From positions 1 to 61,021 of the IMG/VR virus record IMGVR_UViG_3300007276_000003: DNA of 61,021 bases. One strand, 5' to 3'. The first letter of the stretch is position 1, and every line of letters begins with the position of its first letter. Below, piece by piece: positions 1 through 61,021 of this stretch. This DNA is from a virus. The translations under genes and the position numbers were made by a program. A model generated the notes under the pieces. That model had not been told where the DNA came from. It searched no databases and was given only the letters and a program-made list of their open reading frames with translations.

Positions 1-50
1 TAAACAGTATGTAAATGTTAAGCAAAGAAAAATCAATTCTCTTTACATAA
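1..50. repeat. Terminal direct repeat, left copy (circular overlap)
   Basis: These 50 bases are identical to 60972-61021. The bases before the right copy and after the left copy keep a helicase frame open, so the repeat most simply reflects a circular or circularly permuted genome with an assembly overlap rather than a biological terminal repeat. Confidence 0.95.
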
Positions 51-736
51 ACGATTACCACGATGGTCATCAAAAGATTATTGATGAGATGAAACCATAT
101 ACTATTTCTTACTCACAAAAAGAAGCAGGGTTTAAGGTACAAACCAAAGAACATATATTACAGGTAGAACTTGAACCTCTTACTTATAAGATTGCATCTA
201 ACTTAAAAAGAGATAGAGTTGTTGAAGGTAAAGATGAAGTTATACTTGGGGATACACCTGTAAAACTTATGATGAAGTTACATCAATTGTATTCCGGTAC
301 TATAAAATTTGAATCAGGAAACTCTACCGTTTTAGATTTATCTAAAGCTAATTTTATTAAAGAAAAATTTAAAGAAAAAAAGATTGGAATATTCTATAAG
401 TTTAAAGAAGAATTAAATGCTTTAATTAAAGTATTTGGAAAAGATAATTTAACCACAGAACTAAAAGAATTTAATGACACAAGTAAGTCTATAGCCTTAC
501 AAATTGTATCAGGTCGTGAGGGTATATCCTTACGAAAAGCAGATGCACTTGTGTATTATAATATAGATTTTTCTGCCACATCTTATTGGCAAAGCCGAGA
601 TAGAATGACAACTAAAGATAGATTAAAATCAGATGTTTATTGGATATTCTCTAAGGGTGGAATAGAAAAGGATATATATAAAGCCGTATCAAAGAAGAAG
701 GACTTCACGGTTAATCATTTTAAAAAAATACTATGA
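1..736 (+). CDS. SF2 DNA helicase, C-terminal part (gene continues from 60232-61021)
   Basis: This is the 3' part of a helicase gene cut by the point where the circular genome was opened. The frame enters at base 2 and matches the frame leaving the right end of the window. Joined to 60232-61021 it gives about 491 residues. This half carries the second RecA-like domain: a motif V-like stretch (IVSGREGISL) and a motif VI-like YWQSRDRM near the C-terminus. ATP-driven DNA unwinding or remodelling in phage replication is inferred from the family. The next gene overlaps its stop by four bases. The ATG at 89 is internal and not the true start. Confidence 0.9.
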   Translation, partial: KQYVNVKQRKINSLYINDYHDGHQKIIDEMKPYTISYSQKEAGFKVQTKEHILQVELEPLTYKIASNLKRDRVVEGKDEVILGDTPVKLMMKLHQLYSGTIKFESGNSTVLDLSKANFIKEKFKEKKIGIFYKFKEELNALIKVFGKDNLTTELKEFNDTSKSIALQIVSGREGISLRKADALVYYNIDFSATSYWQSRDRMTTKDRLKSDVYWIFSKGGIEKDIYKAVSKKKDFTVNHFKKIL

Positions 737-1146
737 GTAAAACATTTGAAACTGAAGAAGACCTAAAGAGAGAACACTTAGCTATTGCTTTGTTCTGCAA
801 AAAGTTTCTTGCAAAATGGGAGAAGCTAGAAAAATATGATATAGATTATAAGATAACAAGAGGTGATAGAGTTTGCTATGTTGAAGTAAAAGGGAGAAAC
901 AGAACTGTGTTAGATGCATATCCACTTCCACTTGCTGCTAGAAAAATGGTGAAGCTTGTAGACAAAGGTGAACAATCAATTGTAATATGGGATTGTTATG
1001 ATGGATTAATTTATGGCAATACAAAGAACCTTATTGCAAAAGCTACTATCGGTGGGAGAAAACCAAGACCGGGTTCTGCTAATGATAAAGAGTTAATGTT
1101 ATACTATTATGAGCAGGATGAGTTGTATACCATAAAGAAAGATTAA
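733..1146 (+). CDS. PDDEXK-type nuclease-like protein
   Basis: A 137-residue protein whose start overlaps the helicase stop (ATGA), so it is probably translationally coupled. Around residues 38-55 an acidic residue is followed by a beta-strand ending in VEVKG, the D...ExK pattern of restriction-like and Holliday-resolvase-like nucleases. This suggests a role in processing branched or recombining DNA beside the helicase, but the exact substrate cannot be named. Family assignment rests on motif shape only. Confidence 0.55.
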   Translation: MSKTFETEEDLKREHLAIALFCKKFLAKWEKLEKYDIDYKITRGDRVCYVEVKGRNRTVLDAYPLPLAARKMVKLVDKGEQSIVIWDCYDGLIYGNTKNLIAKATIGGRKPRPGSANDKELMLYYYEQDELYTIKKD

Positions 1147-1159
1147 TTATATTTGCCTT

Positions 1160-1366
1160 ATGAGGTTCGTTAAGTTTTTACTTATTTGGATTAGTCAAAA
1201 TTTAGCTATACCTTTTTGGGTGGTAGGACATATTCATTTGTCCATACATAACTTTCACGACCTATATGAAGTTATATGTTCAGTAGGTTTAAATATAGTA
1301 GTGGCAGTTGGATTTATTTTAGATTACTTAAATGACAGAACAACAGATACAGACAAAAAGAATTAA
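1160..1366 (+). CDS. Small membrane protein
   Basis: A 68-residue protein with two hydrophobic segments, residues about 5-24 and 35-54, and a charged C-terminal tail. It starts 13 bases after the upstream gene and overlaps the VRR-NUC gene by 35 bases. No family is recognised. Its early location makes a membrane-directed host-takeover role possible, but nothing in the sequence proves it. Confidence 0.6.
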   Translation: MRFVKFLLIWISQNLAIPFWVVGHIHLSIHNFHDLYEVICSVGLNIVVAVGFILDYLNDRTTDTDKKN

Positions 1367-1571
1367 AGAACTAGAGTCTGAGGGTTATTATGTAATCAAG
1401 TTAATAAAAACAAACAAGAATGGTATACCCGACATTATAGCTATACCACCTAATTCTAATGTAATCTTTAGTGAAGTAAAAACACCAAAGGGTAAGGTGT
1501 CAAAGCTTCAAGAATATAGATTAAAAGAATTAGATGACTATGGATTTAGAACTGAAGTATACAGAGGATAA
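1332..1571 (+). CDS. VRR-NUC domain nuclease
   Basis: A 79-residue, single-domain protein with the compact VRR-NUC layout: an N-terminal helix, GIPDIIAI containing the catalytic aspartate, then FSEVKTPKG supplying the ExK residues, a conserved Q, and a final helix and strand. Stand-alone VRR-NUC proteins are common in phages and are thought to act as structure-specific nucleases in replication or recombination. It overlaps both neighbours, as is usual in this packed early operon. Confidence 0.85.
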   Translation: MTEQQIQTKRIKELESEGYYVIKLIKTNKNGIPDIIAIPPNSNVIFSEVKTPKGKVSKLQEYRLKELDDYGFRTEVYRG

Positions 1572-1941
1572 GTTTCAATACGAAATTGATGAATACTTTT
1601 TCTCACAATTAGATGTGTTCACTTTAGATGAAGCATCAATGATGGTTGGTCAAGTACTAGCTATCATAACAGAGTTACCTGACAAGAAGGGGTGGAGTCA
1701 GGAAGTTGCAGGTGTATTAAAGTCATACACTCACAACAAAGAGCCTTTGTTTTTTAAGGTTGAATACTTAAAAGAAGAAGGACATATCCCCATACTAGTA
1801 GATATAAATGAAATAGAAGTAGACGAATACCTAGACTTTATAATAGATAATAAATCAATCAAATCATATGTTAATGAGCAAAGAATTAAAGACCTTATAT
1901 GTGAAAGAGGAGCACTTCTCTCACCTAAACGAGATAGTTAA
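1534..1941 (+). CDS. Hypothetical acidic protein
   Basis: A 135-residue acidic protein with no family I recognise. The start could be the ATG at 1534 or the one at 1540; both lie inside the end of the VRR-NUC gene. The middle is predicted to be mostly helical, and the C-terminus overlaps the next gene by 74 bases. It lies in a run of replication/recombination genes, which is the only hint to function. Confidence 0.6.
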   Translation: MTMDLELKYTEDKFQYEIDEYFFSQLDVFTLDEASMMVGQVLAIITELPDKKGWSQEVAGVLKSYTHNKEPLFFKVEYLKEEGHIPILVDINEIEVDEYLDFIIDNKSIKSYVNEQRIKDLICERGALLSPKRDS

Positions 1942-2416
1942 AATAATCACAGGTGTAGAGGTCCGGAAGAACAGGAGCCGAATACAACACATTGTAGATT
2001 CCAAGATGATATTTTCAAATATCTTACACGAAAGAGGATATGGATGTAGCATCATAGCAAGATACCTTGTTATGAATCACGCAACAGTATTACATTACTT
2101 CAAAAGATTTCCTTGGTACTTACAAACTGATGCTATCCTTCGTAACAAGTATGAAAGAATTAAATCAGAGTTCAATAAAGAGTATGACCCCGTTTATTAT
2201 TTGTCAGAAAATGAACTAAAAAAAGAAGTTTTTTCTTTGAGATTTGAAAATAAAGAATTATCTTCGGAATTAAAGAAGGTTAAGAGTCGAGTAAAAGAAC
2301 TAACCTCAATCGAAGAAAGATTCTCAGACATATTTAAAATGGTTAAAGAAAGAACCAAGGATGGGAAAGAGCAGGAGGTATTAAAAAAATTAAATGCTAT
2401 ATACAATGGTATATAA
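1868..2416 (+). CDS. DnaA domain IV-like DNA-binding protein
   Basis: A 182-residue protein. Residues about 30-80 resemble the DnaA C-terminal DNA-binding domain: a basic helix (KNRSRIQHIV), a second helix (IFSNILHERG), an Ig-Y-L-like turn and a signature helix region with NHATVLHYFKRF, close to the DnaA box-recognition pattern DHSTVLHA. The rest is charged coiled coil. There is no AAA+ domain. It may bind a phage origin or lure host DnaA or replisome components. Start at 1868, or MSKEL at 1874. A second domain IV-like protein lies at 54964-55260. Confidence 0.65.
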   Translation: MLMSKELKTLYVKEEHFSHLNEIVKIITGVEVRKNRSRIQHIVDSKMIFSNILHERGYGCSIIARYLVMNHATVLHYFKRFPWYLQTDAILRNKYERIKSEFNKEYDPVYYLSENELKKEVFSLRFENKELSSELKKVKSRVKELTSIEERFSDIFKMVKERTKDGKEQEVLKKLNAIYNGI

Positions 2417-2654
2417 TCAAGAAGAGGTAGATAAAATAATAGGATACAAATCTTTATCTGTAAGAAATAAAACAGATAGGTTATTAAAGATGGACTGTTC
2501 AATGTATGCTCACCTTGGAACCGACTCTAGTAAAAAAGATAGAGATGAAGTTAAGAAGGCTTCAAGAAAAATTTATACTGCAATCAAATCAATAAATCAT
2601 AATATGGGAACCTTGTTTCTACAATGTATGGACAAGGAGATAACAAGAGAATAA
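2406..2654 (+). CDS. Hypothetical protein
   Basis: An 82-residue protein from the ATG at 2406, which overlaps the preceding stop; an ATG at 2394 would add four residues. It is rich in lysine and mostly helical. No domain is recognised. It belongs to the rightward early operon by spacing. Confidence 0.6.
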   Translation: MVYNQEEVDKIIGYKSLSVRNKTDRLLKMDCSMYAHLGTDSSKKDRDEVKKASRKIYTAIKSINHNMGTLFLQCMDKEITRE

Positions 2655-2659
2655 ACTAA

Positions 2660-2854
2660 ATGCCACAAGAGCCGTCAGCCTACGACAAAGAACGTATTGC
2701 TCACATCAATTTTTTGATGGACAATATTCACGGCTCTACTTCCGAAATTTACGAAGCATTAGTAGACAGAGATTTCGCTACTTTAAAAATTGAAATTAAA
2801 CAATTGATGTCATCCCTTAAAGACATTCTAGAATCAACAGAGGATGATATATGA
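2660..2854 (+). CDS. Hypothetical small acidic protein
   Basis: A 64-residue, mainly helical protein following five bases after the previous gene and overlapping the next by 11 bases. Acidic C-terminus (ESTEDDI). No family is recognised. Confidence 0.6.
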   Translation: MPQEPSAYDKERIAHINFLMDNIHGSTSEIYEALVDRDFATLKIEIKQLMSSLKDILESTEDDI

Positions 2855-3281
2855 GTACAGTCAGTTTGCTAGTGAGCAACAGTTATTTGACTTCATTAAA
2901 AAATATTTTATAAAAGACTTATTACCTACAAAACAATCAGCAGCACGTTATGACTGCTATTCTCAAAACTATAAAATGGATGTTGAGTTAAAGTGTAGGA
3001 GAAAACATTATGATGAGTTGATTATAGAGAAGGGAAAGTATGATGCGTTAATGGATAGGTGTGAGTTGTTTGGAACAACACCTGTATATATAAACTCCAC
3101 ACCTGAAGGTGTTTGGGGTTTTTATTTGGAAAGACATAATATGATATGGGAGTTTAAGGACTTACCTAAACAAACAGATTTCTCAGATAGAAAAACCATA
3201 TCAAAAGAAATAGGCTACCTAAAAGTATCAGAAGGTGTAGACCTAGTCCTTCTTCTTTCGTCTTCTTCTTCGACCTTTTGA
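2844..3281 (+). CDS. PDDEXK-like nuclease, last gene of the early block
   Basis: A 145-residue protein with a restriction-nuclease-like core: residues about 37-53 include a strand ending in MDVELKCRR, followed by YDELIIEKGKYDAL, the D...ExK arrangement. It is the last rightward gene before the convergent late genes. Its final 39 bases lie over the end of a leftward basic gene, which explains the odd hydrophobic/serine tail. Nuclease activity is inferred from motif shape. Confidence 0.55.
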   Translation: MIYEYSQFASEQQLFDFIKKYFIKDLLPTKQSAARYDCYSQNYKMDVELKCRRKHYDELIIEKGKYDALMDRCELFGTTPVYINSTPEGVWGFYLERHNMIWEFKDLPKQTDFSDRKTISKEIGYLKVSEGVDLVLLLSSSSSTF

Positions 3282-3395
3282 TAGCTTTGATTTTTTAAAT
3301 CCATCAGTAGCATAGTATAGTTTTACCTGTTTGTCAGTAAAGACTTTACCACTTGGACTTACGTTTTTATTTGGACCTACTTTTTTGAATGGCAT
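3243..3395 (-). CDS. Small highly basic virion-type protein
   Basis: A 50-residue protein starting 12 bases below the giant protein gene in the same direction. The first half is a short ordered-looking domain (MPFKKVGPNKNV, then a KVFTDKQVKLYY stretch); the end is almost pure arginine and lysine. It resembles the other small basic proteins at 42792-45482 and may bind DNA or be packaged. Its 3' end overlaps the opposite-strand nuclease gene by 39 bases. Confidence 0.65.
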   Translation of the reverse strand: MPFKKVGPNKNVSPSGKVFTDKQVKLYYATDGFKKSKLSKGRRRRRKKKD

Positions 3396-3406
3396 AATAT
3401 ATTTTT

Positions 3407-6400
3407 TTAATCAAACCCTCCTTCAAAACCTTTACTGTCAAAGGAGTTGTTTTTAAAACCTGCATTGTTAAATCCACCTGATGAATTAAAACCTGCAGCT
3501 TTCTTTTTATCTTCCCTAGCTTTCTTTTCTTTTTCTTTCTGAATCTTTTTATAGAAATCATCCATAGTTTGTTCAGATTTTCCTGAACCTTTTTTCTTAG
3601 GACCTTCTATTTGATAGTTAGAATAATTTAGTAATCTCATAATCATTTTTCCTAAGTCTACTTCATCACCCATCTTTGAATAGTTATCAAAAAACTTTGC
3701 TATAGTTGGCATTGGTAATCCTGTTAGGGTGGCTAGTTCTAGGTAAGCATCTCTATATGCTTTTGCTTTCTTCTCCTCATCCTTAAACTTACCTGCTCTC
3801 ATAAAGTCCTTAGCAATACCATTGGCAATTTGTATAATACCAACTGTCTTTGCTTGACTACCTGCCCAAGGCTTATCTTGGAATGCATCGGCTGCAGTTT
3901 GTACAACCTCACCAATTATAAATAAAGCATTGAGGTTACCAATAATTCCTGCTCTGTACAAATCTTCATCGTCATCATCTCTCCAACCTCTTAGTATTCC
4001 CGGTAATCCCATTGCTACATATTGGAATAGTGTAGGCATAAAAACGTGGTACATTATAAATGTTCTAATATTCTCCCCAAAGGTTCCTTTATAAGCCTGA
4101 CCTGACATTGCTCGGTACAAGTTTCTTACGGCTATTATTTCTTTTCTTAAATACTGCTTAGGTGTAGTTAAGAACATATTCATTGCTCTTGTTATTGGGT
4201 CACCTGTTTGTAGGTAATCCTTATCCTGTAAGTCACCTGACTGCTGAGTTCTTTTTGTATCTCTCTCAAACTTTCTAATAGCTATATCAATAGCCTCTTG
4301 CTCAGTCTTACCCTGCTTCAATGCTTGTGCTTTGTAATAAGAGTAGTTGGGTAAACCACCTAGCATAATTGCACCTCTATCACCAAGCTTTGTAGTATAC
4401 ATTGCAAAGTTTACCAACCAATCTTTTGTAGGTCTAGGAACAAACTCTTTCATCTTAGCATCAGTATAAGTTTCGATTGCTCTCATAATGCTTTGATTGT
4501 TTCTGTCTTTCATATAAACAGAATTTTCCGTAACCTCTTTCCAAACTTTTAGTTGTTGTGTTTTATTCTTCGCTGCATATAACAACCAATTCTTGATTCC
4601 AATATCATTAGCATATGTAAATGTAGACGTTAACTGCTTGATTGTAATTACAGGACTCAATGCAAGTCTAGATAGGATGAATACGTTATTCATTCCATTA
4701 ATAATTTTTGCTCTGATACCTGACTGCTGACCCTGAGAAGCTACCTTCTGAATCATATCTTTTACAAAGGTATATATCTCAGAACCGTGTATATCTGTTA
4801 TAGCACCTTTAACATACCTGTTAGTAAAGAACTTATCCATATCCCTTATGGTTTCTCCATAAGCTGCGAAGTATTCCATATCATTGATGTATGTGTTTAA
4901 TACATCCATCATATTCATAGCCTGAATAGGAAGATTACTATTTTGTCTAACCTTTGTAGCACCTGCACCTACTGCAGTCTTATACATATTACCCTGACCA
5001 AGTAAATTTATTACTTCAATCTCACTTTCAGGAACACCATCTCTGTATATAGTTCCTGCATAATACTTGTTCCAAGGAAGGTCAGTTCTATATAATTTCT
5101 TATACGTTTTATTATACTCCTCATATAGGGCAGGATATAATACTTCAACTTGCCAATCAGCAACCTCTTTTACTTTAGGGTCTAGCTTTGCTTCAAGTTC
5201 TTTCATTACTCTTGCAGCATTAGCTTCATTAGCTTTTTGCTTACGTTTCTTTTCTGCAGCAGTATCATCTTTATTGATTACCTCAACACCCCACATTTCG
5301 GGATTAGCAAATGATGACCTGTTAGCAGGGTCCTTATACATATTATAGAGGTATGCAATTTGGTCTTGACTAATTGGTTCAAGCATAATACCATCGTGTA
5401 ACTCAATACCTAAATCTTGTTGCATTCTATTATCTCTAGAAACTTTCTTCCATTTCTTTCCATATGTTTCATATAGATACCCTGCAATGATAGATTCAAC
5501 CTCCATCATTCTCATCTTAAATCTTCTAGAGGATTCATCTACTCTTTCGGTAAACATTTCATTTAGTCTACCACCAAACATTTCACCCGGAAGTTTATCT
5601 AATCTATCCATTAGACCATCCATAGCTTCAGCACTACCAAAAGTATAATTACCAAGCTTAGTAAACATATTAGAGAAGAATCTTCTTACTACATTTTGTG
5701 TAGCCTTCTTTCTTTTTTCATCTGCCTTCCTTTGTTTCTTTCTATTGTTAAGATTTGTCTTAGCATCAGGGTCAGACATATCAACTCTATCTCCTGTGAT
5801 AGCTTCATAACCTTTCTCAAACTGTTCGTTATAATATTGATGTTGTCTTAAAAGTTCTTCTTGAAGCAATGACCTACCAAATGTAATCATCTCTTCAAGT
5901 GTTGAATAGATACCATCTAACTCTGTAACCTTATTTGGATTAGAGTTCTCCATTAACATTGCATTGTTATACTGCATAGCTAATTGAAGGTCAACCATTT
6001 CTTCTCTTTGTTCTACAGTCTGCTGAGTTTCTTGAGCCAACTCATTAAACCTTTCTAGAAGTTTCATATTCACCTCACCTATTTGCTCGGCAGTAGCCTT
6101 TGGTCCAACAAGGTTTGACTTTATTTTATCTATTCTTTTTCTAACCTCATCAACAATCTTCTTTGGTTTTAATCTATTGTTTTCAACTGCTTGATACTTA
6201 CCATTAAGAACACCATCAATTTTTTTCTGAAGTGATTTAATGTTTGTTTCAATAACGAAGTCTGTTACTTCCTGAAGAATGTTTTCAATATTCTTTTCAG
6301 TAGCTTTATTTACTTTATCAATTAACTTTATTACATCACCTTTACGATATAATTCTTTAGGTAAAGATTTACGAATGAAGTTTCTTACTTCAGTCTTTAT

Positions 6401-9400
6401 CTTCTGTAAGTCTTTTGCACCCTTTCTTCTTTGACGTAAGAATAATCTAGCTTGAGCAATCTTTGTACCTAAATTTTGTGATGGTCTAATACCAATACTG
6501 CTTTGTAAATCACTAAGCATCTGTGCTTGTTGTGTAGATATACCTTTTGTTTTAGCATCAGCTTCAGCTATGTATTCTTTCTGCTGCTCTAAGAACTCAA
6601 TGGTCTTATCAAGTATCTGTTGTTCAGATAGTTTATTTTTTCTTTTGTTGTTACTCTTCTGAAGTTTCTTTCTGTAAGCATCTACCTTTTGATACAATGC
6701 CAACCCTACTTGAGCACCACCCTTGACGTTACCAAAACTCTTTGGCATTTGGTCAAACAAGTCTACATCTAAAGCCATCAATTGGTTTACAAGTTTTGCA
6801 GGAAACTTCTTAACTCTAACTAAGAAGTCTTTAATCACATCATCTCTAAAGTTATTTCTTCTAGCCTCTAAGATGTATGACTCAATATCTTTTTGTTGTC
6901 TGCCTTTATTCTTGTAAGGATTAATTTTATAACCTCTTGAATTTGTCAAGTAGTATGAACCACCTCTACCGTATTGGTCAACTCTAGATTGCTTTACACC
7001 AATACCCGGTGGTAAATCTTTTTTTAATCTATAGAGGTCAACTTGTTTTGGTAAGAAGCCATAGATATTCATACCATAGTATTGAGCAATTTGCTCAACC
7101 GACTTTTGTTGTCTACCCCTTGGTTTAGATTGTGTGTCATCTATTTTCTCAACGATAATACCTCTGTTACCAAAAGTATTTTTCTTGTATACATTTACTT
7201 TATCGCCAAGTAAATCTTGTACATACTCCACAAGTTCATTACCATCAAAACCTTTTTGGTACACATCCACTACCTCTCCACCTTTTTTTCTTTTGATGAT
7301 ATAGCTTTTATCTTCAGGACCCTTTTCAAAGTTCTTAGCATTTGCTATATCACCTTTGAATCCTCGTGAACTAATTACTGCAACACCACCCGGCTTTAGG
7401 TTTTCATATATATCTTCTACAATAAAATCTCGTACATCTTTTGGCACAACATTGAGTACATTTAATGATACAATAGCATCGTATTGTTTATTAATGTCAC
7501 TAGCCTTTGTATAGGTAACAGGTGTTTTACCCTTCCATCTTTCAGGGTTTAGTTCATATGAATCAACCTCAGTTCCTAATACCTGTGACATTGCATCAGT
7601 ACCAAGACCAAGACCTGCACCATAATCTAATACTTCACCTTCAATCTCAAGGTCATTAACTATGTTTGCAGCCTTAACATAACTACCTGTAGTTGTAGCT
7701 ACCTGCGTAGTTCCTGAAGACTTAGATAATGCCTTGTCTATTTTTTGTTGTCTTTGTTTTCTTGATGTAACTTTTTTAACTCCTGAACCATAAGGTGCTA
7801 CCTTTTGACTAGTAGTAGTTCTAGGTCTACCCTCCATTGAATCCCTCATTTCTTTAGGCATCAATTCAAATGCATCAATCTTAGTATCAGGGATACCAAC
7901 TACATCACCTAAAATATTATTGCTATAGGTTGAATGGTTAGAACCTTCCTGTACTCCTGTTGGTTTTAAGACCAACATAATATCGTTCTGTTTAAAATCA
8001 TTCTCTTTATAGAAACCATCTCTCATAGAGTTGGGGTCTATAAATCCATCTAAACTTTTAACTAGCTTATGATATTCTGTATTTGTAGTTTTTTCTTGAG
8101 CAATATGTGCAATCAAAAAGTTTTTTCTAACTGAACCATCAGCCTCTTTTATGGATTCCCAACTGTCATATTCTGTAAGTACATCCTTAACTCCCTTTAC
8201 GGGTTTAGTTTTTAATGCTTTCTTTTTAAAGGTGGCATAGTCCCCTAGTTTATTTGTATATGCATCATATACTTTTTTATTAAATAAGTGACTCTTTGTA
8301 GGTGAACCACTAATAATAAATATATAATCAGAGTTCTTTATATTCTTTTCTAGTTTAGCCACAGGAAAGCTACTTGCCCAAGCAACACCTTCTTGTTGTA
8401 AAGCATAACTTGGTCCTGCATCAATATCCATCTCGGCATCTAAACCTAGTTGGTCTGCCACCCAAAACCAAACCTTTTGGTCGTTCTCAGCTATCTCGTC
8501 TATCAATGCATCAATGTCAATTTTATTTGCAGAAGTGATTAATGATAGTGGATATGAATCTTTAAAGTTTAACTTCTGTTGTTTCCCTTTTGGTTTAACA
8601 ATGGTAGTTGGGTTACCTACAGGGTTTGTTCCATTATCTAGTTCCTCTAATGTAGCAATGTCAGACTCTTCAATAACCTCACCCTTTCTAGTTTTTCTTG
8701 ATATAACATTTAATAAGTCAATAACATCAGCATCTTTTGCACCAAAGTCATTCCCTATCTCAATACCAAATTTTCTTGCAATACTTTTTAAGAACTCTAC
8801 AATTACATTCTTAGATGGTTTATCAAGTTGTCTGTATTCAGATGAAAGTATACCAACTAACTCAGCTAGTCTTTCTTCATTTTGGAACTCACCTTCATAC
8901 CCTTGAGCAAATGCTTCAATTCTTTTTCCAAGTGCACTATCTTTTGGTACAACTTTTTGTACAGATAATACCATCTGTTCTGCTGCCCTTGCAATGGCAG
9001 GGTCAGTCTTAACCTTTTCCATTAAGACTGCGTGGAATATTTCGTGTGGTACTGTAGTTTTTGTAGCCTTGGATAGGTTGATATGAATAGTGGTATTATC
9101 AGGGTTATACTCTGCTCTACCATCACCAAGCTTTGCATATTTTAAATATTGCTCGTTAGTTTCGTGCATAACAATTCTAACATTAGGCAATACTTTTGAT
9201 ATAGCTTTTGCTCCAAGGTCAGCTATTTTAATTACACTACTTCTAAATGGATTAGTATTTTTAGAACCATCCTCACTTCTATTCAATGCAATGTTTTGTC
9301 CTTTAACCTCAGAACTATCTTCTGTTTCATTAAAGAATGAATCAATGTCGCTTTGCTCTTCCACAGTTACATTGCCCGGCTTGTTAACAGATTGATTGTC

Positions 9401-12106
9401 AACTACCTCACCATCTTGGAACTCATTAATTTTTTGTTCAGAAGTTTTATCTTGTTGTTGTTGCGTAGCAACTTCACCAACTAAAGATGATAACCTATCA
9501 TTAACTTTGTTTAATAACTCTTGCTTTGGTTTAGACAGTACATTGTCTTGAGTTTTAATTTCTGATTCAAGAGATTCTTTTTGAAAGATTAGTTGTAAAG
9601 CTTCTTTTCTTTGGTTAGTATTATATTCACTAGGTATTCTTGGTAGTATACCTTGTAATCTTTTTACTAAAGCTAATTCTTCTTGTGCTTCCCTTTTTGT
9701 TTTAGGGTCATTTGAATCAGCTATTTTTTGTTTGAGTTTGGTAACATACATCTTAGTGTAGTTCTCGTCTTTTGACATAGACTCAAACATTTCATATATC
9801 CTGTTGTCAAGCTTTTGTGCTTGTAATCCTGATACTGCATTGGCAACTGCACCCGGTGTACCTAATATGAAACCACCTACTGCCTCTTGCATACCTGCTC
9901 TGTTTACTTGAGCAATCCAATCCTGCCAAGTTTCAGGAGTTTGGAACATCTCCTTACCTTTGACATCATTGTAAATATCTTTTATAGTTATCTCTGCTGC
10001 TTCTTGTAATGCACCTGTTTCATATTCTGCCAAACCACCTGCACCAACAGTAAGCAATCCTCTTGCCATCATTGATTCTACATCTTGTCTGATAAATTCA
10101 CCAAATGATTTTGCAGTTGTATTTTTTGTAGACTTTTTTAATGCTCTACTAACTACGCTATTTAATAAACCCTTTTGACCAATTACGTTTCTAAAACCAA
10201 TTGCTTCTAGAGTACCTACTGCTACACCAATAGGAACGGCAACCATAGACTTTTCACTTTCAGTTACGTTATCGAAAGCTGCATTCTCTTCCATCTCCTC
10301 ATAAACGTGGTCTGTAACTTGTGCATACATCTGTGCAGTACGTTGTGCCCATCCTGCAGGACTAGAGCCACCTATCATAGCAGGTAGTGATTCTGTTAAT
10401 CCAAGTAATGCACCACCCCAAAATGATTCTTTTGCAGTATCACTCCATTGCTTAGTGGTATTGTCGCTACCTAATACTTCTCTCATCCCTCTACGACCTG
10501 CATCTAACATTCCTAATGTTACATCAGTTCCTTGAGCAGTTGCAGAGAATGGGTTTCTATATCTACCTTCTACTGCTTGGTCATAAGATTCAAATTCTTT
10601 GATTCCCTTACGAGCCAAGTCCATAACCTTTGCGTTTGCTTTATCAAACTCAGTTTCTTCAACTATAGGTATATTAAAAGCACTCGAACCTATTCTAGTA
10701 GCCATTGCTCCTTGTAGAATTTTTTCTCCAAGAAACTTCATATCGTTAGAATCACCACCAAGTTCTTCTATCAATTGTTCTTTACTTAGGTCATACACAC
10801 TTGGTAAAGTTTCTAGTGGTATCATTTTAGGTGTTCCTAACTCAGGGTCTAACACCTCTATCATACCATCTTTTACCCTACCTTCAGGATAAGTTTCTCT
10901 AAACTTACCCTCTTCAAATGAACCATTTTCTAATGCAACTCTAGCTATCTCTTCTTTATAATTCTTTTCACCCATACCTCTATTAGGTGTAAAGTAAGTA
11001 GCAGCATCAGTCATAGTATTCATTGCCGTAGTTCCAAATCTAGCAGCACCATCTAACAATGCATTAACAAATGCACCACCCGGTGCACCTTGTTCAGAAG
11101 CCATCTCATAATACTCACCTGCCATTTGGTCAAGCTTCTGTCCCTTTCTCTCAAAGTCTTTGTTTTGTTTTTTTAAATCTTCTAAAACTTTATTAGAAGC
11201 TTCTTTCGCTGAAACCCATTTGTCAAAGTTGGCTTTTAAAACAGGGTCAGCATTCAACTGTGCCTTAGTTACATTAGCAAAGTTTTTTTTGTATAGAAGG
11301 TCTAGTTTGTTTTTGTATAAAGCATACTGTTTTAAATTTGACTCAAACTCTTTTGATTCTTGATTAAAAGCTTTTACTGTATTAATAATCTGCTTTTCAT
11401 TATCTATCTTCCTTTTGTTTTCAATGATAGCAGTAGATTCGTCTATGATGACTTGGTTCTCTGCTTTATTTTCTCTTAGGAATTTTTGCAAAGCTTCAGC
11501 CTCACCTTTCTCTCCCCAAAAAGGGTCAAGGTTGGTATAGTGTTCGTTGCCATTTGCAGCCTTAACTTTCATACCATCACCTATCCCTGTTTCAGCAAAG
11601 GTGAATCCGTAATCATTAAATTGGTAGTTAAGTTTTGGAACTACATACTCTTCCTCATAATCTATAAGGTCTTTGTTAACACCTGCCATTGACTCTTCAA
11701 AAAAGTCAGCAGGTTGCTCGTCTAAAAGAGTACCATCATAAGGATTTTTTTCAACTATCGGAGTACCATCTTCCGATAAAGAGTCTGATTCGGGAGAAGG
11801 AGCAAAGGATTCCGGAGTATTCGGAAGTGCGAACTCTTCGGATACCAAACTTTCGGGTTCGTCTTTTTTTTTTACTTGCTCTACTGCTTCATCAACCAAC
11901 GTATCTCCACCTACGGCTCCACCAAAACCAACGAGAGTTTTGAATTGTTCCACATCTTTTGAGTAGCCATCACTTTGAGCAAGACCATACATAGTAGTTA
12001 ATGCCTTCTCATCTTCACTTAAAAGCTTTTTAAAATCATCAAATGTTTTACTATAGCCATCACCTTGTGCAAGTACATATAGTTGTTGTAATGCTTTTTC
12101 GTTCAT
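3407..12106 (-). CDS. Giant polyvalent virion/ejection protein
   Basis: A 2,899-residue protein. Residues 1-60 contain two copies of a short repeat (LYVLAQGDGYSK, then MYGLAQSDGYSK). Residues about 560-800 hold glycine/alanine-rich amphipathic helices. HEIFH at 1021-1025 gives a zinc-metallopeptidase-like site. VLDYGAGLGLGT from 1492 is motif I of a SAM methyltransferase. Residues 1740-2899 are long helices and coiled coil with hydrophobic segments near 2700-2750, then a phenylalanine/glycine-rich tail. Four (G/Q)(K/R)QQK motifs, ending at 1178, 1455, 1668 and 1739, separate the middle segments. This matches phage polyvalent proteins that enter the cell with the DNA and counter host defences. 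Last large gene of the virion block, next to internal proteins. Enzyme roles are inferred. Confidence 0.85.
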   Translation of the reverse strand: MNEKALQQLYVLAQGDGYSKTFDDFKKLLSEDEKALTTMYGLAQSDGYSKDVEQFKTLVGFGGAVGGDTLVDEAVEQVKKKDEPESLVSEEFALPNTPESFAPSPESDSLSEDGTPIVEKNPYDGTLLDEQPADFFEESMAGVNKDLIDYEEEYVVPKLNYQFNDYGFTFAETGIGDGMKVKAANGNEHYTNLDPFWGEKGEAEALQKFLRENKAENQVIIDESTAIIENKRKIDNEKQIINTVKAFNQESKEFESNLKQYALYKNKLDLLYKKNFANVTKAQLNADPVLKANFDKWVSAKEASNKVLEDLKKQNKDFERKGQKLDQMAGEYYEMASEQGAPGGAFVNALLDGAARFGTTAMNTMTDAATYFTPNRGMGEKNYKEEIARVALENGSFEEGKFRETYPEGRVKDGMIEVLDPELGTPKMIPLETLPSVYDLSKEQLIEELGGDSNDMKFLGEKILQGAMATRIGSSAFNIPIVEETEFDKANAKVMDLARKGIKEFESYDQAVEGRYRNPFSATAQGTDVTLGMLDAGRRGMREVLGSDNTTKQWSDTAKESFWGGALLGLTESLPAMIGGSSPAGWAQRTAQMYAQVTDHVYEEMEENAAFDNVTESEKSMVAVPIGVAVGTLEAIGFRNVIGQKGLLNSVVSRALKKSTKNTTAKSFGEFIRQDVESMMARGLLTVGAGGLAEYETGALQEAAEITIKDIYNDVKGKEMFQTPETWQDWIAQVNRAGMQEAVGGFILGTPGAVANAVSGLQAQKLDNRIYEMFESMSKDENYTKMYVTKLKQKIADSNDPKTKREAQEELALVKRLQGILPRIPSEYNTNQRKEALQLIFQKESLESEIKTQDNVLSKPKQELLNKVNDRLSSLVGEVATQQQQDKTSEQKINEFQDGEVVDNQSVNKPGNVTVEEQSDIDSFFNETEDSSEVKGQNIALNRSEDGSKNTNPFRSSVIKIADLGAKAISKVLPNVRIVMHETNEQYLKYAKLGDGRAEYNPDNTTIHINLSKATKTTVPHEIFHAVLMEKVKTDPAIARAAEQMVLSVQKVVPKDSALGKRIEAFAQGYEGEFQNEERLAELVGILSSEYRQLDKPSKNVIVEFLKSIARKFGIEIGNDFGAKDADVIDLLNVISRKTRKGEVIEESDIATLEELDNGTNPVGNPTTIVKPKGKQQKLNFKDSYPLSLITSANKIDIDALIDEIAENDQKVWFWVADQLGLDAEMDIDAGPSYALQQEGVAWASSFPVAKLEKNIKNSDYIFIISGSPTKSHLFNKKVYDAYTNKLGDYATFKKKALKTKPVKGVKDVLTEYDSWESIKEADGSVRKNFLIAHIAQEKTTNTEYHKLVKSLDGFIDPNSMRDGFYKENDFKQNDIMLVLKPTGVQEGSNHSTYSNNILGDVVGIPDTKIDAFELMPKEMRDSMEGRPRTTTSQKVAPYGSGVKKVTSRKQRQQKIDKALSKSSGTTQVATTTGSYVKAANIVNDLEIEGEVLDYGAGLGLGTDAMSQVLGTEVDSYELNPERWKGKTPVTYTKASDINKQYDAIVSLNVLNVVPKDVRDFIVEDIYENLKPGGVAVISSRGFKGDIANAKNFEKGPEDKSYIIKRKKGGEVVDVYQKGFDGNELVEYVQDLLGDKVNVYKKNTFGNRGIIVEKIDDTQSKPRGRQQKSVEQIAQYYGMNIYGFLPKQVDLYRLKKDLPPGIGVKQSRVDQYGRGGSYYLTNSRGYKINPYKNKGRQQKDIESYILEARRNNFRDDVIKDFLVRVKKFPAKLVNQLMALDVDLFDQMPKSFGNVKGGAQVGLALYQKVDAYRKKLQKSNNKRKNKLSEQQILDKTIEFLEQQKEYIAEADAKTKGISTQQAQMLSDLQSSIGIRPSQNLGTKIAQARLFLRQRRKGAKDLQKIKTEVRNFIRKSLPKELYRKGDVIKLIDKVNKATEKNIENILQEVTDFVIETNIKSLQKKIDGVLNGKYQAVENNRLKPKKIVDEVRKRIDKIKSNLVGPKATAEQIGEVNMKLLERFNELAQETQQTVEQREEMVDLQLAMQYNNAMLMENSNPNKVTELDGIYSTLEEMITFGRSLLQEELLRQHQYYNEQFEKGYEAITGDRVDMSDPDAKTNLNNRKKQRKADEKRKKATQNVVRRFFSNMFTKLGNYTFGSAEAMDGLMDRLDKLPGEMFGGRLNEMFTERVDESSRRFKMRMMEVESIIAGYLYETYGKKWKKVSRDNRMQQDLGIELHDGIMLEPISQDQIAYLYNMYKDPANRSSFANPEMWGVEVINKDDTAAEKKRKQKANEANAARVMKELEAKLDPKVKEVADWQVEVLYPALYEEYNKTYKKLYRTDLPWNKYYAGTIYRDGVPESEIEVINLLGQGNMYKTAVGAGATKVRQNSNLPIQAMNMMDVLNTYINDMEYFAAYGETIRDMDKFFTNRYVKGAITDIHGSEIYTFVKDMIQKVASQGQQSGIRAKIINGMNNVFILSRLALSPVITIKQLTSTFTYANDIGIKNWLLYAAKNKTQQLKVWKEVTENSVYMKDRNNQSIMRAIETYTDAKMKEFVPRPTKDWLVNFAMYTTKLGDRGAIMLGGLPNYSYYKAQALKQGKTEQEAIDIAIRKFERDTKRTQQSGDLQDKDYLQTGDPITRAMNMFLTTPKQYLRKEIIAVRNLYRAMSGQAYKGTFGENIRTFIMYHVFMPTLFQYVAMGLPGILRGWRDDDDEDLYRAGIIGNLNALFIIGEVVQTAADAFQDKPWAGSQAKTVGIIQIANGIAKDFMRAGKFKDEEKKAKAYRDAYLELATLTGLPMPTIAKFFDNYSKMGDEVDLGKMIMRLLNYSNYQIEGPKKKGSGKSEQTMDDFYKKIQKEKEKKAREDKKKAAGFNSSGGFNNAGFKNNSFDSKGFEGGFD

Positions 12107-12118
12107 CCTTAGTTCTAA

Positions 12119-14059
12119 TTAATATTCTGACATTCCACCACCACCTGTATTAGCTTTCCCTGATGCTTCAAAATTCTTAGCTGCATCTTCAGTTCCGTTG
12201 GATATAATCCAATCTCTCAATACTTGTGCATCAGCGTAGTCACTATTTGCACCATAGTTGGTATAGAAATTTTGCGTTGCTCCATTAGGTGCAGTAATTG
12301 TTACTTTGTTATATCCACTATTTGGAATTGTAACAGTAAATCCAAGTGCACCAAAGTCTGCTGAGAAGTCTGCAGCAAATTGGTCATCAGTCTTATTTGT
12401 TATATAATTACCTACAACTTTTTTACCTACATAAGTATTGGCTTTTTCCTGAGGAGTAAGTTTCTTATCAAGTTGTACTCCTGTTCCTGTTGGGTCAGTA
12501 TAATTCCAATCATCACCCATATTGCTATATCCACCTGCTGCATCCTCAATATCTCTAGGGTCAGTCACACCGTGAATTGCTACACCTGCTAATGCCCAAT
12601 CTTCTTGAGTAGGTTCAGTCCCTTTCTTAGCTATGAATATACCATTGTCCCCTGTTTTGTTTTTTCTATCATCAAGATAAATAACTTCAAGCCTTGAGTC
12701 ACCGTTACTATCAGTAATAAACTTCATATCCGTTATCCCCTTAGCCTCAGTTGCAGGGTCTTTAAGTATAGCATCTAGTATGTTTTCTCTTTGACCTGCA
12801 TCAGTTTCTTTAAATACATTCATCCATTGAGTTACTGCTGATTTTTCATCTTTGTCTTTATCACCTCTGTTATAAACATATTCAGGTGCATACCCATCTC
12901 TTTTACCTTCTTTCTCTCTAAATACTGCTTCTTGTTTCTCAGTATAATTTAAACCTATATCTATCTGTGATTCAAATGCTCTTTCAGCAACTGCTAGTTG
13001 GTCATCTGTTAATTTAAACTTGGGATTACCATTTTCAGTTGTTACTAAAATAACTTTTGCTTTTTCTTCTTCAGACAAAGCATCATAGTCTGCTTGAGTC
13101 TTACCTTCAGCATCTCCAAGAATATAAGTACTATATCCACCAACGTGGTCAAACAACATTGAAGCTGCATTACTTCCACTTGCTTCAGGAGATAGTTGAG
13201 ATTTTACATAGTTCATTTGTGCCTCTCTATATAGGCTAAGAGTTTTTAAATCAGCAACCTCAACACCTGTTAAAGTTGACATTTGTGCTAGTTGGTCATC
13301 TGTTAGTTCTGACATAGAACCACCCGGTCTTAATTTTTGTGTTACATCACTAATAGTAATTAATACATCAGCAGTTAATTTATTTCCTACATCTTCAAAT
13401 GCTGCTCTCTCATCTTTACCTAATGACTTTAACCACTTGTCAGATGCACCCATCATATCAAATTCCCTAGTGTCTGACTTTAATCTTTTTTGTAATGCAA
13501 ATGCAGTAGTTGAACTTTTTAATTTACCGTCTGCATCCATAACTCCAATACCCATCATCCCTGTATCAGGATTTATAGTTACTTCGTGGTTTGCTAAGTT
13601 ACCTAATCCCTCAATAGAAGCCATAAGTTCTGCTTCTAGTCCTGACAATCTTTCACCCGGAGGTGTGCCGTCTGCCATAAGTTCCATTTTTCTTTGGTAC
13701 TCATCTTGATAACCTTGTGCTAAACCATATAGTTGGTCTGTTCCGTCAACAAGATTTTGTTGCATTATGGTATATCTTTTAGGGTCAAGCTGACCTGACT
13801 TCAATAAAGTCAATTGCATTAATGCTTGTTTCTGTAGTTTATCTGCACCATCTAACGCAAATGTATTAGCTAAACCAAAGTCACCTTGAGGTGTATTATT
13901 TAATACTTCTTGGTATGCTCTAGATGCTTCATCTATTGCCTTCTTTTTTTCACCTCTTACTCGTACCTCTTCCTGCAAAACATTAGAAAAATTCTTTCCA
14001 ACTTCTGCCCAATTTATTTGGTCTTCTACTTTTCTTTCAACGTATTTATATGCAGTCAT
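12119..14059 (-). CDS. Internal virion protein
   Basis: A 646-residue, mostly helical, acidic protein between the giant protein and a gp14-like protein. The N-terminus contains a short coiled coil; the C-terminus is glycine-rich (NTGGGGMSEY). No enzymatic motif was seen. Its position matches the internal core proteins of T7-like phages, which are ejected and form a conduit through the envelope; this role is inferred from context only. Confidence 0.65.
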   Translation of the reverse strand: MTAYKYVERKVEDQINWAEVGKNFSNVLQEEVRVRGEKKKAIDEASRAYQEVLNNTPQGDFGLANTFALDGADKLQKQALMQLTLLKSGQLDPKRYTIMQQNLVDGTDQLYGLAQGYQDEYQRKMELMADGTPPGERLSGLEAELMASIEGLGNLANHEVTINPDTGMMGIGVMDADGKLKSSTTAFALQKRLKSDTREFDMMGASDKWLKSLGKDERAAFEDVGNKLTADVLITISDVTQKLRPGGSMSELTDDQLAQMSTLTGVEVADLKTLSLYREAQMNYVKSQLSPEASGSNAASMLFDHVGGYSTYILGDAEGKTQADYDALSEEEKAKVILVTTENGNPKFKLTDDQLAVAERAFESQIDIGLNYTEKQEAVFREKEGKRDGYAPEYVYNRGDKDKDEKSAVTQWMNVFKETDAGQRENILDAILKDPATEAKGITDMKFITDSNGDSRLEVIYLDDRKNKTGDNGIFIAKKGTEPTQEDWALAGVAIHGVTDPRDIEDAAGGYSNMGDDWNYTDPTGTGVQLDKKLTPQEKANTYVGKKVVGNYITNKTDDQFAADFSADFGALGFTVTIPNSGYNKVTITAPNGATQNFYTNYGANSDYADAQVLRDWIISNGTEDAAKNFEASGKANTGGGGMSEY

Positions 14060-14062
14060 CTA

Positions 14063-14851
14063 TTATTGATTTAAGATATTAAAGGGGTCGTTATATTGGT
14101 TTACATAACTATCACTTTGAAACAACATTGATTCCTGTCCCGGAGTCATTCCTCTTTTAAACTGCCTGAACTGCTTATTGGTTAAATTATTTAGGTCGCT
14201 AAAATTTGTTAGGTTACCTAAAGAACCATCACCTTTTTGGTTAAATGTAGCTATGTCTAAACCTGTAACTCCACCTGCTGCAGATTTTTGAGCAGCAGTT
14301 CTTTGTGGAAATAATGGAGCCAATTGAATTGCTGATTGTGCTGCAGCTACTGTAGATTGAATACCTTGTTGTTTTGCTGCCTCTGCTCTAGCTTGTGCAT
14401 CTGCTGCTTTTTGCTGATTACCTGCAACCTCTTCTAGGTCTAAAGCCACATCTAAATCTCTTAGTCTTCCTTCTTCTTCTAATACTGCATTTTCAATATT
14501 AGTTAATTCATCAGCCATAGCAGTTCTTACTCCTGCTTGTCCTTGTTGTTGTGCAGCATATACTCTACCTGCAGTTGCTGCAGAACCTCTTTCGCTTTCA
14601 ATACCTGCCTCTGTTGCTTGTGCACCTGCACTAAGTAATGCTTCTCTTTCTAAATCGTAAGCTTCTTTTTTTACAGACATTTGTTCTGCAAAGTTTACGT
14701 CTAATTTTTTTCTAGCCTGAGCCATTGCCTTGGCTGCATCTTGTTCAGCTTGTGCTTGAAGTTTTCTTTGTTTTGAGGCTTGAGAAAAAGATGCACCTGC
14801 ACTAACTCCTGCGATAACTAAACCCCCTATTGCTGCCGTTGCTACTGCCAT
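14063..14851 (-). CDS. Internal virion protein, T7 gp14-like
   Basis: A 262-residue protein with a hydrophobic, alanine/glycine-rich N-terminus (residues 2-22), then a long alanine/glutamine/glutamate-rich helical region with heptad character to about residue 170. Size, N-terminal segment and position between tail and larger core proteins match T7 gp14-type proteins that insert in the outer membrane during DNA delivery. It is separated by three bases from the downstream gene and by one from the GNAT-like gene. Confidence 0.65.
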   Translation of the reverse strand: MAVATAAIGGLVIAGVSAGASFSQASKQRKLQAQAEQDAAKAMAQARKKLDVNFAEQMSVKKEAYDLEREALLSAGAQATEAGIESERGSAATAGRVYAAQQQGQAGVRTAMADELTNIENAVLEEEGRLRDLDVALDLEEVAGNQQKAADAQARAEAAKQQGIQSTVAAAQSAIQLAPLFPQRTAAQKSAAGGVTGLDIATFNQKGDGSLGNLTNFSDLNNLTNKQFRQFKRGMTPGQESMLFQSDSYVNQYNDPFNILNQ

Positions 14852-14852
14852 A

Positions 14853-15266
14853 TTATAATATTTTTATCATTTCTTGTGTATATGAATCTGCCTTTTGATA
14901 GCCTAATGTTTCATATGTATCTTGTAGTGCTTTATGTTTAATCAAAGCATAACAATATTTAGCATCTAAATTCTTACACAAATTAGTTAATGTTTCAATT
15001 AACAACCCTATAGCATTAGTTCTGTGAGGTTTTTTTCTGTATTCTTTATTAGATACAATCCAATCTACCCAAGCCACCTTAGAGTTAGTCATATAAACAA
15101 ATCCTGCACATATTGGTGTGCCGTCTTCATCTAGTACCATCATACCACCTTTGCCATTGTCAGGAAGGAAATCTCTTGTTGGTGCTTTCCACCCCCAATC
15201 TTTCCACCATTTTACAAGGTAGGTATTATAATCGTCTAATTCAAGTGGTCTAACGTCAAAAGTCAT
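14853..15266 (-). CDS. GNAT-family acetyltransferase-like protein
   Basis: A 137-residue protein with GNAT order: N-terminal strand MTFDVRPLEL, a central hairpin ending in DWIVSNKEYRKK (the beta4 strand and start of the CoA-binding loop), a helix, and a C-terminal LGYQ with a final strand, typical of GNAT proteins. The usual Q/RxxGxG/A pyrophosphate loop is not clear, so catalysis is uncertain. Similar proteins occur in structural modules of other podoviruses. A late-type promoter box lies just upstream. Confidence 0.6.
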   Translation of the reverse strand: MTFDVRPLELDDYNTYLVKWWKDWGWKAPTRDFLPDNGKGGMMVLDEDGTPICAGFVYMTNSKVAWVDWIVSNKEYRKKPHRTNAIGLLIETLTNLCKNLDAKYCYALIKHKALQDTYETLGYQKADSYTQEMIKIL

Positions 15267-15275
15267 TATACTTCA

Positions 15276-15283
15276 CAAAGATA
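15276..15283 (-). promoter_or_regulatory. Late-type -7 box (TATCTTTG)
   Basis: Read leftward this gives TATCTTTG ending 9 bases before the ATG of the GNAT-like gene, so a transcript would have almost no leader. There is no TTTG 19-21 bases further upstream, unlike the early promoters. Confidence 0.4.
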
Positions 15284-15289
15284 CTAAAA

Positions 15290-16111
15290 TTAAGGGAATG
15301 ATTTCATTACTTCACTTTCAACTGCAAACAGTTCTACTTTACTAGTATTGTTATTGATTAAGCTAAATACTGCATAATGTCCCAATATTCCGTGAGATTC
15401 TGCAACCGAACTTTTTATGTATAAAATATATTCTGTTTGTGTTGGTGGAACTTGAGCACCACCTATAAGAGTATTTACTATAATTTCATTAACACCATTA
15501 GGCAAATCAATATTTACAGATACAATTTGACCCATTAATTGTGGTGTAGTTCCAAAGTAAAGCATATCACCTATACTTATAATACTACCAATAGATACAC
15601 TAGTAGAAAATCTAACTAAATTTTGTCCTGCTTGTGGTGTATCAATAAGAATGTTTGAACTTGTAGCAATGCCATTTAATGAACGTAATGCATATTGATT
15701 TGCATTTGCAGGACTAGCAAGTGTTTGACCGGAGTTTCTTATAAAAGCAAAATAAGCTTGTTCTTTTTTCTCATAATAATCTGCATCTATAAACCCTGTG
15801 TCTTGTAAATCACTTTTAACTGTAGTTGTCCAAGAATCATCTCCTTCAAGATTCATAGTTTTAAATAATTTATTTTCTAAAGGTTGCTCATTAAAAACAG
15901 ACTCAACCTTAGAAGGATAATTAACACCATAGTATTGGTTTCTAGTTTCGTTAGTATTGTGACGAAAAACATTACCCCCTTTGAACGTATAAAAATAATT
16001 GTTCATACCTATCATCCAATCAGGATTATAGGAATAAAAAGATGGAAATCCTTTTACACCACTATCATAACTTAGTGTATAATTTACATTTTTATCTACT
16101 TGATTACTCAT
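15290..16111 (-). CDS. Structural protein, probable tail component
   Basis: A 273-residue protein rich in beta-strand, asparagine and aromatic residues. No family is recognised. It lies between the tail nozzle/appendage genes and the internal virion proteins, and is followed by the GNAT-like gene. It is probably a tail or appendage subunit. Confidence 0.55.
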   Translation of the reverse strand: MSNQVDKNVNYTLSYDSGVKGFPSFYSYNPDWMIGMNNYFYTFKGGNVFRHNTNETRNQYYGVNYPSKVESVFNEQPLENKLFKTMNLEGDDSWTTTVKSDLQDTGFIDADYYEKKEQAYFAFIRNSGQTLASPANANQYALRSLNGIATSSNILIDTPQAGQNLVRFSTSVSIGSIISIGDMLYFGTTPQLMGQIVSVNIDLPNGVNEIIVNTLIGGAQVPPTQTEYILYIKSSVAESHGILGHYAVFSLINNNTSKVELFAVESEVMKSFP

Positions 16112-16123
16112 ATATTATTTTTT

Positions 16124-17284
16124 TTATGGACAATGAACTGTATCAGCACAATCATAATCTATAAATCCTTCTTGTACTGCATTTGTATATGTTCCTGAAC
16201 CCATATTAGTTATAGTTCCACAATAAACTTGTGCTTCTATTTGGAATGTAGTTTGGTTAATTCTTTTGTATTGAATTACTTCTCCTACACTATTTGTACC
16301 AAATCTATCATTAAATGTATATAGATTTTGATTAGTACAGTCTTGTACCGTAATATGATTACAACTATTTTGTTTGTTTATTACTACACCTCTAGGACCT
16401 ACCTCGTATGTGTATCCAAAAGGAGAACCATACCATCCTGCAGTAGCAGGTGTTGCACCATCGTGGTCTACAAATATATAGTCATTGATTCTAATATCAT
16501 TCTGTGCAGTTCCTGCAACAGGAACGTGATGAATAGCAGAGTTTAATTGTGCCGTACAAGCAGCCGAACTACTACTTTGAGGTGAAGTAGAAATTATTTG
16601 GTTTAAAGCAGTAGGGCATTGAACATTAAAGTTCCAAGCCGTACTATTACAAGGTCCAATAAAAGTAAAGTTTACTATGGCAGGACTTGCATTTGGTTTA
16701 GGAATAACCATAACACAATCACCCGGCTGACCGGCAGTCAACTGAGATTGACCTGATTGTATTTGAATAGTAGTAGGCTGATTAGTATTTACAAATTGAT
16801 TACCTATATATTGAAATACAGGTAAGTTAGGATATGTACCACCACCTGCAGTTCCACAATCTGAACCTGTAGAACCTATATAAGTAGGAACTCCCGGAAT
16901 TGTACTTTCAAGTAAACCAAACTGAGGAGAACTAACTGTGTTATAAACCACTCCATCATAAATTGCCATTATACCATCAGGTACACCTATAGGGTCAAAC
17001 TCAATAATTATAGCACCTGTATCGGCTGCAGTACCACCTACATCCATATCTAATTGATAAACACCCTGTGCTCCGTTCCCATTAATCTGTGTTCCACAAG
17101 GTGTTGCACAACTAGGACACGGTTGAGGAGGGAGTAGGTAACAATTAGAACCATTAAAAACTTGCTCTCTTGAGGTTATTCCATCGGAATAAAACCCTGC
17201 AGTTGCACAAATAGTTAAAGCAGCATCATCATATACTGCAGTTGCATTATTTAAAGTTGTTCCGTCTATATAAAAATTACTCAT
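16124..17284 (-). CDS. Structural protein, cysteine-containing appendage
   Basis: A 386-residue protein rich in glycine, threonine, asparagine and beta-strand. It has paired cysteines near residues 56-65 (PQPCPSCATPC) and many more spread along the chain, ending in CADTVHCP. Such cysteine content is unusual for a phage tail protein and suggests metal binding or disulphide cross-links outside the cell. It lies directly after the nozzle gene. Host-recognition role is inferred. Confidence 0.55.
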   Translation of the reverse strand: MSNFYIDGTTLNNATAVYDDAALTICATAGFYSDGITSREQVFNGSNCYLLPPQPCPSCATPCGTQINGNGAQGVYQLDMDVGGTAADTGAIIIEFDPIGVPDGIMAIYDGVVYNTVSSPQFGLLESTIPGVPTYIGSTGSDCGTAGGGTYPNLPVFQYIGNQFVNTNQPTTIQIQSGQSQLTAGQPGDCVMVIPKPNASPAIVNFTFIGPCNSTAWNFNVQCPTALNQIISTSPQSSSSAACTAQLNSAIHHVPVAGTAQNDIRINDYIFVDHDGATPATAGWYGSPFGYTYEVGPRGVVINKQNSCNHITVQDCTNQNLYTFNDRFGTNSVGEVIQYKRINQTTFQIEAQVYCGTITNMGSGTYTNAVQEGFIDYDCADTVHCP

Positions 17285-17295
17285 AATATTTAATT

Positions 17296-20200
17296 TTAAG
17301 TTGGTGTTTCATCACAGTTACAACAAGAATCAGCTAGTGTACCTCTTCTACACAAATCAATTAACGTAGGAGTTCTATAGTCATATATAATATATAAATA
17401 TTGTTCACTACCACTAGGTACTGTAAAGTCTGCTTTATAGTAATCAGGAGCCAATGAAGAATCTATAGGAGATGCAACACTAGAAGCTGCAATAGCTTGA
17501 GCAACTGCTTGAGGTGTATTAGCATATAATGTATTACTTCTTAGGTATCTAAACTTATTAGTATTAATATCAAAAGTTGCATCATCCTGACTGTACTTAT
17601 TGAATGCCATTGTTACAGTAGAACCGTCAGGAGGTATACTTCCAACACCCTGAACACCTGCAGTTATTTGGTAATAACTAACAACAGGATTACCTGCTCC
17701 TGATAAGAATGTTACTGCTTGAGAATTAACAGGTGATATATACCCATTTTGTTCCCAATTAAAATCGTTATGAATGGTATCGTCTGAATCCAAATCACTA
17801 GTAGCACATATATAAACTACACTCATTTGTTTTTCTTCAGGACAGTTAACTGTAAATTCAATCTCTACACTTCCTGAACTTACAACCTGCAAATCAAATG
17901 TTGTTGTATTTGCTAAACTTTTATTAAAGGTTAAAGTACCTGATGTTGAAACAGGACCTGTTGTAAATGCCACACCATTGTAAGTTGCAGTTAAAACCAC
18001 ATTCCCTGTAATGTTTATAATACTGTAGTCTATGTTTACATCACCTACAGTAGTTCCCAACTCATAACATTTTTCTAATTCATTATTTAGTTGAACTAAA
18101 TACTGACCTGTTATACCACATTCTATACAAACTTCTTCTATAGGTAGTGATATATTATTAGCAGCTAAAACAAACTCATTCATATACGGGTCATAACCTC
18201 CTAGTTTTTGAGTATCAACCTGAGTATTAAATAAATCTCTAAACCAACTACGCATACCAAAAGAAGATATTACCATCAAAGAATCATTGGTATAACTTGT
18301 ACCACTAAGCATTAGCACTACTCCTCTTTTAGCATCAGTAAAATATTTTTCAGGACCCCATTGAACAAAGCTTTCAGGGTTGTTACTTATACCAAATTCT
18401 TCAATCCTAGCTATCTGCGTTCCCAAAACTTCAGGAACAGACTGCAATAAATTTCCTGTACCTGCATCCGATAATAAATTTTTACCTGACAATACATAAG
18501 ATATTTTATCTTCTTGTAATGTTAATACATCTGTTTCTCTAGCAAACATCTTTTCAATAGGACCAAAAGATTCTTCTAAAGCTTTAAAGTTTAGGAGTCC
18601 TCCGTTAAACTCGTTTAGTCTATTAATATTAGACTCATCATTAAATACCCCACTATATGTTATGTCTGCAAATCTTCTTATTTCTTGATAATCTAAAGCT
18701 TGGGTAGATGTTACCCTATTCCCAAATATTAATTGTTTACCAAGTAGACTATCTCTTATTTTGTAACTTTCTACACCATTACCAAAAGAATAACAGTTGA
18801 ATAAACCTGTATTAACTATCCCTGCTTGTGTTGCAGTTTGAGGTTGAATGTCTGTAACGTGACTTCCTTGTGGCACAGGCTGAGAATCAATAGTAATATT
18901 TGCAGGGTCAACAGGTGGTGTTGTAGCACTTGTTGTCATAGTACCACAACTTCCAAAAATTTCAGTAATTGTTTGAGCAGGGTTACATACTATTTGTTGC
19001 CCTATACCATTAAGGTCTACATAGTTAAAAGCAATTGGACTTGGTTCATCTGTGTCTACACTTATATCAAAAGAACAAGTGGTTGAATTTGTTACAATTG
19101 GAAAAGAATCAGCACCTTCATACCAAATATCCGGTGAAGAATCAATTGGTTCTGACTCAAATACAATAGTATCTTCTGCTCTAAATACTGTAATTTTTAT
19201 TCTAGCAAGTGACCTTTGTTTTTTTGTTCTACTACAGGCTCTTGTTCCTCTTACGAGAAACAGTAATTGATTGGTTGTATTGTTTCTGTAAAACTGATAA
19301 TAGTTTGTACATAAGTCTTGTGGTATATCACTTGTACTATCACCTAAATCACTTTCAAGTAATGTAGATAAATAAGTGTTTGCCGGTGGACAAGAATTAT
19401 CTCCTGCAAAACCAACTCCATTATCTAAAGTATCTCCAATGTTATCACCATTAAACCAATCTGCAAAATTATCATAATCACTACTTGCAGCATATGTTTC
19501 TTCTAACTCGTATGTTCTTCTTTCACAAGCATTATTACCATCCCCTCTACCAATTCTTCTAAAATAAAAATCAAATACAATTCTAGAACCTGCAGGTATA
19601 TCGTAGTCTGTAAAAGATGAACCCGGTATGTTAGGGTCTGCTCCACTTAGGTTTACAGGATATTTAACTAATGGATAGTGGTCTTTTCTGTCTGCCGTTG
19701 TTTGTCTTTTTCCAAAGTCTACAACTGCACCTTCATCTACTTCAGCATTAAACTGAGTAGTGTTAATTTTCATATACGTTCCTGATGGTTGAGGAACATA
19801 CTCATCAGCACCACCACCCTCTACAGGAATCTCTAAAAAGTCTGCAGTCTTTGATTCTTTTTCTAATACTGTAGCAGTTACACATCGAGTTAATGGACCA
19901 TCTGTATCTGTCTTAACTATTAATCTTTGACCCTCAGTAATTTTAGAAGAGTTTTCACCTTCTAACAAAAAGTAAGCTGCAGAAGAGTTTGGGTCTTCAA
20001 AAAATATATTAGTATAAACTGTTTCGTATTTTTCTTTATCAGGCTTTACAACAAACTTATATCTTTTTGCCCAAGCCGGAGCAATTTGCGAAGTTGGTAA
20101 AGTTACTTGAATACTATTTTTAAAGTAAGACATTCCACAGGGAAAGTGCTCAGTATTGTTAAGGCTAACTAAAGTAGGTGTTGCTCTATTAAACTCATCC

Positions 20201-21981
20201 ATATACACCATACCAACTTCATAACCTCTATTACTATGAAGACTTTCGCCAACTCCAATTTTAGCATACACAACTTCTCCAAATGTAATTTCATAATATT
20301 CATATACATTCTGAGTAGGTGTAGCTACATCATCTACAAATTGTACTGCAGGTAACTTTAGTCCAATGGTATTAGAACCCGGACTAGTTACAATTTCGAT
20401 TGGTTGAGGTCCACCTGAACTTATACCACCATCATACTTGTTTAGTAAATCTAAATCAGAAGGTATACTACAGTAGAACACATCAGTAAATGAAGTTCCA
20501 TTACAAGAATTATTTTCAGGGTCTGCTGCATCTTGTAAAGGTTTAATGTTACTAAGAGTACCAACTTGGTCTTGAAAACTCTGACTTGTTGCATATTCGT
20601 AAACACTACTAAAATTTTGATTTACATTAAATATATATCCTATTTCTAATTCAGGACTTGTTTCAGTAGGAAACGGTGCAGTACCATTAAACGATTCGTG
20701 CTTATATTTTAAAGTAACCTGAATTGCTGCACCTGAAATTAATTCAATGTCACTTGGAAAGTCTATATCAAATTGTCCAACTGAAGTATTACTAGGTCCT
20801 ATGGTGTAGTTTACTGAAGATGTACTATCATCTACATCTTTTAAACCAATGTCATCATTAGTTTGAGTAGTAAAGAATGTCAGTCTTGTTGGATTTCCTT
20901 GATAGTCAATCAAATCATAACCTTCAACATAATTACCATACATTAATCTATTACCCATTAATGTTTGTGCCTTAGCTAATCTAGGAACATTATCAAATAA
21001 TCTTAATATTTCAGCTTCAGGAAGAATTGTAAATATCTTACTGTTAGTAAAAGTATATGTATAATCTTGATTGTTGTTGTATGCGTTTTCTGTTTTGTCT
21101 AGTTTCTCTATAATTTTTACAACATTACTATCGTTATCTTTAAACAATAGGTCTATACCTTTTACTAATGGACCACCTGAATTAAAAGTAATCTCAGCAG
21201 TATTAGTAAAGTTTATCATACCCTCATTCAAATAACTATCAGGAGAGAAAGTAAAACCACCGGGAGTAAATGCTGCAGTTGAAAACTGAGATGTAGCAGA
21301 ATACTCATCATCGTTATATTTATATCTATAGCCAAAGCAAAGAAACCTATCTTCCATATATGTAGACTCTCCTGCCGTAGCAAGTAATCTGACATTAGGA
21401 GAAGTAGTAGGTGGTTTTTTAATAACCATAATTTCATCATATGTGAAACCATCTAAACCATTTGCAGGGTCACCATAATTAAATGTTACATTAATTTTTC
21501 TTGGAGGATTTATATTGTCTGTAAAAAATAAAAGTCTATTATCTACAAAGTCAACACCTGTTATAAGATAATCAGGGTCAAAGTTTAATGTTGTTTTAGT
21601 TCCTGAACCATCATCAACACTTATAACGTGATATGTAACTGCTTGTGAAATTGTATTATAAGAACAAATCATATCAACAATACCTACAGGAGCACCTGCA
21701 CCCTCAAAGGTTGGGTCGTGTACAAACCAATAAATAGTTTCATTAGCACTATCATCATAGGCTCCAATACAACGAGCAGCAGTACTTAGTGGTGTACCAT
21801 TATATCTTAACGTAGTAAGTTTGTCATTACCCTTAGAGTTTTCAATAACTCCAATCTCTGCTCCTTCAGTAGAACCCATACGAACATTTAATGCATCAAC
21901 GTACTCCCCGTTTGGAACGAGTCGTTCATCAACCATTTTATTCATTTTGCCCTGCGTAAAGTTTCTTGTCGTGTTCGCCAT
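17296..21981 (-). CDS. Tail nozzle/stabilisation protein (gp10/gp12-like)
   Basis: A 1,561-residue beta-rich protein. The N-terminus (FTQGKMNKMVDERL, then NGEYVDALNVRMGSTEG) matches the start of podovirus tail-hub/stabilisation proteins in Bacteroidetes phages, related in role to T7 gp12 and P22 gp10, which form the distal tail tube. The first 300 residues contain strand patterns suggestive of a beta-propeller. The C-terminus is cysteine-rich (CRRGTLADSCCNC). It is much longer than T7 gp12, so extra domains are inserted. Confidence 0.75.
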   Translation of the reverse strand: MANTTRNFTQGKMNKMVDERLVPNGEYVDALNVRMGSTEGAEIGVIENSKGNDKLTTLRYNGTPLSTAARCIGAYDDSANETIYWFVHDPTFEGAGAPVGIVDMICSYNTISQAVTYHVISVDDGSGTKTTLNFDPDYLITGVDFVDNRLLFFTDNINPPRKINVTFNYGDPANGLDGFTYDEIMVIKKPPTTSPNVRLLATAGESTYMEDRFLCFGYRYKYNDDEYSATSQFSTAAFTPGGFTFSPDSYLNEGMINFTNTAEITFNSGGPLVKGIDLLFKDNDSNVVKIIEKLDKTENAYNNNQDYTYTFTNSKIFTILPEAEILRLFDNVPRLAKAQTLMGNRLMYGNYVEGYDLIDYQGNPTRLTFFTTQTNDDIGLKDVDDSTSSVNYTIGPSNTSVGQFDIDFPSDIELISGAAIQVTLKYKHESFNGTAPFPTETSPELEIGYIFNVNQNFSSVYEYATSQSFQDQVGTLSNIKPLQDAADPENNSCNGTSFTDVFYCSIPSDLDLLNKYDGGISSGGPQPIEIVTSPGSNTIGLKLPAVQFVDDVATPTQNVYEYYEITFGEVVYAKIGVGESLHSNRGYEVGMVYMDEFNRATPTLVSLNNTEHFPCGMSYFKNSIQVTLPTSQIAPAWAKRYKFVVKPDKEKYETVYTNIFFEDPNSSAAYFLLEGENSSKITEGQRLIVKTDTDGPLTRCVTATVLEKESKTADFLEIPVEGGGADEYVPQPSGTYMKINTTQFNAEVDEGAVVDFGKRQTTADRKDHYPLVKYPVNLSGADPNIPGSSFTDYDIPAGSRIVFDFYFRRIGRGDGNNACERRTYELEETYAASSDYDNFADWFNGDNIGDTLDNGVGFAGDNSCPPANTYLSTLLESDLGDSTSDIPQDLCTNYYQFYRNNTTNQLLFLVRGTRACSRTKKQRSLARIKITVFRAEDTIVFESEPIDSSPDIWYEGADSFPIVTNSTTCSFDISVDTDEPSPIAFNYVDLNGIGQQIVCNPAQTITEIFGSCGTMTTSATTPPVDPANITIDSQPVPQGSHVTDIQPQTATQAGIVNTGLFNCYSFGNGVESYKIRDSLLGKQLIFGNRVTSTQALDYQEIRRFADITYSGVFNDESNINRLNEFNGGLLNFKALEESFGPIEKMFARETDVLTLQEDKISYVLSGKNLLSDAGTGNLLQSVPEVLGTQIARIEEFGISNNPESFVQWGPEKYFTDAKRGVVLMLSGTSYTNDSLMVISSFGMRSWFRDLFNTQVDTQKLGGYDPYMNEFVLAANNISLPIEEVCIECGITGQYLVQLNNELEKCYELGTTVGDVNIDYSIINITGNVVLTATYNGVAFTTGPVSTSGTLTFNKSLANTTTFDLQVVSSGSVEIEFTVNCPEEKQMSVVYICATSDLDSDDTIHNDFNWEQNGYISPVNSQAVTFLSGAGNPVVSYYQITAGVQGVGSIPPDGSTVTMAFNKYSQDDATFDINTNKFRYLRSNTLYANTPQAVAQAIAASSVASPIDSSLAPDYYKADFTVPSGSEQYLYIIYDYRTPTLIDLCRRGTLADSCCNCDETPT

Positions 21982-21982
21982 A

Positions 21983-22906
21983 TTACTTAATCCACTTATC
22001 TCTACCCCTCATATTCATTAATAATCTTCCGGGGTGTATGTTACTTATTCTAATTTTTGCATTTCTTAATAGTGCTGCACTTTTCTTTCTAAGTCTTGCT
22101 ACTATATATTCCTGAACTCCTACTTTAGAGCCAAGAATTGCGTATTCAATAGATGCATAAATGTAATCTTCAAATAGTTTGTTTACTTGTACCAAACCAT
22201 CATTACCATTTTCCATACCATCAGAAACATATTCAAGTATTATCAATTCATTTTGCACACCTGAACTAAAATTAATTACACCACCTTTAGGGTTTATCTT
22301 AAAAGTAGGATTTGCATTAGCAGTTTCTGTATTTAATCCATAACGTGCACCAATGCCATATTCAAAATACCAATTACCATCACAACAATATCCGGACTTG
22401 CCATACATTTTTGAGTTTTGGTTTAGATATATTGATTGTTTACCACCTCTAATTCTTTCGTAGTCAATAGTAGAATTTTGTGGAGATAAAGCATTACCAT
22501 CAATGTCAAATAATATTCTACAATCATTATCTTGCAGGTAAGCACTTGACCAATTAGTTTGTATATTTTCTGTCAAAGGTTTTAGTAAACCATTTTGATA
22601 TAAAGAAACTCTTACCCAATTAACGTAGTCAGATGGTAAAACATATCTTAGTGTATCACATACATTTAATTCTAAGATTTTAATTTCTTTAAAGGCATCA
22701 TAGTTTAATTCTTGTATTGCACGTTTTGCGTGAAATAGAACCTTGTATCTTTCTTCATTATTAACAAGACTGTGGTTTCCTGAATACATTAACATAAAGT
22801 TGTTAACTATATCTTCTAAAGAAACATATTGATAAGAACCCCAATTTGCATTCTCAGGTTGTTGTCCACCATTCTCGTAATATTGATATTGAGTTATATA
22901 AGCCAT
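21983..22906 (-). CDS. Connector/tail tube protein
   Basis: A 307-residue protein one base from the nozzle gene and two bases from the preceding gene. It is mixed alpha/beta with aromatic residues. Its order (capsid, connector, this gene, nozzle) matches the adaptor or tail tubular A position in podoviruses. No catalytic motif is present. Assignment is by synteny. Confidence 0.6.
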   Translation of the reverse strand: MAYITQYQYYENGGQQPENANWGSYQYVSLEDIVNNFMLMYSGNHSLVNNEERYKVLFHAKRAIQELNYDAFKEIKILELNVCDTLRYVLPSDYVNWVRVSLYQNGLLKPLTENIQTNWSSAYLQDNDCRILFDIDGNALSPQNSTIDYERIRGGKQSIYLNQNSKMYGKSGYCCDGNWYFEYGIGARYGLNTETANANPTFKINPKGGVINFSSGVQNELIILEYVSDGMENGNDGLVQVNKLFEDYIYASIEYAILGSKVGVQEYIVARLRKKSAALLRNAKIRISNIHPGRLLMNMRGRDKWIK

Positions 22907-22908
22907 AA

Positions 22909-23877
22909 TTATCTTTCTGTTGTTGTGTTAGCAGTTTCTTGTGCCTGTCCAAATTGTACTGAACTCACCTCTCTAATTGACATACCTGCATACTGTAATA
23001 TTTTATTTACTAAATTAACCTCATCATCCAAAGGCAGTTCAAAGTCTTGATAGTCTGCAGCACTTTGGTCAAACGAAGGTTCACCACCCGGTAAATCAAC
23101 ATATGTCCATTTAGGTGGTCTAGGAAATCTAATGTATTGACATTGTACTGAACCGTACTTATCTATAGTATCAGGATATAAAACTAGATTTGGTTCTTGA
23201 TGTGAGTAAGCCGGAAACATTAAATTAGGAGCAGTAAGTATTGAGTTATTTAACATAGTTATTTTACTGTTCGTAACCTTTTCAGCTTCCTTAATAGGCT
23301 TAGTTGAATATATCAAATACTGCATTTGTGGGTTTATAAAACTATCAAATGGATTTCCATTGTAGTCAACTAAGGTTAACTCAGTTTCACTAACAACTAC
23401 ACTTACATAACCAACCTCAGGTGGGTTAGCTGAAAGATTTACCACTATATCATTTACTTGTACACCACTAGCAATAAAGGTTGCAGTATTATCAATTAAA
23501 GATTGTATCTGCAAAGCAGTATTGGTACTACTAGCAAGTAGCTTTGAATATATAAGTACTTTATTTAAAAGATAATAGCTATCACCCGTAGTAGTTAAAC
23601 TAGGTGTAAAAAATCTATTACTATACTGATGCGATAAAAATTTTGTTTCAGAAAACGTATTTATTACTTCCTCTAATCCTTTCGTTATATCAGCATACCC
23701 TGTCCCTGATTGACGAGCATTTTCTTTTTGTAATTGATAATTGTACTGATAAAAATAATTTTCAAATAAATCTAACTGTGCTTGTTTAGCATATAAGTTA
23801 AAGTCAGATGGGGATATGTAACCATAATTATTTTTATTCAGAACAGACATTACCGTTTGTCTAACTGAATTTATCAT
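22909..23877 (-). CDS. Head-tail connector-region structural protein
   Basis: A 322-residue protein. The N-terminal 65 residues are helical with many tyrosines and glutamines, and the C-terminal half is beta-rich with proline-rich loops (YIRFPRPPKW). It starts a new leftward unit after a terminator and a late-type box. Likely a ring or adaptor protein below the portal, judged by gene order. Confidence 0.55.
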   Translation of the reverse strand: MINSVRQTVMSVLNKNNYGYISPSDFNLYAKQAQLDLFENYFYQYNYQLQKENARQSGTGYADITKGLEEVINTFSETKFLSHQYSNRFFTPSLTTTGDSYYLLNKVLIYSKLLASSTNTALQIQSLIDNTATFIASGVQVNDIVVNLSANPPEVGYVSVVVSETELTLVDYNGNPFDSFINPQMQYLIYSTKPIKEAEKVTNSKITMLNNSILTAPNLMFPAYSHQEPNLVLYPDTIDKYGSVQCQYIRFPRPPKWTYVDLPGGEPSFDQSAADYQDFELPLDDEVNLVNKILQYAGMSIREVSSVQFGQAQETANTTTER

Positions 23878-23892
23878 CTGTTTTCTTTTTTA

Positions 23893-23900
23893 CAAAGATA
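23893..23900 (-). promoter_or_regulatory. Late-type -7 box (TATCTTTG)
   Basis: Read leftward, TATCTTTGT lies 15 bases before the ATG of the 22909-23877 gene and directly downstream of the terminator at 23904-23937. It would restart transcription of the connector, tail and internal-protein genes. No -33 TTTG is seen. Confidence 0.45.
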
Positions 23901-23903
23901 ATG

Positions 23904-23937
23904 AAAAAAAAAGACCCCTTCGTTTTTAGAAGAGGTC
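23904..23937 (-). terminator. Rho-independent terminator
   Basis: On the minus strand a 9-bp stem (arms 23929-23937 and 23913-23921, one G-U pair, 7-base loop) is followed by nine T residues. It lies after the 23972-24724 gene. Confidence 0.85.
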
Positions 23938-23971
23938 CTTAATTTAGTATAGGTTAAGTTCTATTTTCTAA

Positions 23972-24724
23972 CTAATCTAATAAAGATTCTAAGTGTTGTA
24001 GAACCTCAACCCCATCATCTGATTGCATATATTGACAAACTATATCAAGAGCCTCTTCTCCAAACGGTACATTAAGCAATTTGGTTTTATTAGATGCAGT
24101 ATTAAACCATACCTCTTTCCCACTTTTTCTATAGCCTAAAAGTCCATTGTCAAAGAATCTCTGTACAGTTCCCATAAGTTTTAAATCAGGGTCTTTAATT
24201 ACATCTAAGAAATCTGAAGGATTGGTTTTAGCATAAACTAAAATATCTCTTTTCATCTCTGCAGTAGAAACTTTAGATGTATCAGTATTAAATAGTACTC
24301 TACATACATTTTCTAGCTGCTCTAATGATAGTTTTTTAGCTTCAACTAATGCATCAGCTTCAACCAAAAGTGCATCTACTTCTGCTGCTGCATCTTTGCT
24401 TTCGTCAATCTCAGTAAATGTTTTACCATTTAAAGTATGATAGTGTAAAAACTTTTGTAGTATTTGATTTTCTTTAGGTACATATAAAAAACCATCTTCA
24501 AAAATAATTGGTTCTAGAACCACATTTTTATCTTGCTCATCTCTGAAACAAGAGTTTTGGTTTCTTGCATATCTAAGTTCACGGTTCTCACCTGTGCTCT
24601 CATCAAAATGTAATAAAGGAAATCTTCTTGAATGTTTTGTTGGTAGCATATAAGTGAGAGGTGCTACTCCTCTTGTTAGCTTGTAGCTTTTGTCTACAAA
24701 CTTTTGTTGCTTATTTTTTTTCAT
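23972..24724 (-). CDS. Structural protein next to major capsid
   Basis: A 250-residue protein encoded immediately downstream of the major capsid gene, with its own terminators on both sides. The N-terminus is basic (MKKNKQQKFVDK), the middle is helical and acidic (DAAAEVDALLVEADALVEAK). Likely a head protein (auxiliary, cargo or vertex), but no family is recognised with confidence. Confidence 0.55.
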   Translation of the reverse strand: MKKNKQQKFVDKSYKLTRGVAPLTYMLPTKHSRRFPLLHFDESTGENRELRYARNQNSCFRDEQDKNVVLEPIIFEDGFLYVPKENQILQKFLHYHTLNGKTFTEIDESKDAAAEVDALLVEADALVEAKKLSLEQLENVCRVLFNTDTSKVSTAEMKRDILVYAKTNPSDFLDVIKDPDLKLMGTVQRFFDNGLLGYRKSGKEVWFNTASNKTKLLNVPFGEEALDIVCQYMQSDDGVEVLQHLESLLD

Positions 24725-24747
24725 TGTATTTAAAATTAAATTAAAGT

Positions 24748-24774
24748 AAAAAAAGGGGGGAGAAAACTCCCCCC
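24748..24774 (-). terminator. Strong terminator after the major capsid gene
   Basis: A minus-strand stem of eight perfect pairs, six of them G-C in a row (24767-24774 with 24755-24762), a TTTT loop, and seven T residues. It lies 17 bases past the capsid stop codon. Confidence 0.9.
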
Positions 24775-24790
24775 TTAATAGTTATCTATC

Positions 24791-26224
24791 TTATGCTTGG
24801 AATAAGAAGAAGTTGTTAGCACCTAAAGTACATACTGCTCTTTCAGATAAGAAGTGAACTTCCATAGCATCTTTGCTAGAAGTTCTTGCTCCACCTGCAG
24901 AACCTGTAATCCAAGTTTTGTAACGTCTGTCTTCTGTTTCTGAAGCTCTATATCTAACGTGCAAGAATGGTCTTTTTGCATTCTTACCTAGGATTTGGTC
25001 ATATACTGAAGTAGAACCGGCAGGAACTAAAAGTCCATTAATTCTACCTGACCCTGCACCTGCAGGTAAACCACCCCTCATTGTTGGGTCGTTCAAGTAT
25101 TTCCAATCAGACTTATAGAAGTCGTAACCTCTTCTAAATCCTGTGAATCCTAAGTTAAGTGCCATTTCTCTCTCATTGTCAAATAGACCATAAGAAACAC
25201 CACCTGCTGCATTAGAAGATTGCTCAGAAAGCATATCGTCAATGTCAAAAGAGAAATCTCTATCAACAAATACAACATTCTCTTCGATAGCACCTTGCTT
25301 GTCTAACCTTGAAATAATAGTATCCCATTGGTCTAATTGGTCAGGGTTACCACCTGCCCACACATTACCTCTCTGTCCAACAACATAGAAGATTCCTTCA
25401 GAACCTTTGTTACCGTAATCAGGGTTAACTGCAGGATTGATAGCACCACCATTAGCCTCAGCAGGAACTGCTTCAATCATAGCCGTTTCTAGGTAGTCAT
25501 CGAATCTCAATCTAGTTTCGTGCTCAGACTTCAAATACCATAGGTATCCGTTAGCACCATTCTCAGTAGTTACTTCTACCCATCCAATTTGAGCCATATC
25601 AGAACCTGATACCTCATACTTATCTTTAATGATAATTGGAGAGTTCTCGAAGATTAGGTCGTCAGCTTCTAAGCTTCCAATCATTCCGTCAGTTCCTTTT
25701 TTAAATTCAGAACCGTAGATGAAAACTGTGAACTTCTTACCTGCACCTGCTACAGGAATACCGTCTGCAGGATAAAATGCTACATCGAAAGTGAAGTTAG
25801 TTAAATCAACTGCAGTTACGATTCCTTTTACAGAACCACCACCTGCGTTGTCACTAATCATTACTGTCTGACCTTTTCTAATAGCAATACTATTAGTAGC
25901 ACCGAAAGCAGGGTTACCTGCATCGTTTACAGTAAAAGTAGCTTCGTCAGCATTAATTACTGCTGCCGTAGTACAATCTACATATTTAGTATGCAATCTT
26001 CCTTGTTCTGCCCATTTAATAAGGTCAGAGTTAGATGGCATTTCTGCTCCTACCATTCTTAGGAAGGAACTAATTGTTCTATTACCGTATCTTTCAAATT
26101 CTTTTTCATAAGTATCAGGTAGATACTGATTCAAGAAGTCGAAATTGGTAATATAGTTTGATGCAACCGGCACTTGTTGTGCTGATGGTTGTAAATCAAA
26201 ACCGGGTACACTTTGTACACTCAT
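24791..26224 (-). CDS. Major capsid protein
   Basis: A 477-residue protein placed after portal and scaffold, the usual capsid position. The N-terminal 50 residues form a flexible arm and helix (FLNQYLPDTYEKEFERYGNR); residues about 80-170 look like an inserted beta domain; the remainder has the alpha/beta mixture expected of an HK97-fold capsid. It has its own strong terminator, fitting a highly expressed product. Assigned by gene order and length; no single diagnostic motif was found. Confidence 0.8.
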   Translation of the reverse strand: MSVQSVPGFDLQPSAQQVPVASNYITNFDFLNQYLPDTYEKEFERYGNRTISSFLRMVGAEMPSNSDLIKWAEQGRLHTKYVDCTTAAVINADEATFTVNDAGNPAFGATNSIAIRKGQTVMISDNAGGGSVKGIVTAVDLTNFTFDVAFYPADGIPVAGAGKKFTVFIYGSEFKKGTDGMIGSLEADDLIFENSPIIIKDKYEVSGSDMAQIGWVEVTTENGANGYLWYLKSEHETRLRFDDYLETAMIEAVPAEANGGAINPAVNPDYGNKGSEGIFYVVGQRGNVWAGGNPDQLDQWDTIISRLDKQGAIEENVVFVDRDFSFDIDDMLSEQSSNAAGGVSYGLFDNEREMALNLGFTGFRRGYDFYKSDWKYLNDPTMRGGLPAGAGSGRINGLLVPAGSTSVYDQILGKNAKRPFLHVRYRASETEDRRYKTWITGSAGGARTSSKDAMEVHFLSERAVCTLGANNFFLFQA

Positions 26225-26250
26225 AATTTCTAATTTTTTAAGTTTAACAT

Positions 26251-27399
26251 TTATTTATTTTTACTTCTAATCCGTAGACCACTTCTACTTGGTGGTGTTA
26301 CAGATTTGATTTGCAAACCGTTGGTTGACTTAGTTACTTCAGGAGCAGTACGAGTTGACATATTTACATTTTTCAACTTCTTCATAGTTTCATCTGCTGC
26401 TGCAGATTTCCCTTGCTCATAAAAAAACTTTGCAAACTTTTCGGGATGCATCGCCATTGCTAGTGACCTGTGGTATCCTGCTGCATCTTCCAACTCCCCA
26501 TTTTCTCCTAAGAATTTTTTTACAAAATTCTGTGGATTGTTTTGAAGGGACTTGAGTTCTGTAGCATCACCCGGAGCAAAACTAAATTTCTTGTCATCTA
26601 ACGTAAACTCAAAACCTTTGAACTCACTAAACAAATCATTCGTCTTCTTGTCATACAACTCTCTCAAACGAGATTGTTGTTCCTGAACTGTCTTCGCTTC
26701 AGCTATATATTTACGATAGTCTTCCAATTCTTTTGCTGACTCAGAACTTGTCAAGTTATCTCCCCTTGACTCAAGAGGAACTTTATATAGTTCTTGTTGC
26801 TTCGCAAAAAAATCTTTGGCTTTCGCAATAGTTTTTTTCTTTGCTAATTTAATTTTTCTTATTTGCTTTTCATCATCAAGTTCTTCGTCAAATGAATAAT
26901 CCTCCATAAGGTGGTTTATGTCATCTGCATCTAAACCTTTTTCAGTTGCAGTAAGATATTCTCTTAGCAATCTATCAGGTTCCATTTCATCGTAATTCTT
27001 TTGCATTTGAGCAAAGTCATCGAATCCACGACCTGTTTCTTTTTTATACTTTAGATACTTAGCTACATCTTCAGGTAGAGGTTCTTCCTCTCTCTGTTGA
27101 TTTAACTCGTCAAGAGATTTAATCTCTTTACCGTATCTGTTTCCAATAAATTTAAGAACGTCTTCCTCTTTTAACTCTGAGGATTGAGTTTCAATTTCTT
27201 CTTTTACTTCAGGTGTATCTTTTACTTCTGTTTTTTCTTCAGGAGTAATTTCTTCTTTTAATTGTACCTGTTGTGTTTCAACTTTTTCTACAGGAGGTGT
27301 ATCACTAAGTTTCTCTTCGTGCTTCTCCAATAGTTTGTTTTCAATTTCTTGTACTGACTTCTGTTCAGTACCTTCTACTGCTTTAACTTTTATTTCCAT
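26251..27399 (-). CDS. Capsid scaffolding protein
   Basis: A 382-residue, highly charged protein. Glutamate, lysine and glutamine dominate residues 1-110 and much of the rest is predicted coiled coil; the C-terminus is basic (SRSGLRIRSKNK), as in scaffolds that bind capsid subunits. It lies between portal and major capsid genes. Role is inferred from composition and order. Confidence 0.8.
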   Translation of the reverse strand: MEIKVKAVEGTEQKSVQEIENKLLEKHEEKLSDTPPVEKVETQQVQLKEEITPEEKTEVKDTPEVKEEIETQSSELKEEDVLKFIGNRYGKEIKSLDELNQQREEEPLPEDVAKYLKYKKETGRGFDDFAQMQKNYDEMEPDRLLREYLTATEKGLDADDINHLMEDYSFDEELDDEKQIRKIKLAKKKTIAKAKDFFAKQQELYKVPLESRGDNLTSSESAKELEDYRKYIAEAKTVQEQQSRLRELYDKKTNDLFSEFKGFEFTLDDKKFSFAPGDATELKSLQNNPQNFVKKFLGENGELEDAAGYHRSLAMAMHPEKFAKFFYEQGKSAAADETMKKLKNVNMSTRTAPEVTKSTNGLQIKSVTPPSRSGLRIRSKNK

Positions 27400-27422
27400 A
27401 TTATATTAAATTTAATTTTATA

Positions 27423-27430
27423 CAAAGTTA
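27423..27430 (-). promoter_or_regulatory. Late-type -7 box (TAACTTTG)
   Basis: Read leftward, TAACTTTGT lies 23 bases before the scaffold ATG, in the 58-base gap after the portal gene. Weaker match than the TATCTTTG copies; no -33 TTTG at the usual distance. Confidence 0.35.
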
Positions 27431-27457
27431 CACAAAAAATCATATAGTTTTAGACAA

Positions 27458-29893
27458 TTATCTAGGCTCAAACTCTGCTAAATCAAAACCATCTAAACTA
27501 TCTTCATTAGATTCAAAATTAATCGGAGGTAGATTGTTCTTTCTCTGATTAATCATTTTTGATTGCTCAGTATTAGCTTGACTAATTCTTTGTGCTTTCT
27601 TATCTTCCTTAGCATTCTCTCTATTAGCCAACCCTTGATTATTTAGTTTAGCTAACTCAACATTAAGTTGAAACTCTTTATCCATTAATTGAGATTTCAA
27701 CATAGCTTCGTTTTTCATCTTCTCAATTTCAAATGCAATATCAGCTTGTCTGTATTCCATCTTAGCCTGAGTTTCCATTTGAATCTTTTGAACCTCTTGT
27801 TGTTGTTTCATTTCCTGCTGCTTCAATATTTGCTGAGATTGCATAGCTTGTTGTTGCATTTGCATCTTCTCTTCTCTTTCTTGTTTTCCAATCCTCTTCA
27901 TTTTTAAAAGTTGGTTGGCAAGTTTAAGATTTTTTACTTCACGAATGTCAATAGCATCCTCCAAATTAATATCACCCTTGGATAAAGCCATTTGGATATT
28001 TTGCTCCAACTGTTGTTTTTGCTCTTCATCAGGAGATAGTTCAATGAATATACCGAAGTCATATATGTATAAGTCATTAATATCATTAAGTATTGATACA
28101 TTGTATTTACCAATTTGATTGACAAACTCTTCTTTAAAATCTGCATATTCTAAAATATCAGCAACTCTATAAGTTAATGCTTCTGCTAAACTTCTATATA
28201 TATATAAGCTACCATCTAATATATGTCTAGTAGCTACATTAGAATTTAACGCAGCAAGTTTTTGTAAACCAACCAAGGAATTAGGGTCAGGACTAGAGCC
28301 ATCTCTAGCTTCATTTAATCCTGTTACATTTCTTATTTGATTTAAGTAATGATTATAATTACTAATAAGCATTTGAGTTTTACTAGCACCTGAACTTGAT
28401 TGTAATTCCTTAATAGGTATTCTAGCTTGATTAAAGTCACCCTCTTGTGTGTAACTTCTACCAATTACAGAACCTGTTTGAAAATATAATCTTAATGCAT
28501 CTTCAGGATTATAGGCATTACCCGTACCTACATCAACCTCATTTAAACCATCAGCATCAATAAACACACCATCAGGTACAACTCTAGAAATTACTTGTTG
28601 TAGTTTTAGGTGAGTTATTTGAATTAAATCTGCAAATGGAATCATTCTTCTTACTAGAGATTCAATAGCACCTTTATACATTCTAGGTGCAGCAGCTACA
28701 TAATTTGGTATTGCGTGTTGCGTAGCTGATTGTGGTCTAACCATATTCTCCATAAGTTTCCATTGGAGAATTATGTTCGTACCCATTACCATTACACCTT
28801 CATACCATACGTCAATAGTTTTTTCAACCTTCTCAAAATTTTGTTCTTCCTGCATTTCAACAGGTGGATTAAATGAGTCATCTTTTTCAATCATACTCAT
28901 ATTACCATTATCCTTTACTTTTCTTTTATAAACAACTTTTTTAGTTGTTTTATAATTAAAGTACATTAAGGTTGCAGTATCTCTATAAAAAATATCATTC
29001 TCATAAAACTGTGCAGTATTATAATAATCATACCAACTTTGTGAATACTGTGATATTTCTTCTAAGTCTTCATTAGTTAATGATGTGTCAATCTTTTTAA
29101 GTTCAATGATTGGAACTGTTTTAATTTCCCCCCAATAAAAACAATCTTTAAAATATGGGTCTTCTGTATAACTGTATACTATATTAGCAGGGTCTACATA
29201 TTTTATATTAACACCATCACCCGGTAAGAACTCGTGCTTTGCACAAGAAATACCTAAAACAGTCATATCGTAGTCTAATCTTTTTCTAATGTCATTGTAT
29301 TTGTTTTGTTCAAACAAAGTACTAATGGCTTCTTCTTCAGCTATTTCAATTGCAGGTTTATAATTTAACTGCATAAATAACTTTAATTCTTCATCTGTAT
29401 TTGGCAACTCATCGGGTTCTACAGTAAAAGGATTTGCTCCTGTTTTCTGTTGGATAGTTTCGAGCATAGGCTTTGCAGCCATTTGCCCTTCAATCATAGT
29501 TTGATATTTACTTCTTTTTGATTGTGATATTGCATCTTGTGCATAAGCTTTAACGTGGAACTCTCTGTCCTGTAAACCATTTACAACAATATCAACAAAC
29601 TTTGGTAGTATTGGAACAGGTGTCCAATCTAAATTTAGATAAGATAAGTCACCGTCAATTGCTAATTCGTTTTTGTATTTTCCTATTGATTGTTCTCCTC
29701 TCGCATATAACCTTAAACGATTGAAGTCCCTCCATTGATTATAATATCTACATTGATTTCCGTCTTTTTTAAACCATTCATATTGAATTGCTTGACCAAT
29801 TTGTAACCCAAATTCGACTGTTTCTTTTTCTGAATCTGACACAAACTGACTAGGAAAACCTGCAGATGATATGTTTATATTTACTTTCTTCAT
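27458..29893 (-). CDS. Portal protein
   Basis: An 811-residue protein directly after the large terminase, overlapping its stop by four bases. The central region has the alpha/beta order of portal subunits, including the long stem-helix region near residues 430-560. Residues about 610-790 are a long glutamine/lysine/methionine-rich coiled coil (the crown/barrel region of large podovirus portals). Twelve subunits would form the DNA gate of the head. Confidence 0.85.
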   Translation of the reverse strand: MKKVNINISSAGFPSQFVSDSEKETVEFGLQIGQAIQYEWFKKDGNQCRYYNQWRDFNRLRLYARGEQSIGKYKNELAIDGDLSYLNLDWTPVPILPKFVDIVVNGLQDREFHVKAYAQDAISQSKRSKYQTMIEGQMAAKPMLETIQQKTGANPFTVEPDELPNTDEELKLFMQLNYKPAIEIAEEEAISTLFEQNKYNDIRKRLDYDMTVLGISCAKHEFLPGDGVNIKYVDPANIVYSYTEDPYFKDCFYWGEIKTVPIIELKKIDTSLTNEDLEEISQYSQSWYDYYNTAQFYENDIFYRDTATLMYFNYKTTKKVVYKRKVKDNGNMSMIEKDDSFNPPVEMQEEQNFEKVEKTIDVWYEGVMVMGTNIILQWKLMENMVRPQSATQHAIPNYVAAAPRMYKGAIESLVRRMIPFADLIQITHLKLQQVISRVVPDGVFIDADGLNEVDVGTGNAYNPEDALRLYFQTGSVIGRSYTQEGDFNQARIPIKELQSSSGASKTQMLISNYNHYLNQIRNVTGLNEARDGSSPDPNSLVGLQKLAALNSNVATRHILDGSLYIYRSLAEALTYRVADILEYADFKEEFVNQIGKYNVSILNDINDLYIYDFGIFIELSPDEEQKQQLEQNIQMALSKGDINLEDAIDIREVKNLKLANQLLKMKRIGKQEREEKMQMQQQAMQSQQILKQQEMKQQQEVQKIQMETQAKMEYRQADIAFEIEKMKNEAMLKSQLMDKEFQLNVELAKLNNQGLANRENAKEDKKAQRISQANTEQSKMINQRKNNLPPINFESNEDSLDGFDLAEFEPR

Positions 29894-32118
29894 CTGATAA
29901 TTTCGCTATATTTACCCTTATTAGTATACCTTGCAAAGTTAACCTTTATTTTTGAAAGTTTTTTCTCAGGTAAATAAAGATGTTTTTGTGTTGCCATTAT
30001 AGCCAAACCTGAACTAATAGCAGCATCAAACTTAGTTCGATTACTTATATCAAACTTTGCCCAATCCTCTAAAGTTCTAGTAAAAACCATATCACCCATT
30101 TCTAAATTATCTTTCATACCAATATGGTTTTCAATATAAGATTCAATAGCTGATGCGTGTGCTTGTTTTACATCTTCACTTGAGTTAGGTATACCTCCTA
30201 ATTCTCTTTCAGTTTTAGATAACTTTATATAAGCTTTATCAGGTCTATTCATACAGAAATTTCTGTACCCCCTGTTTTTAAAATGATACAATAATCTTGG
30301 CTTATTATTTTCTATTAAAATAGGCATCCCATAAAACACACAAGCCATTAAAACATCTTCAAAGAATATTTCTGCAGTCTGTGGTCTAGCAATATATTCA
30401 AGAAAAAATTCATTACTTGGTGCTTCATCCATATTAAACATAGTCTTTCCGTGTAATGCTCCATTAGAACCACCACCACCAACTACTCCTGATATGTCAT
30501 AACTGTCACATCCAAAAGCACCGATATGTTCATTGCCGGGATACTTGTTACCCTTTCGTATTACAACATTATTTTGTAACACACTATTAGGTGTCCAAGA
30601 AACAAAGAATCTACCCCTATTATCAGGAGAGAATATAACCTTAGTATCTTTAACACCATTTAACCAACGTAGATTTCCACGAGTAACGTGATGGTCTAGA
30701 ATGATAGAATCATTGTAATCTATTTGTTGGTATATTCTTGTAAGATTAAATATTGATTGTTTACTTTCATCTCTGAATGCGTGAGATTCACTTCTAGGAA
30801 ATTGTCTGTAGTATTCGTTAAGTGCATCAGGGTCATTCTTTAATGACTCAACTTCTGCTTCCCAATAGTTTACTGCACCTTGATAAATGTTTTCTCCATC
30901 AATACCTCTAACTTCTTGCTTGGGTGTTTCAAATACAGGCATTCCATATATATCTATGAAGCCTTCCATATTCCATTCCATAGGGATGAAAAGTGAATAC
31001 ATACCACTTTTAGTTTGACCATTTGCGTTTCGTGATAACACATTAGAGTCATTATATAATTTTTTAAAATTACTACCCCCTTTATCTAATGCATTAGAGG
31101 TGGAACCCATCATACATTTACCTATAATTTTACTTCCAAGACGTAAACAAGTTTTGGTTACTCTCCAATTATTTAAAATGTTGTTAGGTTTAATCCATTT
31201 ACCACTTTCATCGTGAACTAAAAGTAAAAGCTTTTCACCATCATAAGAGTTGTCATCTGTGTTCTTCCAATCTATTGTAGTATCTAACCCATACATTTCA
31301 TCTTGAGTTGTTTCATACATATTCTTTTTTGTAATCTTAGCTGCCGGAATCCTAAAAGCTAATTCTGTTTTAGGTTTATCCATACCATCCATTATGGGTT
31401 TAAAAAAGAACGGAAGTCTACTATTGATTGGAACAACTTTATCAGTAAACATTTTCTTAGCATCTGAACCGGTCTTTGATAGTATGCCAACTCTAGAATC
31501 TTTAACTAAGGTTCCTGTATTTACACATTCAGAAGATGACATAAAAGAAAATCCTGAACGTCTTATCTTTAAATAAATCATTCCAAAACTTCTCTTGTCT
31601 GCTTTACAAGCTTCCCAAAACAAAAACAATATTCTATTTGCTTCTCTAAAGTCAGGGTATCCCACATCAATACTTGTCCATTGTAAGTACATATAATGTG
31701 CACCTGTTATATAAACGGGTTTACCATTAGACATATACCAAAAACCTGATTCTCTTCTGTCAAACTCCTCTTCAATATAACCAACCCACCTGTCTTTAAA
31801 ATCTGAAGACATTTCATCCCATTGAAATATAGATTGTATTTTAGATAGAGCCTTAGGTAGTTCTGTTCTTTCCCAATATTGTTCTTGCTTCTTTTTATTT
31901 CTAGAATAAATATCTTTTGGTGGTTTAGGTAATGCTATACGAAGACCTTGAATCTCTATAACATCTTCTATCTGTCCGGTCTTAGATATAACAATAAAAT
32001 CATACTTAGGGTTATAGCCATATTTCCACGTTTTAGCCTTGTTCTTAGACGTTAAAACATTTTTTGGTACAACACCCTCAAGTATGTTATATAAGTTATT
32101 TAGACCTTCTTTCTGCAA
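29890..32118 (-). CDS. Terminase large subunit
   Basis: A 742-residue packaging ATPase/nuclease. A degenerate Walker A (KIRRSGFSFMSSS) lies near residue 175, and Walker B LLLLVHDESGK is near residue 285, as in other TerL proteins whose P-loop is atypical. The C-terminal half has acidic clusters such as FGCDSYD, fitting an RNase H-like nuclease. It is followed by the portal gene with a four-base overlap. Confidence 0.85.
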   Translation of the reverse strand: MQKEGLNNLYNILEGVVPKNVLTSKNKAKTWKYGYNPKYDFIVISKTGQIEDVIEIQGLRIALPKPPKDIYSRNKKKQEQYWERTELPKALSKIQSIFQWDEMSSDFKDRWVGYIEEEFDRRESGFWYMSNGKPVYITGAHYMYLQWTSIDVGYPDFREANRILFLFWEACKADKRSFGMIYLKIRRSGFSFMSSSECVNTGTLVKDSRVGILSKTGSDAKKMFTDKVVPINSRLPFFFKPIMDGMDKPKTELAFRIPAAKITKKNMYETTQDEMYGLDTTIDWKNTDDNSYDGEKLLLLVHDESGKWIKPNNILNNWRVTKTCLRLGSKIIGKCMMGSTSNALDKGGSNFKKLYNDSNVLSRNANGQTKSGMYSLFIPMEWNMEGFIDIYGMPVFETPKQEVRGIDGENIYQGAVNYWEAEVESLKNDPDALNEYYRQFPRSESHAFRDESKQSIFNLTRIYQQIDYNDSIILDHHVTRGNLRWLNGVKDTKVIFSPDNRGRFFVSWTPNSVLQNNVVIRKGNKYPGNEHIGAFGCDSYDISGVVGGGGSNGALHGKTMFNMDEAPSNEFFLEYIARPQTAEIFFEDVLMACVFYGMPILIENNKPRLLYHFKNRGYRNFCMNRPDKAYIKLSKTERELGGIPNSSEDVKQAHASAIESYIENHIGMKDNLEMGDMVFTRTLEDWAKFDISNRTKFDAAISSGLAIMATQKHLYLPEKKLSKIKVNFARYTNKGKYSEIIR

Positions 32119-32377
32119 ATCCTTGTTTTGTATCTGTTTTATTAATTCCTTTTTCTAAAGAATCTATAGCTTCTCTTTCTGCTTCAATACGATTAAGTAT
32201 TTCAAATGCATCAAAGATAGCTAACTTCTTAGTTGCTGCTGCGTTCTTTAATCTATCGGCAGATAAATCACTTTCAGGGTCGTGATTAATAATAGTTTCC
32301 TTCGCTATCTTTATCAGTTGCTCTACTGCCCTGTGACCTGCCTCTATTATTTTTAATTTTATTTCTTTTGAACTCAT
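32096..32377 (-). CDS. Candidate terminase small subunit
   Basis: A 93-residue, all-helical protein whose end overlaps the large terminase start by 23 bases. Small terminase subunits are short helical DNA-binding oligomers found at exactly this position. No clear helix-turn-helix was recognised, so the call rests on position and fold type. Confidence 0.5.
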   Translation of the reverse strand: MSSKEIKLKIIEAGHRAVEQLIKIAKETIINHDPESDLSADRLKNAAATKKLAIFDAFEILNRIEAEREAIDSLEKGINKTDTKQGFAERRSK

Positions 32378-32453
32378 TTCTAATTCTTTTGGTTTTTTTT
32401 AGTGGATAGTCTTGCTCATCTATCCCATCCATCCAATCCCATTCTCTACTCAT
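32286..32453 (-). CDS. Small hypothetical protein overlapping the candidate terminase small subunit
   Basis: A 55-residue frame whose ATG overlaps the stop of the oxygenase gene (ATGAGTAG). It begins with an acidic, tryptophan-rich segment (MSREWDWMDGIDEQDYP) and turns basic. The last 92 bases overlap the next gene in another frame. Start-stop coupling and composition suggest it is real. Confidence 0.45.
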   Translation of the reverse strand: MSREWDWMDGIDEQDYPLKKTKRIRNEFKRNKIKNNRGRSQGSRATDKDSEGNYY

Positions 32454-33018
32454 TTTTATAAAACATTACATAGACTATTCTGCCTTCTTGCCAACTTTCA
32501 TTTGGATATTTACTATGAAAATAATTACAAGGATAAGATATAAGTCTATTAGGTTTGTATCCCACAACACTTTTTAAATTCCATTTACTTAAATCATTTG
32601 AATCTTCTTTTAATATACTATCAAACTCTTCATCCGAAATATTGCTTGGCATAGTTTCACCCATAGTTGAATGCTCCCAAAAAGCAGTTCCGTGTAATTC
32701 TTTCATAGTTGACTTTGATAAATAAAGTACTAATGCTCTATCAGGTTTTTCATTATTAATAATTGTATCTGCGTGAATCCTCCAATCTTTATCTACTTCA
32801 TTGTTAGATATTCTAAAAAAACTTAATATCTTTCTTATTGGTTTATTTTCTGCAACAGACAATTCAAAAGATACAATATCATCAAAAGATTCAGAACTAT
32901 CCCAAACCCAAAAACTTTTATCACCTGTGTCAACTTCTCTATAATCTGTTGAATTTAAATAATCCATTAACTGATTATATACATTGTCACTTAAAAAATT
33001 ATCTTTTATATAAATCAT
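32446..33018 (-). CDS. 2-oxoglutarate/Fe(II)-dependent oxygenase
   Basis: A 190-residue enzyme with the prolyl-4-hydroxylase-type layout. HAD at 82-84 is the HxD iron motif, His168 (NYFHSKYP) is the distal iron ligand, and Arg180 (GRIVYV) is positioned to bind 2-oxoglutarate. The ALVLYLS strand and the HGTAFWEH segment fit the double-stranded beta-helix core. It would hydroxylate a protein, nucleic acid or small molecule; the substrate is unknown. It overlaps the tandem GroES-like gene by four bases and lies 3.5 kb from the collagen-like fibre gene. Confidence 0.8.
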   Translation of the reverse strand: MIYIKDNFLSDNVYNQLMDYLNSTDYREVDTGDKSFWVWDSSESFDDIVSFELSVAENKPIRKILSFFRISNNEVDKDWRIHADTIINNEKPDRALVLYLSKSTMKELHGTAFWEHSTMGETMPSNISDEEFDSILKEDSNDLSKWNLKSVVGYKPNRLISYPCNYFHSKYPNESWQEGRIVYVMFYKNE

Positions 33019-33578
33019 AGAACCATTGTTATTTGGTGGTCATACATTCTATATAATTTTTCTCCATCAACATTAAACTCATATTCAGAGTCAGGTTTAA
33101 ATGAAACTCTATCTCCTTGACTAATGCCTTTACTCATTAAATAATTATTAGGATATTTCATTTCACCCACTAATGGCTCTTCTTTTGTATTTTTATAAAT
33201 ATACGAATCTTCTTTTGATACGGGTTTTACAAAACAATACCTATCAACTGCATTCCATTGTATACCATTATGATACATATAAAACTGTTCAGGTTCTACA
33301 AAAAATAAATCATCTTTAAAAAAGCTTCTACCACTTCTTTGTCTACCCTTCATATCATTGTAGTACTTAAAAACATTATGATGTACTAACAAAAAATCTC
33401 CCACCTTTATTGGACCTTTATATCCAAGGGGGAGTTCTATAACTTCAGCTTTACGATTTGAAAATCTAGCATCTTCCAAAGAAGTGCTTACGATAAAATC
33501 TATTCCACCAATACTTTTAGTATTATTATACCTTTTACCCTTTACAGGTTTGGTAATAAATGCAAACGGTGATTTCAT
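33015..33578 (-). CDS. Protein with two GroES-like folds in tandem
   Basis: A 187-residue protein. The second half (about 105-187) follows the Cpn10 pattern: a FVKPV strand, a GEMKYPNN turn, GDRVSF, then VDGEKLYRMYDHQITMV, which parallels the GroES ending of DGEE...DILAIV. The first half repeats the outline (AEVIELP, VGDFLLVHH, then a final strand in FFVEPEQFYMY). It may be a chaperonin partner or a structural beta-barrel protein. Recognition is by pattern, not by search. Confidence 0.5.
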   Translation of the reverse strand: MKSPFAFITKPVKGKRYNNTKSIGGIDFIVSTSLEDARFSNRKAEVIELPLGYKGPIKVGDFLLVHHNVFKYYNDMKGRQRSGRSFFKDDLFFVEPEQFYMYHNGIQWNAVDRYCFVKPVSKEDSYIYKNTKEEPLVGEMKYPNNYLMSKGISQGDRVSFKPDSEYEFNVDGEKLYRMYDHQITMVL

Positions 33579-33586
33579 AATTTAAT

Positions 33587-33772
33587 TTATGAGCCACAAC
33601 CAATACAATCTATATATGAATCAGTTGGCTTGACTCCATTTAATTTCATTTTAATATTATGGATTTTATCTGCAAGTTCCATTTCTTGCTCGAATGTTAG
33701 ATTAGGCTGCTTCTTTTGTTCCGTATAAATTTCAAGTTCCTCTTGTAATTGTTGATTAGCTAAATCTGACAT
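33587..33772 (-). CDS. Small hypothetical protein
   Basis: A 61-residue protein, helical and glutamine/glutamate-rich, ending in a small cysteine motif (DCIGCGS). No family recognised. It abuts the next gene with no gap. Confidence 0.55.
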   Translation of the reverse strand: MSDLANQQLQEELEIYTEQKKQPNLTFEQEMELADKIHNIKMKLNGVKPTDSYIDCIGCGS

Positions 33773-34000
33773 TTATAAAAAATTTATATTATACTCAATA
33801 GATACAGGCATTGTGGATGTAAACTCTTTCCATAATACAATTTCACCATCATTAATTATATAAATCAATATTGATTCTTTTTCTATATCAAACTTTATTA
33901 AATGAATAGAATAACTACCATTAAGAACAGGTTGCCCTACTATATAATGCATTGCACCTGATTTATAGTCAGGACCAATTGAAATCTTTCTAATATCCAT
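33773..34000 (-). CDS. Small hypothetical beta-rich protein
   Basis: A 75-residue, mostly beta-strand protein that shares one base with the stop of the fibre gene upstream. It could be a fibre-associated chaperone or decoration subunit, but no motif supports one choice. Confidence 0.55.
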   Translation of the reverse strand: MDIRKISIGPDYKSGAMHYIVGQPVLNGSYSIHLIKFDIEKESILIYIINDGEIVLWKEFTSTMPVSIEYNINFL

Positions 34001-36165
34001 TACGTTAATTTATGAATAGCAATCCACGAACTTGGTGCATCAGGCATAGTTGCTACACCTGTTGATGTTGGTTTTGCTACTGTTTGTTGAGTAGACGTTG
34101 TTGCGAGTAACTGCATTCTGACATTATCAACTACAGTATTTACAGGGAAACTAACTTCCCAACCTGAAGGTACTGTATCATTTATTTGGTGAATCCAAGT
34201 TTGTAAATAAGGAGTACCACCTAGTGTTGCAGTAAAAGCAGCGTATTGATTTATAGAATCATTATTAGTCATATTAACACCCATATTAACAATGTAATTT
34301 CCGGGGACATTAAATATAACATCTCCTGAGGCAGTTATTGTGACTTCAGAAGTTGTTTGTCCTTTACCAAAAACTATTATCGTTTGTACTCCCCGTGCAA
34401 TTAATTGATTAGCCGTTTCACTATCTTCAATAACCTTATTCATCTGAAAAGGTGTACTGTTAACTGTAACTGCACCTATACCTGAAGGGGGACTAATACT
34501 TACATTTGTTCCCGGAACAATTTGAGTTACTCCTCCACCTCCTGAAGAAACTTCCCATTGTGTTTGAACCTCTGAACCATTAATACTTTTAACTGCTAAT
34601 ACTTGAGATTGTAGAGTTGGTAATGTTTCAGGTAAAATTATTTCTTGTTTTACACCCTGAGCAGGAGCCAATAAAGTCATTGTTTCAGGACTACCTTTTC
34701 CTGCACCTGTTTCTAGTTCAATCTTACCACCTAAATTTACACCATCTCCTTCAATCCTTAAACACCCTTCTTGGCTTGTTGGAGCAGCAGATTTACCCAA
34801 TGTTAGTTTAGCAGAACTTGAATCAAAAGTTAATCCTACATAAGCACCAAATGAACCATTATCATTAAATTGAATTTGTGTGTTAGAACCTGCAGGACTT
34901 CCTGTTCCACCTGCAAAATTAATTATAGTTGGACTACTAGAATTATCCATAGTAACACCTGAACCTGTAAACTCAAACAATCCTGATTCTGTAGTATTGC
35001 CAACCTTAATGCTATTTACTGTAGGAGATGTTTGAGCACTTATAGTTAAAGTTTTAACACCCTGTGCATCAGTATTTACTGAACCTGATAGACCTGAACC
35101 TATTGTTACTTTTTCACTCCAATATCCTGATTGAGTATCTGCTGCATCATATTTGAATTTATCATCAGCACCTCCACCACCTGATGGGGTATCTATCCAA
35201 TTTAATTGACCGTTACCATCGTTTTCTAAAATTTGTTGTGCTCCACCCTGCTTTGTTGGAAAGTGTATATAATAATCACTACTTGCATTTGCCTCAGTAG
35301 AACCTGCTAAGTGTACATAATTACCTGCTCGATGTTCTAATGCTGCATTACCATAATTAATAGCATCACCTAGACCATAAGTATCGAGAGTTACCTGACC
35401 GGCTTTCTCTTTTCCACCAAGAGTATGTTCTGAAAAATTAGTACCCAATACATAAGTATTGTATTGATTCCCTTCAAACACACCACCTGTTCCGTGATAC
35501 TGAACATCTTGAGGTGCACCTCCCGGTGTACCACCACCACCTGATGCTACAACTTCAATTTGTTCATTTCCACCTGCATTTACTTTAGTTAGGGTAATAT
35601 TAGCACCTGCAACTAATTTATTTTCTAAAAAATCAGTTGTTGTATCTGCTGATGATATTTTTACTTTTTCATCAGAGCCACCACCACTTCCATTGGAAGC
35701 TGCAGTAATAATACCTTGGTCATTAACAGTTATGTCAGCATTGGTATAAGAACCTGATACTGCTTGATTATTTAAGTTAAATTCAAAAGTACCGGGGGTA
35801 CTTCCTTGAATAACTAAATCATTAGACTTAAATGTTAATTGGTTTTGGGTTTCATCTATGGATTCGGTTAAACCTGAATTACCTGTTACATCAAATTTAC
35901 TTAATCCACCACCACCAATAGCTGAACCATCAATAGTTATGTCAGTACCGGAAGCACTAATAGTAATGCCTCCTGTACCTAGTAAAGTAAGTTCTCCTGT
36001 TAGTGTGTTTAAAGATTGCACAGAACTACCACCTCCCGGAACCAATGCAATAATATCACCAATAGTATAGTTTTGAGTTAAGTTGGCATCATCTACGTTA
36101 GTACCAATAACTTTATCCTCTAGGGTTGGTTGTGCATCAATTGCATAGGTTTTAATTCGTGCCAT
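34000..36165 (-). CDS. Tail fibre/appendage protein
   Basis: A 721-residue, glycine/serine/threonine-rich beta protein with repeated short strands typical of trimeric fibres. The N-terminus (IKTYAIDAQPTLEDKVIGT, then NYTIGDI) matches the start of the 40405-41139 gene, suggesting a shared virion-attachment module. The C-terminal 130 residues look like a compact beta sandwich, a candidate receptor-binding tip. Confidence 0.7.
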   Translation of the reverse strand: MARIKTYAIDAQPTLEDKVIGTNVDDANLTQNYTIGDIIALVPGGGSSVQSLNTLTGELTLLGTGGITISASGTDITIDGSAIGGGGLSKFDVTGNSGLTESIDETQNQLTFKSNDLVIQGSTPGTFEFNLNNQAVSGSYTNADITVNDQGIITAASNGSGGGSDEKVKISSADTTTDFLENKLVAGANITLTKVNAGGNEQIEVVASGGGGTPGGAPQDVQYHGTGGVFEGNQYNTYVLGTNFSEHTLGGKEKAGQVTLDTYGLGDAINYGNAALEHRAGNYVHLAGSTEANASSDYYIHFPTKQGGAQQILENDGNGQLNWIDTPSGGGGADDKFKYDAADTQSGYWSEKVTIGSGLSGSVNTDAQGVKTLTISAQTSPTVNSIKVGNTTESGLFEFTGSGVTMDNSSSPTIINFAGGTGSPAGSNTQIQFNDNGSFGAYVGLTFDSSSAKLTLGKSAAPTSQEGCLRIEGDGVNLGGKIELETGAGKGSPETMTLLAPAQGVKQEIILPETLPTLQSQVLAVKSINGSEVQTQWEVSSGGGGVTQIVPGTNVSISPPSGIGAVTVNSTPFQMNKVIEDSETANQLIARGVQTIIVFGKGQTTSEVTITASGDVIFNVPGNYIVNMGVNMTNNDSINQYAAFTATLGGTPYLQTWIHQINDTVPSGWEVSFPVNTVVDNVRMQLLATTSTQQTVAKPTSTGVATMPDAPSSWIAIHKLT

Positions 36166-36179
36166 ATTTTCTGTTCTAG

Positions 36180-36428
36180 TTATTCAACTTTTTCAAGTTC
36201 TTTCTTTTTTATTTCTCCTGTCTTAACATCTATCTGAGCATCGACTCCATATTTGTCAGACAACTTTTTTTCTACTGCTGCGTAGTCTACTTTAAGTTCA
36301 TCAATCTTTTTAATGATTGTAACTTTTTGCAATTCAGCATCACCTAGTTGCATTTTTAATTGATTAAAAGCATTCAGCATAGTTTGTACTGAAGTCAGTT
36401 CATCTTTAGTTAATTTCTTTTTTGCCAT
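36180..36428 (-). CDS. Small coiled-coil protein
   Basis: An 82-residue lysine/glutamate-rich protein, almost entirely coiled coil with a KYGVDAQIDVKTGEI hairpin near the end. It lies between two fibre genes and may assist trimer formation, though this is a guess from context. Confidence 0.6.
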   Translation of the reverse strand: MAKKKLTKDELTSVQTMLNAFNQLKMQLGDAELQKVTIIKKIDELKVDYAAVEKKLSDKYGVDAQIDVKTGEIKKKELEKVE

Positions 36429-36461
36429 TTTAATAAAATTTAATTATGATTTATATAATTA

Positions 36462-36469
36462 CAAAGATA
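36462..36469 (-). promoter_or_regulatory. Late-type -7 box (TATCTTTG)
   Basis: Read leftward, TATCTTTGT lies 33 bases before the ATG of the 36180-36428 gene, in the gap following the collagen-like gene. No -33 TTTG is present. Confidence 0.45.
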
Positions 36470-36482
36470 GTAAAATTTTCAT

Positions 36483-38267
36483 TTACCCCTCGCATAGCAT
36501 AACCGAGAATTGACGACCATCGGCAAGAGTAAAAGTTGCACATCTTGTTTTGCCGGTATCTACGTCTACCCTTTGTATAGTTGTGTCTTTGCCACCATCA
36601 ATACTTACAGGAAATTGTGGTCCTGTTGGTCCCGTTGGTCCTTCCGGTCCTGTTGGTCCTTGTGGACCTGTAGCACCTGTGTTACCTTTAGCACCTGCAG
36701 GTCCTTGTGGACCTGTAGCACCCGTAGAACCCGTTGCTCCTTTTGGACCTTCAGGTCCTTGTGGTCCAACACCTCCTGTACTACCTGTATCTCCTTTAGG
36801 TCCTTGCGACCCTGTATCTCCTTTAGGTCCCTCATCTCCTTGGTCACCTTTCGGACCTTGGGGTCCAACACCTCCTGTTGACCCTGTATCACCTTTAGGT
36901 CCCTGTGGACCTACTCCTCCGGTTGCACCGGTATCTCCCTTAGGTCCTTGTGGTCCAACACCACCGGTATCTCCGGTTTTCCCTTGTGGTCCTTCCGGTC
37001 CTTCAGGTCCTTGTGGACCCGTACTTCCGGTATCTCCCTTAGGACCTTCCGGTCCTGTTGCTCCAATATCTCCTTTTGCTCCCTGTGGTCCGGTGGCTCC
37101 TGTGTCCCCTGTTTTACCCTGTGGTCCCTCAGGTCCCTCCGGTCCTTGAGGTCCGGTACTTCCGGTATCCCCTTTTGCTCCTTGAGGTCCGGTACTTCCG
37201 GTATCTCCTTTTGCTCCTTGAGGACCTTGTGGTCCTGTCAAACCTATATCACCTTGAGGTCCTTTTGGTCCCTCCGGTCCGGTACTACCTGTATCTCCTT
37301 TTGGACCTTGAGGTCCCGTAGCACCTGTATCACCTGTATCTCCTTTCGGACCTTGTGGACCCTCCGGTCCTTCAGGTCCCGTAGCACCTGTATTTCCTTT
37401 TGAACCTGTATCTCCTTTTGGACCTTGAGGTCCTGTAGAACCCGTGTCACCTTTTGCACCTGCCGGACCTTGTGGTCCAATAGGTCCCGTAGCACCTGTG
37501 TCACCGGTCTTACCCTGAGGACCTTCCGGTCCCTCAGGACCTGTTGCTCCTGTGTCGCCCTTAACTCCTTGAGGACCTTGAGAACCTGTATCCCCCTTTG
37601 GACCTTGAGAACCTGTATCCCCCTTTGGTCCTTCAGGACCTTCCGGTCCTTGTGGTCCTTCAGGACCCGTTGGTCCTGTAGCACCTGTATTTCCTGTTTT
37701 TCCTTGAGGACCTTCATCACCTTGGTCGCCCTTTGGACCTTGAGGACCTGTTGCTCCCGTTAATCCAATGGGTCCTTGAGCACCGGTATCTCCCTTTACT
37801 CCTTGGTCACCTTGCTTACCTTGAGGACCTTCAGGACCTGTTGGTCCTGTAGCACCGGTATCTCCCTTATCACCCTTACCTCCCTGAGGTCCTTGAGGAC
37901 CTTCGGGACCTTCGGGACCTTCGGGACCGGTCAATCCTATTGGTCCTTGTGGACCCGTTGAACCGGTGTCACCTTTGTCACCTTTATCTCCTGTTTTTCC
38001 TTGTGGACCTTGTGGACCGGTTGCTCCCGTTAAACCAATAGGACCCTGAGGTCCTGTTGCTCCGGTATCACCCGTATCACCTTTCGGACCCTGAGGTCCG
38101 GTATTAGTTGGCATAGTAACTGAGTTACCATCACTAATACTAAGTGTTTGTCCGTTAACTGTTAATGATTGTTTTGGGATAAAAGCACCGGTATCCAAAC
38201 TCACCCCATCAACTTTTATGTCGGTAGAAACTGAGATAGGTTCCTTAAACTCAATGTATGATGCCAT
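36483..38267 (-). CDS. Collagen-like tail fibre protein
   Basis: A 594-residue protein. Residues 1-56 are a non-collagen head, residues 57-551 are 165 consecutive Gly-X-Y triplets with no break seen, and a 43-residue beta-rich tip with two cysteines closes the chain. Proline sits in X (GPQ, GPK, GPE) and I see none in Y; Y holds threonine, lysine, glutamine and glutamate. This should form a triple-helical rod about 140 nm long if fully folded (0.29 nm per residue). It lies in a fibre gene cluster. The DNA is highly repetitive, so length variation between isolates is likely. Confidence 0.9.
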
Positions 38268-38270
38268 TTA

Positions 38271-39010
38271 TTAGCCTATTTTTTGAATCATATAATTTAA
38301 TGCTGATGCTCCCGGATTCTTAGCTACTGAAATATCTACAATGTTTGTAGTGCTTCTAGCAATTTTTACTTCCACATTATCATATGGAGATGTATTACTA
38401 TAAACTTGAACCATAACATTTCTTGTTCCAAAGTTGTGAGTAATTTGCCAACTTGTAGCATTTCCGATTGTACCTGTTTTTTCTCTTGCAGTTTGACAAG
38501 AAACAACTTCTGTACAGAAGTTCTGAACTTGTGATGCAGCAATATCAATAGTAACATCTGCTGCTGCCGTAACAAGACCTTTATCGTCTACAGTTATTTG
38601 TGATACTGTATCTTTTTTTCCGTATGTTGCTGCTTTTACTCCTGAAGCCGGTATGCTTACTGCTCCTGCAGTTACACTTAGTCCACCTGCAGTTGGGAAG
38701 TTAGCAATACCTTGAACCGTTGCAGTTGCAACATCAATGTTTTTGTTAATCTCTGTCCAATCTGCTGCACTTGTAGGATTATCTTGATTAGCAATAATTA
38801 AATCACCAACCTCTAAAGCAGGGTTCCAAAAGTTTGCAGGTACACCTGTACCGGCTTTGGTTACTGCATAAGTAAATCCTTTTTTAATTGAAGTTCCTGT
38901 TGGTGCTGCAGTTGATGCATCATATCCACCTTGATAGATTAATGAACCTGAACCTGCAAATGTAGTATCTACATAATTTTTTGAAGCTGCATCTTGTGCT
39001 GCCGTTGGTC
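38271..39010 (-). pseudogene. Detached C-terminal part of a frameshifted tail fibre gene
   Basis: About 245 residues are open in the frame one base off from the 38969-40381 gene. Across the junction the expected fibre motif would read DPTAAQDAASKNYVD, which needs one more base at the GG at 39007-39008. The segment ends with an ITHNFGTRNVMVQVY strand region and LNYMIQKIG before TAA at 38271. It has no start codon of its own at the junction. With one added base the whole gene would be 704 codons. Either a sequencing error or a real mutation. Confidence 0.8.
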
Positions 39011-40381
39011 AGCCATATCAACAATCTTCTTGCCATTCATATCCAAGTCGGCAGTCGGATTAGCAAAGTCATTTAGTTTAATATCACCAATAACAACTTG
39101 ACCATTTAAACTACTAAAGCATCCTGCTAAAGTATCTCTAGTTGGGTCTATATCACCTTTTGGTGGGTCTAGTTCACATAGGTCTAGGTTTATTGTTACA
39201 TTACCTGTAGCACTTGCTACCGTATCAATACCTACTGAACCTGCAATAGTTACTGTATCACCATCTGCAATACCTTGTGCAGTACCGGTATCACCTGTAA
39301 TTTTAAAGCCATCCATTGTTCCCGGTGCACTTCCGTTAGTAACAGATGTAATGTGACCCGTTGCATTTGTAATAATTTGTGACGGGTATGTATATGTACC
39401 TGCAGTTCCAAAAGCATCGTGGTTTATAGTTACTGTATCGTTAGCACTTACTGTTCCTGTAAGAGCAGTACCACCACTAATTGTAACTGTATCACCATCA
39501 CTAACTGTTTCTGCAGTACCACCGTCTGATGCTAAATCAAACGAAGACATTGTTCCTGCTCCACCTGTAGATGCTGCAGTTACTCTACCTTGAGCATCTA
39601 CGGTAATGTTGGCTGAAGTAAATGAACCTACGTTTGAATTTACTGAAGGCATTTCAATATCAACCGTTAAAGGAGTAGATGTAGCAACAGTTAATGTTGA
39701 AGACGTGAACGCAACCGTGTTTCCTGAAGCTACAGAAAATGGATTTTTTCCATCTGTAATATCAAATCCTGCGAATCCTGAAGGAATAGTTGCCCAAGTT
39801 CCATCTCCCTTTAAATACTTTACATTGTCTGCTGCTGCCGGTGCAGGTACTGCACCTTTAGTTCCTGCAGTTGTTCCGTTTGCACCTGTAAAGTCATTAA
39901 TACTAATAGCCGGTGAAGTACCTCCACTTGAAACTATTGGAGCAGTTCCTGACACTCCTGTTACTGTACCTGTGTTAGCAGTAAAAGGTAAGTCTTGTAC
40001 GGATGCATAATTAACAACACTCTTTGAATCTGAATAAATAATGTGTGCCTCTAAAGGAACAGGTGTATTTGATAAATTAGTTGCTGCAAGAATAAGGTTA
40101 TTTGCTGATGCTCCATAATCAGGACTAATTGTTATTGCACCTGTTGAGGAAGATGCAGTAAGACCTTTACCTGCAGATATACTTGTTACACCACCTTGAC
40201 CATCTAACTCTACCCAAGCTTTATTTACATCGTCATAATACTTTATTGTACCTGCCTGTGAATCGTAAACGATTTGACCCCCACCCAAATTGGATGCCGG
40301 AGTACCTGCTGAACTTTGCAATAAAACATTTTGGATTTCTAGTCCCGTTAAGTCTATCGCATCTAAAAATTTTATTGCCAT
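38969..40381 (-). CDS. Tail fibre protein, N-terminal part, truncated by frameshift
   Basis: A 470-residue fibre-like protein rich in glycine, threonine and short beta repeats. It ends abruptly after KKIVDMAD with an out-of-frame tail (QRQHKMQLQKIM). The KIVDMAD segment is the start of a motif common in phage fibres (K-I-x-x-(L/M)-A-(D/T)-P-T). The rest of the gene continues in another frame at 38271-39010. Confidence 0.8.
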   Translation of the reverse strand: MAIKFLDAIDLTGLEIQNVLLQSSAGTPASNLGGGQIVYDSQAGTIKYYDDVNKAWVELDGQGGVTSISAGKGLTASSSTGAITISPDYGASANNLILAATNLSNTPVPLEAHIIYSDSKSVVNYASVQDLPFTANTGTVTGVSGTAPIVSSGGTSPAISINDFTGANGTTAGTKGAVPAPAAADNVKYLKGDGTWATIPSGFAGFDITDGKNPFSVASGNTVAFTSSTLTVATSTPLTVDIEMPSVNSNVGSFTSANITVDAQGRVTAASTGGAGTMSSFDLASDGGTAETVSDGDTVTISGGTALTGTVSANDTVTINHDAFGTAGTYTYPSQIITNATGHITSVTNGSAPGTMDGFKITGDTGTAQGIADGDTVTIAGSVGIDTVASATGNVTINLDLCELDPPKGDIDPTRDTLAGCFSSLNGQVVIGDIKLNDFANPTADLDMNGKKIVDMADQRQHKMQLQKIM

Positions 40382-40404
40382 AATTTCTTTTTTTTTTAAT
40401 TTTT

Positions 40405-41139
40405 TTAGTTACAATAAGCTTGACCTGAAAATGGTGCAGCAAATGTAACTGTTACTCTGTTTTTATTAATATAATCTACTCTGCCAAATACTTCTTCGTT
40501 GAATGAATTTACTGCAGTCACCGAAGGGAACTTGTTTAAATTGTGTGTAATGTCCCATTGGAAGATTGGTGTTCCTTGCGTAAAAACAAAAGTTTTATCA
40601 CCTGTACTAGCCGATGGATTCCATTGCAACAAAGATATAAAATATTCTTGATTTTTTTCAAGAGCACCTTCACCTGCAATAAGGGTCACACCAATGGTAT
40701 GAAATTGAGGAGTTGAGTATAAAGTTGAAGAATCCCAATCATAAACTCCAAACTTGCTTACATCTTTAGTGTTGGTTATCAAAACCTGAGAACCAATTAA
40801 ACTAGTATAAAAACTTGAAATGTCTGTGGGAGTTCCTTGACTCACATATTGTAAACTAAAATCACTCAATACAAACTCAGTTACTTGGTCAAAGTCAATG
40901 CTATTTCCTACCGGTGGGTCAAAAGATATTGTACCCTTTTCTAAGGTTGGTTTCTCTGCAGTTAATACTTGAAACTTAAATCTTATTGTTTGTTGGTCTA
41001 TTGCAGAAGATTCGTTTATATAATGTACTACCTCATTTACGGAAAAGTTTTTTGTCCCTCCTGTAGATGAATCAGTACCAATCATTTTATCTCCTCCCCT
41101 GACGTGAGTATCTATAGGATATGATATGAGTCTAGACAT
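40405..41139 (-). CDS. Tail fibre/appendage protein
   Basis: A 244-residue protein. The N-terminus (LISYPIDTHVRGGDKMIGT, then NFSVNEVVHYI) resembles the 34000-36165 fibre, so both may dock on the same tail site. The C-terminus (FQWDITHNLNKFPSVTAVN) resembles the ITHNFG end of the broken fibre. Preceded by a late-type box. Confidence 0.65.
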   Translation of the reverse strand: MSRLISYPIDTHVRGGDKMIGTDSSTGGTKNFSVNEVVHYINESSAIDQQTIRFKFQVLTAEKPTLEKGTISFDPPVGNSIDFDQVTEFVLSDFSLQYVSQGTPTDISSFYTSLIGSQVLITNTKDVSKFGVYDWDSSTLYSTPQFHTIGVTLIAGEGALEKNQEYFISLLQWNPSASTGDKTFVFTQGTPIFQWDITHNLNKFPSVTAVNSFNEEVFGRVDYINKNRVTVTFAAPFSGQAYCN

Positions 41140-41163
41140 TAATTGCTGAGTTTTTTATAAATA

Positions 41164-41171
41164 CAAAGGTA
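41164..41171 (-). promoter_or_regulatory. Late-type -7 box (TACCTTTG)
   Basis: Read leftward, TACCTTTGT lies 24 bases before the ATG of the 40405-41139 gene. It lacks a -33 TTTG at the usual spacing. Confidence 0.4.
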
Positions 41172-41189
41172 CTGAAATTATTTGATGGT

Positions 41190-41585
41190 TTATTTTTTAG
41201 TTTCGGAATAAGACTTCATCATTTTCTCGCCTGTTCTCCCGATAACATAACCACCAATACCTATTTGTAAAAGGTTCCAAAACTCATTTTCTAATTCAGG
41301 TATTTTTAAATCGAATAAGGGAGCAACAAACTTTACATAGATTACTATAAAACCAAAAGCTAACATTAATATTGGTCGCCAACTTCTTTGTAACCAATTA
41401 CCTTTTGCTTCTGCAACTATGATTTCTGTTTGCATTTTTTGCAATTCTAATTCCTTCTGAATTAAAATTTGCTTGATAGCATTTTCTGCTAAAATCTTTT
41501 CTTCTTTAGATGTGAAGAGTTTGTCAAGACCTCCCATTATGTCTTTAACTACACTACCTCCGAACCATTCAACAATTTTTTTCAT
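41190..41585 (-). CDS. Holin, 3TM/GTA-holin-like
   Basis: A 131-residue protein with an amphipathic N-terminal half and two clear membrane spans, about residues 74-95 and 104-122. The segment AEAKGNWLQRSWRPILMLAF and the ending GIGGYVIGRTGEK match the family named holin of 3TMs. It would open the inner membrane late in infection and release the amidase encoded just upstream, whose gene it overlaps by 17 bases. Confidence 0.85.
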   Translation of the reverse strand: MKKIVEWFGGSVVKDIMGGLDKLFTSKEEKILAENAIKQILIQKELELQKMQTEIIVAEAKGNWLQRSWRPILMLAFGFIVIYVKFVAPLFDLKIPELENEFWNLLQIGIGGYVIGRTGEKMMKSYSETKK

Positions 41586-42006
41586 ATTCCATTTCGCTTA
41601 TGTACCTATACTCTTCGGTAGCATCAAAACTTGGACAAGCTTTATTAGCAAAATCTCTATGACCGTGCACTACACTATCAGTATGTATGGCTTTTAAAGT
41701 TAGTAATAAGGACTCAAGACTGTCCACTTGTTCTTGAGTTCTAGTATCTTTTGGAGTCTTTCCGTCAGACTCAACACCCCCGATATAACAAATTCCCAAA
41801 CTGCTTTTATTGTACTGTTTACAATGAGCACCGGGAACATTATCTTCTCTTCCTTTTTTAATTGTACCGTCTAAATACACGATGTAGTGGTATCCCACAT
41901 CTCTCCATCCTCTTCCGTTAACGTGCCAATCTCTTATTGTATCTATTGTGATGTGTTGACCTTCACGAGTTGCAGAGCAATGTACTATGAGTTTATCAAT
42001 CTTCAT
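41569..42006 (-). CDS. N-acetylmuramoyl-L-alanine amidase endolysin
   Basis: A 145-residue single-domain Amidase_2 (T7 lysozyme-like) enzyme cutting the bond between MurNAc and L-alanine in peptidoglycan. Zinc ligands are likely His9 (LIVHCSAT), His116 and Cys124 (HGHRDFANKACPSFD), with Lys122 and Tyr41 near the active site as in T7 lysozyme. No signal peptide. Part of the lysis cassette with the holin. Confidence 0.9.
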   Translation of the reverse strand: MKIDKLIVHCSATREGQHITIDTIRDWHVNGRGWRDVGYHYIVYLDGTIKKGREDNVPGAHCKQYNKSSLGICYIGGVESDGKTPKDTRTQEQVDSLESLLLTLKAIHTDSVVHGHRDFANKACPSFDATEEYRYISEMEYEKNC

Positions 42007-42175
42007 TCTTTTTTTTAGACTCCTTGTTTAGTAAGTACCATCTTTGAGCCGTGTATCCAACTGAGAGGAAAAGCAAAGTAATCTTTAATATCATATCTAT
42101 ATGCGACATCGAAATCGCAAAAGTACCTATATTCAATAAGTACATTTTTATGTCACCCATCCAATTATTTATCAT
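41996..42175 (-). CDS. Small membrane protein of the lysis cassette
   Basis: A 59-residue protein with a hydrophobic stretch at about residues 12-25 and a stronger span at 28-43, then a lysine-rich tail (ESKKKNED). Its stop overlaps the amidase start by 11 bases, so the two are coupled. It may be an accessory holin or spanin-like protein. Confidence 0.6.
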   Translation of the reverse strand: MINNWMGDIKMYLLNIGTFAISMSHIDMILKITLLFLSVGYTAQRWYLLNKESKKKNED

Positions 42176-42282
42176 TACTAATGTAGTTATACATTATCGT
42201 TACGTCATCACCCAATGTAGATGATATAGTCCAATAGCTATTAATTTTCATATTTTGATTGTTATGCCGATTGTTATTTTCA

Positions 42283-42786
42283 TTATCCCCAAAGTGCTAT
42301 GATTTCTTTTGCATCAGTACCTGTTCCATAAACTTTCTTTACTTGTACAGGAAAGAATCCTACAGGAACATTTTGAAATGTTACAGTTGAACCTGATATA
42401 GTATCAACTTTTAAATTTCCACTCACACCAACATACAATACACAACCGTTATTTGCATTTGGATAACTACCATCAACAGGGTTTGCTTTATAAACTATAA
42501 AGTTTTCAGTACCTCCTACGTTTTTAAAAATATCTGCGTTTAAGACAAGTGTCGTTTCATCCACAACAAGGATTACAGTAGCTGCTTCTCCTGTCGTAGT
42601 ATTATAAACTATATCTAATTCTCTTACTCTATCTTTAACAAATGCAGTTGCAGATGTTGCAATTAGTTTATCAGTACTTACTGAATCACTAACCCCTTGA
42701 GATACTATATTTGTATAAGGTATATTACAGTTATCAGATACGATTACTTCTAAAGCTTCATAGCCTTGTAAAATGTTGTGTGCCAT
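42283..42786 (-). CDS. Beta-rich structural protein, possible head decoration
   Basis: A 167-residue, soluble, beta-rich protein with no catalytic motif. Size and composition fit a capsid decoration or head fibre protein, but it lies by the lysis cassette and the basic proteins rather than by the capsid. The 107 bases downstream hold only a 28-codon frame (42165-42251) of doubtful reality. Confidence 0.5.
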   Translation of the reverse strand: MAHNILQGYEALEVIVSDNCNIPYTNIVSQGVSDSVSTDKLIATSATAFVKDRVRELDIVYNTTTGEAATVILVVDETTLVLNADIFKNVGGTENFIVYKANPVDGSYPNANNGCVLYVGVSGNLKVDTISGSTVTFQNVPVGFFPVQVKKVYGTGTDAKEIIALWG

Positions 42787-42791
42787 AATTA

Positions 42792-42947
42792 TTATTTTTT
42801 ATAAGGAAATTTTTCGTTTAATATTTTTTTCCTTGCTCCACACCCACAGTCTTTTTTTAATGCTTTGGCTCCTGCCTCAACAATTTTTTTGATTCCGGTT
42901 GCAGTTGTTATTTTTTCTATACTATCTCCTAATCCTTTTGATTTCAT
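42792..42947 (-). CDS. Small cysteine-containing phage protein
   Basis: A 51-residue protein with the shape GLGDSIEKITTATGIKK followed by KKDCGCGARKKILNEKFPY. A short CxC next to an ARKKILN segment recurs in small proteins of Bacteroidetes phages as far as I recall. Possibly binds a metal or nucleic acid. Unknown role. Confidence 0.65.
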   Translation of the reverse strand: MKSKGLGDSIEKITTATGIKKIVEAGAKALKKDCGCGARKKILNEKFPYKK

Positions 42948-42952
42948 TTTGA

Positions 42953-43093
42953 TTATTTTTTACACATACATTGTGCAACAGGACATTCGTTTACATCAAT
43001 GATTAATTTTGAAACTAGCCAATTCCATTTGCAACAAAGTTTACACCAAACCTTTTGCATCCACATTCCTAACCTTACAAATAACTTACCCAT
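42953..43093 (-). CDS. Small cysteine/tryptophan-rich protein
   Basis: A 46-residue protein with CKLCC at residues 18-22 and CPVAQCMC near the end, a likely metal-binding arrangement. It starts one base below the stop of the upstream basic gene and ends five bases before the next start. Confidence 0.55.
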   Translation of the reverse strand: MGKLFVRLGMWMQKVWCKLCCKWNWLVSKLIIDVNECPVAQCMCKK

Positions 43094-43094
43094 C

Positions 43095-43298
43095 TTAGAA
43101 GTTGTGCTTTGTTACTTTTAGATTGTTTGAATGGTAGCATCCTTGTGCTGAAGATTTGTTTCCTGAATATGCTTTCTTGCCATAAGCTTTTTCCATACCT
43201 TTAGATTCATCTCTTCTTGATTTCATAGACTGAGATTTTTTTCCATTTCTCATTCCCATTGACTCATCGAGTCTTGAATTATAACCTTGCTTTTTCAT
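43095..43298 (-). CDS. Small basic virion-type protein
   Basis: A 67-residue lysine/arginine/serine-rich protein with an internal repeat: SRLDESMGMRNGKKS, then SRRDESKGMEKAYGKKA. Probably DNA-associated or packaged. Part of the basic-protein cluster. Confidence 0.6.
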   Translation of the reverse strand: MKKQGYNSRLDESMGMRNGKKSQSMKSRRDESKGMEKAYGKKAYSGNKSSAQGCYHSNNLKVTKHNF

Positions 43299-43316
43299 AT
43301 TATTATTATTAATTAA

Positions 43317-43559
43317 TTATAAAAATCTTGGGTTCTTTGAAGAACCATACTTACTTGCCTTTGGTTTTTTAGTAGTTGCTTTCTTTACAGTTGTTCCAAC
43401 TTTCTTAGCAACTTTCTTTACACCCTTACCTACTGACGATACAGCATTTTTTACAGGGGAATTTGTTTTCTTTCTAATCAGTCCACCTTTAGCCATTTTT
43501 CTTTTTGACCCTAAGCCTCCTGCTTTCTTTCTAGTATGTACTTTTTTACCGTATGCCAT
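43317..43559 (-). CDS. Lysine-rich, histone H1-tail-like protein
   Basis: An 80-residue protein dominated by lysine, valine, alanine and threonine (VGKGVKKVAKKVGTTVKKA), like the C-terminal tail of histone H1 and bacterial Hc1/AlgR3-type proteins. Likely binds and compacts DNA. A late-type box lies upstream. Confidence 0.65.
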   Translation of the reverse strand: MAYGKKVHTRKKAGGLGSKRKMAKGGLIRKKTNSPVKNAVSSVGKGVKKVAKKVGTTVKKATTKKPKASKYGSSKNPRFL

Positions 43560-43577
43560 TGTTCTAAATTTATTTTA

Positions 43578-43585
43578 CAAATATA
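43578..43585 (-). promoter_or_regulatory. Late-type -7 box (TATATTTG)
   Basis: Read leftward, TAGTATATTTGT lies 18 bases before the ATG of the 43317-43559 gene. No -33 TTTG at 19-21 bases. Confidence 0.4.
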
Positions 43586-43879
43586 CTAATATTTTCCTTG
43601 CCTATTTTTTGGTGAGGACTTAGTGCTTCCACCCTTACCTGCCCAAAGTTTTTTACAACTCCAATACCTAGCAGTTAGTTTTGATTTAGCAGTTCCACAT
43701 TTATGTCTTGCCTTAAAAGATTTTCTCGCTTTAGAAGAATAATTATGCCCATATCCTTTTGCTCCAAAGTGAATTAACTTCTCTCTTCCGTTCTCACAAG
43801 CCTTAACCATTTTCTTTTTACCCGGTCTTGTACTTGGTCTAACGACATTGCACTTCATATTTTTTTTACTTACTGCCAC
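43586..43879 (-). CDS. Basic cysteine-containing phage protein
   Basis: A 97-residue protein with conserved-looking parts: MKCNVVRPSTRPGKKKMVKA, CENGREKLIHFG, SFKARHKCGTAKSKLTARYW. Four cysteines and a histidine could form a zinc knuckle. Similar proteins are widespread in phages and giant metagenomic contigs as I recall. Unknown function; probably virion or nucleic-acid bound. Confidence 0.6.
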   Translation of the reverse strand: MAVSKKNMKCNVVRPSTRPGKKKMVKACENGREKLIHFGAKGYGHNYSSKARKSFKARHKCGTAKSKLTARYWSCKKLWAGKGGSTKSSPKNRQGKY

Positions 43880-44373
43880 TACTTTTTATTTTTCTTAGTA
43901 AGGCTTTTAAGTTTAGCTAAAGCACTTTGAACTTTAGTTTTACCTTTTACAGTATTTTCTTTTGTTCTTTTTACTTTGTCTGCTTTTTTTCTTGGTGCAG
44001 GTCTTGAACCTGATTTCTTTACATCAACATTTGTTTTTCTACCTGTCTTAGTATTAAAGGTGGTAGTTTTAGTTTTAGTAATTCCTTTTCTTTTTGTAGT
44101 AACAGTCTTCTTAGCTTTCTCACCACTTTGCTCAACCTTTACAGTTCTCTTTGGTCCTGCTTTTACTGCAGCTTTGCTTTTATCAATTTTAGCTTGACCT
44201 CTTGCAGATAGTCCCGGTTTATTTAAAATTTCTCCGGCACGAACTTGTCTTTTGCCTTTGGCTTCTTTCTTCTTTAACCTAACTGCTCTTTTTTTATTTC
44301 TTAGGTTTTGTGTAGCTTCTGACTTTTTAGTTCTTCCTGCTACTCTTTGTGCTTTGGTTCTTCCTGTTGGCAT
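43879..44373 (-). CDS. Very lysine-rich low-complexity protein
   Basis: A 164-residue protein of pI above 11 by composition, lacking cysteine and aromatic residues except few, with KKTVTTKRKGITKTKTTTF repeats. Histone-tail-like. It shares one base with the gene below. Confidence 0.6.
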   Translation of the reverse strand: MPTGRTKAQRVAGRTKKSEATQNLRNKKRAVRLKKKEAKGKRQVRAGEILNKPGLSARGQAKIDKSKAAVKAGPKRTVKVEQSGEKAKKTVTTKRKGITKTKTTTFNTKTGRKTNVDVKKSGSRPAPRKKADKVKRTKENTVKGKTKVQSALAKLKSLTKKNKK

Positions 44374-44497
44374 AATATTTATTATTAGTTTTTATATCTT
44401 TAATTGTAGCTACCCAATCTTTAGGCAGTCTATTTCGGTTGTATTGGTCAATTAACCATCTATCACTTCTATTTTCTTTTTCTACTGTGTGCTGCAC
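44327..44497 (-). CDS. Possible small protein with GTG start
   Basis: A 56-residue frame in the gap between two basic genes; the core RWLIDQYNRNRLPKDWVATI looks protein-like. It needs a GTG start and overlaps the genes on both sides, so it is uncertain. Confidence 0.35.
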   Translation of the reverse strand: MQHTVEKENRSDRWLIDQYNRNRLPKDWVATIKDIKTNNKYYANRKNQSTKSSRKN

Positions 44498-44741
44498 TTT
44501 TAATTAACCTTTCTTCCATTTTCGCAACCTTAATTTTAAGATTGGTGTTTTCTATAATTAGTTCTTCAATCTTTAATTCTAAAGAATCAATCTTGTCTTT
44601 TAACTCTGTAATTATCTTTAAAGATAATTGGTCAAGCTTATCTCCCTCTCTTTCATTTTGGTCCATCTTCTTTTTGATTATAGACCAAATCTCTTTTACA
44701 CCAAAAGCAGACAACAATGCTATGAGTAATCCTTCATCCAC
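44469..44741 (-). CDS. Membrane-anchored coiled-coil protein
   Basis: A 90-residue protein with a short hydrophobic start (GLLIALLSAFGV, residues 4-15), then a long lysine/glutamate/leucine coiled coil to a basic tail (SRKRK). It shares one base with the DUF5872-like gene. Could be a spanin-like or scaffold-like small protein. Confidence 0.55.
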   Translation of the reverse strand: MDEGLLIALLSAFGVKEIWSIIKKKMDQNEREGDKLDQLSLKIITELKDKIDSLELKIEELIIENTNLKIKVAKMEERLIKSAAHSRKRK

Positions 44742-45109
44742 TATGCCCTTCTAGTTCTTTTACGAACTGCACTTACTTTTCTTCCTCCTGCACCTTGCTT
44801 ACCTATTCTAGCTTTCTCTCTTTGTTTAGAAGCTAATTTACTTCTAGACATTTCCGATTTAGTAACCGGAGTTTTTTTAGAAACTCTTTTAGATGGTCTA
44901 CAGTATTCACTTCTACCACCTGTTCCACAAGGTTTGCCTGTTCTAGTATCTACCCATTTTTCTTTTCCCCATCGTTTGAGATTAGAACCGGCTTCAGATT
45001 TTTTTACTTTACCTTTCTTTTTCCTACACTTTGCAGTAGCCTGTGCTGCTCTAGCCGACCACTTGCCGTAGCTTCTCATTACCTTTCTATAACACGCATC
45101 TTTTGGCAT
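44741..45109 (-). CDS. DUF5872-like basic protein
   Basis: A 122-residue protein beginning MPKDACYRKVMRSYGKWSA with AKCRKKKG, followed by LKRWGKEKWVDTRTGKPCG and GGRSEYCRPSKRVSKKTP. This cysteine-containing, basic pattern fits the family recorded as DUF5872. Function unknown; probably nucleic-acid bound. Starts within the stop of the preceding gene (TAATG). Confidence 0.65.
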   Translation of the reverse strand: MPKDACYRKVMRSYGKWSARAAQATAKCRKKKGKVKKSEAGSNLKRWGKEKWVDTRTGKPCGTGGRSEYCRPSKRVSKKTPVTKSEMSRSKLASKQREKARIGKQGAGGRKVSAVRKRTRRA

Positions 45110-45231
45110 TACCTTCCTTGTCCTCTATATTTTTTTTTGTACTTTACTTGACCTTTACTAGCATTCTTATTATGAGAATGAGATTTACGTTTTGTTTTAA
45201 CGTAAGTAGATACATTTGCTTTTCGTGCCAT
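45109..45231 (-). CDS. Small basic protein
   Basis: A 40-residue lysine/serine/histidine-rich protein (KRKSHSHNKNASKGQVKYKK). Both its start and stop overlap neighbours in TAATG junctions, strong support for translation in one operon. Confidence 0.6.
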   Translation of the reverse strand: MARKANVSTYVKTKRKSHSHNKNASKGQVKYKKKYRGQGR

Positions 45232-45482
45232 TAGCCTCTAGTACTTCTATTGTTTTTCTTTCTGTGTAATCTCATTTTACTACCTTTCAAATGAGCACCA
45301 CCAAATGTTAGATTACCACCTGATGAAACTTTTCTTTCACCACCTTCTTTCTTTTTCCAAACTGCAACATCCTTAGGTTTAAAAGTACTTAGGTCAGGTG
45401 TGGTATTTTTTTTAGCATCACCTTTTTTGTATACTTTATTTTCTTTTTTAGTTGTAGTTTTAGTATTACCTCCTTTATCCAT
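45231..45482 (-). CDS. Basic protein, first of the cluster
   Basis: An 83-residue lysine/threonine-rich protein with a central SSGGNLTFGGAHLKGSKMRL stretch. It begins the leftward run of basic genes, downstream of the divergent late-type boxes at 45491-45509. Confidence 0.6.
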   Translation of the reverse strand: MDKGGNTKTTTKKENKVYKKGDAKKNTTPDLSTFKPKDVAVWKKKEGGERKVSSGGNLTFGGAHLKGSKMRLHRKKNNRSTRG

Positions 45483-45490
45483 AATAAATG

Positions 45491-45509
45491 TATCTTTGCT
45501 ACAAAGATA
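45491..45509. promoter_or_regulatory. Divergent late-type boxes forming a palindrome
   Basis: TATCTTTG, a 3-base spacer, and CAAAGATA: a perfect 8-bp inverted repeat. It supplies a -7 box in each direction, for the winged-helix-like gene to the right and the basic-protein operon to the left. It could also be an operator bound by a dimer. Confidence 0.5.
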
Positions 45510-45523
45510 TTAAATTTAATTCA

Positions 45524-45952
45524 ATGGTTGATTACCTTAAATATTGGAGGGTAGTTCGTTATTTCATCAAGGCTAAGTATGGATTAAGCCAAGCTGATTT
45601 AGACATTATACTGTTTCTTCGTTCCGAAAAATATTTTTCAAAAGATGACTTTGACGAGTTCAATGAACTTGTTAGTTGGGATAAAAATAGATTTGAGAAT
45701 CTTCGCAAAGAAGGTTGGATAGATTCTTTTAGGAAACGTAAAGGTAAACGGAAAGCATTATACCAATTATCATATAAAGCACAGAGGGTAGTTACCTCTA
45801 TATATAAAAAACTAGAGGGTGAAGAGATACCTGAAAGTAAATCTTCTAACCCTCTATTTCTAAAAAATGTTTCCTATAATGATAAGGTTTATAGGAACTA
45901 CATTAAAAAACTAAACAAGTCTATTCGACAACAACAACATCTCTCTCAGTAA
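45524..45952 (+). CDS. Winged-helix DNA-binding protein, possible transcription regulator
   Basis: A 142-residue protein from ATG 45524 (an upstream ATG at 45488 lies before the promoter box). Residues about 22-100 fit a MarR-like winged helix: YGLSQADLDIILFLRSE, a second helix, WDKNRFENLRKEGWIDSF as recognition helix, and a basic wing (RKRKGKRKALYQL). It is the only rightward gene inside the 44-kb leftward block and ends tail-to-tail with groES, overlapping by 32 bases. A late-gene regulator is an attractive inference. Confidence 0.65.
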   Translation: MVDYLKYWRVVRYFIKAKYGLSQADLDIILFLRSEKYFSKDDFDEFNELVSWDKNRFENLRKEGWIDSFRKRKGKRKALYQLSYKAQRVVTSIYKKLEGEEIPESKSSNPLFLKNVSYNDKVYRNYIKKLNKSIRQQQHLSQ

Positions 45953-46178
45953 TTACAGTATATAAAATATCCTGAATCATCATAGAGTATCCTGCACGAG
46001 AATCATAATAGATGGTGTCGTTTGGTTCTATATTATTTACATCAGTACCTGATGCATTAACAGTTCCTTTCCTGTATCTAATATTATCTACATCGTCTGC
46101 AGACAATAAAATACCTGATTCTGTTTTAACCTCTTCCTTTACCGGAGTCAGTAGTATGTACTTTCCTATTGGCTTCAT
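45921..46178 (-). CDS. groES: Co-chaperonin GroES (Cpn10)
   Basis: An 85-residue protein: PIGKYILLTPVKEEVKTESG at the N-terminus, a mobile-loop hydrophobic triplet in ESGILLS, then KGTVNASG, a GDTIYY-like segment (PNDTIYYD), and a final beta-strand ending in VVVE. It should cap the GroEL ring. It is shorter than the usual 95-97 residues, losing some roof-loop sequence. Encoded 145 bases downstream of groEL. Confidence 0.8.
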   Translation of the reverse strand: MKPIGKYILLTPVKEEVKTESGILLSADDVDNIRYRKGTVNASGTDVNNIEPNDTIYYDSRAGYSMMIQDILYTVITERDVVVVE

Positions 46179-46308
46179 AATATTTTTCGCTTTCGGTTTG
46201 GTTGAGGTTCTTAACGTAGTAACCTTCTTTCTTTAAAAGTCTAATAGCTTTTTGAATTTCTTCTTCCTTCATTCGGAAGTGGTGAAATATTTGATTATCT
46301 ATTGGCAT
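46126..46308 (-). CDS. Small protein between groES and groEL
   Basis: A 60-residue protein; a start at MKEEEIQKA (46272) is also possible. A helix KEEEIQKAIRLLKKEGY is followed by VKNLNQ and a charged tail overlapping groES by 53 bases. No family recognised. Cotranscribed with the chaperonin genes. Confidence 0.5.
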   Translation of the reverse strand: MPIDNQIFHHFRMKEEEIQKAIRLLKKEGYYVKNLNQTESEKYYEANRKVHTTDSGKGRG

Positions 46309-46323
46309 TGTATTAGTATTAAA

Positions 46324-47904
46324 TTAATTATTATCTTCATAAGTTCGTGCCATTGTTATAATAGCATTAGTTGATAGCAATGTTATTGCAACCGATACTG
46401 CATTCTGAAGTGCTGACCTTGTAACTTTCAATGGGTCTATAATACCCATCTCATACATATCACCATACTCATCATTCTTTACGTCATACCCTGCGTTAGC
46501 AGGGTCGGTTATTTTAAATTCGTATCCTTCATAATCTTTACCTGCATTTTTCCAAATTTGTTTTAATGGAGATTGTAAAGCTTGTTTTAGAATTTGTTTA
46601 GATACCGTAGAATCATCCAACTCCATTGATTCTCTTAATAAAGCAAGACCACCTCCGGGAATAATACCTTCTTCTAAGGCTGAACGTACTGCACAGACTG
46701 CATCATCAACACGGTCATACAGTTCCTTCTGTTCCAAATCTGTGTTACCCCCGACAAAGATGACCCCTACACCACCTTTGAGAGAGGCAATCCTGCTAAG
46801 TATAAATTCCTTGTCTTCTTTTTTAGTTGCATTTTTATGAGCATCTTGAAGTTCCTTAATTCTATTTTTAATTTCTTCTGAATCTTTGGTATTTTTTATG
46901 ATGACAGATGAGTCACGACCAACTATCACCTTGGAGCAATGACCCAAATCGTTTACTGTCATCAATGACAAATCATCTCCTGTCTTCTCACTAAAGTAAG
47001 TAGCACCCACACTAACTGCAATATCTTGCATTAGTTCGTGTTGCTTGTATCCAAAGTTTGGTGGAGGAACCACACAAATCTTTAGACTGTTCTTCATTAC
47101 ATTAGCTGCAAGAGTATTGACTACGTTAGTAGACGTTGGTGCAATAATTAAAAGCTTTTTGTTTTCCTGTATAACAGGTTTTAAAACTGCTTCTATATTT
47201 AAAATGTTTTCTATTGGAGCATCACTAACTAATATGTGACAGTCTTCCAATATACATTCATCTTTCTTTTGGTTGTTTACAAACAATGGACTTAGGTATC
47301 CTCTGTCTACTTTTAATCCATTTGTATAATCATAATATGTTTCTGAAGTTTCAGATTTGTCAACTGCTACGATACCGTGCTTTCCTACCTTCTTATAAAC
47401 CTCAGCAATAATAGAACCGAGCACCTCATCATTATTTGCTGATATTGTGGCTACGTCTTTCAACACCTTAGTAGAAACTTTCTTGGCTTTAGCCTTCAGG
47501 TTAGAAACAATCAGATTGGTATCCTCTACCAAATCTCTCAAGACTTGAGTTTTGTTTTCTTTAATATACTCTGTTCCTGCTTCAACTAATGCTTCAGTTA
47601 AAACAATTGCAGTTGTAGTTCCATCACCGGCATTAGATGCAGTACGTTCTGCAGCCTCTTTCATAATACGAACTGCTAAGTGTTCTGTTGGGTCTAGCAA
47701 CGAAACAGACTTAGCAACTGTCACTCCATCTTTGGTGACTGTTATTCCGTGTGTGTGTTGTGGTGATTCTATTAATACAGTTTGACCTGATGGTCCAAGT
47801 GTGGACTTAACTGCTTTGGCTATTTTTTCGATTCCTTTGAAAAGCTTATCTCTGCCCTCTTGGTCGAACAATAGATTCTTAGGGGTGTATCCTAGTTCTG
47901 ACAT
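46324..47904 (-). CDS. groL: Chaperonin GroEL (Cpn60)
   Basis: A 526-residue group I chaperonin. TLGPSGQTV (about 35-43) and NAGDGTTTAIVL with GDGTT at 93-97 are the ATP-binding signatures. RVDDAVCAVRSALEEGIIPGGG is the conserved second equatorial signature, with the catalytic aspartate. It is close to the usual 540 length but lacks the GGM tail, ending in an acidic EDNN. First gene of the leftward late block. It would fold phage structural proteins with the phage GroES. Confidence 0.95.
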   Translation of the reverse strand: MSELGYTPKNLLFDQEGRDKLFKGIEKIAKAVKSTLGPSGQTVLIESPQHTHGITVTKDGVTVAKSVSLLDPTEHLAVRIMKEAAERTASNAGDGTTTAIVLTEALVEAGTEYIKENKTQVLRDLVEDTNLIVSNLKAKAKKVSTKVLKDVATISANNDEVLGSIIAEVYKKVGKHGIVAVDKSETSETYYDYTNGLKVDRGYLSPLFVNNQKKDECILEDCHILVSDAPIENILNIEAVLKPVIQENKKLLIIAPTSTNVVNTLAANVMKNSLKICVVPPPNFGYKQHELMQDIAVSVGATYFSEKTGDDLSLMTVNDLGHCSKVIVGRDSSVIIKNTKDSEEIKNRIKELQDAHKNATKKEDKEFILSRIASLKGGVGVIFVGGNTDLEQKELYDRVDDAVCAVRSALEEGIIPGGGLALLRESMELDDSTVSKQILKQALQSPLKQIWKNAGKDYEGYEFKITDPANAGYDVKNDEYGDMYEMGIIDPLKVTRSALQNAVSVAITLLSTNAIITMARTYEDNN

Positions 47905-47926
47905 ATTATAATAAATTTAATTTAGT

Positions 47927-47934
47927 CAAAGATA
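47927..47934 (-). promoter_or_regulatory. Late-type -7 box upstream of groEL
   Basis: Read leftward, GTATCTTTGA lies 22 bases before the groEL ATG. There is no TTTG at the usual -33 spacing. Confidence 0.45.
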
Positions 47935-48010
47935 CGAATTTATTTTATCTTAGCACTATCACTCTTTATGTTTAACTTTCGTCTAATTCCGTTTTATTGT
48001 TCTCTATATA

Positions 48011-48032
48011 GTAGTAGTAGTAGTAGTAGTAG
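48011..48032. repeat. GTA trinucleotide repeat
   Basis: Seven GTA units in a row plus one G, in noncoding DNA between groEL and the iteron cluster. Confidence 0.9.
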
Positions 48033-48066
48033 AAATAAAATTAACCCTTGTAATTTTGGATTTAAA

Positions 48067-48147
48067 ATCGACATAATCGACATAGTATTGATTATCAATA
48101 AGTTAGCTTTTAATAATCGACATATAATTGTCATAGAAACGACATAA
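48067..48147 (+). promoter_or_regulatory. CGACATA iteron cluster with IHF-like site, copy 1
   Basis: ATCGACATA occurs at 48067-48075, 48076-48084 and 48116-48124, with ACGACATAA at 48139-48147. Between them TTGATTATCAA (48088-48098) is an inverted repeat that runs into TATCAATAAGTTA, a full match to the IHF consensus WATCAANNNNTTR. A related cluster lies at 57558-57627. Candidate origin or control region. Confidence 0.6.
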
Positions 48148-48177
48148 GTAAAAAAAATAATATTAATATTGACATAT

Positions 48178-48251
48178 GCACCTATAGCTTAATTGGATAA
48201 AGCAACTGCCTTCTAAGCAGTAGAGTCTAGGTTCGAGTCCTAGTAGGTGTA
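48178..48251 (+). tRNA. tRNA-Arg (anticodon UCU)
   Basis: A complete cloverleaf: acceptor arms 48178-48184 and 48244-48250 (7 bp, first pair G-U), D stem GCTT/AAGC, anticodon stem 48205-48209/48217-48221 with TCT at 48212-48214, T arm CTAGG/CCTAG with loop TTCGAGT, discriminator A. No CCA is encoded. It reads AGA and AGG, frequent arginine codons in this AT-rich genome. Confidence 0.95.
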
Positions 48252-48252
48252 C

Positions 48253-48281
48253 AAAAAAAAAGAGGAACACTAAGTTCCTCT
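48253..48281 (-). terminator. Rho-independent terminator
   Basis: On the minus strand an 8-bp stem (48274-48281 with 48261-48268, 5-base loop) precedes eight T residues (nine with the last stem pair). It ends transcription from the 48309-48509 gene and lies just beyond the tRNA. Confidence 0.85.
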
Positions 48282-48308
48282 CCTTCCAATCAATCAAATC
48301 AAAATCAA

Positions 48309-48509
48309 CTACATTCTGTAGAAGTTCTTTCGACCTTCTGCAAGGTCAATACCGTCTGCATACATATCTACTTTCTTTGCTCTTCGCATAGACTTGCGTA
48401 GCATAGCTGCTTGTTCTATTCCTGAGATACCATCGGGTCTGTCATTAATGAGTCTACCTTTCTCAACTCTTAATCCACCCATACTTTGAAATTTCATATT
48501 CATTTTCAT
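48309..48509 (-). CDS. Small basic hypothetical protein
   Basis: A 66-residue protein starting at 48509 (MKMNMKFQS); a farther ATG at 48536 lies inside the promoter box and is less likely. Middle segment GISGIEQAAMLRKSMRRAKK is amphipathic and basic. It has its own promoter box and terminator, isolated between the two divergent blocks. No family is recognised. Confidence 0.65.
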   Translation of the reverse strand: MKMNMKFQSMGGLRVEKGRLINDRPDGISGIEQAAMLRKSMRRAKKVDMYADGIDLAEGRKNFYRM

Positions 48510-48525
48510 ATCTATTGCTTTTGAA

Positions 48526-48533
48526 CAAAGATA
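48526..48533 (-). promoter_or_regulatory. Late-type -7 box
   Basis: Read leftward, GTATCTTTGT lies 16 bases before the chosen start of the 48309-48509 gene. Confidence 0.45.
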
Positions 48534-48536
48534 CAA

Positions 48537-48942
48537 AAATTTTTTAGATGTCTATAGTATTTAGGTTATATGACGTTGTACGCAATGTACCCCCTATCCG
48601 AAAGTGATATTTTTTTTGTCTGACAATTTGATTTTGAAATCTGCCGTTGGACTTTTTTAGCTTTTTTCTAGCAGGGTAGTACTGCTAACCTGTTAGCTAT
48701 TGTGATGTTGACAGGACTGCCTACCTGCAGTCCTTTCATCTGTCGTTATCCTGTCCTTATCTGACCTTCCCCTACCCCCACACCCCCACATCCCCAACTA
48801 AACTTCAATCAAACAGAGAGAGATTGAAGGTAGCCTCAGCAGGGTTGTAAGATTGGGTAAACAATTCAACGTAATTTAGACTGATGTAACTTACTGATAC
48901 TCAGCGAGTTTAAAACTAAAATGAAAAAAAACTAAAAAAATG
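48537..48942. other. Noncoding structured region between the divergent blocks
   Basis: About 400 bases with no credible gene. It is richer in G+C than its surroundings and carries hairpins: 48669-48674/48682-48687, 48684-48688/48693-48697 (mutually exclusive with the first), and an 8-bp perfect stem at 48713-48720/48727-48734. A C-rich run follows at 48769-48795. The region ends at the first early promoter. It may be an origin, a noncoding RNA or an early control element. Confidence 0.6.
48769..48795 (-). other. Predicted G-quadruplex motif
   Basis: On the minus strand four G tracts of 4, 5, 5 and 4 are separated by loops of 4, 3 and 2 bases. This is a strong canonical quadruplex pattern and is exceptional in an AT-rich genome. 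Confidence 0.75.
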
Positions 48943-48973
48943 TTTGGTAGTTAAAAGAATTAGACTAAATTTG
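48943..48973 (+). promoter_or_regulatory. Early promoter, Bacteroidetes type
   Basis: TTTG at 48943-48946, 19 bases, then TAAATTTG at 48966-48973, matching the Bacteroidetes primary-sigma consensus TTTG-N19/20-TAnnTTTG. It lies 30 bases before the ardC-like gene. Confidence 0.8.
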
Positions 48974-49003
48974 TACCTGAATTATTAATTAAATATATAT
49001 CAA

Positions 49004-49936
49004 ATGAAAAATCAAAATGACATTTACTCTAGGATTAATGACCTAGTAATCGAGGGACTAACCAAGGAAGGTATGCAATGGTTCAAGCCTTGGAAAGGTG
49101 GACAAGAGAACGCACCTTTTAACCTGCACACTAAGAGATATTACAACGGGTTTAACATCTTTATGTTGAACTTTGTAATGAGAAGCGAAGGTTACGAGCA
49201 TAACCAATGGATGACCTTTAAGCAAATCTCTGAGAAGGGTGGCAAGGTTATCAAAGGTAGCAAGTCAACAGAAGTTTACTTTTGGCAGATAGGTTACTTC
49301 GACAACAAGACAGGTAAATTTGTTCCTGCTAAACTTATCAAGACTATTAATGTTTCAGAGCAATTTGAAGGTAAGGATAGATACAGAAAAACATTTTCTG
49401 TAAGGTTTTACAAAGTGTTCAACGTAGCACAGACTGAAGGCATTGAGCCAATGGTTAAAGAAGAGGTTGTAACTGATGTAGTTAATGAGCCTAATGAAGT
49501 TGCTGAGGCTCTAGTAAAAAGCTATGTAGAAAAGCAAAACGGATTTAAGATTATGCACAGAGAGAACTCTGCATACTACTCACCTACTAGAGATATAGTT
49601 AATATGCCAATGCTAGAAACATTTGTTGATGCTGATAGCTACTACAAGACTTTGTTTCACGAGTTAGCACATAGTACAGGTCACAAGTCAAGATTGAATC
49701 GTAAGTCAATGACTGAGATTTCACATTGGGGTGACAATACCTATGCTAAGGAAGAGTTAGTTGCTGAGATTAGTTCTTGGTACTTAGTCGGTCTGTTAGG
49801 ACTTAATCCACAGGACAATGAAGTTAACTCTCAAGCCTATATCAAAGGGTGGTGCAAGAGTCTTAAAGATAAGCCTAGCGAATGTGTGTTTGCTATGCAA
49901 CAAGCAACCAAGGTTGTAGACTACCTTCAGCAGTAG
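49004..49936 (+). CDS. ArdC-like antirestriction protein with zincin domain
   Basis: A 310-residue protein. Residues about 1-130 match the ArdC N-terminal ssDNA-binding domain (MQWFKPWKGG, HTKRYYNGFNIFML, QWMTFKQISEKGGKV, KSTEVYFW). Residues about 190-310 are the zincin-like part with HELAHSTGHKSR, HELAH at 219-223. ArdC proteins protect incoming DNA from restriction. As the first gene after the strongest early promoter it is probably expressed at once on entry. The DNA-protection role is known for the family and inferred here. Confidence 0.9.
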   Translation: MKNQNDIYSRINDLVIEGLTKEGMQWFKPWKGGQENAPFNLHTKRYYNGFNIFMLNFVMRSEGYEHNQWMTFKQISEKGGKVIKGSKSTEVYFWQIGYFDNKTGKFVPAKLIKTINVSEQFEGKDRYRKTFSVRFYKVFNVAQTEGIEPMVKEEVVTDVVNEPNEVAEALVKSYVEKQNGFKIMHRENSAYYSPTRDIVNMPMLETFVDADSYYKTLFHELAHSTGHKSRLNRKSMTEISHWGDNTYAKEELVAEISSWYLVGLLGLNPQDNEVNSQAYIKGWCKSLKDKPSECVFAMQQATKVVDYLQQ

Positions 49937-49952
49937 TCTTAACCGACACCAA

Positions 49953-49990
49953 CACCAACCTCACTTCAGCAACGGAGTGGGGATTTGGTG
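49953..49990 (+). ncRNA. Two-tier leader hairpin, copy 1
   Basis: Outer stem CACCAA (49953-49958) with TTGGTG (49985-49990), inner stem 49959-49965 with 49976-49982 (7 bp, one U-G pair), a 2-base bulge AT on the 3' side, 10-base loop. It is followed by AACAATTATTAATTAAAT before the 50024 start. No T tract, so not a terminator. A matching element lies at 51805-51844. Confidence 0.6.
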
Positions 49991-50023
49991 GTAGATAACA
50001 ATTATTAATTAAATCAATTTAAA

Positions 50024-51172
50024 ATGACAAAATCAAATTTAACATTCCAAGATATAGATTGGAAAAACCATTCTGCTCTTGGTGAGCAGGGTGTTCAAGG
50101 TACGTTGACCATTGGTCAATATGAACTATCAGTTGTAGCAGGTGAAGGTCTGTATTCAACTGCAGGTAAGGAGAGTTTCTACAAGCCTTGTAGAGCAGGT
50201 TATTATATCTCATTTGAGGTGGCAGTCTTTCAAGATGTTACTGAAGGTGAAGGTCAAGAGTTTACCAATAAGTTTTTCTATGGTGATTTTGAAACCAATG
50301 ATAATGTTTTAGGATGGCAAAGTAAGTGGCAAATCAATAACCTAATCAAACGCATTGAGGACTCATTGAAGACTGTTAAAATAGACTTCAATAATTCATA
50401 TGAACAAGAAGAGGTTACTGATGAGTTCAAAGAGAAATGGGTAGACATAGAGCCATTGGATACCAACAACAATCTTAAAACTATAAAAGAAATAGCTGAG
50501 TCAGGTAAAAAGATTAACCAAGAACAAGACCTTAAATATCAAGAATTTGTTAATGCAGGTTGGACTGAGGGTGATAATCTAAAGCTAGAAAAAGATTGGA
50601 GAGAAACAGAACATAGTTTTATAATAGGTGACACTAAGTATATTATTACTGTTCATAGTGAAGATGTTTATGTTAAAGTTAAATTCCTCAAGTACAAGAA
50701 TAGTTATGATGTTGAAACACCATATTTAAAATGGGTATGGACTTCACCTACTGATGCTTATGGTAGTGGTTGGAGAAGTTCTAAGAACGGCAAGTATACT
50801 AGCTATTCAATTGTTGGTAGTGAAAGACAATACTCAGCCAAAGGATTACTTAAAAAGGTTGCTGAGGTAAACAAAGAAAGCCAATGGAACTTTGATGCAT
50901 ACATCAAACAAAGACAAGCATTTAACAAGGCTAAGGAGTTGTTGCAAGAGAAGTATCCAAAAGCAACTGTAAAGAAAGGTTATACAAGATATGACCACAC
51001 CTTCAGAAAGATAGACTTAGTGTTTAAATCAGGAAGTACCTTACATTTTTATGTATGTGACTATGGAGATACTCTGCTTAAATTAGATAAGGTTATCGAC
51101 ACACAAAAATTAACCTATGACAATTGGGAAGGTTGGGCAGACAGATTTAATAATCAAAAAGGAAAAGTATGA
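50024..51172 (+). CDS. Hypothetical early protein
   Basis: A 382-residue soluble protein with tryptophan- and tyrosine-rich halves. Residues 1-110 and 185-290 each look like beta-rich domains, the C-terminal part is alpha/beta. No motif recognised. It follows a structured leader and overlaps the transglycosylase start by four bases, so expression is coupled. Confidence 0.65.
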   Translation: MTKSNLTFQDIDWKNHSALGEQGVQGTLTIGQYELSVVAGEGLYSTAGKESFYKPCRAGYYISFEVAVFQDVTEGEGQEFTNKFFYGDFETNDNVLGWQSKWQINNLIKRIEDSLKTVKIDFNNSYEQEEVTDEFKEKWVDIEPLDTNNNLKTIKEIAESGKKINQEQDLKYQEFVNAGWTEGDNLKLEKDWRETEHSFIIGDTKYIITVHSEDVYVKVKFLKYKNSYDVETPYLKWVWTSPTDAYGSGWRSSKNGKYTSYSIVGSERQYSAKGLLKKVAEVNKESQWNFDAYIKQRQAFNKAKELLQEKYPKATVKKGYTRYDHTFRKIDLVFKSGSTLHFYVCDYGDTLLKLDKVIDTQKLTYDNWEGWADRFNNQKGKV

Positions 51173-51723
51173 AGACAGTAGTAGCTAAACTAATCCTTGG
51201 AGTTCCTGTAACTCTAGGGATTGGTATGGCTTTCGGATTGAAAGACCATACCCCTGTGAGTGAGCAGAAACAAATCATAGAACAAGTCGTAGATAGTCTA
51301 GAGCAAACAAAGGATACCATACCTATAATTAAATACAGGACTCTGAATTGGGATGACTTTTTAGAAACTATAATATGGGTAGAAAGCAGAGGTCAAGACT
51401 CAGCATATAATCCTGAAGAAAATGCAGTAGGAGTTTTACAAATCAGACCGATTATGGTTAGAGAAGTAAACAGAGTTTTAAGAAAGCATAAGTCTGATTT
51501 AAGATTTACTTTGGAAGATAGATGGGACAGACAAAAGTCAATTGATATGTTTGAAATAATGGCTGAAGAAGTTTACTGTTGTATCGGTATATCATTTAGA
51601 GAGTATTGTGAAGTCGTTGCAAGAAAATGGAATGGTGGTGGTCGTGGTCACAAAAAGAAAGCCACGTTAGAATATTGGCAGAGGATAGAAAATAAAATGA
51701 ATCAAATAAATTTGGAATTGTAA
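51169..51723 (+). CDS. Membrane-anchored lytic transglycosylase-like protein
   Basis: A 184-residue protein. Residues 3-24 are a signal anchor, then a linker, then a lysozyme-like domain: WVESRGQDSAYNP with Glu72 as the likely catalytic acid, AVGVLQIRP (the GLMQI-type motif), and ARKWNGGGRGHKKKATLEYW near the end, as in SLT enzymes. It should cut peptidoglycan glycan strands at the outer face of the inner membrane. It is encoded with early genes, not with the lysis cassette. Confidence 0.8.
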   Translation: MKTVVAKLILGVPVTLGIGMAFGLKDHTPVSEQKQIIEQVVDSLEQTKDTIPIIKYRTLNWDDFLETIIWVESRGQDSAYNPEENAVGVLQIRPIMVREVNRVLRKHKSDLRFTLEDRWDRQKSIDMFEIMAEEVYCCIGISFREYCEVVARKWNGGGRGHKKKATLEYWQRIENKMNQINLEL

Positions 51724-51742
51724 AAGATTTAGACTATATTTG
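51711..51742 (+). promoter_or_regulatory. Early promoter, Bacteroidetes type
   Basis: TTTG at 51711-51714, 20 bases, TATATTTG at 51735-51742. It overlaps the end of the transglycosylase gene and drives a structured leader of about 125 bases before 51875. Confidence 0.75.
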
Positions 51743-51804
51743 TACCAAGTTATTAAGAAACACTAGGTAATAATTAATAATTCATTGTGGGTGACCTAGC
51801 ATCC

Positions 51805-51844
51805 CCACCAAGCTGACCTTGAGATAGTGGTCGGCTTTTGGTGG
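51805..51844 (+). ncRNA. Two-tier leader hairpin, copy 2
   Basis: Outer stem CCACCAA (51805-51811) with TTGGTGG (51838-51844), inner stem GCTGACC (51812-51818) with GGTCGGC (51829-51835), a 2-base bulge TT on the 3' side and a 10-base loop. Followed, as in copy 1, by AACAATTATTAATTAAAT. An upstream pair (CTAGGT near 51763, ACCTAG near 51794) may add another stem. Confidence 0.65.
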
Positions 51845-51874
51845 TGAAAACAATTATTAATTAAATTAAATCAA

Positions 51875-52096
51875 ATGAAAAAATCAATTTTAATTATTCA
51901 AAAGAGTCTAATGACTTTAACCTCATTGTTCGTGTGGACAATGATAGTCCGATTATTAATTCACATTTTAACGAATGATATAACCTTGTCTGTAGCAAGT
52001 GTTGTGTCCTTTACTATTGTTAGTTTGTTTGTAGGTTTCTTAATCTATGCATCAGCTAGTTTATTGTTAGAAGTGTTAAAATCTAAAGAACTTTAA
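51875..52096 (+). CDS. Small two-span membrane protein
   Basis: A 73-residue protein with hydrophobic spans at about residues 12-32 and 40-66. Its early position after the transglycosylase and structured leader is unusual. It could be an antiholin, a superinfection-exclusion factor or a host membrane modulator; the sequence does not decide. Confidence 0.65.
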   Translation: MKKSILIIQKSLMTLTSLFVWTMIVRLLIHILTNDITLSVASVVSFTIVSLFVGFLIYASASLLLEVLKSKEL

Positions 52097-52098
52097 TT

Positions 52099-52434
52099 AT
52101 GGGATATAGAAGTCAAGTTTACGTTGGAGTTCCACCAACAAAAGGTAAAGAGTTAGAAAGTTTTGAGTGGGAGTATGGAACAACACACAAATCCACCTCA
52201 ACCTTTCTAGATTTATTCAAACCTGTCAAAAGAAATTCTGATGAGGGAATGTATATCTATATGGGTGATTGGCTCAAGTGGTATGAAGGATACAAAGATG
52301 TTGATGCTATCACAAATTTTGTAGAAGAGTGTGAAGGTTTTATTGTAGCCATTGGTGAAGATGAAGCTATTCATTCAGCAACAGGAGAATACTACGAGTA
52401 CATTGATATAAGAACGCAAGTAGATATATTATGA
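52099..52434 (+). CDS. Hypothetical phage protein with GYRS start
   Basis: A 111-residue acidic protein starting MGYRSQVYVGV, a beginning shared by many small phage proteins as I recall. Central WLKWYEGYKDV and a late EYYEYIDIRTQVDIL strand suggest a compact alpha/beta fold. Function unknown. Confidence 0.7.
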   Translation: MGYRSQVYVGVPPTKGKELESFEWEYGTTHKSTSTFLDLFKPVKRNSDEGMYIYMGDWLKWYEGYKDVDAITNFVEECEGFIVAIGEDEAIHSATGEYYEYIDIRTQVDIL

Positions 52435-52997
52435 GTTATAAAGTCACATTAGAATTTCAAACAGGTAGACCATCCTACGGCAATAGCCGTGGGACTTGGT
52501 CAATGACTAAAGAGTTTAACGACCTTAAACATTGCGATAACTTTATTAAATATATAGAGAGAACAAAAAGCTATATGCTTGATGAAGTATTTTATGAAGG
52601 TGGCTATCCTTTCAAAGAAGGAGATGACTATTGGGTAATTGAAGACAACACAATTGTGTGGTCGTGTTGGGATGAAATCTCAGAGCAGTTATTTGATAAG
52701 AATAGAATCTACTTTACATCCTTCAATGATGCTGAGAAATACGCAGAAGGAATGAAGAACGTAAAGGTTATAAGTCTAGGAGAAAAGTTTTATTACAAGG
52801 CAGTTAGAGTTCCTGACTTTGATATGGTGGGTTGTCCACAGTATGGAGAAACACCATACGGAGTATGTCTTGATGTATACCACGAGAACGGAGAGTTCTG
52901 TGAGAGTGGTCACGATTGGTCATACTTCAGCACAGAAGCTGAAGCTGAGGAGTATGTAAATAAATTTAATAATAAATATAAAAAATCAATTCAATGA
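52431..52997 (+). CDS. Hypothetical early protein
   Basis: A 188-residue acidic, aromatic-rich protein. Starts inside the previous stop (ATGA). No family recognised. Its end overlaps the next gene by four bases. Confidence 0.65.
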   Translation: MSYKVTLEFQTGRPSYGNSRGTWSMTKEFNDLKHCDNFIKYIERTKSYMLDEVFYEGGYPFKEGDDYWVIEDNTIVWSCWDEISEQLFDKNRIYFTSFNDAEKYAEGMKNVKVISLGEKFYYKAVRVPDFDMVGCPQYGETPYGVCLDVYHENGEFCESGHDWSYFSTEAEAEEYVNKFNNKYKKSIQ

Positions 52998-53455
52998 AAA
53001 AAATAGATATTGAAAGTGCCAAGGCTTTTATGGAAGCTAGAAAGTTCAAGACAAGTAATACAGAGGTTGTGGTACTGCCTAACGTAACTGTATTAAAGCT
53101 ATTCGGAAATGAAATAGCATATAGATATAATTGTCCTGATAAAATTTTATCAATCACAAATTGTGGTTGGAAAACTAAGACAACTAAATCAAGATTAAAC
53201 GCAATACTAATACACTATGATAGTGTTATATTTCAAAGACAAAAAAAGTGGTACTTAAATCTTGGTGATTCAGAGTTTGAATGGGATGGAGAATTAATTG
53301 ATGTTAATATGCTACAAAACAAATATATTTGTGGTAGTTGTGGCGAGTATACCAATCAATATGTTTACTCTGAACAAAGAGATATAGATGAATGTCCAAC
53401 CTGTTACGATATAAACTCTCAGATGTTTATTGGCTCAACAAAAAAAGCAATGTAA
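52994..53455 (+). CDS. Zinc-ribbon protein
   Basis: A 153-residue protein. The C-terminal 50 residues hold YICGSCGEYTNQYV and DECPTCYDI, two CxxC pairs forming a zinc ribbon. The N-terminal part is alpha/beta with a basic middle (WKTKTTKSRLNAI). May bind nucleic acid or modify transcription. Start coupled to the previous stop. Confidence 0.65.
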   Translation: MKKIDIESAKAFMEARKFKTSNTEVVVLPNVTVLKLFGNEIAYRYNCPDKILSITNCGWKTKTTKSRLNAILIHYDSVIFQRQKKWYLNLGDSEFEWDGELIDVNMLQNKYICGSCGEYTNQYVYSEQRDIDECPTCYDINSQMFIGSTKKAM

Positions 53456-53456
53456 T

Positions 53457-53726
53457 ATGATAACAATTAAGCAACTTAAAAGCATAGCATTTGATATAAA
53501 GTCAGATGATTCTTGGGTGAATGATAGTCATTCAAGTGCAGAGTATAAAGGAATCTGTGATGGATTGAATAGATTAATTAATCACCTTGAAGAAATTGAA
53601 TGTGAAGAATGTAAGAAAGATGAAACCGAATGGTTGAATAATTTTGCTGATTATATTCAAGACATTAAGCCTAATATATATAATGAAGCCTGTGAATACG
53701 CAGATAAACTTGAAGAAGATGAGTAA
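53457..53726 (+). CDS. Hypothetical acidic protein
   Basis: An 89-residue, strongly acidic, helical protein with CEECKKDE. The start at 53457, two bases after the previous stop, is preferred over an upstream in-frame ATG at 53430 that lies inside the previous gene. Acidic small early proteins are often inhibitors of host DNA-binding proteins, but nothing specific can be seen. Confidence 0.6.
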   Translation: MITIKQLKSIAFDIKSDDSWVNDSHSSAEYKGICDGLNRLINHLEEIECEECKKDETEWLNNFADYIQDIKPNIYNEACEYADKLEEDE

Positions 53727-54024
53727 AATATATATAACAAAGAAAGATAAATTCGTTTGGTTAGATGTAACCAAAAGATGTAAGTCATCAATGACTACAC
53801 TAGAACTAAATCAAGCACACGAATTGTACGCAGTTAATCCTGATGATGTTGACTACTTGATTGAGGATACCGATATGATACCAACTCTAATTAAACAGGG
53901 TTGTAGAATATGTATTGAGGTGGGACATCTTCCAAAAGAATATAAACCAAAGAACTCTTGGAAGGATACAGACAAAGAACTTATCAATGGATATTGGTAT
54001 GTGAAAATGGCTGATATTAATTAG
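53719..54024 (+). CDS. Hypothetical early protein
   Basis: A 101-residue protein; the start at 53719 overlaps the previous stop (ATGAGTAA) and avoids a long overlap. Alpha/beta, no motif recognised. Confidence 0.65.
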   Translation: MSKIYITKKDKFVWLDVTKRCKSSMTTLELNQAHELYAVNPDDVDYLIEDTDMIPTLIKQGCRICIEVGHLPKEYKPKNSWKDTDKELINGYWYVKMADIN

Positions 54025-54074
54025 GTTAAGTCTAATTAAATTATTATTTTAGTATAAATTAAAAACACAATTAA

Positions 54075-54449
54075 ATGAAAAATTTATTGCACATTCAACG
54101 TGAACATTTGCTTTCACTAAAACTAGACAAAGGCTCTGATAATAAAGAAGCCATTCAAAAAATTCAACAAGCATACGATAACAATACTTATGGTGCTAAA
54201 GAATACAAAACCACAAGAATCAAACTAAAGAGGGATGAGTTCCTTGAAAGGTTTGCTAACCCACCATCACTACATAAAGATTGTATTGAAATATATACAT
54301 ACTTAGGTGGGATGTTCATCCAAGTAATTAAGGATGGGAAAGAAAAGAAACATTGTTGGGATAATGGTGATGACAATTCAAAAACTATGAAGTCACTAGC
54401 ATCATTAGAAAAACATATGTGTGAAGTAATCTTTGATAGTTCTTATTAA
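54075..54449 (+). CDS. Hypothetical early protein
   Basis: A 124-residue basic/acidic mixed protein with no recognised domain. Preceded by a short AT-rich gap. Confidence 0.6.
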   Translation: MKNLLHIQREHLLSLKLDKGSDNKEAIQKIQQAYDNNTYGAKEYKTTRIKLKRDEFLERFANPPSLHKDCIEIYTYLGGMFIQVIKDGKEKKHCWDNGDDNSKTMKSLASLEKHMCEVIFDSSY

Positions 54450-54450
54450 T

Positions 54451-54744
54451 ATGAAAAGTACAGAAGAATTAATCAAGGAAGTTGGCAGAGAAGTAGTGAT
54501 GTTATTACTAGAAAAGAACAAAGCCTATGGTGATACTGCTAATAAACCACCAAAAATATTTTCCAAACTCTCAGCAAAGGAGGGTATATTAGCTAGGATA
54601 GATGACAAATTAAGCAGGATAAAAACTGTAGGTCTGAACGACAAGACAGAAGATACTCTGCTAGATTTAATAGGTTATCTTATTTTATATAGAGTGCAAG
54701 ACAAAAAAGAAATTGCACAAAATTTGGAAAAGAATAAGAAATAA
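54451..54744 (+). CDS. DUF1599-like small helical protein
   Basis: A 97-residue all-helical protein: LEKNKAYGDTA, then ARIDDKLSRIKTVG and EDTLLDLIGYLILYR. This pattern is shared with phage proteins annotated as nucleotide-modification-associated or DUF1599, whose fold resembles MazG-type helix bundles. A role in nucleotide metabolism is possible. Start at 54451 is chosen because the ATG at 54433 is inside the previous gene. Confidence 0.65.
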   Translation: MKSTEELIKEVGREVVMLLLEKNKAYGDTANKPPKIFSKLSAKEGILARIDDKLSRIKTVGLNDKTEDTLLDLIGYLILYRVQDKKEIAQNLEKNKK

Positions 54745-54754
54745 ATTATATTTG
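54723..54754 (+). promoter_or_regulatory. Early/middle promoter, Bacteroidetes type
   Basis: TTTG at 54723-54726, 20 bases, TATATTTG at 54747-54754. It lies at the end of the preceding gene and 25 bases before the 54780 start, at the head of the recombination and replication genes. Confidence 0.75.
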
Positions 54755-54779
54755 CAGTCAATCAATTAAATTAAATTAT

Positions 54780-54983
54780 ATGTCAAAATCAAAAAAAGTT
54801 TTCACGGAGATTCGTGAAAGAGAAGTTCTGCAGGAAGAATTAATGCAGACTTATGAGGCAAAAGAAATTGAATCAGTTTCTGCTTCGCAACGTGAAGTGT
54901 TAAATGAAATCTTTGAGGCTTGGGGAGAAATCTTTGGAGTCAAAGATGTAAAATCAAAATCAAATGAAGACGAAAATTTTTAA
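54780..54983 (+). CDS. Small acidic hypothetical protein
   Basis: A 67-residue, mainly helical, glutamate-rich protein. First gene after the promoter at 54723-54754. Unknown function. Confidence 0.6.
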   Translation: MSKSKKVFTEIREREVLQEELMQTYEAKEIESVSASQREVLNEIFEAWGEIFGVKDVKSKSNEDENF

Positions 54984-55260
54984 TGTTTATGTAGACAAAG
55001 TCTGCTACATCTTTGGAATAGAAAAGGAAATGCTTTTTACTAAAACAAAACGAAGAGATGTAGTAGATGCAAGGCAGTTACTTTATTACTTATGTTCTGA
55101 AAGACCTATGCGATTAGTATATATACAAGAGTATATGGCAGAGAATGGTTACGAAATAAATCATAGTTCAATTCATCACGGAATCGCACAAGTAAAAGAT
55201 AAACTGTTAACCGATAAAGATTACATAGAAACTTTAGAGTCTATCACGAATGAAGCATAG
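54964..55260 (+). CDS. DnaA domain IV-like DNA-binding protein
   Basis: A 98-residue protein. Residues 28-80 resemble DnaA domain IV: RRDVVDARQLLYYLCSER as the first helices, YIQEYMAENGYEINHSSIHHGI with an HSSI element parallel to the DHSTV signature, and VKDKL. It lacks AAA+ sequence. Likely binds specific DNA, perhaps the origin. A second such protein lies at 1868-2416. Confidence 0.7.
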   Translation: MKTKIFNVYVDKVCYIFGIEKEMLFTKTKRRDVVDARQLLYYLCSERPMRLVYIQEYMAENGYEINHSSIHHGIAQVKDKLLTDKDYIETLESITNEA

Positions 55261-55708
55261 CCTCGAACAAGTATTTCAGCAGTCTAAACTTGATGACTAT
55301 GCCGTTACTTTAGATGGTGATGGATATGAGTCTAGGATGGTCTATGGAATTAAGATAGTTCGTGACAATGAAACCAAATCTATTCAACTATTAAATACTA
55401 TGGTTGGTGGCGATTATTACAGAGAACTACCCCACAATCAGTTGGAGGTTTTTTTAGATAAAGGTTGGAGAATTGGAGTTTATGTTGTAGCTTTGTCTAA
55501 CTATCGTTCAAAACTTATTCTTATTGAACAGAAAATTCATAGAGTAATGAACGGTAATAAATCAGAGAAGCAGATAAAATCCTTGAAAGGTCAACGGACT
55601 AGGATAATGAATCAGTACACAGAAATTAATCAGAAGTTTAATCAATTAAATTTAAATCAAAATGGCAACGAAGTCAACAACAACAAAGAGGAAGCAGACA
55701 ACCTTTGA
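55250..55708 (+). CDS. Hypothetical coiled-coil protein
   Basis: A 152-residue protein; residues 1-85 look beta-rich, 86-150 form a lysine/glutamine coiled coil. Overlaps both neighbours. Unknown function, next to the annealing protein. Confidence 0.6.
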   Translation: MKHSLEQVFQQSKLDDYAVTLDGDGYESRMVYGIKIVRDNETKSIQLLNTMVGGDYYRELPHNQLEVFLDKGWRIGVYVVALSNYRSKLILIEQKIHRVMNGNKSEKQIKSLKGQRTRIMNQYTEINQKFNQLNLNQNGNEVNNNKEEADNL

Positions 55709-56300
55709 AAAATTATCTGCAGTCAACGTAAACAAATATGTTGAGAAGAAAAACAATCTAACCTACTTGTCTTGGGCATATGCTTGGGCAGAAACTAAGA
55801 AGCATTGTCCTGATGCTAGATATGAAATCTTAGACACAGAGTATGATGATGCTATAGGTTTTATGTGCCACACACAAGTAACAATTGAAGGAGAAACATT
55901 ATCAATGTGGTTACCTGTAATGGATAGTAAGAATCAAGCAATGAAAAAGCAAATGTATTCTTATACTACAAGGTATGGTGAGAAGCAAGTTGCACAAGCA
56001 ACTACAACAGACATCAATAAAACTATTATGAGATGTCTTACTAAAAACTTAGCAATGTTTGGTCTAGGTATTTATATTTACGCAGGTGAGGATATGCCAA
56101 TGGAAGATGATAAGGTTGTAAAGACTACATCATCAAACGATAAGCCAACATTAGAAGTTGGTGATGCTAAGTGGGATGCAATGGCTAAGTTCTGTACAGA
56201 AAACAAAGCACTTGGCTACAAGAAACTTTGTGATAAGATAGGAACTAAGTATACTCTTAGTGCAGGTGTTAAGAATGAAATTAAAAATCTTATCAAATGA
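55662..56300 (+). CDS. Single-strand annealing protein, DUF1071 (Sak3-like)
   Basis: A 212-residue protein with the DUF1071 signature: TYLSWAYAWAETKK, WLPVMDSKNQAM, TDINKTIMRCLTKNLAMFG and LGIYIYAGEDMP. DUF1071 proteins belong to phage recombinases that anneal complementary single strands. Paired with the nuclease encoded next, overlapping by four bases, it forms a recombination module like lambda Red or RecET. Confidence 0.85.
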   Translation: MATKSTTTKRKQTTFEKLSAVNVNKYVEKKNNLTYLSWAYAWAETKKHCPDARYEILDTEYDDAIGFMCHTQVTIEGETLSMWLPVMDSKNQAMKKQMYSYTTRYGEKQVAQATTTDINKTIMRCLTKNLAMFGLGIYIYAGEDMPMEDDKVVKTTSSNDKPTLEVGDAKWDAMAKFCTENKALGYKKLCDKIGTKYTLSAGVKNEIKNLIK

Positions 56301-57019
56301 AAGAAGTAATAGAAAAACTAAAAGATGATGTTCAATATTACGGTAGTTTTGGTAAGCAGTATTTATCAAACTCTGATATTGGAACTCTATTAAATAATCC
56401 TAGAGAGTTTAGACAACCTCAGGATGATAACGTAAACTTTCATAAAGGTAGATACTTTCATCAGCTTATTCTTGAGCCTGAGAAAGCAAAAGAAACTAAG
56501 TTCATAGAAGTATCATCTAGAAATACTAAAGCATATAAAGAACAGGCAACTAATGGAATCATTATGCTTCGTAAAGAAGGTATTGAAATTGAAGAGTGTG
56601 TTCAAGCTATGATGGGTAACCTTCCATTCTTTGAAGGTATCAGAGAAGAAGGTAGTGAATATGAAGTACCTGCAGTAAAAGAAATACACGGTTTTACTTG
56701 GAAAGGAAAGGCAGATATTGTTTGTCCTAATCAATTAATTGATTTGAAAACGACAGGTTCAATCTCAGATTTTAAGTGGTCAGCACGAAAATATAATTAC
56801 GACAGTCAATGTTTTATATATCAGCAGTTGTTTGGTAAGCCATTAGTATTTTATGTGGTTGATAAAACATCTAAGCAACTAGGTATATTTAAGCCATCAC
56901 AAGACTTCATTGATAGAGGTGAACAAAAAGTAATCAAGGCATTAGAAGTGTATAAGAATTTCTTTGGAGATAATCCTAAGTATGATATAAATGAATACTA
57001 TGTTGAAGAGATTCTTTAA
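56297..57019 (+). CDS. RecE-like PDDEXK exonuclease
   Basis: A 240-residue protein. LSNSDIGTLLNNPREF and HKGRYFHQLILEP match the N-terminal helices of RecE/DUF3799 nucleases. WKGKADIV and LIDLKTTGS supply the catalytic aspartates and DxK. YDSQCFIYQQLF is the usual Q/Y helix. It probably resects dsDNA to make strands for the annealing protein. Confidence 0.85.
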   Translation: MKEVIEKLKDDVQYYGSFGKQYLSNSDIGTLLNNPREFRQPQDDNVNFHKGRYFHQLILEPEKAKETKFIEVSSRNTKAYKEQATNGIIMLRKEGIEIEECVQAMMGNLPFFEGIREEGSEYEVPAVKEIHGFTWKGKADIVCPNQLIDLKTTGSISDFKWSARKYNYDSQCFIYQQLFGKPLVFYVVDKTSKQLGIFKPSQDFIDRGEQKVIKALEVYKNFFGDNPKYDINEYYVEEIL

Positions 57020-57143
57020 TAAGGTAACTAAAAGACAAGTGTTATGGTTTCAAGTTCCAATGAACTGTAAGACTCGTAGAGAAAAGGATTTCCTAATCTC
57101 AGATTTATTAAATCAATTGGAGCAAAAAATTAAAATCAAGTAA
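57000..57143 (+). CDS. Small basic protein
   Basis: A 47-residue frame starting 20 bases inside the exonuclease gene and ending two bases before the SSB-like start. RFFNKVTKRQVLWFQVP then a helix DFLISDLLNQLEQKIKIK. It fills the gap fully, which supports it. Confidence 0.55.
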   Translation: MLKRFFNKVTKRQVLWFQVPMNCKTRREKDFLISDLLNQLEQKIKIK

Positions 57144-57145
57144 AA

Positions 57146-57421
57146 ATGGCAGAAGAAAAAATCTTTGCAGATGGTTTCTCATTTAAGAGAAACGACAACG
57201 CACCCGAATTTGTGGTGGGTAAAATGTCCATCAAGATGGATGAAGCTATAGCTTTTGTAAAAGCTAACGCAAAAAATGGTTGGGTAAACCTAGATATTAA
57301 ACAAGCAAAAGGAGGAAACTACTATTGCGAGTTGGATACTTGGGTAGCAAAACCAAAGTCAGAACCAAAAGCTGAACCTGTTCAAGCAGATACATCTAGT
57401 GGTGAAGACTTACCATTTTAA
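57146..57421 (+). CDS. SSB-like single-strand DNA-binding protein
   Basis: A 91-residue protein. A compact OB-like core with aromatic residues is followed by a proline/lysine linker and an acidic tip SGEDLPF, like the SSB tail DDIPF that recruits partners. It would coat ssDNA for the adjacent recombination and primase-helicase proteins. Its core is smaller than host SSB. Followed by a terminator. Confidence 0.7.
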   Translation: MAEEKIFADGFSFKRNDNAPEFVVGKMSIKMDEAIAFVKANAKNGWVNLDIKQAKGGNYYCELDTWVAKPKSEPKAEPVQADTSSGEDLPF

Positions 57422-57442
57422 TAATTGTTTTGTGTGTGAATT

Positions 57443-57470
57443 GGGGAAGGATTTACCTTCCCCTTTTTTT
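57443..57470 (+). terminator. Rho-independent terminator after the SSB-like gene
   Basis: 8-bp perfect stem 57443-57450 with 57456-57463, 5-base loop, then seven T residues. Confidence 0.9.
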
Positions 57471-57557
57471 ACTCAAGCAATGTCAATAATTATGTTAATA
57501 TATAAATCTATATAATACTTTATATAATTTTTTTTCTTCCTGTATTACGAGAAAAAA

Positions 57558-57627
57558 ATCAGCATAATCGACATAAGACTGATAATCAATAAGTTACAAA
57601 ATCAAAATCGACATAAAACCGACATAA
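57558..57627 (+). promoter_or_regulatory. CGACATA iteron cluster with IHF-like site, copy 2
   Basis: ATCAGCATA at 57558-57566, ATCGACATA at 57567-57575 and 57607-57615, and CCGACATAA at 57619-57627. AATCAATAAGTTA within it again matches the IHF consensus. It covers most of the gap before the primase-helicase start at 57630. About 84 percent identical over 38 bases to copy 1. Confidence 0.6.
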
Positions 57628-57629
57628 AA

Positions 57630-60047
57630 ATGACATCAAAAGTTACAATCTTTCAAAACATTAAAGAAACTGATACACCTTTCCATAGAGAAGTAGGTGT
57701 TATACTTGAGAGAATAAAGAATGGTTCATCTAAAAAATTGGTGAAGAACATTCGGACTACCAAAGATAAAAACGAAAGAAACGAACTCAAGAAAAAACTA
57801 CCTGCCTTATGTTTCTCAGGTGTATTCAATAAAAGAAAAGACTCAGCATTGGTTGAGCATTCAGGTCTAATATGCTTAGACTTTGATGGATACGAAAAAC
57901 AAAAGTTACTATTAGAACATAAAGAAAAACTTACAAAGGATTCTTATGTGTATTCTGTATTCATATCACCATCAGGTAATGGATTAAAAGTATTAGTAAA
58001 GATACCTGCCAACCCTGACAATCACGTTAACTACTTCAACTCATTAGAAAAATACTTTGACTCACCATACTTTGATAAGATGTGTAAGAATGTATCAAGA
58101 GTATGTTACGAATCTTATGACCCATTAATTTATACAAACGAGAACTCAAAACTATGGGATACCATATCAGAAAAAGAATACAATGAAGTTGATTCATATC
58201 AAGACCCACCAACCATACCAATCACAGATGAGAATAAAGTGGTGGATATTCTAGTAAAGTGGTGGGCAAAAAAATATCCTATGGTTGAGGGACAAAGAAA
58301 CCAAAACTGTTTTGTTCTTGCTATGGCTTTTAATGATTATGGAATAAACAAATCTTTAGCAGGTTATGTATTAAATAACTATGCTACCAAATCATTTAAT
58401 CAGGCTGAGATTACAAGAACAATTGATTCAGCTTATGCTAATACTCAGAACTTTAATACAAAGTATTATGAGGATGATGAAAAGGTTCAATCAATAAAAG
58501 ATAAAATAAGGAGGGGTGTATCAAAAAAAGAAATACGTCACCAACTAAACGAGGCAGGGGTTGATGGCGAAGCTATTACATCTGTCATATCTAGGATTGA
58601 AAAGGAACAATCTAAACAAACCTTTTGGGAAAAGAATGAGAAAGGAACTATAAAGATTATACATTTTTCTTTTAAGAAATTCTTAGAAGAGAATGGATTT
58701 TACAAGTACTGTCCTGAAGGAGGTAAGAACTATGTGTTTGTAAAGGTTACCAATAATCTTATTGACCATACTTCTGAAAAAGAAATCAAAGACTTTATAT
58801 TAAACTACCTACAAGAGGTTGATGATTTAAGTATATACAATCACTTTGCAGACCACGTTAGGTACTTTCGTGAGGAGTTCCTTACCCTACTATCAACTAT
58901 AGATATTTACTTCATTGAGGACTCTAAGGATTCGGCTTACTTATATTATCAAAACTGTGCAGTAAGAATATCTAAAGATTTAATAGAACCGATAGACTAT
59001 TTAGATTTAGGTGGATACGTTTGGAAAGACCATATTATAAATAGAAAGTTTAAAGTATGTGATGAACATCAATGTGACTTCTCAAAATTTATAGGCAACA
59101 TATGTGGTAATGATGAGGCAAGAATTAAAACCCTTGAATCTACCATAGGATTTATGATGCACGGTTACAAAAACCTAAGCTATTGCCCTGCAGTTATTTT
59201 AAATGATGAGGTTATATCTGATAATCCTGAAGGTGGTACAGGTAAAGGCTTGTTTATGAATGCACTTAGTCAAATGAAAAAGTTAGTAGTCATAGATGGT
59301 AAAGCTTTTGCTTTTGAGAAATCATTTCCATATCAATTAGTTTCTGCAGATACTCAGATACTATGCTTTGATGATGTGAAGAAACACTTTGACTTTGAGA
59401 GATTGTTTAGTGTGGTAACTGAAGGGTTAACTCTTGAAAAGAAAAACAAAGATGCTATCAAGATACCATTTAGTAAGTCACCTAAGATTGGAATCACAAC
59501 TAACTATGCAATAAAAGGTTCAGGTAATTCTTTTGCTCGTAGAAAATGGGAGATTGAACTTCACCAATACTATACCAAAACATATACACCAATGGATGAG
59601 TTCGGTAAACACTTCTTTGCTGAATGGGATGAAGATGAATGGTGTTTGTTTGACAACTTTATGACTTCTTGTTTGCAAGATTACCTGAGTACAGGTTTAG
59701 TTAAGAGTAAGTTTGTCAACCTACAAATTAGACAGTTGTCAGCAGAAACTTCACACGACTTTATTGAGTGGTGTGGACTAGTACAAGGTCATAAGAAAAA
59801 TGAAATTATTAAAATAAATGAAAGGTTAATAAAGCAAGACTTATACTTTGAATTTATATCTGAGTATCCTGACTATGGTCCAAAAGCTAAGATGACTATT
59901 AGTAGAACTAGATTTTACAGATGGCTTGTAGCTTATGGTACTCACCTTACAGGAATAAAACCTGAGGAAGGAAGAGATATGTCAGGAAGATGGATTAGAA
60001 TTAGACCCAAGCACGAAGCAGAAACACAAGCGAACTTGGAACTATGA
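57630..60047 (+). CDS. Primase-helicase with BT4734/VirE-like N-terminus
   Basis: An 805-residue replication protein. Residues about 40-175 match the BT4734-like N-terminal domain (SGLICLDFDGYE, VYSVFISPSGNGLKVLVKI), typical of Bacteroidetes phages and mobile elements and related to primase-type folds. A PriCT-like helical linker (residues 220-270) follows. The C-terminal ATPase has Walker A GGTGKG at 535-540, Walker B ILCFDD to residue 582, and ITTNY as sensor, then an arginine-rich FARRKWEIEL. It likely primes and unwinds at the origin. The iteron cluster lies directly upstream. Confidence 0.85.
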   Translation: MTSKVTIFQNIKETDTPFHREVGVILERIKNGSSKKLVKNIRTTKDKNERNELKKKLPALCFSGVFNKRKDSALVEHSGLICLDFDGYEKQKLLLEHKEKLTKDSYVYSVFISPSGNGLKVLVKIPANPDNHVNYFNSLEKYFDSPYFDKMCKNVSRVCYESYDPLIYTNENSKLWDTISEKEYNEVDSYQDPPTIPITDENKVVDILVKWWAKKYPMVEGQRNQNCFVLAMAFNDYGINKSLAGYVLNNYATKSFNQAEITRTIDSAYANTQNFNTKYYEDDEKVQSIKDKIRRGVSKKEIRHQLNEAGVDGEAITSVISRIEKEQSKQTFWEKNEKGTIKIIHFSFKKFLEENGFYKYCPEGGKNYVFVKVTNNLIDHTSEKEIKDFILNYLQEVDDLSIYNHFADHVRYFREEFLTLLSTIDIYFIEDSKDSAYLYYQNCAVRISKDLIEPIDYLDLGGYVWKDHIINRKFKVCDEHQCDFSKFIGNICGNDEARIKTLESTIGFMMHGYKNLSYCPAVILNDEVISDNPEGGTGKGLFMNALSQMKKLVVIDGKAFAFEKSFPYQLVSADTQILCFDDVKKHFDFERLFSVVTEGLTLEKKNKDAIKIPFSKSPKIGITTNYAIKGSGNSFARRKWEIELHQYYTKTYTPMDEFGKHFFAEWDEDEWCLFDNFMTSCLQDYLSTGLVKSKFVNLQIRQLSAETSHDFIEWCGLVQGHKKNEIIKINERLIKQDLYFEFISEYPDYGPKAKMTISRTRFYRWLVAYGTHLTGIKPEEGRDMSGRWIRIRPKHEAETQANLEL

Positions 60048-60271
60048 CAGAACAAACCTTACACTATGCTATGGTGAACTCCTTTAATATTATAATCCTT
60101 GGTTATGATTGGGAAGAAATTATAGATGGTAGGTATCCATACTTTGCACACAACATTGCAAAGAGAGTTCCAAATAAAAAAGAAATAAATAACATATTAA
60201 AGTACTTCATTGAGGTAGAGGATTATGAAAAATGTATAGCCATAAAAACATATATAAAGGAACAGGGGTAG
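60044..60271 (+). CDS. Small hypothetical protein
   Basis: A 75-residue protein, starting in the primase-helicase stop and overlapping the helicase start by 40 bases. Acidic and helical. Unknown function. Confidence 0.6.
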   Translation: MTEQTLHYAMVNSFNIIILGYDWEEIIDGRYPYFAHNIAKRVPNKKEINNILKYFIEVEDYEKCIAIKTYIKEQG

Positions 60272-61021
60272 TAGAAAGAACCCTTGGATATTCCAACGAA
60301 CAAATGTATAAACAATGTAAATTGTTTTATGATATAGTATTCAAAACTAAAAAGGTAAAACAAGGAAGGGGAAAGAACGCAAAGTTTGTAGACAAAAGAG
60401 TATATGAAAACGATTATGCGATAGAGGAGAGAGCCTTGAAAAGTTTAGAATATTATAAAATAAAAATGGAAAACGATACAGAAATAAAGTTCAGGGATTA
60501 TCAAAAAAAGATTATAGTAAAAGGTTCAGAGATATTAATATTAAATAATTTTCTGTACCTAACAATGGAAGTAAGAACAGGTAAGACACTAACAAGCTTA
60601 GGTATAGCAAGATTAATGAATAAAAAAAGTGTACTGTTTGTTTCAAAAAAGAAAGCACTTAGTAGTATCAATGATGATTACCTTGCGTTGAAACCTGACT
60701 ATGACATTACTATAATTAATTATGAATCCTTACATAAGATTGAAACTAATGATTTTGATTTAGTAATCTTAGATGAGGCACATAGTATGGGTGCGTTTCC
60801 TAAACCTAGCAGAAGAGCAAAGCAGGTAAAAGAACTGTTAAGGGTTAACAATCCAAATGTAATTCTTCTTTCAGGTACACCAACCCCTGAATCATACAGT
60901 CAAATGTATCATCAGGTATATGGGATAAAGGGAAATCCCTTTTCCGGCTTTGTAAACTTTTATAAGTTTTCTAAACAGTATGTAAATGTTAAGCAAAGAA
61001 AAATCAATTCTCTTTACATAA
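60232..61021 (+). CDS. SF2 DNA helicase, N-terminal part (continues at 1-736)
   Basis: The gene starts at ATG 60232, the first ATG after an in-frame stop at 60226-60228. Residues 1-78 are a small extra domain. Then FRDYQKKII, a Q-type motif, Walker A VRTGKT at 114-119, DEAH at 181-184 and SGTPTP from 214 define the first RecA domain of an SF2 helicase. It stays open to the window end and resumes in frame at base 2. A start at 60466 would also keep the helicase core, but the upstream frame is open and fills the gap. Confidence 0.9.
   Translation, partial: MYSHKNIYKGTGVVERTLGYSNEQMYKQCKLFYDIVFKTKKVKQGRGKNAKFVDKRVYENDYAIEERALKSLEYYKIKMENDTEIKFRDYQKKIIVKGSEILILNNFLYLTMEVRTGKTLTSLGIARLMNKKSVLFVSKKKALSSINDDYLALKPDYDITIINYESLHKIETNDFDLVILDEAHSMGAFPKPSRRAKQVKELLRVNNPNVILLSGTPTPESYSQMYHQVYGIKGNPFSGFVNFYKFSKQYVNVKQRKINSLYI
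60972..61021. repeat. Terminal direct repeat, right copy (circular overlap)
   Basis: Identical to bases 1-50. Confidence 0.95.

Follow-up and report, generated by a model that had tools for sequence, protein, structure and literature searches.

The window, meaning the whole 61,021-nucleotide stretch of DNA that was analyzed, is an IMG/VR virus record from a crAss-related podovirus. Its portal and terminase belong to phrog_6547 and phrog_6681, respectively, and a muzzle protein C-terminal domain was detected at 15290-16111 (Pfam PF25729, E 1.9e-17). Judged by the muzzle domain and by the portal and terminase families, the virus classifies as a Crassvirales-like podovirus. Near the muzzle gene, inside the virion module, lies a giant ORF (3407-12106, minus strand) that starts with ATG and encodes 2,899 aa. 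A first-pass annotation had described four (G/Q)(K/R)QQK motifs in this protein, and both their residue positions and the lengths of the segments between them (271, 207, and 65 aa) were correct. Its description of the 207-aa segment as methyltransferase-like is borne out by a Pfam match (PF13489, E 1.2e-6). The features of the giant protein and the positions of the phage GroES and GroEL homologues are as follows (window coordinates; each site is a motif match).

8639-9214, minus strand: PEP, predicted zincin-like metallopeptidase domain (aa 965-1156), directly upstream of site 1
9032-9046, minus strand: HEIFH active-site motif (aa 1021-1025)
8861-8878, minus strand: EE...E, likely third zinc ligand region (aa 1077-1082)
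8573-8590, minus strand: site 1, KGKQQK (aa 1173-1178)
7760-8572, minus strand: cassette 1 (SEG1), conserved domain without Pfam match (aa 1179-1449)
7742-7759, minus strand: site 2, KQRQQK (aa 1450-1455)
7121-7741, minus strand: cassette 2, methyltransferase-like, Pfam PF13489 (aa 1456-1662)
7103-7120, minus strand: site 3, RGRQQK (aa 1663-1668)
6908-7102, minus strand: cassette 3, 65-aa YGRGG...NP domain (aa 1669-1733)
6890-6907, minus strand: site 4, KGRQQK (aa 1734-1739)
5660-6889, minus strand: CT1, conserved helical region (aa 1740-2149)
3857-5659, minus strand: CT2, conserved C-terminal region (aa 2150-2750)
33015-33578, minus strand: phage GroES homologue
46324-47904, minus strand: phage GroEL homologue

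Perhaps the GroEL and GroES homologues are needed for the folding of large virion proteins. The first 60 residues of the giant protein (aa 1-60; 11927-12106, minus strand) contain the motif DGYSK...FK.L(L/V) twice, possibly a packaging or ejection signal. Elsewhere, a 594-aa protein with a strong match to the collagen triple-helix repeat (PF01391, E 2e-72) is encoded at 36483-38267 (minus strand), and an ArdC-type anti-restriction protein with an MPTase-PolyVal domain, the second zincin of this genome, at 49004-49936 (plus strand).

In 2,000 shuffled copies of the giant protein, the (G/Q)(K/R)QQK motif occurred 0.014 times per protein, with a maximum of 1. The sole further QQK in the giant protein, FLEQQK at 1838, falls outside the motif definition, and the motif is absent from all other window ORFs of at least 60 aa.

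The HExxH metallopeptidase just before site 1 had been overlooked in the first-pass annotation. H1021, E1022, H1025, E1077, and E1078 were invariant in the 92 aligned family members that carry PEP, and E1082 was kept in 90 of them. PEP itself matches no Pfam family. An AlphaFold2 model based on 75 sequences (pLDDT 78, pTM 0.81), which superseded a poor first model from 20 sequences (pLDDT 68), shows a helix at the N terminus, then three strands, the HExxH helix and, further on, a helix that bears the glutamates; passages of PMC5512222 describe this arrangement for the zincin-like metallopeptidases found in polyvalent proteins. When the model was compared to solved structures, none matched below E 0.001. 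The best matches, to IrrE/PprI, were weak (best E 0.034), and selecase, MATCAP, and other zincins were among the first 25 matches, none of them strong. Among the best viral matches to PEP is a Flavobacterium phage elemo structural protein (E 2e-12). From the conserved residues and the model, PEP is predicted to be a zincin-like HExxH metallopeptidase domain with a C-terminal Glu ligand.

About 115 distinct relatives of the giant protein were collected in three scans of viral contigs. The relatives keep the peptidase and the C-terminal region, while the set of intervening cassettes varies, and cassettes are clearly shuffled among homologues. According to Pfam, the cassettes of homologues include ART-PolyVal, LPD23, SAM lyase, GNAT, several (DNA) methyltransferases, and a second metallopeptidase family; other cassettes are of unknown type. 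The YGRGG...NP domain recurs immediately before the last site in many homologues, and no relatives of SEG1 were detected in a scan of bacterial genome contigs. By this domain content, the family is assigned to the phage-type polyvalent proteins, in which functionally distinct, effector-type enzyme domains are combined. Homologues of the methyltransferase cassette were also found free-standing in Microcystis phage MJing1, with a front edge that has no site, and in proteins of Myrna, Bigswole, and CRP-738, which have no HExxH and lack the front-edge site. The cultured Flavobacterium phage elemo encodes a homologue of 3,694 aa (L155, 4546-15630) with HEIFH and with SRFQ, TRQQ, and VRMQ edges, which is annotated as a structural protein. 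This phage is a good laboratory model; the paper on Baltic Flavobacterium phages contains no virion proteomics. In L005/L015, the giant ORF is broken by a frameshift near aa 2155, a break that is either genuine or due to misassembly.

All four motifs are retained in close relatives (76-93% identical). The first-pass annotation had proposed an alignment of homologues to see whether QQK is kept at domain edges. Many homologues lack it there and show REQK, EKAQ, KNQK, RKQ, or RFQ. Taken literally, this is an outcome that the annotation had named as refuting its idea, and a single exact QQK motif for the whole family was ruled out, but within a protein all edges change together. Across the family, the form shared by the borders of the exchangeable cassettes is [K/R]-x-Q, with a spelling that is uniform within a protein and differs between lineages (RQQ, REQ, KAQ, KNQ, RKQ, RFQ). 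For example, REQK stands at four edges in L007/L023, EKAQ occurs five or six times in L124, L125, and L026, EKNQ three times in L119 and L123, RKQ twice in L072, L034, L074, and L062, and RFQ twice in L055 and L067. Some members deviate from this form: the repeated edge motif is PEPRRE (PRRE) in L149 and PRQRK in L029/L071, and 9 of the 63 peptidase-carrying members have no [K/R]xQ immediately ahead of the C-terminal region. Paired sites eight residues apart were seen just before the C-terminal region in L124 (aa 2029-2040, KEKAQRSVDEKAQK) and L119 (aa 1750-1761, KEKNQKVITEKNQK).

In the cassette region, a loose de novo motif finder gave noisy output and frequently caught other repeats; therefore, anchored-window and P2/P4 tests were used instead. 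The linkers before and after SEG1 are mutually non-homologous and nevertheless covary, with a mean 5-mer BLOSUM score of 19.10 versus 14.51±0.47 in permutations (z = 9.8, n = 40; because the proteins are related, permutation p-values are not strict). Control windows inside SEG1 showed no covariation (z = -2.1 and -1.2). Next to this, within-protein identity was compared to permutation for 143 [K/R]xQ sites in 50 proteins. With absolute values that are approximate due to the composition filter and fixed frame of site extraction, identity was 0.35 versus 0.11±0.02 at P2 and 0.31 versus 0.10±0.02 at P4; P5 was flat (0.15 versus 0.13), and P1' (0.25 versus 0.18) lay inside the permuted range. Outside the cassette region of the same proteins, [K/R]xQ showed no within-protein excess (0.065 versus 0.069). 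Furthermore, with lineage labels assigned by hand for the density and tree tests, which makes these values approximate too, a protein's own tripeptide was 14 times denser in the cassette region than elsewhere (128 versus 43 hits, Wilcoxon p 1.4e-14), and the tripeptides of other lineages were not enriched there (ratio 0.8).

The RGGIDM cassette allows the same domain to be followed through differently spelled proteins. It is entered via REQK in an REQK protein, via RQQK in an RQQK protein, and via TEKNQK or TEKAQ in two proteins that otherwise use EKAQ sites; in other members its front reads RESQ (L130) or KSKYQ (L120). As far as these sequences tell, shared cassettes mostly carry the spelling of the host protein. 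Together, the data strongly support the view that the motifs mark domain edges and behave as recognition sites of some sequence-specific reader would. The earlier proposal of processing sites or a recurrent linker is upheld in part, insofar as it concerns these two points, but not with regard to the exact QQK, which is not conserved.

The link between peptidase and sites was analyzed on domain trees. Counted with the hand-assigned labels, the site label changed 10 times on the PEP tree, 11 on the CT1 tree, and 12 on the CT2 tree (shuffled labels, ~24), 8 times on the PEP tree versus 9 on the SEG1 tree (shuffled labels, ~17), and 10 times on the PEP tree versus 12 on the tree of the N-terminal region, an advantage for PEP of only 1-2 steps over the other domains. 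When site similarity was regressed on domain identities in a noisier, Mantel-type test, PEP did not stand out from the other domains (beta 0.045, p 0.24). Two pairs of proteins are instructive: L100 and L014, with peptidases 86% identical and CT2 only 60%, both have REQK, while L100 and L013, with CT2 88% identical and peptidases 50%, have GREQK and GRQQK. The tree counts lean, short of proof, toward the embedded peptidase as the site reader. Of the 63 members with the peptidase, 54 have a site before the C-terminal region, as do 2 of the 6 without it (Fisher p 0.01), and in at least one of these two (L082) the match lies inside the helical region. The automatic count of 2/6 spoke against the idea that members without the peptidase are entirely motif-free. 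No comparable run of cassettes and sites was found before the C-terminal region in L082, L085, L108, and L094, which have a different HExxH peptidase, or in L105 and L109, which have no peptidase.

With an embedded predicted protease and repeated, same-spelled sites at its domain borders, the giant protein has the layout of a self-processing polyprotein. We consider it reasonably likely that the motifs serve this polyvalent polyprotein as cleavage sites with a lineage-specific spelling and that the embedded metallopeptidase probably cuts them behind the Q; that they are cut, at which bond, when, and by which enzyme is what we infer from the sequences. The giant chain would probably be packed in the virion and then ejected. 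A sequence-specific protease would cut the x-[K/R]-x-Q edges, most simply after Q, and free the cassettes, the likeliest enzyme being the zincin-like HExxH domain before site 1, acting in cis or on neighboring copies. Cutting could take place in the capsid or after injection, and the effectors would be freed as separate parts in a fixed ratio. The spelling (RQQ in this protein) would be held uniform at every edge through selection for recognition, and such selection would cause an acquired cassette to adapt its edges to the code of its host protein. The crAss001 tail needs partial unfolding of cargo (PMC10172136), which a chain of small domains would suit.

Other explanations were weighed against this self-processing polyprotein. 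True cleavage sites may be served by another phage protease, e.g., a prohead protease, or by a host protease, which we regard as unlikely though worth keeping in mind. In other phages, prohead proteases do cut internal head proteins at short motifs (SPN3US gp245, after AXE; PMC10052503), and the tree evidence for the embedded peptidase is weak. However, the giant ORF is the one ORF of 60 aa or longer in the window that bears such a site, which would leave a general head protease a single site-bearing substrate. Moreover, sites and cassettes accompany the peptidase (54/63 versus 2/6, as above), and one would hardly expect the specificity of a host protease to vary from phage to phage when the hosts are related. 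We find it rather improbable that nothing is cut and that the motif places each cassette as a shared binding tag (adaptor, scaffold, or ejection signal). Lineage-specific uniformity needs only a recognizing partner and not a protease, and the motif is basic and sits in linkers. Yet an invariant peptidase active site adjoins it, and the constraint on P4-P2 and the fixed Q, but not on P5 or P1', is as for a protease that reads the non-prime side.

The motifs could also be recombination joints or copied linkers, with cassette swaps via short DNA identities spreading one linker. The clear shuffling of cassettes speaks for this, as does a codon identity between sites of 0.607 versus 0.542 expected (nominal p 0.015 from comparisons that are not independent). 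This excess is small, however, the site copies within a gene differ in synonymous codons, and the similarity ends at P5 and P1', leaving a tract of ~12 bases, and we consider such an origin very improbable. Hardly any credence is given to chance or composition, i.e., to a mere resemblance among disordered linkers rich in K, R, and Q. The linkers are rich in these residues, but shuffling yields only the 0.014 motifs per protein mentioned above, the within-protein excess does not extend outside the cassettes, and foreign tripeptides are not enriched.

Extending the self-processing reading to the family, we see an about even chance that these crAss-related phages deliver interchangeable effectors by self-processing polyproteins, with one zinc-peptidase, a drifting Q-terminated code, and cassettes that adopt this code. 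If true, the code would be readable from sequence and would name the exact bonds, and the borders of mature effectors would be predictable in many giant phage proteins that lack annotation. DNA phages would then have a polyprotein strategy that evolved separately from that of RNA viruses, and lineage-specific proteases with short P1-Q recognition sequences would become available.

Autoproteolytic release by the MPTase domains of polyvalent proteins was predicted in 2017, with in-capsid processing suggested for some cases, in passages of Iyer et al. (PMC5512222). Like the polyvalent proteins described in those passages, the family analyzed here unites effector-type domains (ART-PolyVal, methyltransferases, GNAT, LPD23) and a predicted HExxH metallopeptidase in a large phage protein. 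The passages give no cleavage sites; in the present family, a repeated, lineage-specific site code is seen. Speaking against cutting, the virion RNA polymerase of N4, also with a metallopeptidase domain, is packaged uncut according to literature cited in the same passages (PMC5512222). The crassvirus cargo proteins gp45-gp50 of crAss001 offer a comparison system, in the description of which cleavage is nowhere mentioned (PMC10172136). The SPN3US prohead protease gp245 (PMC10052503) is likewise phage encoded and processes internal head proteins sequence-specifically, but it is an independent enzyme with many head-protein substrates, from which it mostly removes propeptides, whereas here the sites are in one protein and between domains.

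In an open-access collection of papers, we found no published cleavage sites or site code for polyvalent proteins. What is new here is the site code; the autoprocessing prediction was already published. In the polyproteins of eukaryotic RNA viruses, an embedded chymotrypsin-like protease of the 3C type cuts after Q. The sites are many, with Q at P1, uniform per virus and varying by lineage, and domains are freely exchanged. The giant protein family resembles these systems in its Q-ending sites, uniform within a protein and varying by lineage, in its embedded predicted protease, and in its domain exchange. It differs from them in that a zinc metallopeptidase would do the cutting, in a DNA phage, and within a single structural-type gene instead of a whole proteome.

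Follow-up and report, generated by a model that had tools for sequence, protein, structure and literature searches.

A hairpin RNA family exchanged with hammerhead and Pistol ribozymes at orthologous phage genes

Gene organisation around two leader hairpins

The window, by which we mean the whole stretch of DNA analysed here, is a single virus record of 61,021 bases. Its terminase is 45.8% identical to the terminases of Flavobacterium elemo phages and 76% identical to that of an assembled spring-water podovirus genome (MW202828). From relatives we infer that the host phylum is Bacteroidota. A DNA search with the window region against annotated phages gave no match. On its minus strand the window encodes a GroEL-like chaperonin (46324-47904; Pfam Cpn60_TCP1, E 1.2e-54), a 594-aa protein with long collagen-like G-X-Y repeats (36483-38267) and a giant protein of 2899 aa (3407-12106), in which zincin-like HExxH and methyltransferase-like stretches were recognised by eye. 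A tRNA-Arg (TCT) lies at 48178-48252 (+), near the start of a rightward gene block, and in the relatives L104 and L105 a tRNA occupies the corresponding position upstream of ArdC.

The two leaders of interest lie in the region listed in Table 1. The ArdC-type gene upstream of leader 1 matches Pfam ArdcN (9e-26) and MPTase-PolyVal (6e-33) as well as the anti-restriction family PHROG 7245. The product of the leader-1 gene had no match in Pfam or PHROG, and the leader-2 product recovered no relatives when used as a protein query in tblastn.

Table 1. Features of the two leaders and their genes in the window
Feature	Position	Strand	Remark
ArdC-type anti-restriction protein gene	49004..49936	+	upstream of leader 1
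Hairpin element 1	49953..49990	+	intercistronic
Conserved tail and AU-rich leader to start codon	49991..50023	+	
382-aa ORF, leader-1 gene	50024..51172	+	
Promoter-like TTTG-N20-TATATTTG	51711..51742	+	before leader 2; same site kept in L105
Putative H-type pseudoknot	51763..51804	+	directly before hairpin 2; read from sequence
Hairpin element 2	51806..51843	+	
Tail and AU-rich leader to start codon	51844..51874	+	
73-aa hydrophobic ORF, leader-2 gene	51875..52096	+	

The earlier note described twin leader hairpins of one design, and both were confirmed. Each has the outer stem CACCAA/TTGGTG. In hairpin 1, which starts 16 nt past the ArdC stop codon, this is followed by an AT bulge on the 3' side and the inner stem CCTCACT/AGTGGGG, while hairpin 2 has a TT bulge and the inner stem GCTGACC/GGTCGGC. 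Both loops are 10 nt long if the inner stem is counted as seven pairs; two further pairs are possible in hairpin 1, leaving a loop of 6 nt. The sequence AACAATTATTAATTAAAT recurs 3' of both hairpins, at 49997-50014 and 51849-51866, from where it is 9 bases to the ATG at 50024 and 8 bases to the ATG at 51875. Sites of the form CACCAA-N20-40-TTGGTG occur twice in the window, where 0.10 are expected per shuffled window, and are thus not due to chance. Both hairpins are also more stable than any of 200 shuffled versions (fold z-scores of -5.64 and -4.75).

Leader 2 carries two additional features. The promoter-like site has what we take to be the Bacteroidota-type promoter consensus. Since the number of such motifs in the window is at chance level, the site is weakly supported, and a motif of this kind lies within 160 nt upstream of only 2 of the 88 hairpins described below. 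In the putative pseudoknot, CTAGGT (51763-51768) would pair with the loop ACCTAG (51794-51799), which is closed by the stem GGGTG/CATCC (51789-51793/51800-51804). This pairing is kept in L022 and L105 and, with swapped letters, in L104, a comparison of four sequences only.

Structure and distribution of the hairpin family

At the gathering threshold, Rfam matched only a tRNA in the whole window, leaving the hairpins unmatched, and nothing credible appeared around the two leaders when the search was relaxed to E values up to 5. The hammerhead core CTGANGA-N6-36-CGAAA and the Rfam hammerhead model RF00008 matched nowhere in the window, and Rfam found no Pistol ribozyme (RF02679) at the window hairpins, though it found Pistol in relatives. 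The hairpins are therefore an RNA family without an Rfam match, in keeping with the earlier note's proposal of an undescribed leader RNA. Its suggestion that this RNA controls stability or translation is compatible with our results but too general.

Relatives found via ArdC carry hairpins directly after the ArdC gene and further along. We built a covariance model (R1) from 13 such elements; it scores hairpin 1 at 65.0 bits (E 3.5e-15) and hairpin 2 at 69.0 bits (E 3.1e-16), both hairpins having been part of its training. Strong matches to the model, with E below 1e-9, came from 8 of the 45 related or neighbouring records searched, one to four in each. Scans with 3'-arm patterns returned 86 and 17 stretches, which were filtered with the covariance model. 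The earlier note named the lack of a third instance in any related phage as part of what would refute it; many were found at related loci. A scan with the pattern CACCAA...TTGGTG...AATTATTAAT returned 18 stretches, among which only L007 and L010, both on a single contig, represent leaders. In the remaining 16 the stacked arrangement of hairpin and leader is missing, and they were read as chance matches, mostly in coding sequence.

The family extends over dozens of uncultured phage contigs and one Mucilaginibacter MAG, with one to five copies per record. Among the bacterial and archaeal genomes scanned, this MAG gave the best result, with two copies of 53.2 and 33.7 bits. Weaker matches included Prevotellaceae and Bacteroidales MAGs, and since a Desulfobulbaceae MAG (30.8 bits) ranks above both, a Bacteroidota host range is to be read as inferred. 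The second Mucilaginibacter hairpin (L289:4176-4218, minus strand) has a tRNA match about 1 kb away, at 3136-3207. No hairpin was found at E below 0.07 in 11 phage records, comprising ten isolates and one assembled genome. The 88 hairpins referred to below were selected from the model matches after removing duplicates, excluding weak matches (L161, L174, L184, L189, L206, L224 and L242 among others). Set A2, taken from 54 hand-picked sources, was fitted to the covariance model.

The earlier note took inner stems that vary in sequence and still pair as a sign of selection for structure, and covariation bears this out. In a plain MAFFT alignment of 13 elements that were not fitted to any structure, the covariation score was 0.472 compared to 0.217 for shuffled alignments, none of 500 being as high, and slid controls reached at most 0.181. 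Paired cells made up 87.0% of this alignment compared to 71.7% after shuffling. The score of 75 model-aligned elements was 0.397 compared to 0.166, with 96.2% of cells paired in the inner helix and 71.6% in the outer stem. An alignment-free comparison agreed: 3' arms paired with their own 5' flanks at 8.03 of 10 positions, compared to a mean of 7.09 and a maximum of 7.33 in 200 deals of flanks among elements, the exact anchor being present in 76 of the 88. Pairing of flank to tail was likewise higher than with shuffled flanks (5.91 versus 5.19 ± 0.13). These results confirm that the hairpins are under selection for structure.

The sequence of the inner stem and loop is free across the family, while the pairing of the stem is kept. 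Loops vary from GAAA up to 10 nt or longer, without conservation. The outer helix, which is also the shorter one, is more variable and shows a few compensated changes (for example CATCTTG/TTGAGGTG). The conserved part is the 3' arm and tail, approximately UUUGGUGGUARAAAC, in which the GGTGGTA(R)AAA tail is best conserved, although its invariance is inflated because most elements were retrieved with patterns that include the tail. Thirty of the 88 elements match no retrieval pattern, and most of these still contain GGTGGTA or a close variant.

The elements sit on the coding strand, in intercistronic gaps and leaders. For 80 of the 88 hairpins, an ORF of at least 35 aa begins with ATG within 90 nt of the tail, at a median distance of 24 nt (quartiles 19 and 30), and AU-rich leaders follow the hairpins. 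The second Mucilaginibacter hairpin had no such ORF within this distance. For 77 of the 88 a stop codon could be placed upstream, with a median of 16 nt between it and the hairpin.

Ribozymes in the same operons and at orthologous genes

Hammerhead ribozymes occur among the relatives of the window. Contig L021, which bears orthologs but no strong hairpins, has the hammerhead core in three leaders. Overall, the core pattern was found in 8 of 46 records, none of which has strong hairpins, while reversed controls gave no match in any record. A structural hammerhead finder accepted core matches from seven of these eight records; three matches (G010, G020:34471 and G023:20888) were rejected. The better hammerheads matched RF00008 with E values of 1.6e-7 to 1.4e-4, under the gathering score. 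Over all loci the finder gave 44 matches compared to 2 on reversed sequences, overlapping loci being counted apart.

Hairpins and hammerheads also share operons. In nine loci (L177, L179, L180, L194, L195, L214, L223, L230 and L237), the order is gene-hammerhead-gene-hairpin-gene, with the two elements in separate gaps on the same strand and no hammerhead antisense. One L177 gene product had no match among annotated phages. The hammerhead pattern was found in 11 of 48 hairpin records and was absent from 37, with no match in the reversed control; that hairpins occur in all 48 is by construction. Two of the eleven (G052 and G062) look like chance matches in coding sequence, and the L234 hammerhead, which lies inside a gene, is doubtful. 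Among pattern-retrieved loci, hammerheads occurred in 10 of 69 with a hairpin and in 0 of 46 without one (p 0.0056), which is supporting evidence only because many of the 69 loci are related or overlapping. Pistol ribozymes above the Rfam gathering score were found among the hairpins of L186 and L238.

Isolated phages carry ribozymes too. Cellulophaga phage phi19:3 (NC_021789) has a Pistol ribozyme (RF02679, 46.5 bits; L333:81-148, minus strand) and, near it, a type I hammerhead at about 1492-1536 of L333. The Flavobacterium elemo phage isolates MT497069 (L332) and NC_055853 (L335) each have one type III hammerhead, located about 15 nt ahead of an ATG; their host can be grown in the laboratory. 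In L147, L148, L150 and L156, an extra hairpin of the type GGGGTAGTGTCTTCAAAGACACTATCC directly precedes a type III hammerhead, whose cleavage would leave this hairpin as the 3' end of the upstream message.

The spacing of the ribozymes to the next gene is close to that of the hairpins. From the type I cleavage site to the ATG the median is 24 nt (34 of 36), and from the 3' end of type III hammerheads it is 23 nt (10 of 11).

Hairpin and ribozyme are swapped between phages in three gene families. Orthologs of ORF 50024 follow a hairpin in the window, L022 (67% identity) and L105 (36%). In the closest ortholog found, that of L336 (79%), a clean type I hammerhead, its stems 8, 5 and 7 bp long, replaces the hairpin directly before the ATG. 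In front of the L021 ortholog (74%) the hammerhead core is intact but stem II is interrupted, and the ortholog in L104/L338 (38%) has no element in its leader. In the second family, ORF 51875 has hairpin leaders in the window, L022 and L105, and its homologs in L147 and L151 (BLASTP 1e-8 and 2e-8) lie behind type III hammerheads that score 47.5 and 44.7 bits against RF00008, whose gathering score is 48.5. In the third, the MRHVT gene (76.5% identity over 85 aa) is preceded by a hairpin in L186 and by Pistol in L238; a homologous gene ending in TFELFGE lies upstream in both, and L186 has an extra gene and hairpin in between. A fourth pair (L223 hairpin, L154 hammerhead) was not counted, as it rests on 35 aa with an E-value of 2.5e-6.

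Possible roles of the hairpins

Clustered phage hammerheads have been known since 2011. The report of that year describes prophage hammerhead clusters on either side of a single gene or a short block of genes, among them an array around ardA, and suggests that long phage transcripts are cut into operon- or gene-length mRNAs (Perreault 2011, PMC3088659). Like the hairpins, such hammerheads (RF00008, RF03152) lie between early genes, several per genome, on the coding strand and with a short leader to the ATG (PMC3088659). Unlike them, the hairpins have neither the CUGANGA...GAAA core nor the three-stem fold. Pistol (RF02679) occupies the same kind of gap in L186, L238 and Cellulophaga phage phi19:3, but it has three stems and a pseudoknot, whereas the hairpins form one interrupted helix. 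Pistol, twister sister and hatchet were themselves found through the company of certain phage genes and other ribozymes (PMC4604425). Here that principle is carried further, to the exchange of hairpins for hammerhead and Pistol at individual orthologs. No such phage motif is named in the accessible part of a 104-motif survey (PMC2864571). The hairpin family was found neither in Rfam nor in literature on phage hammerheads and Pistol, leader motifs and RNase III, searched at the level of titles and abstracts.

On comparative sequence evidence, we lean towards the hairpins being cis-acting RNA elements with which Bacteroidota phages set the ends of mRNAs between their genes, in the role that hammerhead and Pistol play in related phages. 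Because hammerhead and Pistol act on RNA, the element that replaces them most likely acts on RNA ends. The leader left by type I cleavage has a median length of 24 nt, equal to the distance between hairpin tail and ATG, which favours a processing element. The ribozyme-like gaps, strand and ATG spacing, together with exchange at orthologs, are what a processing role would call for. Counting against it, the hairpin lacks a hammerhead or Pistol core, most hairpin records (37 of 48) show no hammerhead pattern, the eleven phage records above gave no hairpin, the leader of the L104/L338 ortholog has no element, and the second Mucilaginibacter hairpin has no ATG ORF near its tail. Since the slots are common to hammerhead and Pistol, we place the setting of mRNA ends before stability or translation. 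The element, consisting of the hairpin, the U-rich bulge and the conserved tail, would act in cis on the transcript and probably sets the ends through cleavage. The cut would fall at or near the tail, with either the RNA itself or a nuclease making it; a short AU-rich leader would be freed for initiation, and the upstream message would keep a structured 3' end.

The equal ATG spacing could merely keep structure clear of the ribosome. It is possible, though rather unlikely, that the hairpin is an insulator that stays uncut, blocking exonucleases or pairing between upstream RNA and the leader, and giving the ribosome a clean start site. This would account for the ATG spacing and fits the AU-rich leaders, and since the stems of type III hammerheads stay with the downstream mRNA, both kinds of element place a stable structure about 24 nt ahead of the ATG. 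An insulator would, however, have no need of the conserved tail, yet a GGTGGTA-like sequence is kept in most of the 30 pattern-free elements, and exchange with two unrelated self-cleaving classes is left unexplained.

Cleavage by the RNA itself is the more specific form of the mRNA-end reading, with which it overlaps. That the hairpin and its UUUGGUGGUARAAAC tail constitute a new and very small class of self-cleaving ribozymes in Bacteroidota phages is, in our judgement, doubtful; such a class would have come to light by the same principle as Pistol, twister sister and hatchet.

A conserved single-stranded tail beside a stem of free sequence is also seen in protein-binding hairpins, and with one to five copies per record, the elements may be operators for an RNA-binding protein, of phage or host origin, that would repress or activate the translation of several early genes. 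We consider this improbable: the loop, the usual site of contact, varies freely, and an operator does not predict exchange with ribozymes. That the hairpins are intrinsic terminators or attenuators of the upstream gene is more improbable still, as the G+C-rich stem with three or four T behind it, frequently located about 16 nt past a stop codon, is offset by the failure of either window hairpin to show at least five T within 8 bases after the stem, by the conserved GGTGGTA after the short T run, by the promoter-like site of leader 2 (kept in L105) between upstream gene and hairpin, and by hammerheads in the same slot, which do not terminate.

Two further phage systems are comparable. The early mRNA of T7 is processed at RNase III hairpins, which, like the elements described here, are intercistronic, lie in early operons and number several per genome. 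In contrast to these, the elements described here have a shorter stem, with free sequence in its upper part, and a conserved 3' tail. In HK022, the put RNA forms a structured leader close to early promoters of the phage. Leader 2 resembles it in having two adjoining structures, but copies of the hairpin lie between genes throughout the operon and most are single.

What arrays of small ribozymes do between phage genes has been a question since the 2011 report, and the hairpins bear on it. An element that is structurally unrelated to hammerhead and Pistol, and that alternates with them at the same genes as a third kind, shows what these slots select for, and the swapped leaders form a matched set with which selection there can be tested. 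Should the hairpin cleave, it would be either a ribozyme or a processing signal of a new kind. If it stays uncut, the ribozymes may matter for the structure that they leave before the start codon rather than for the cut.
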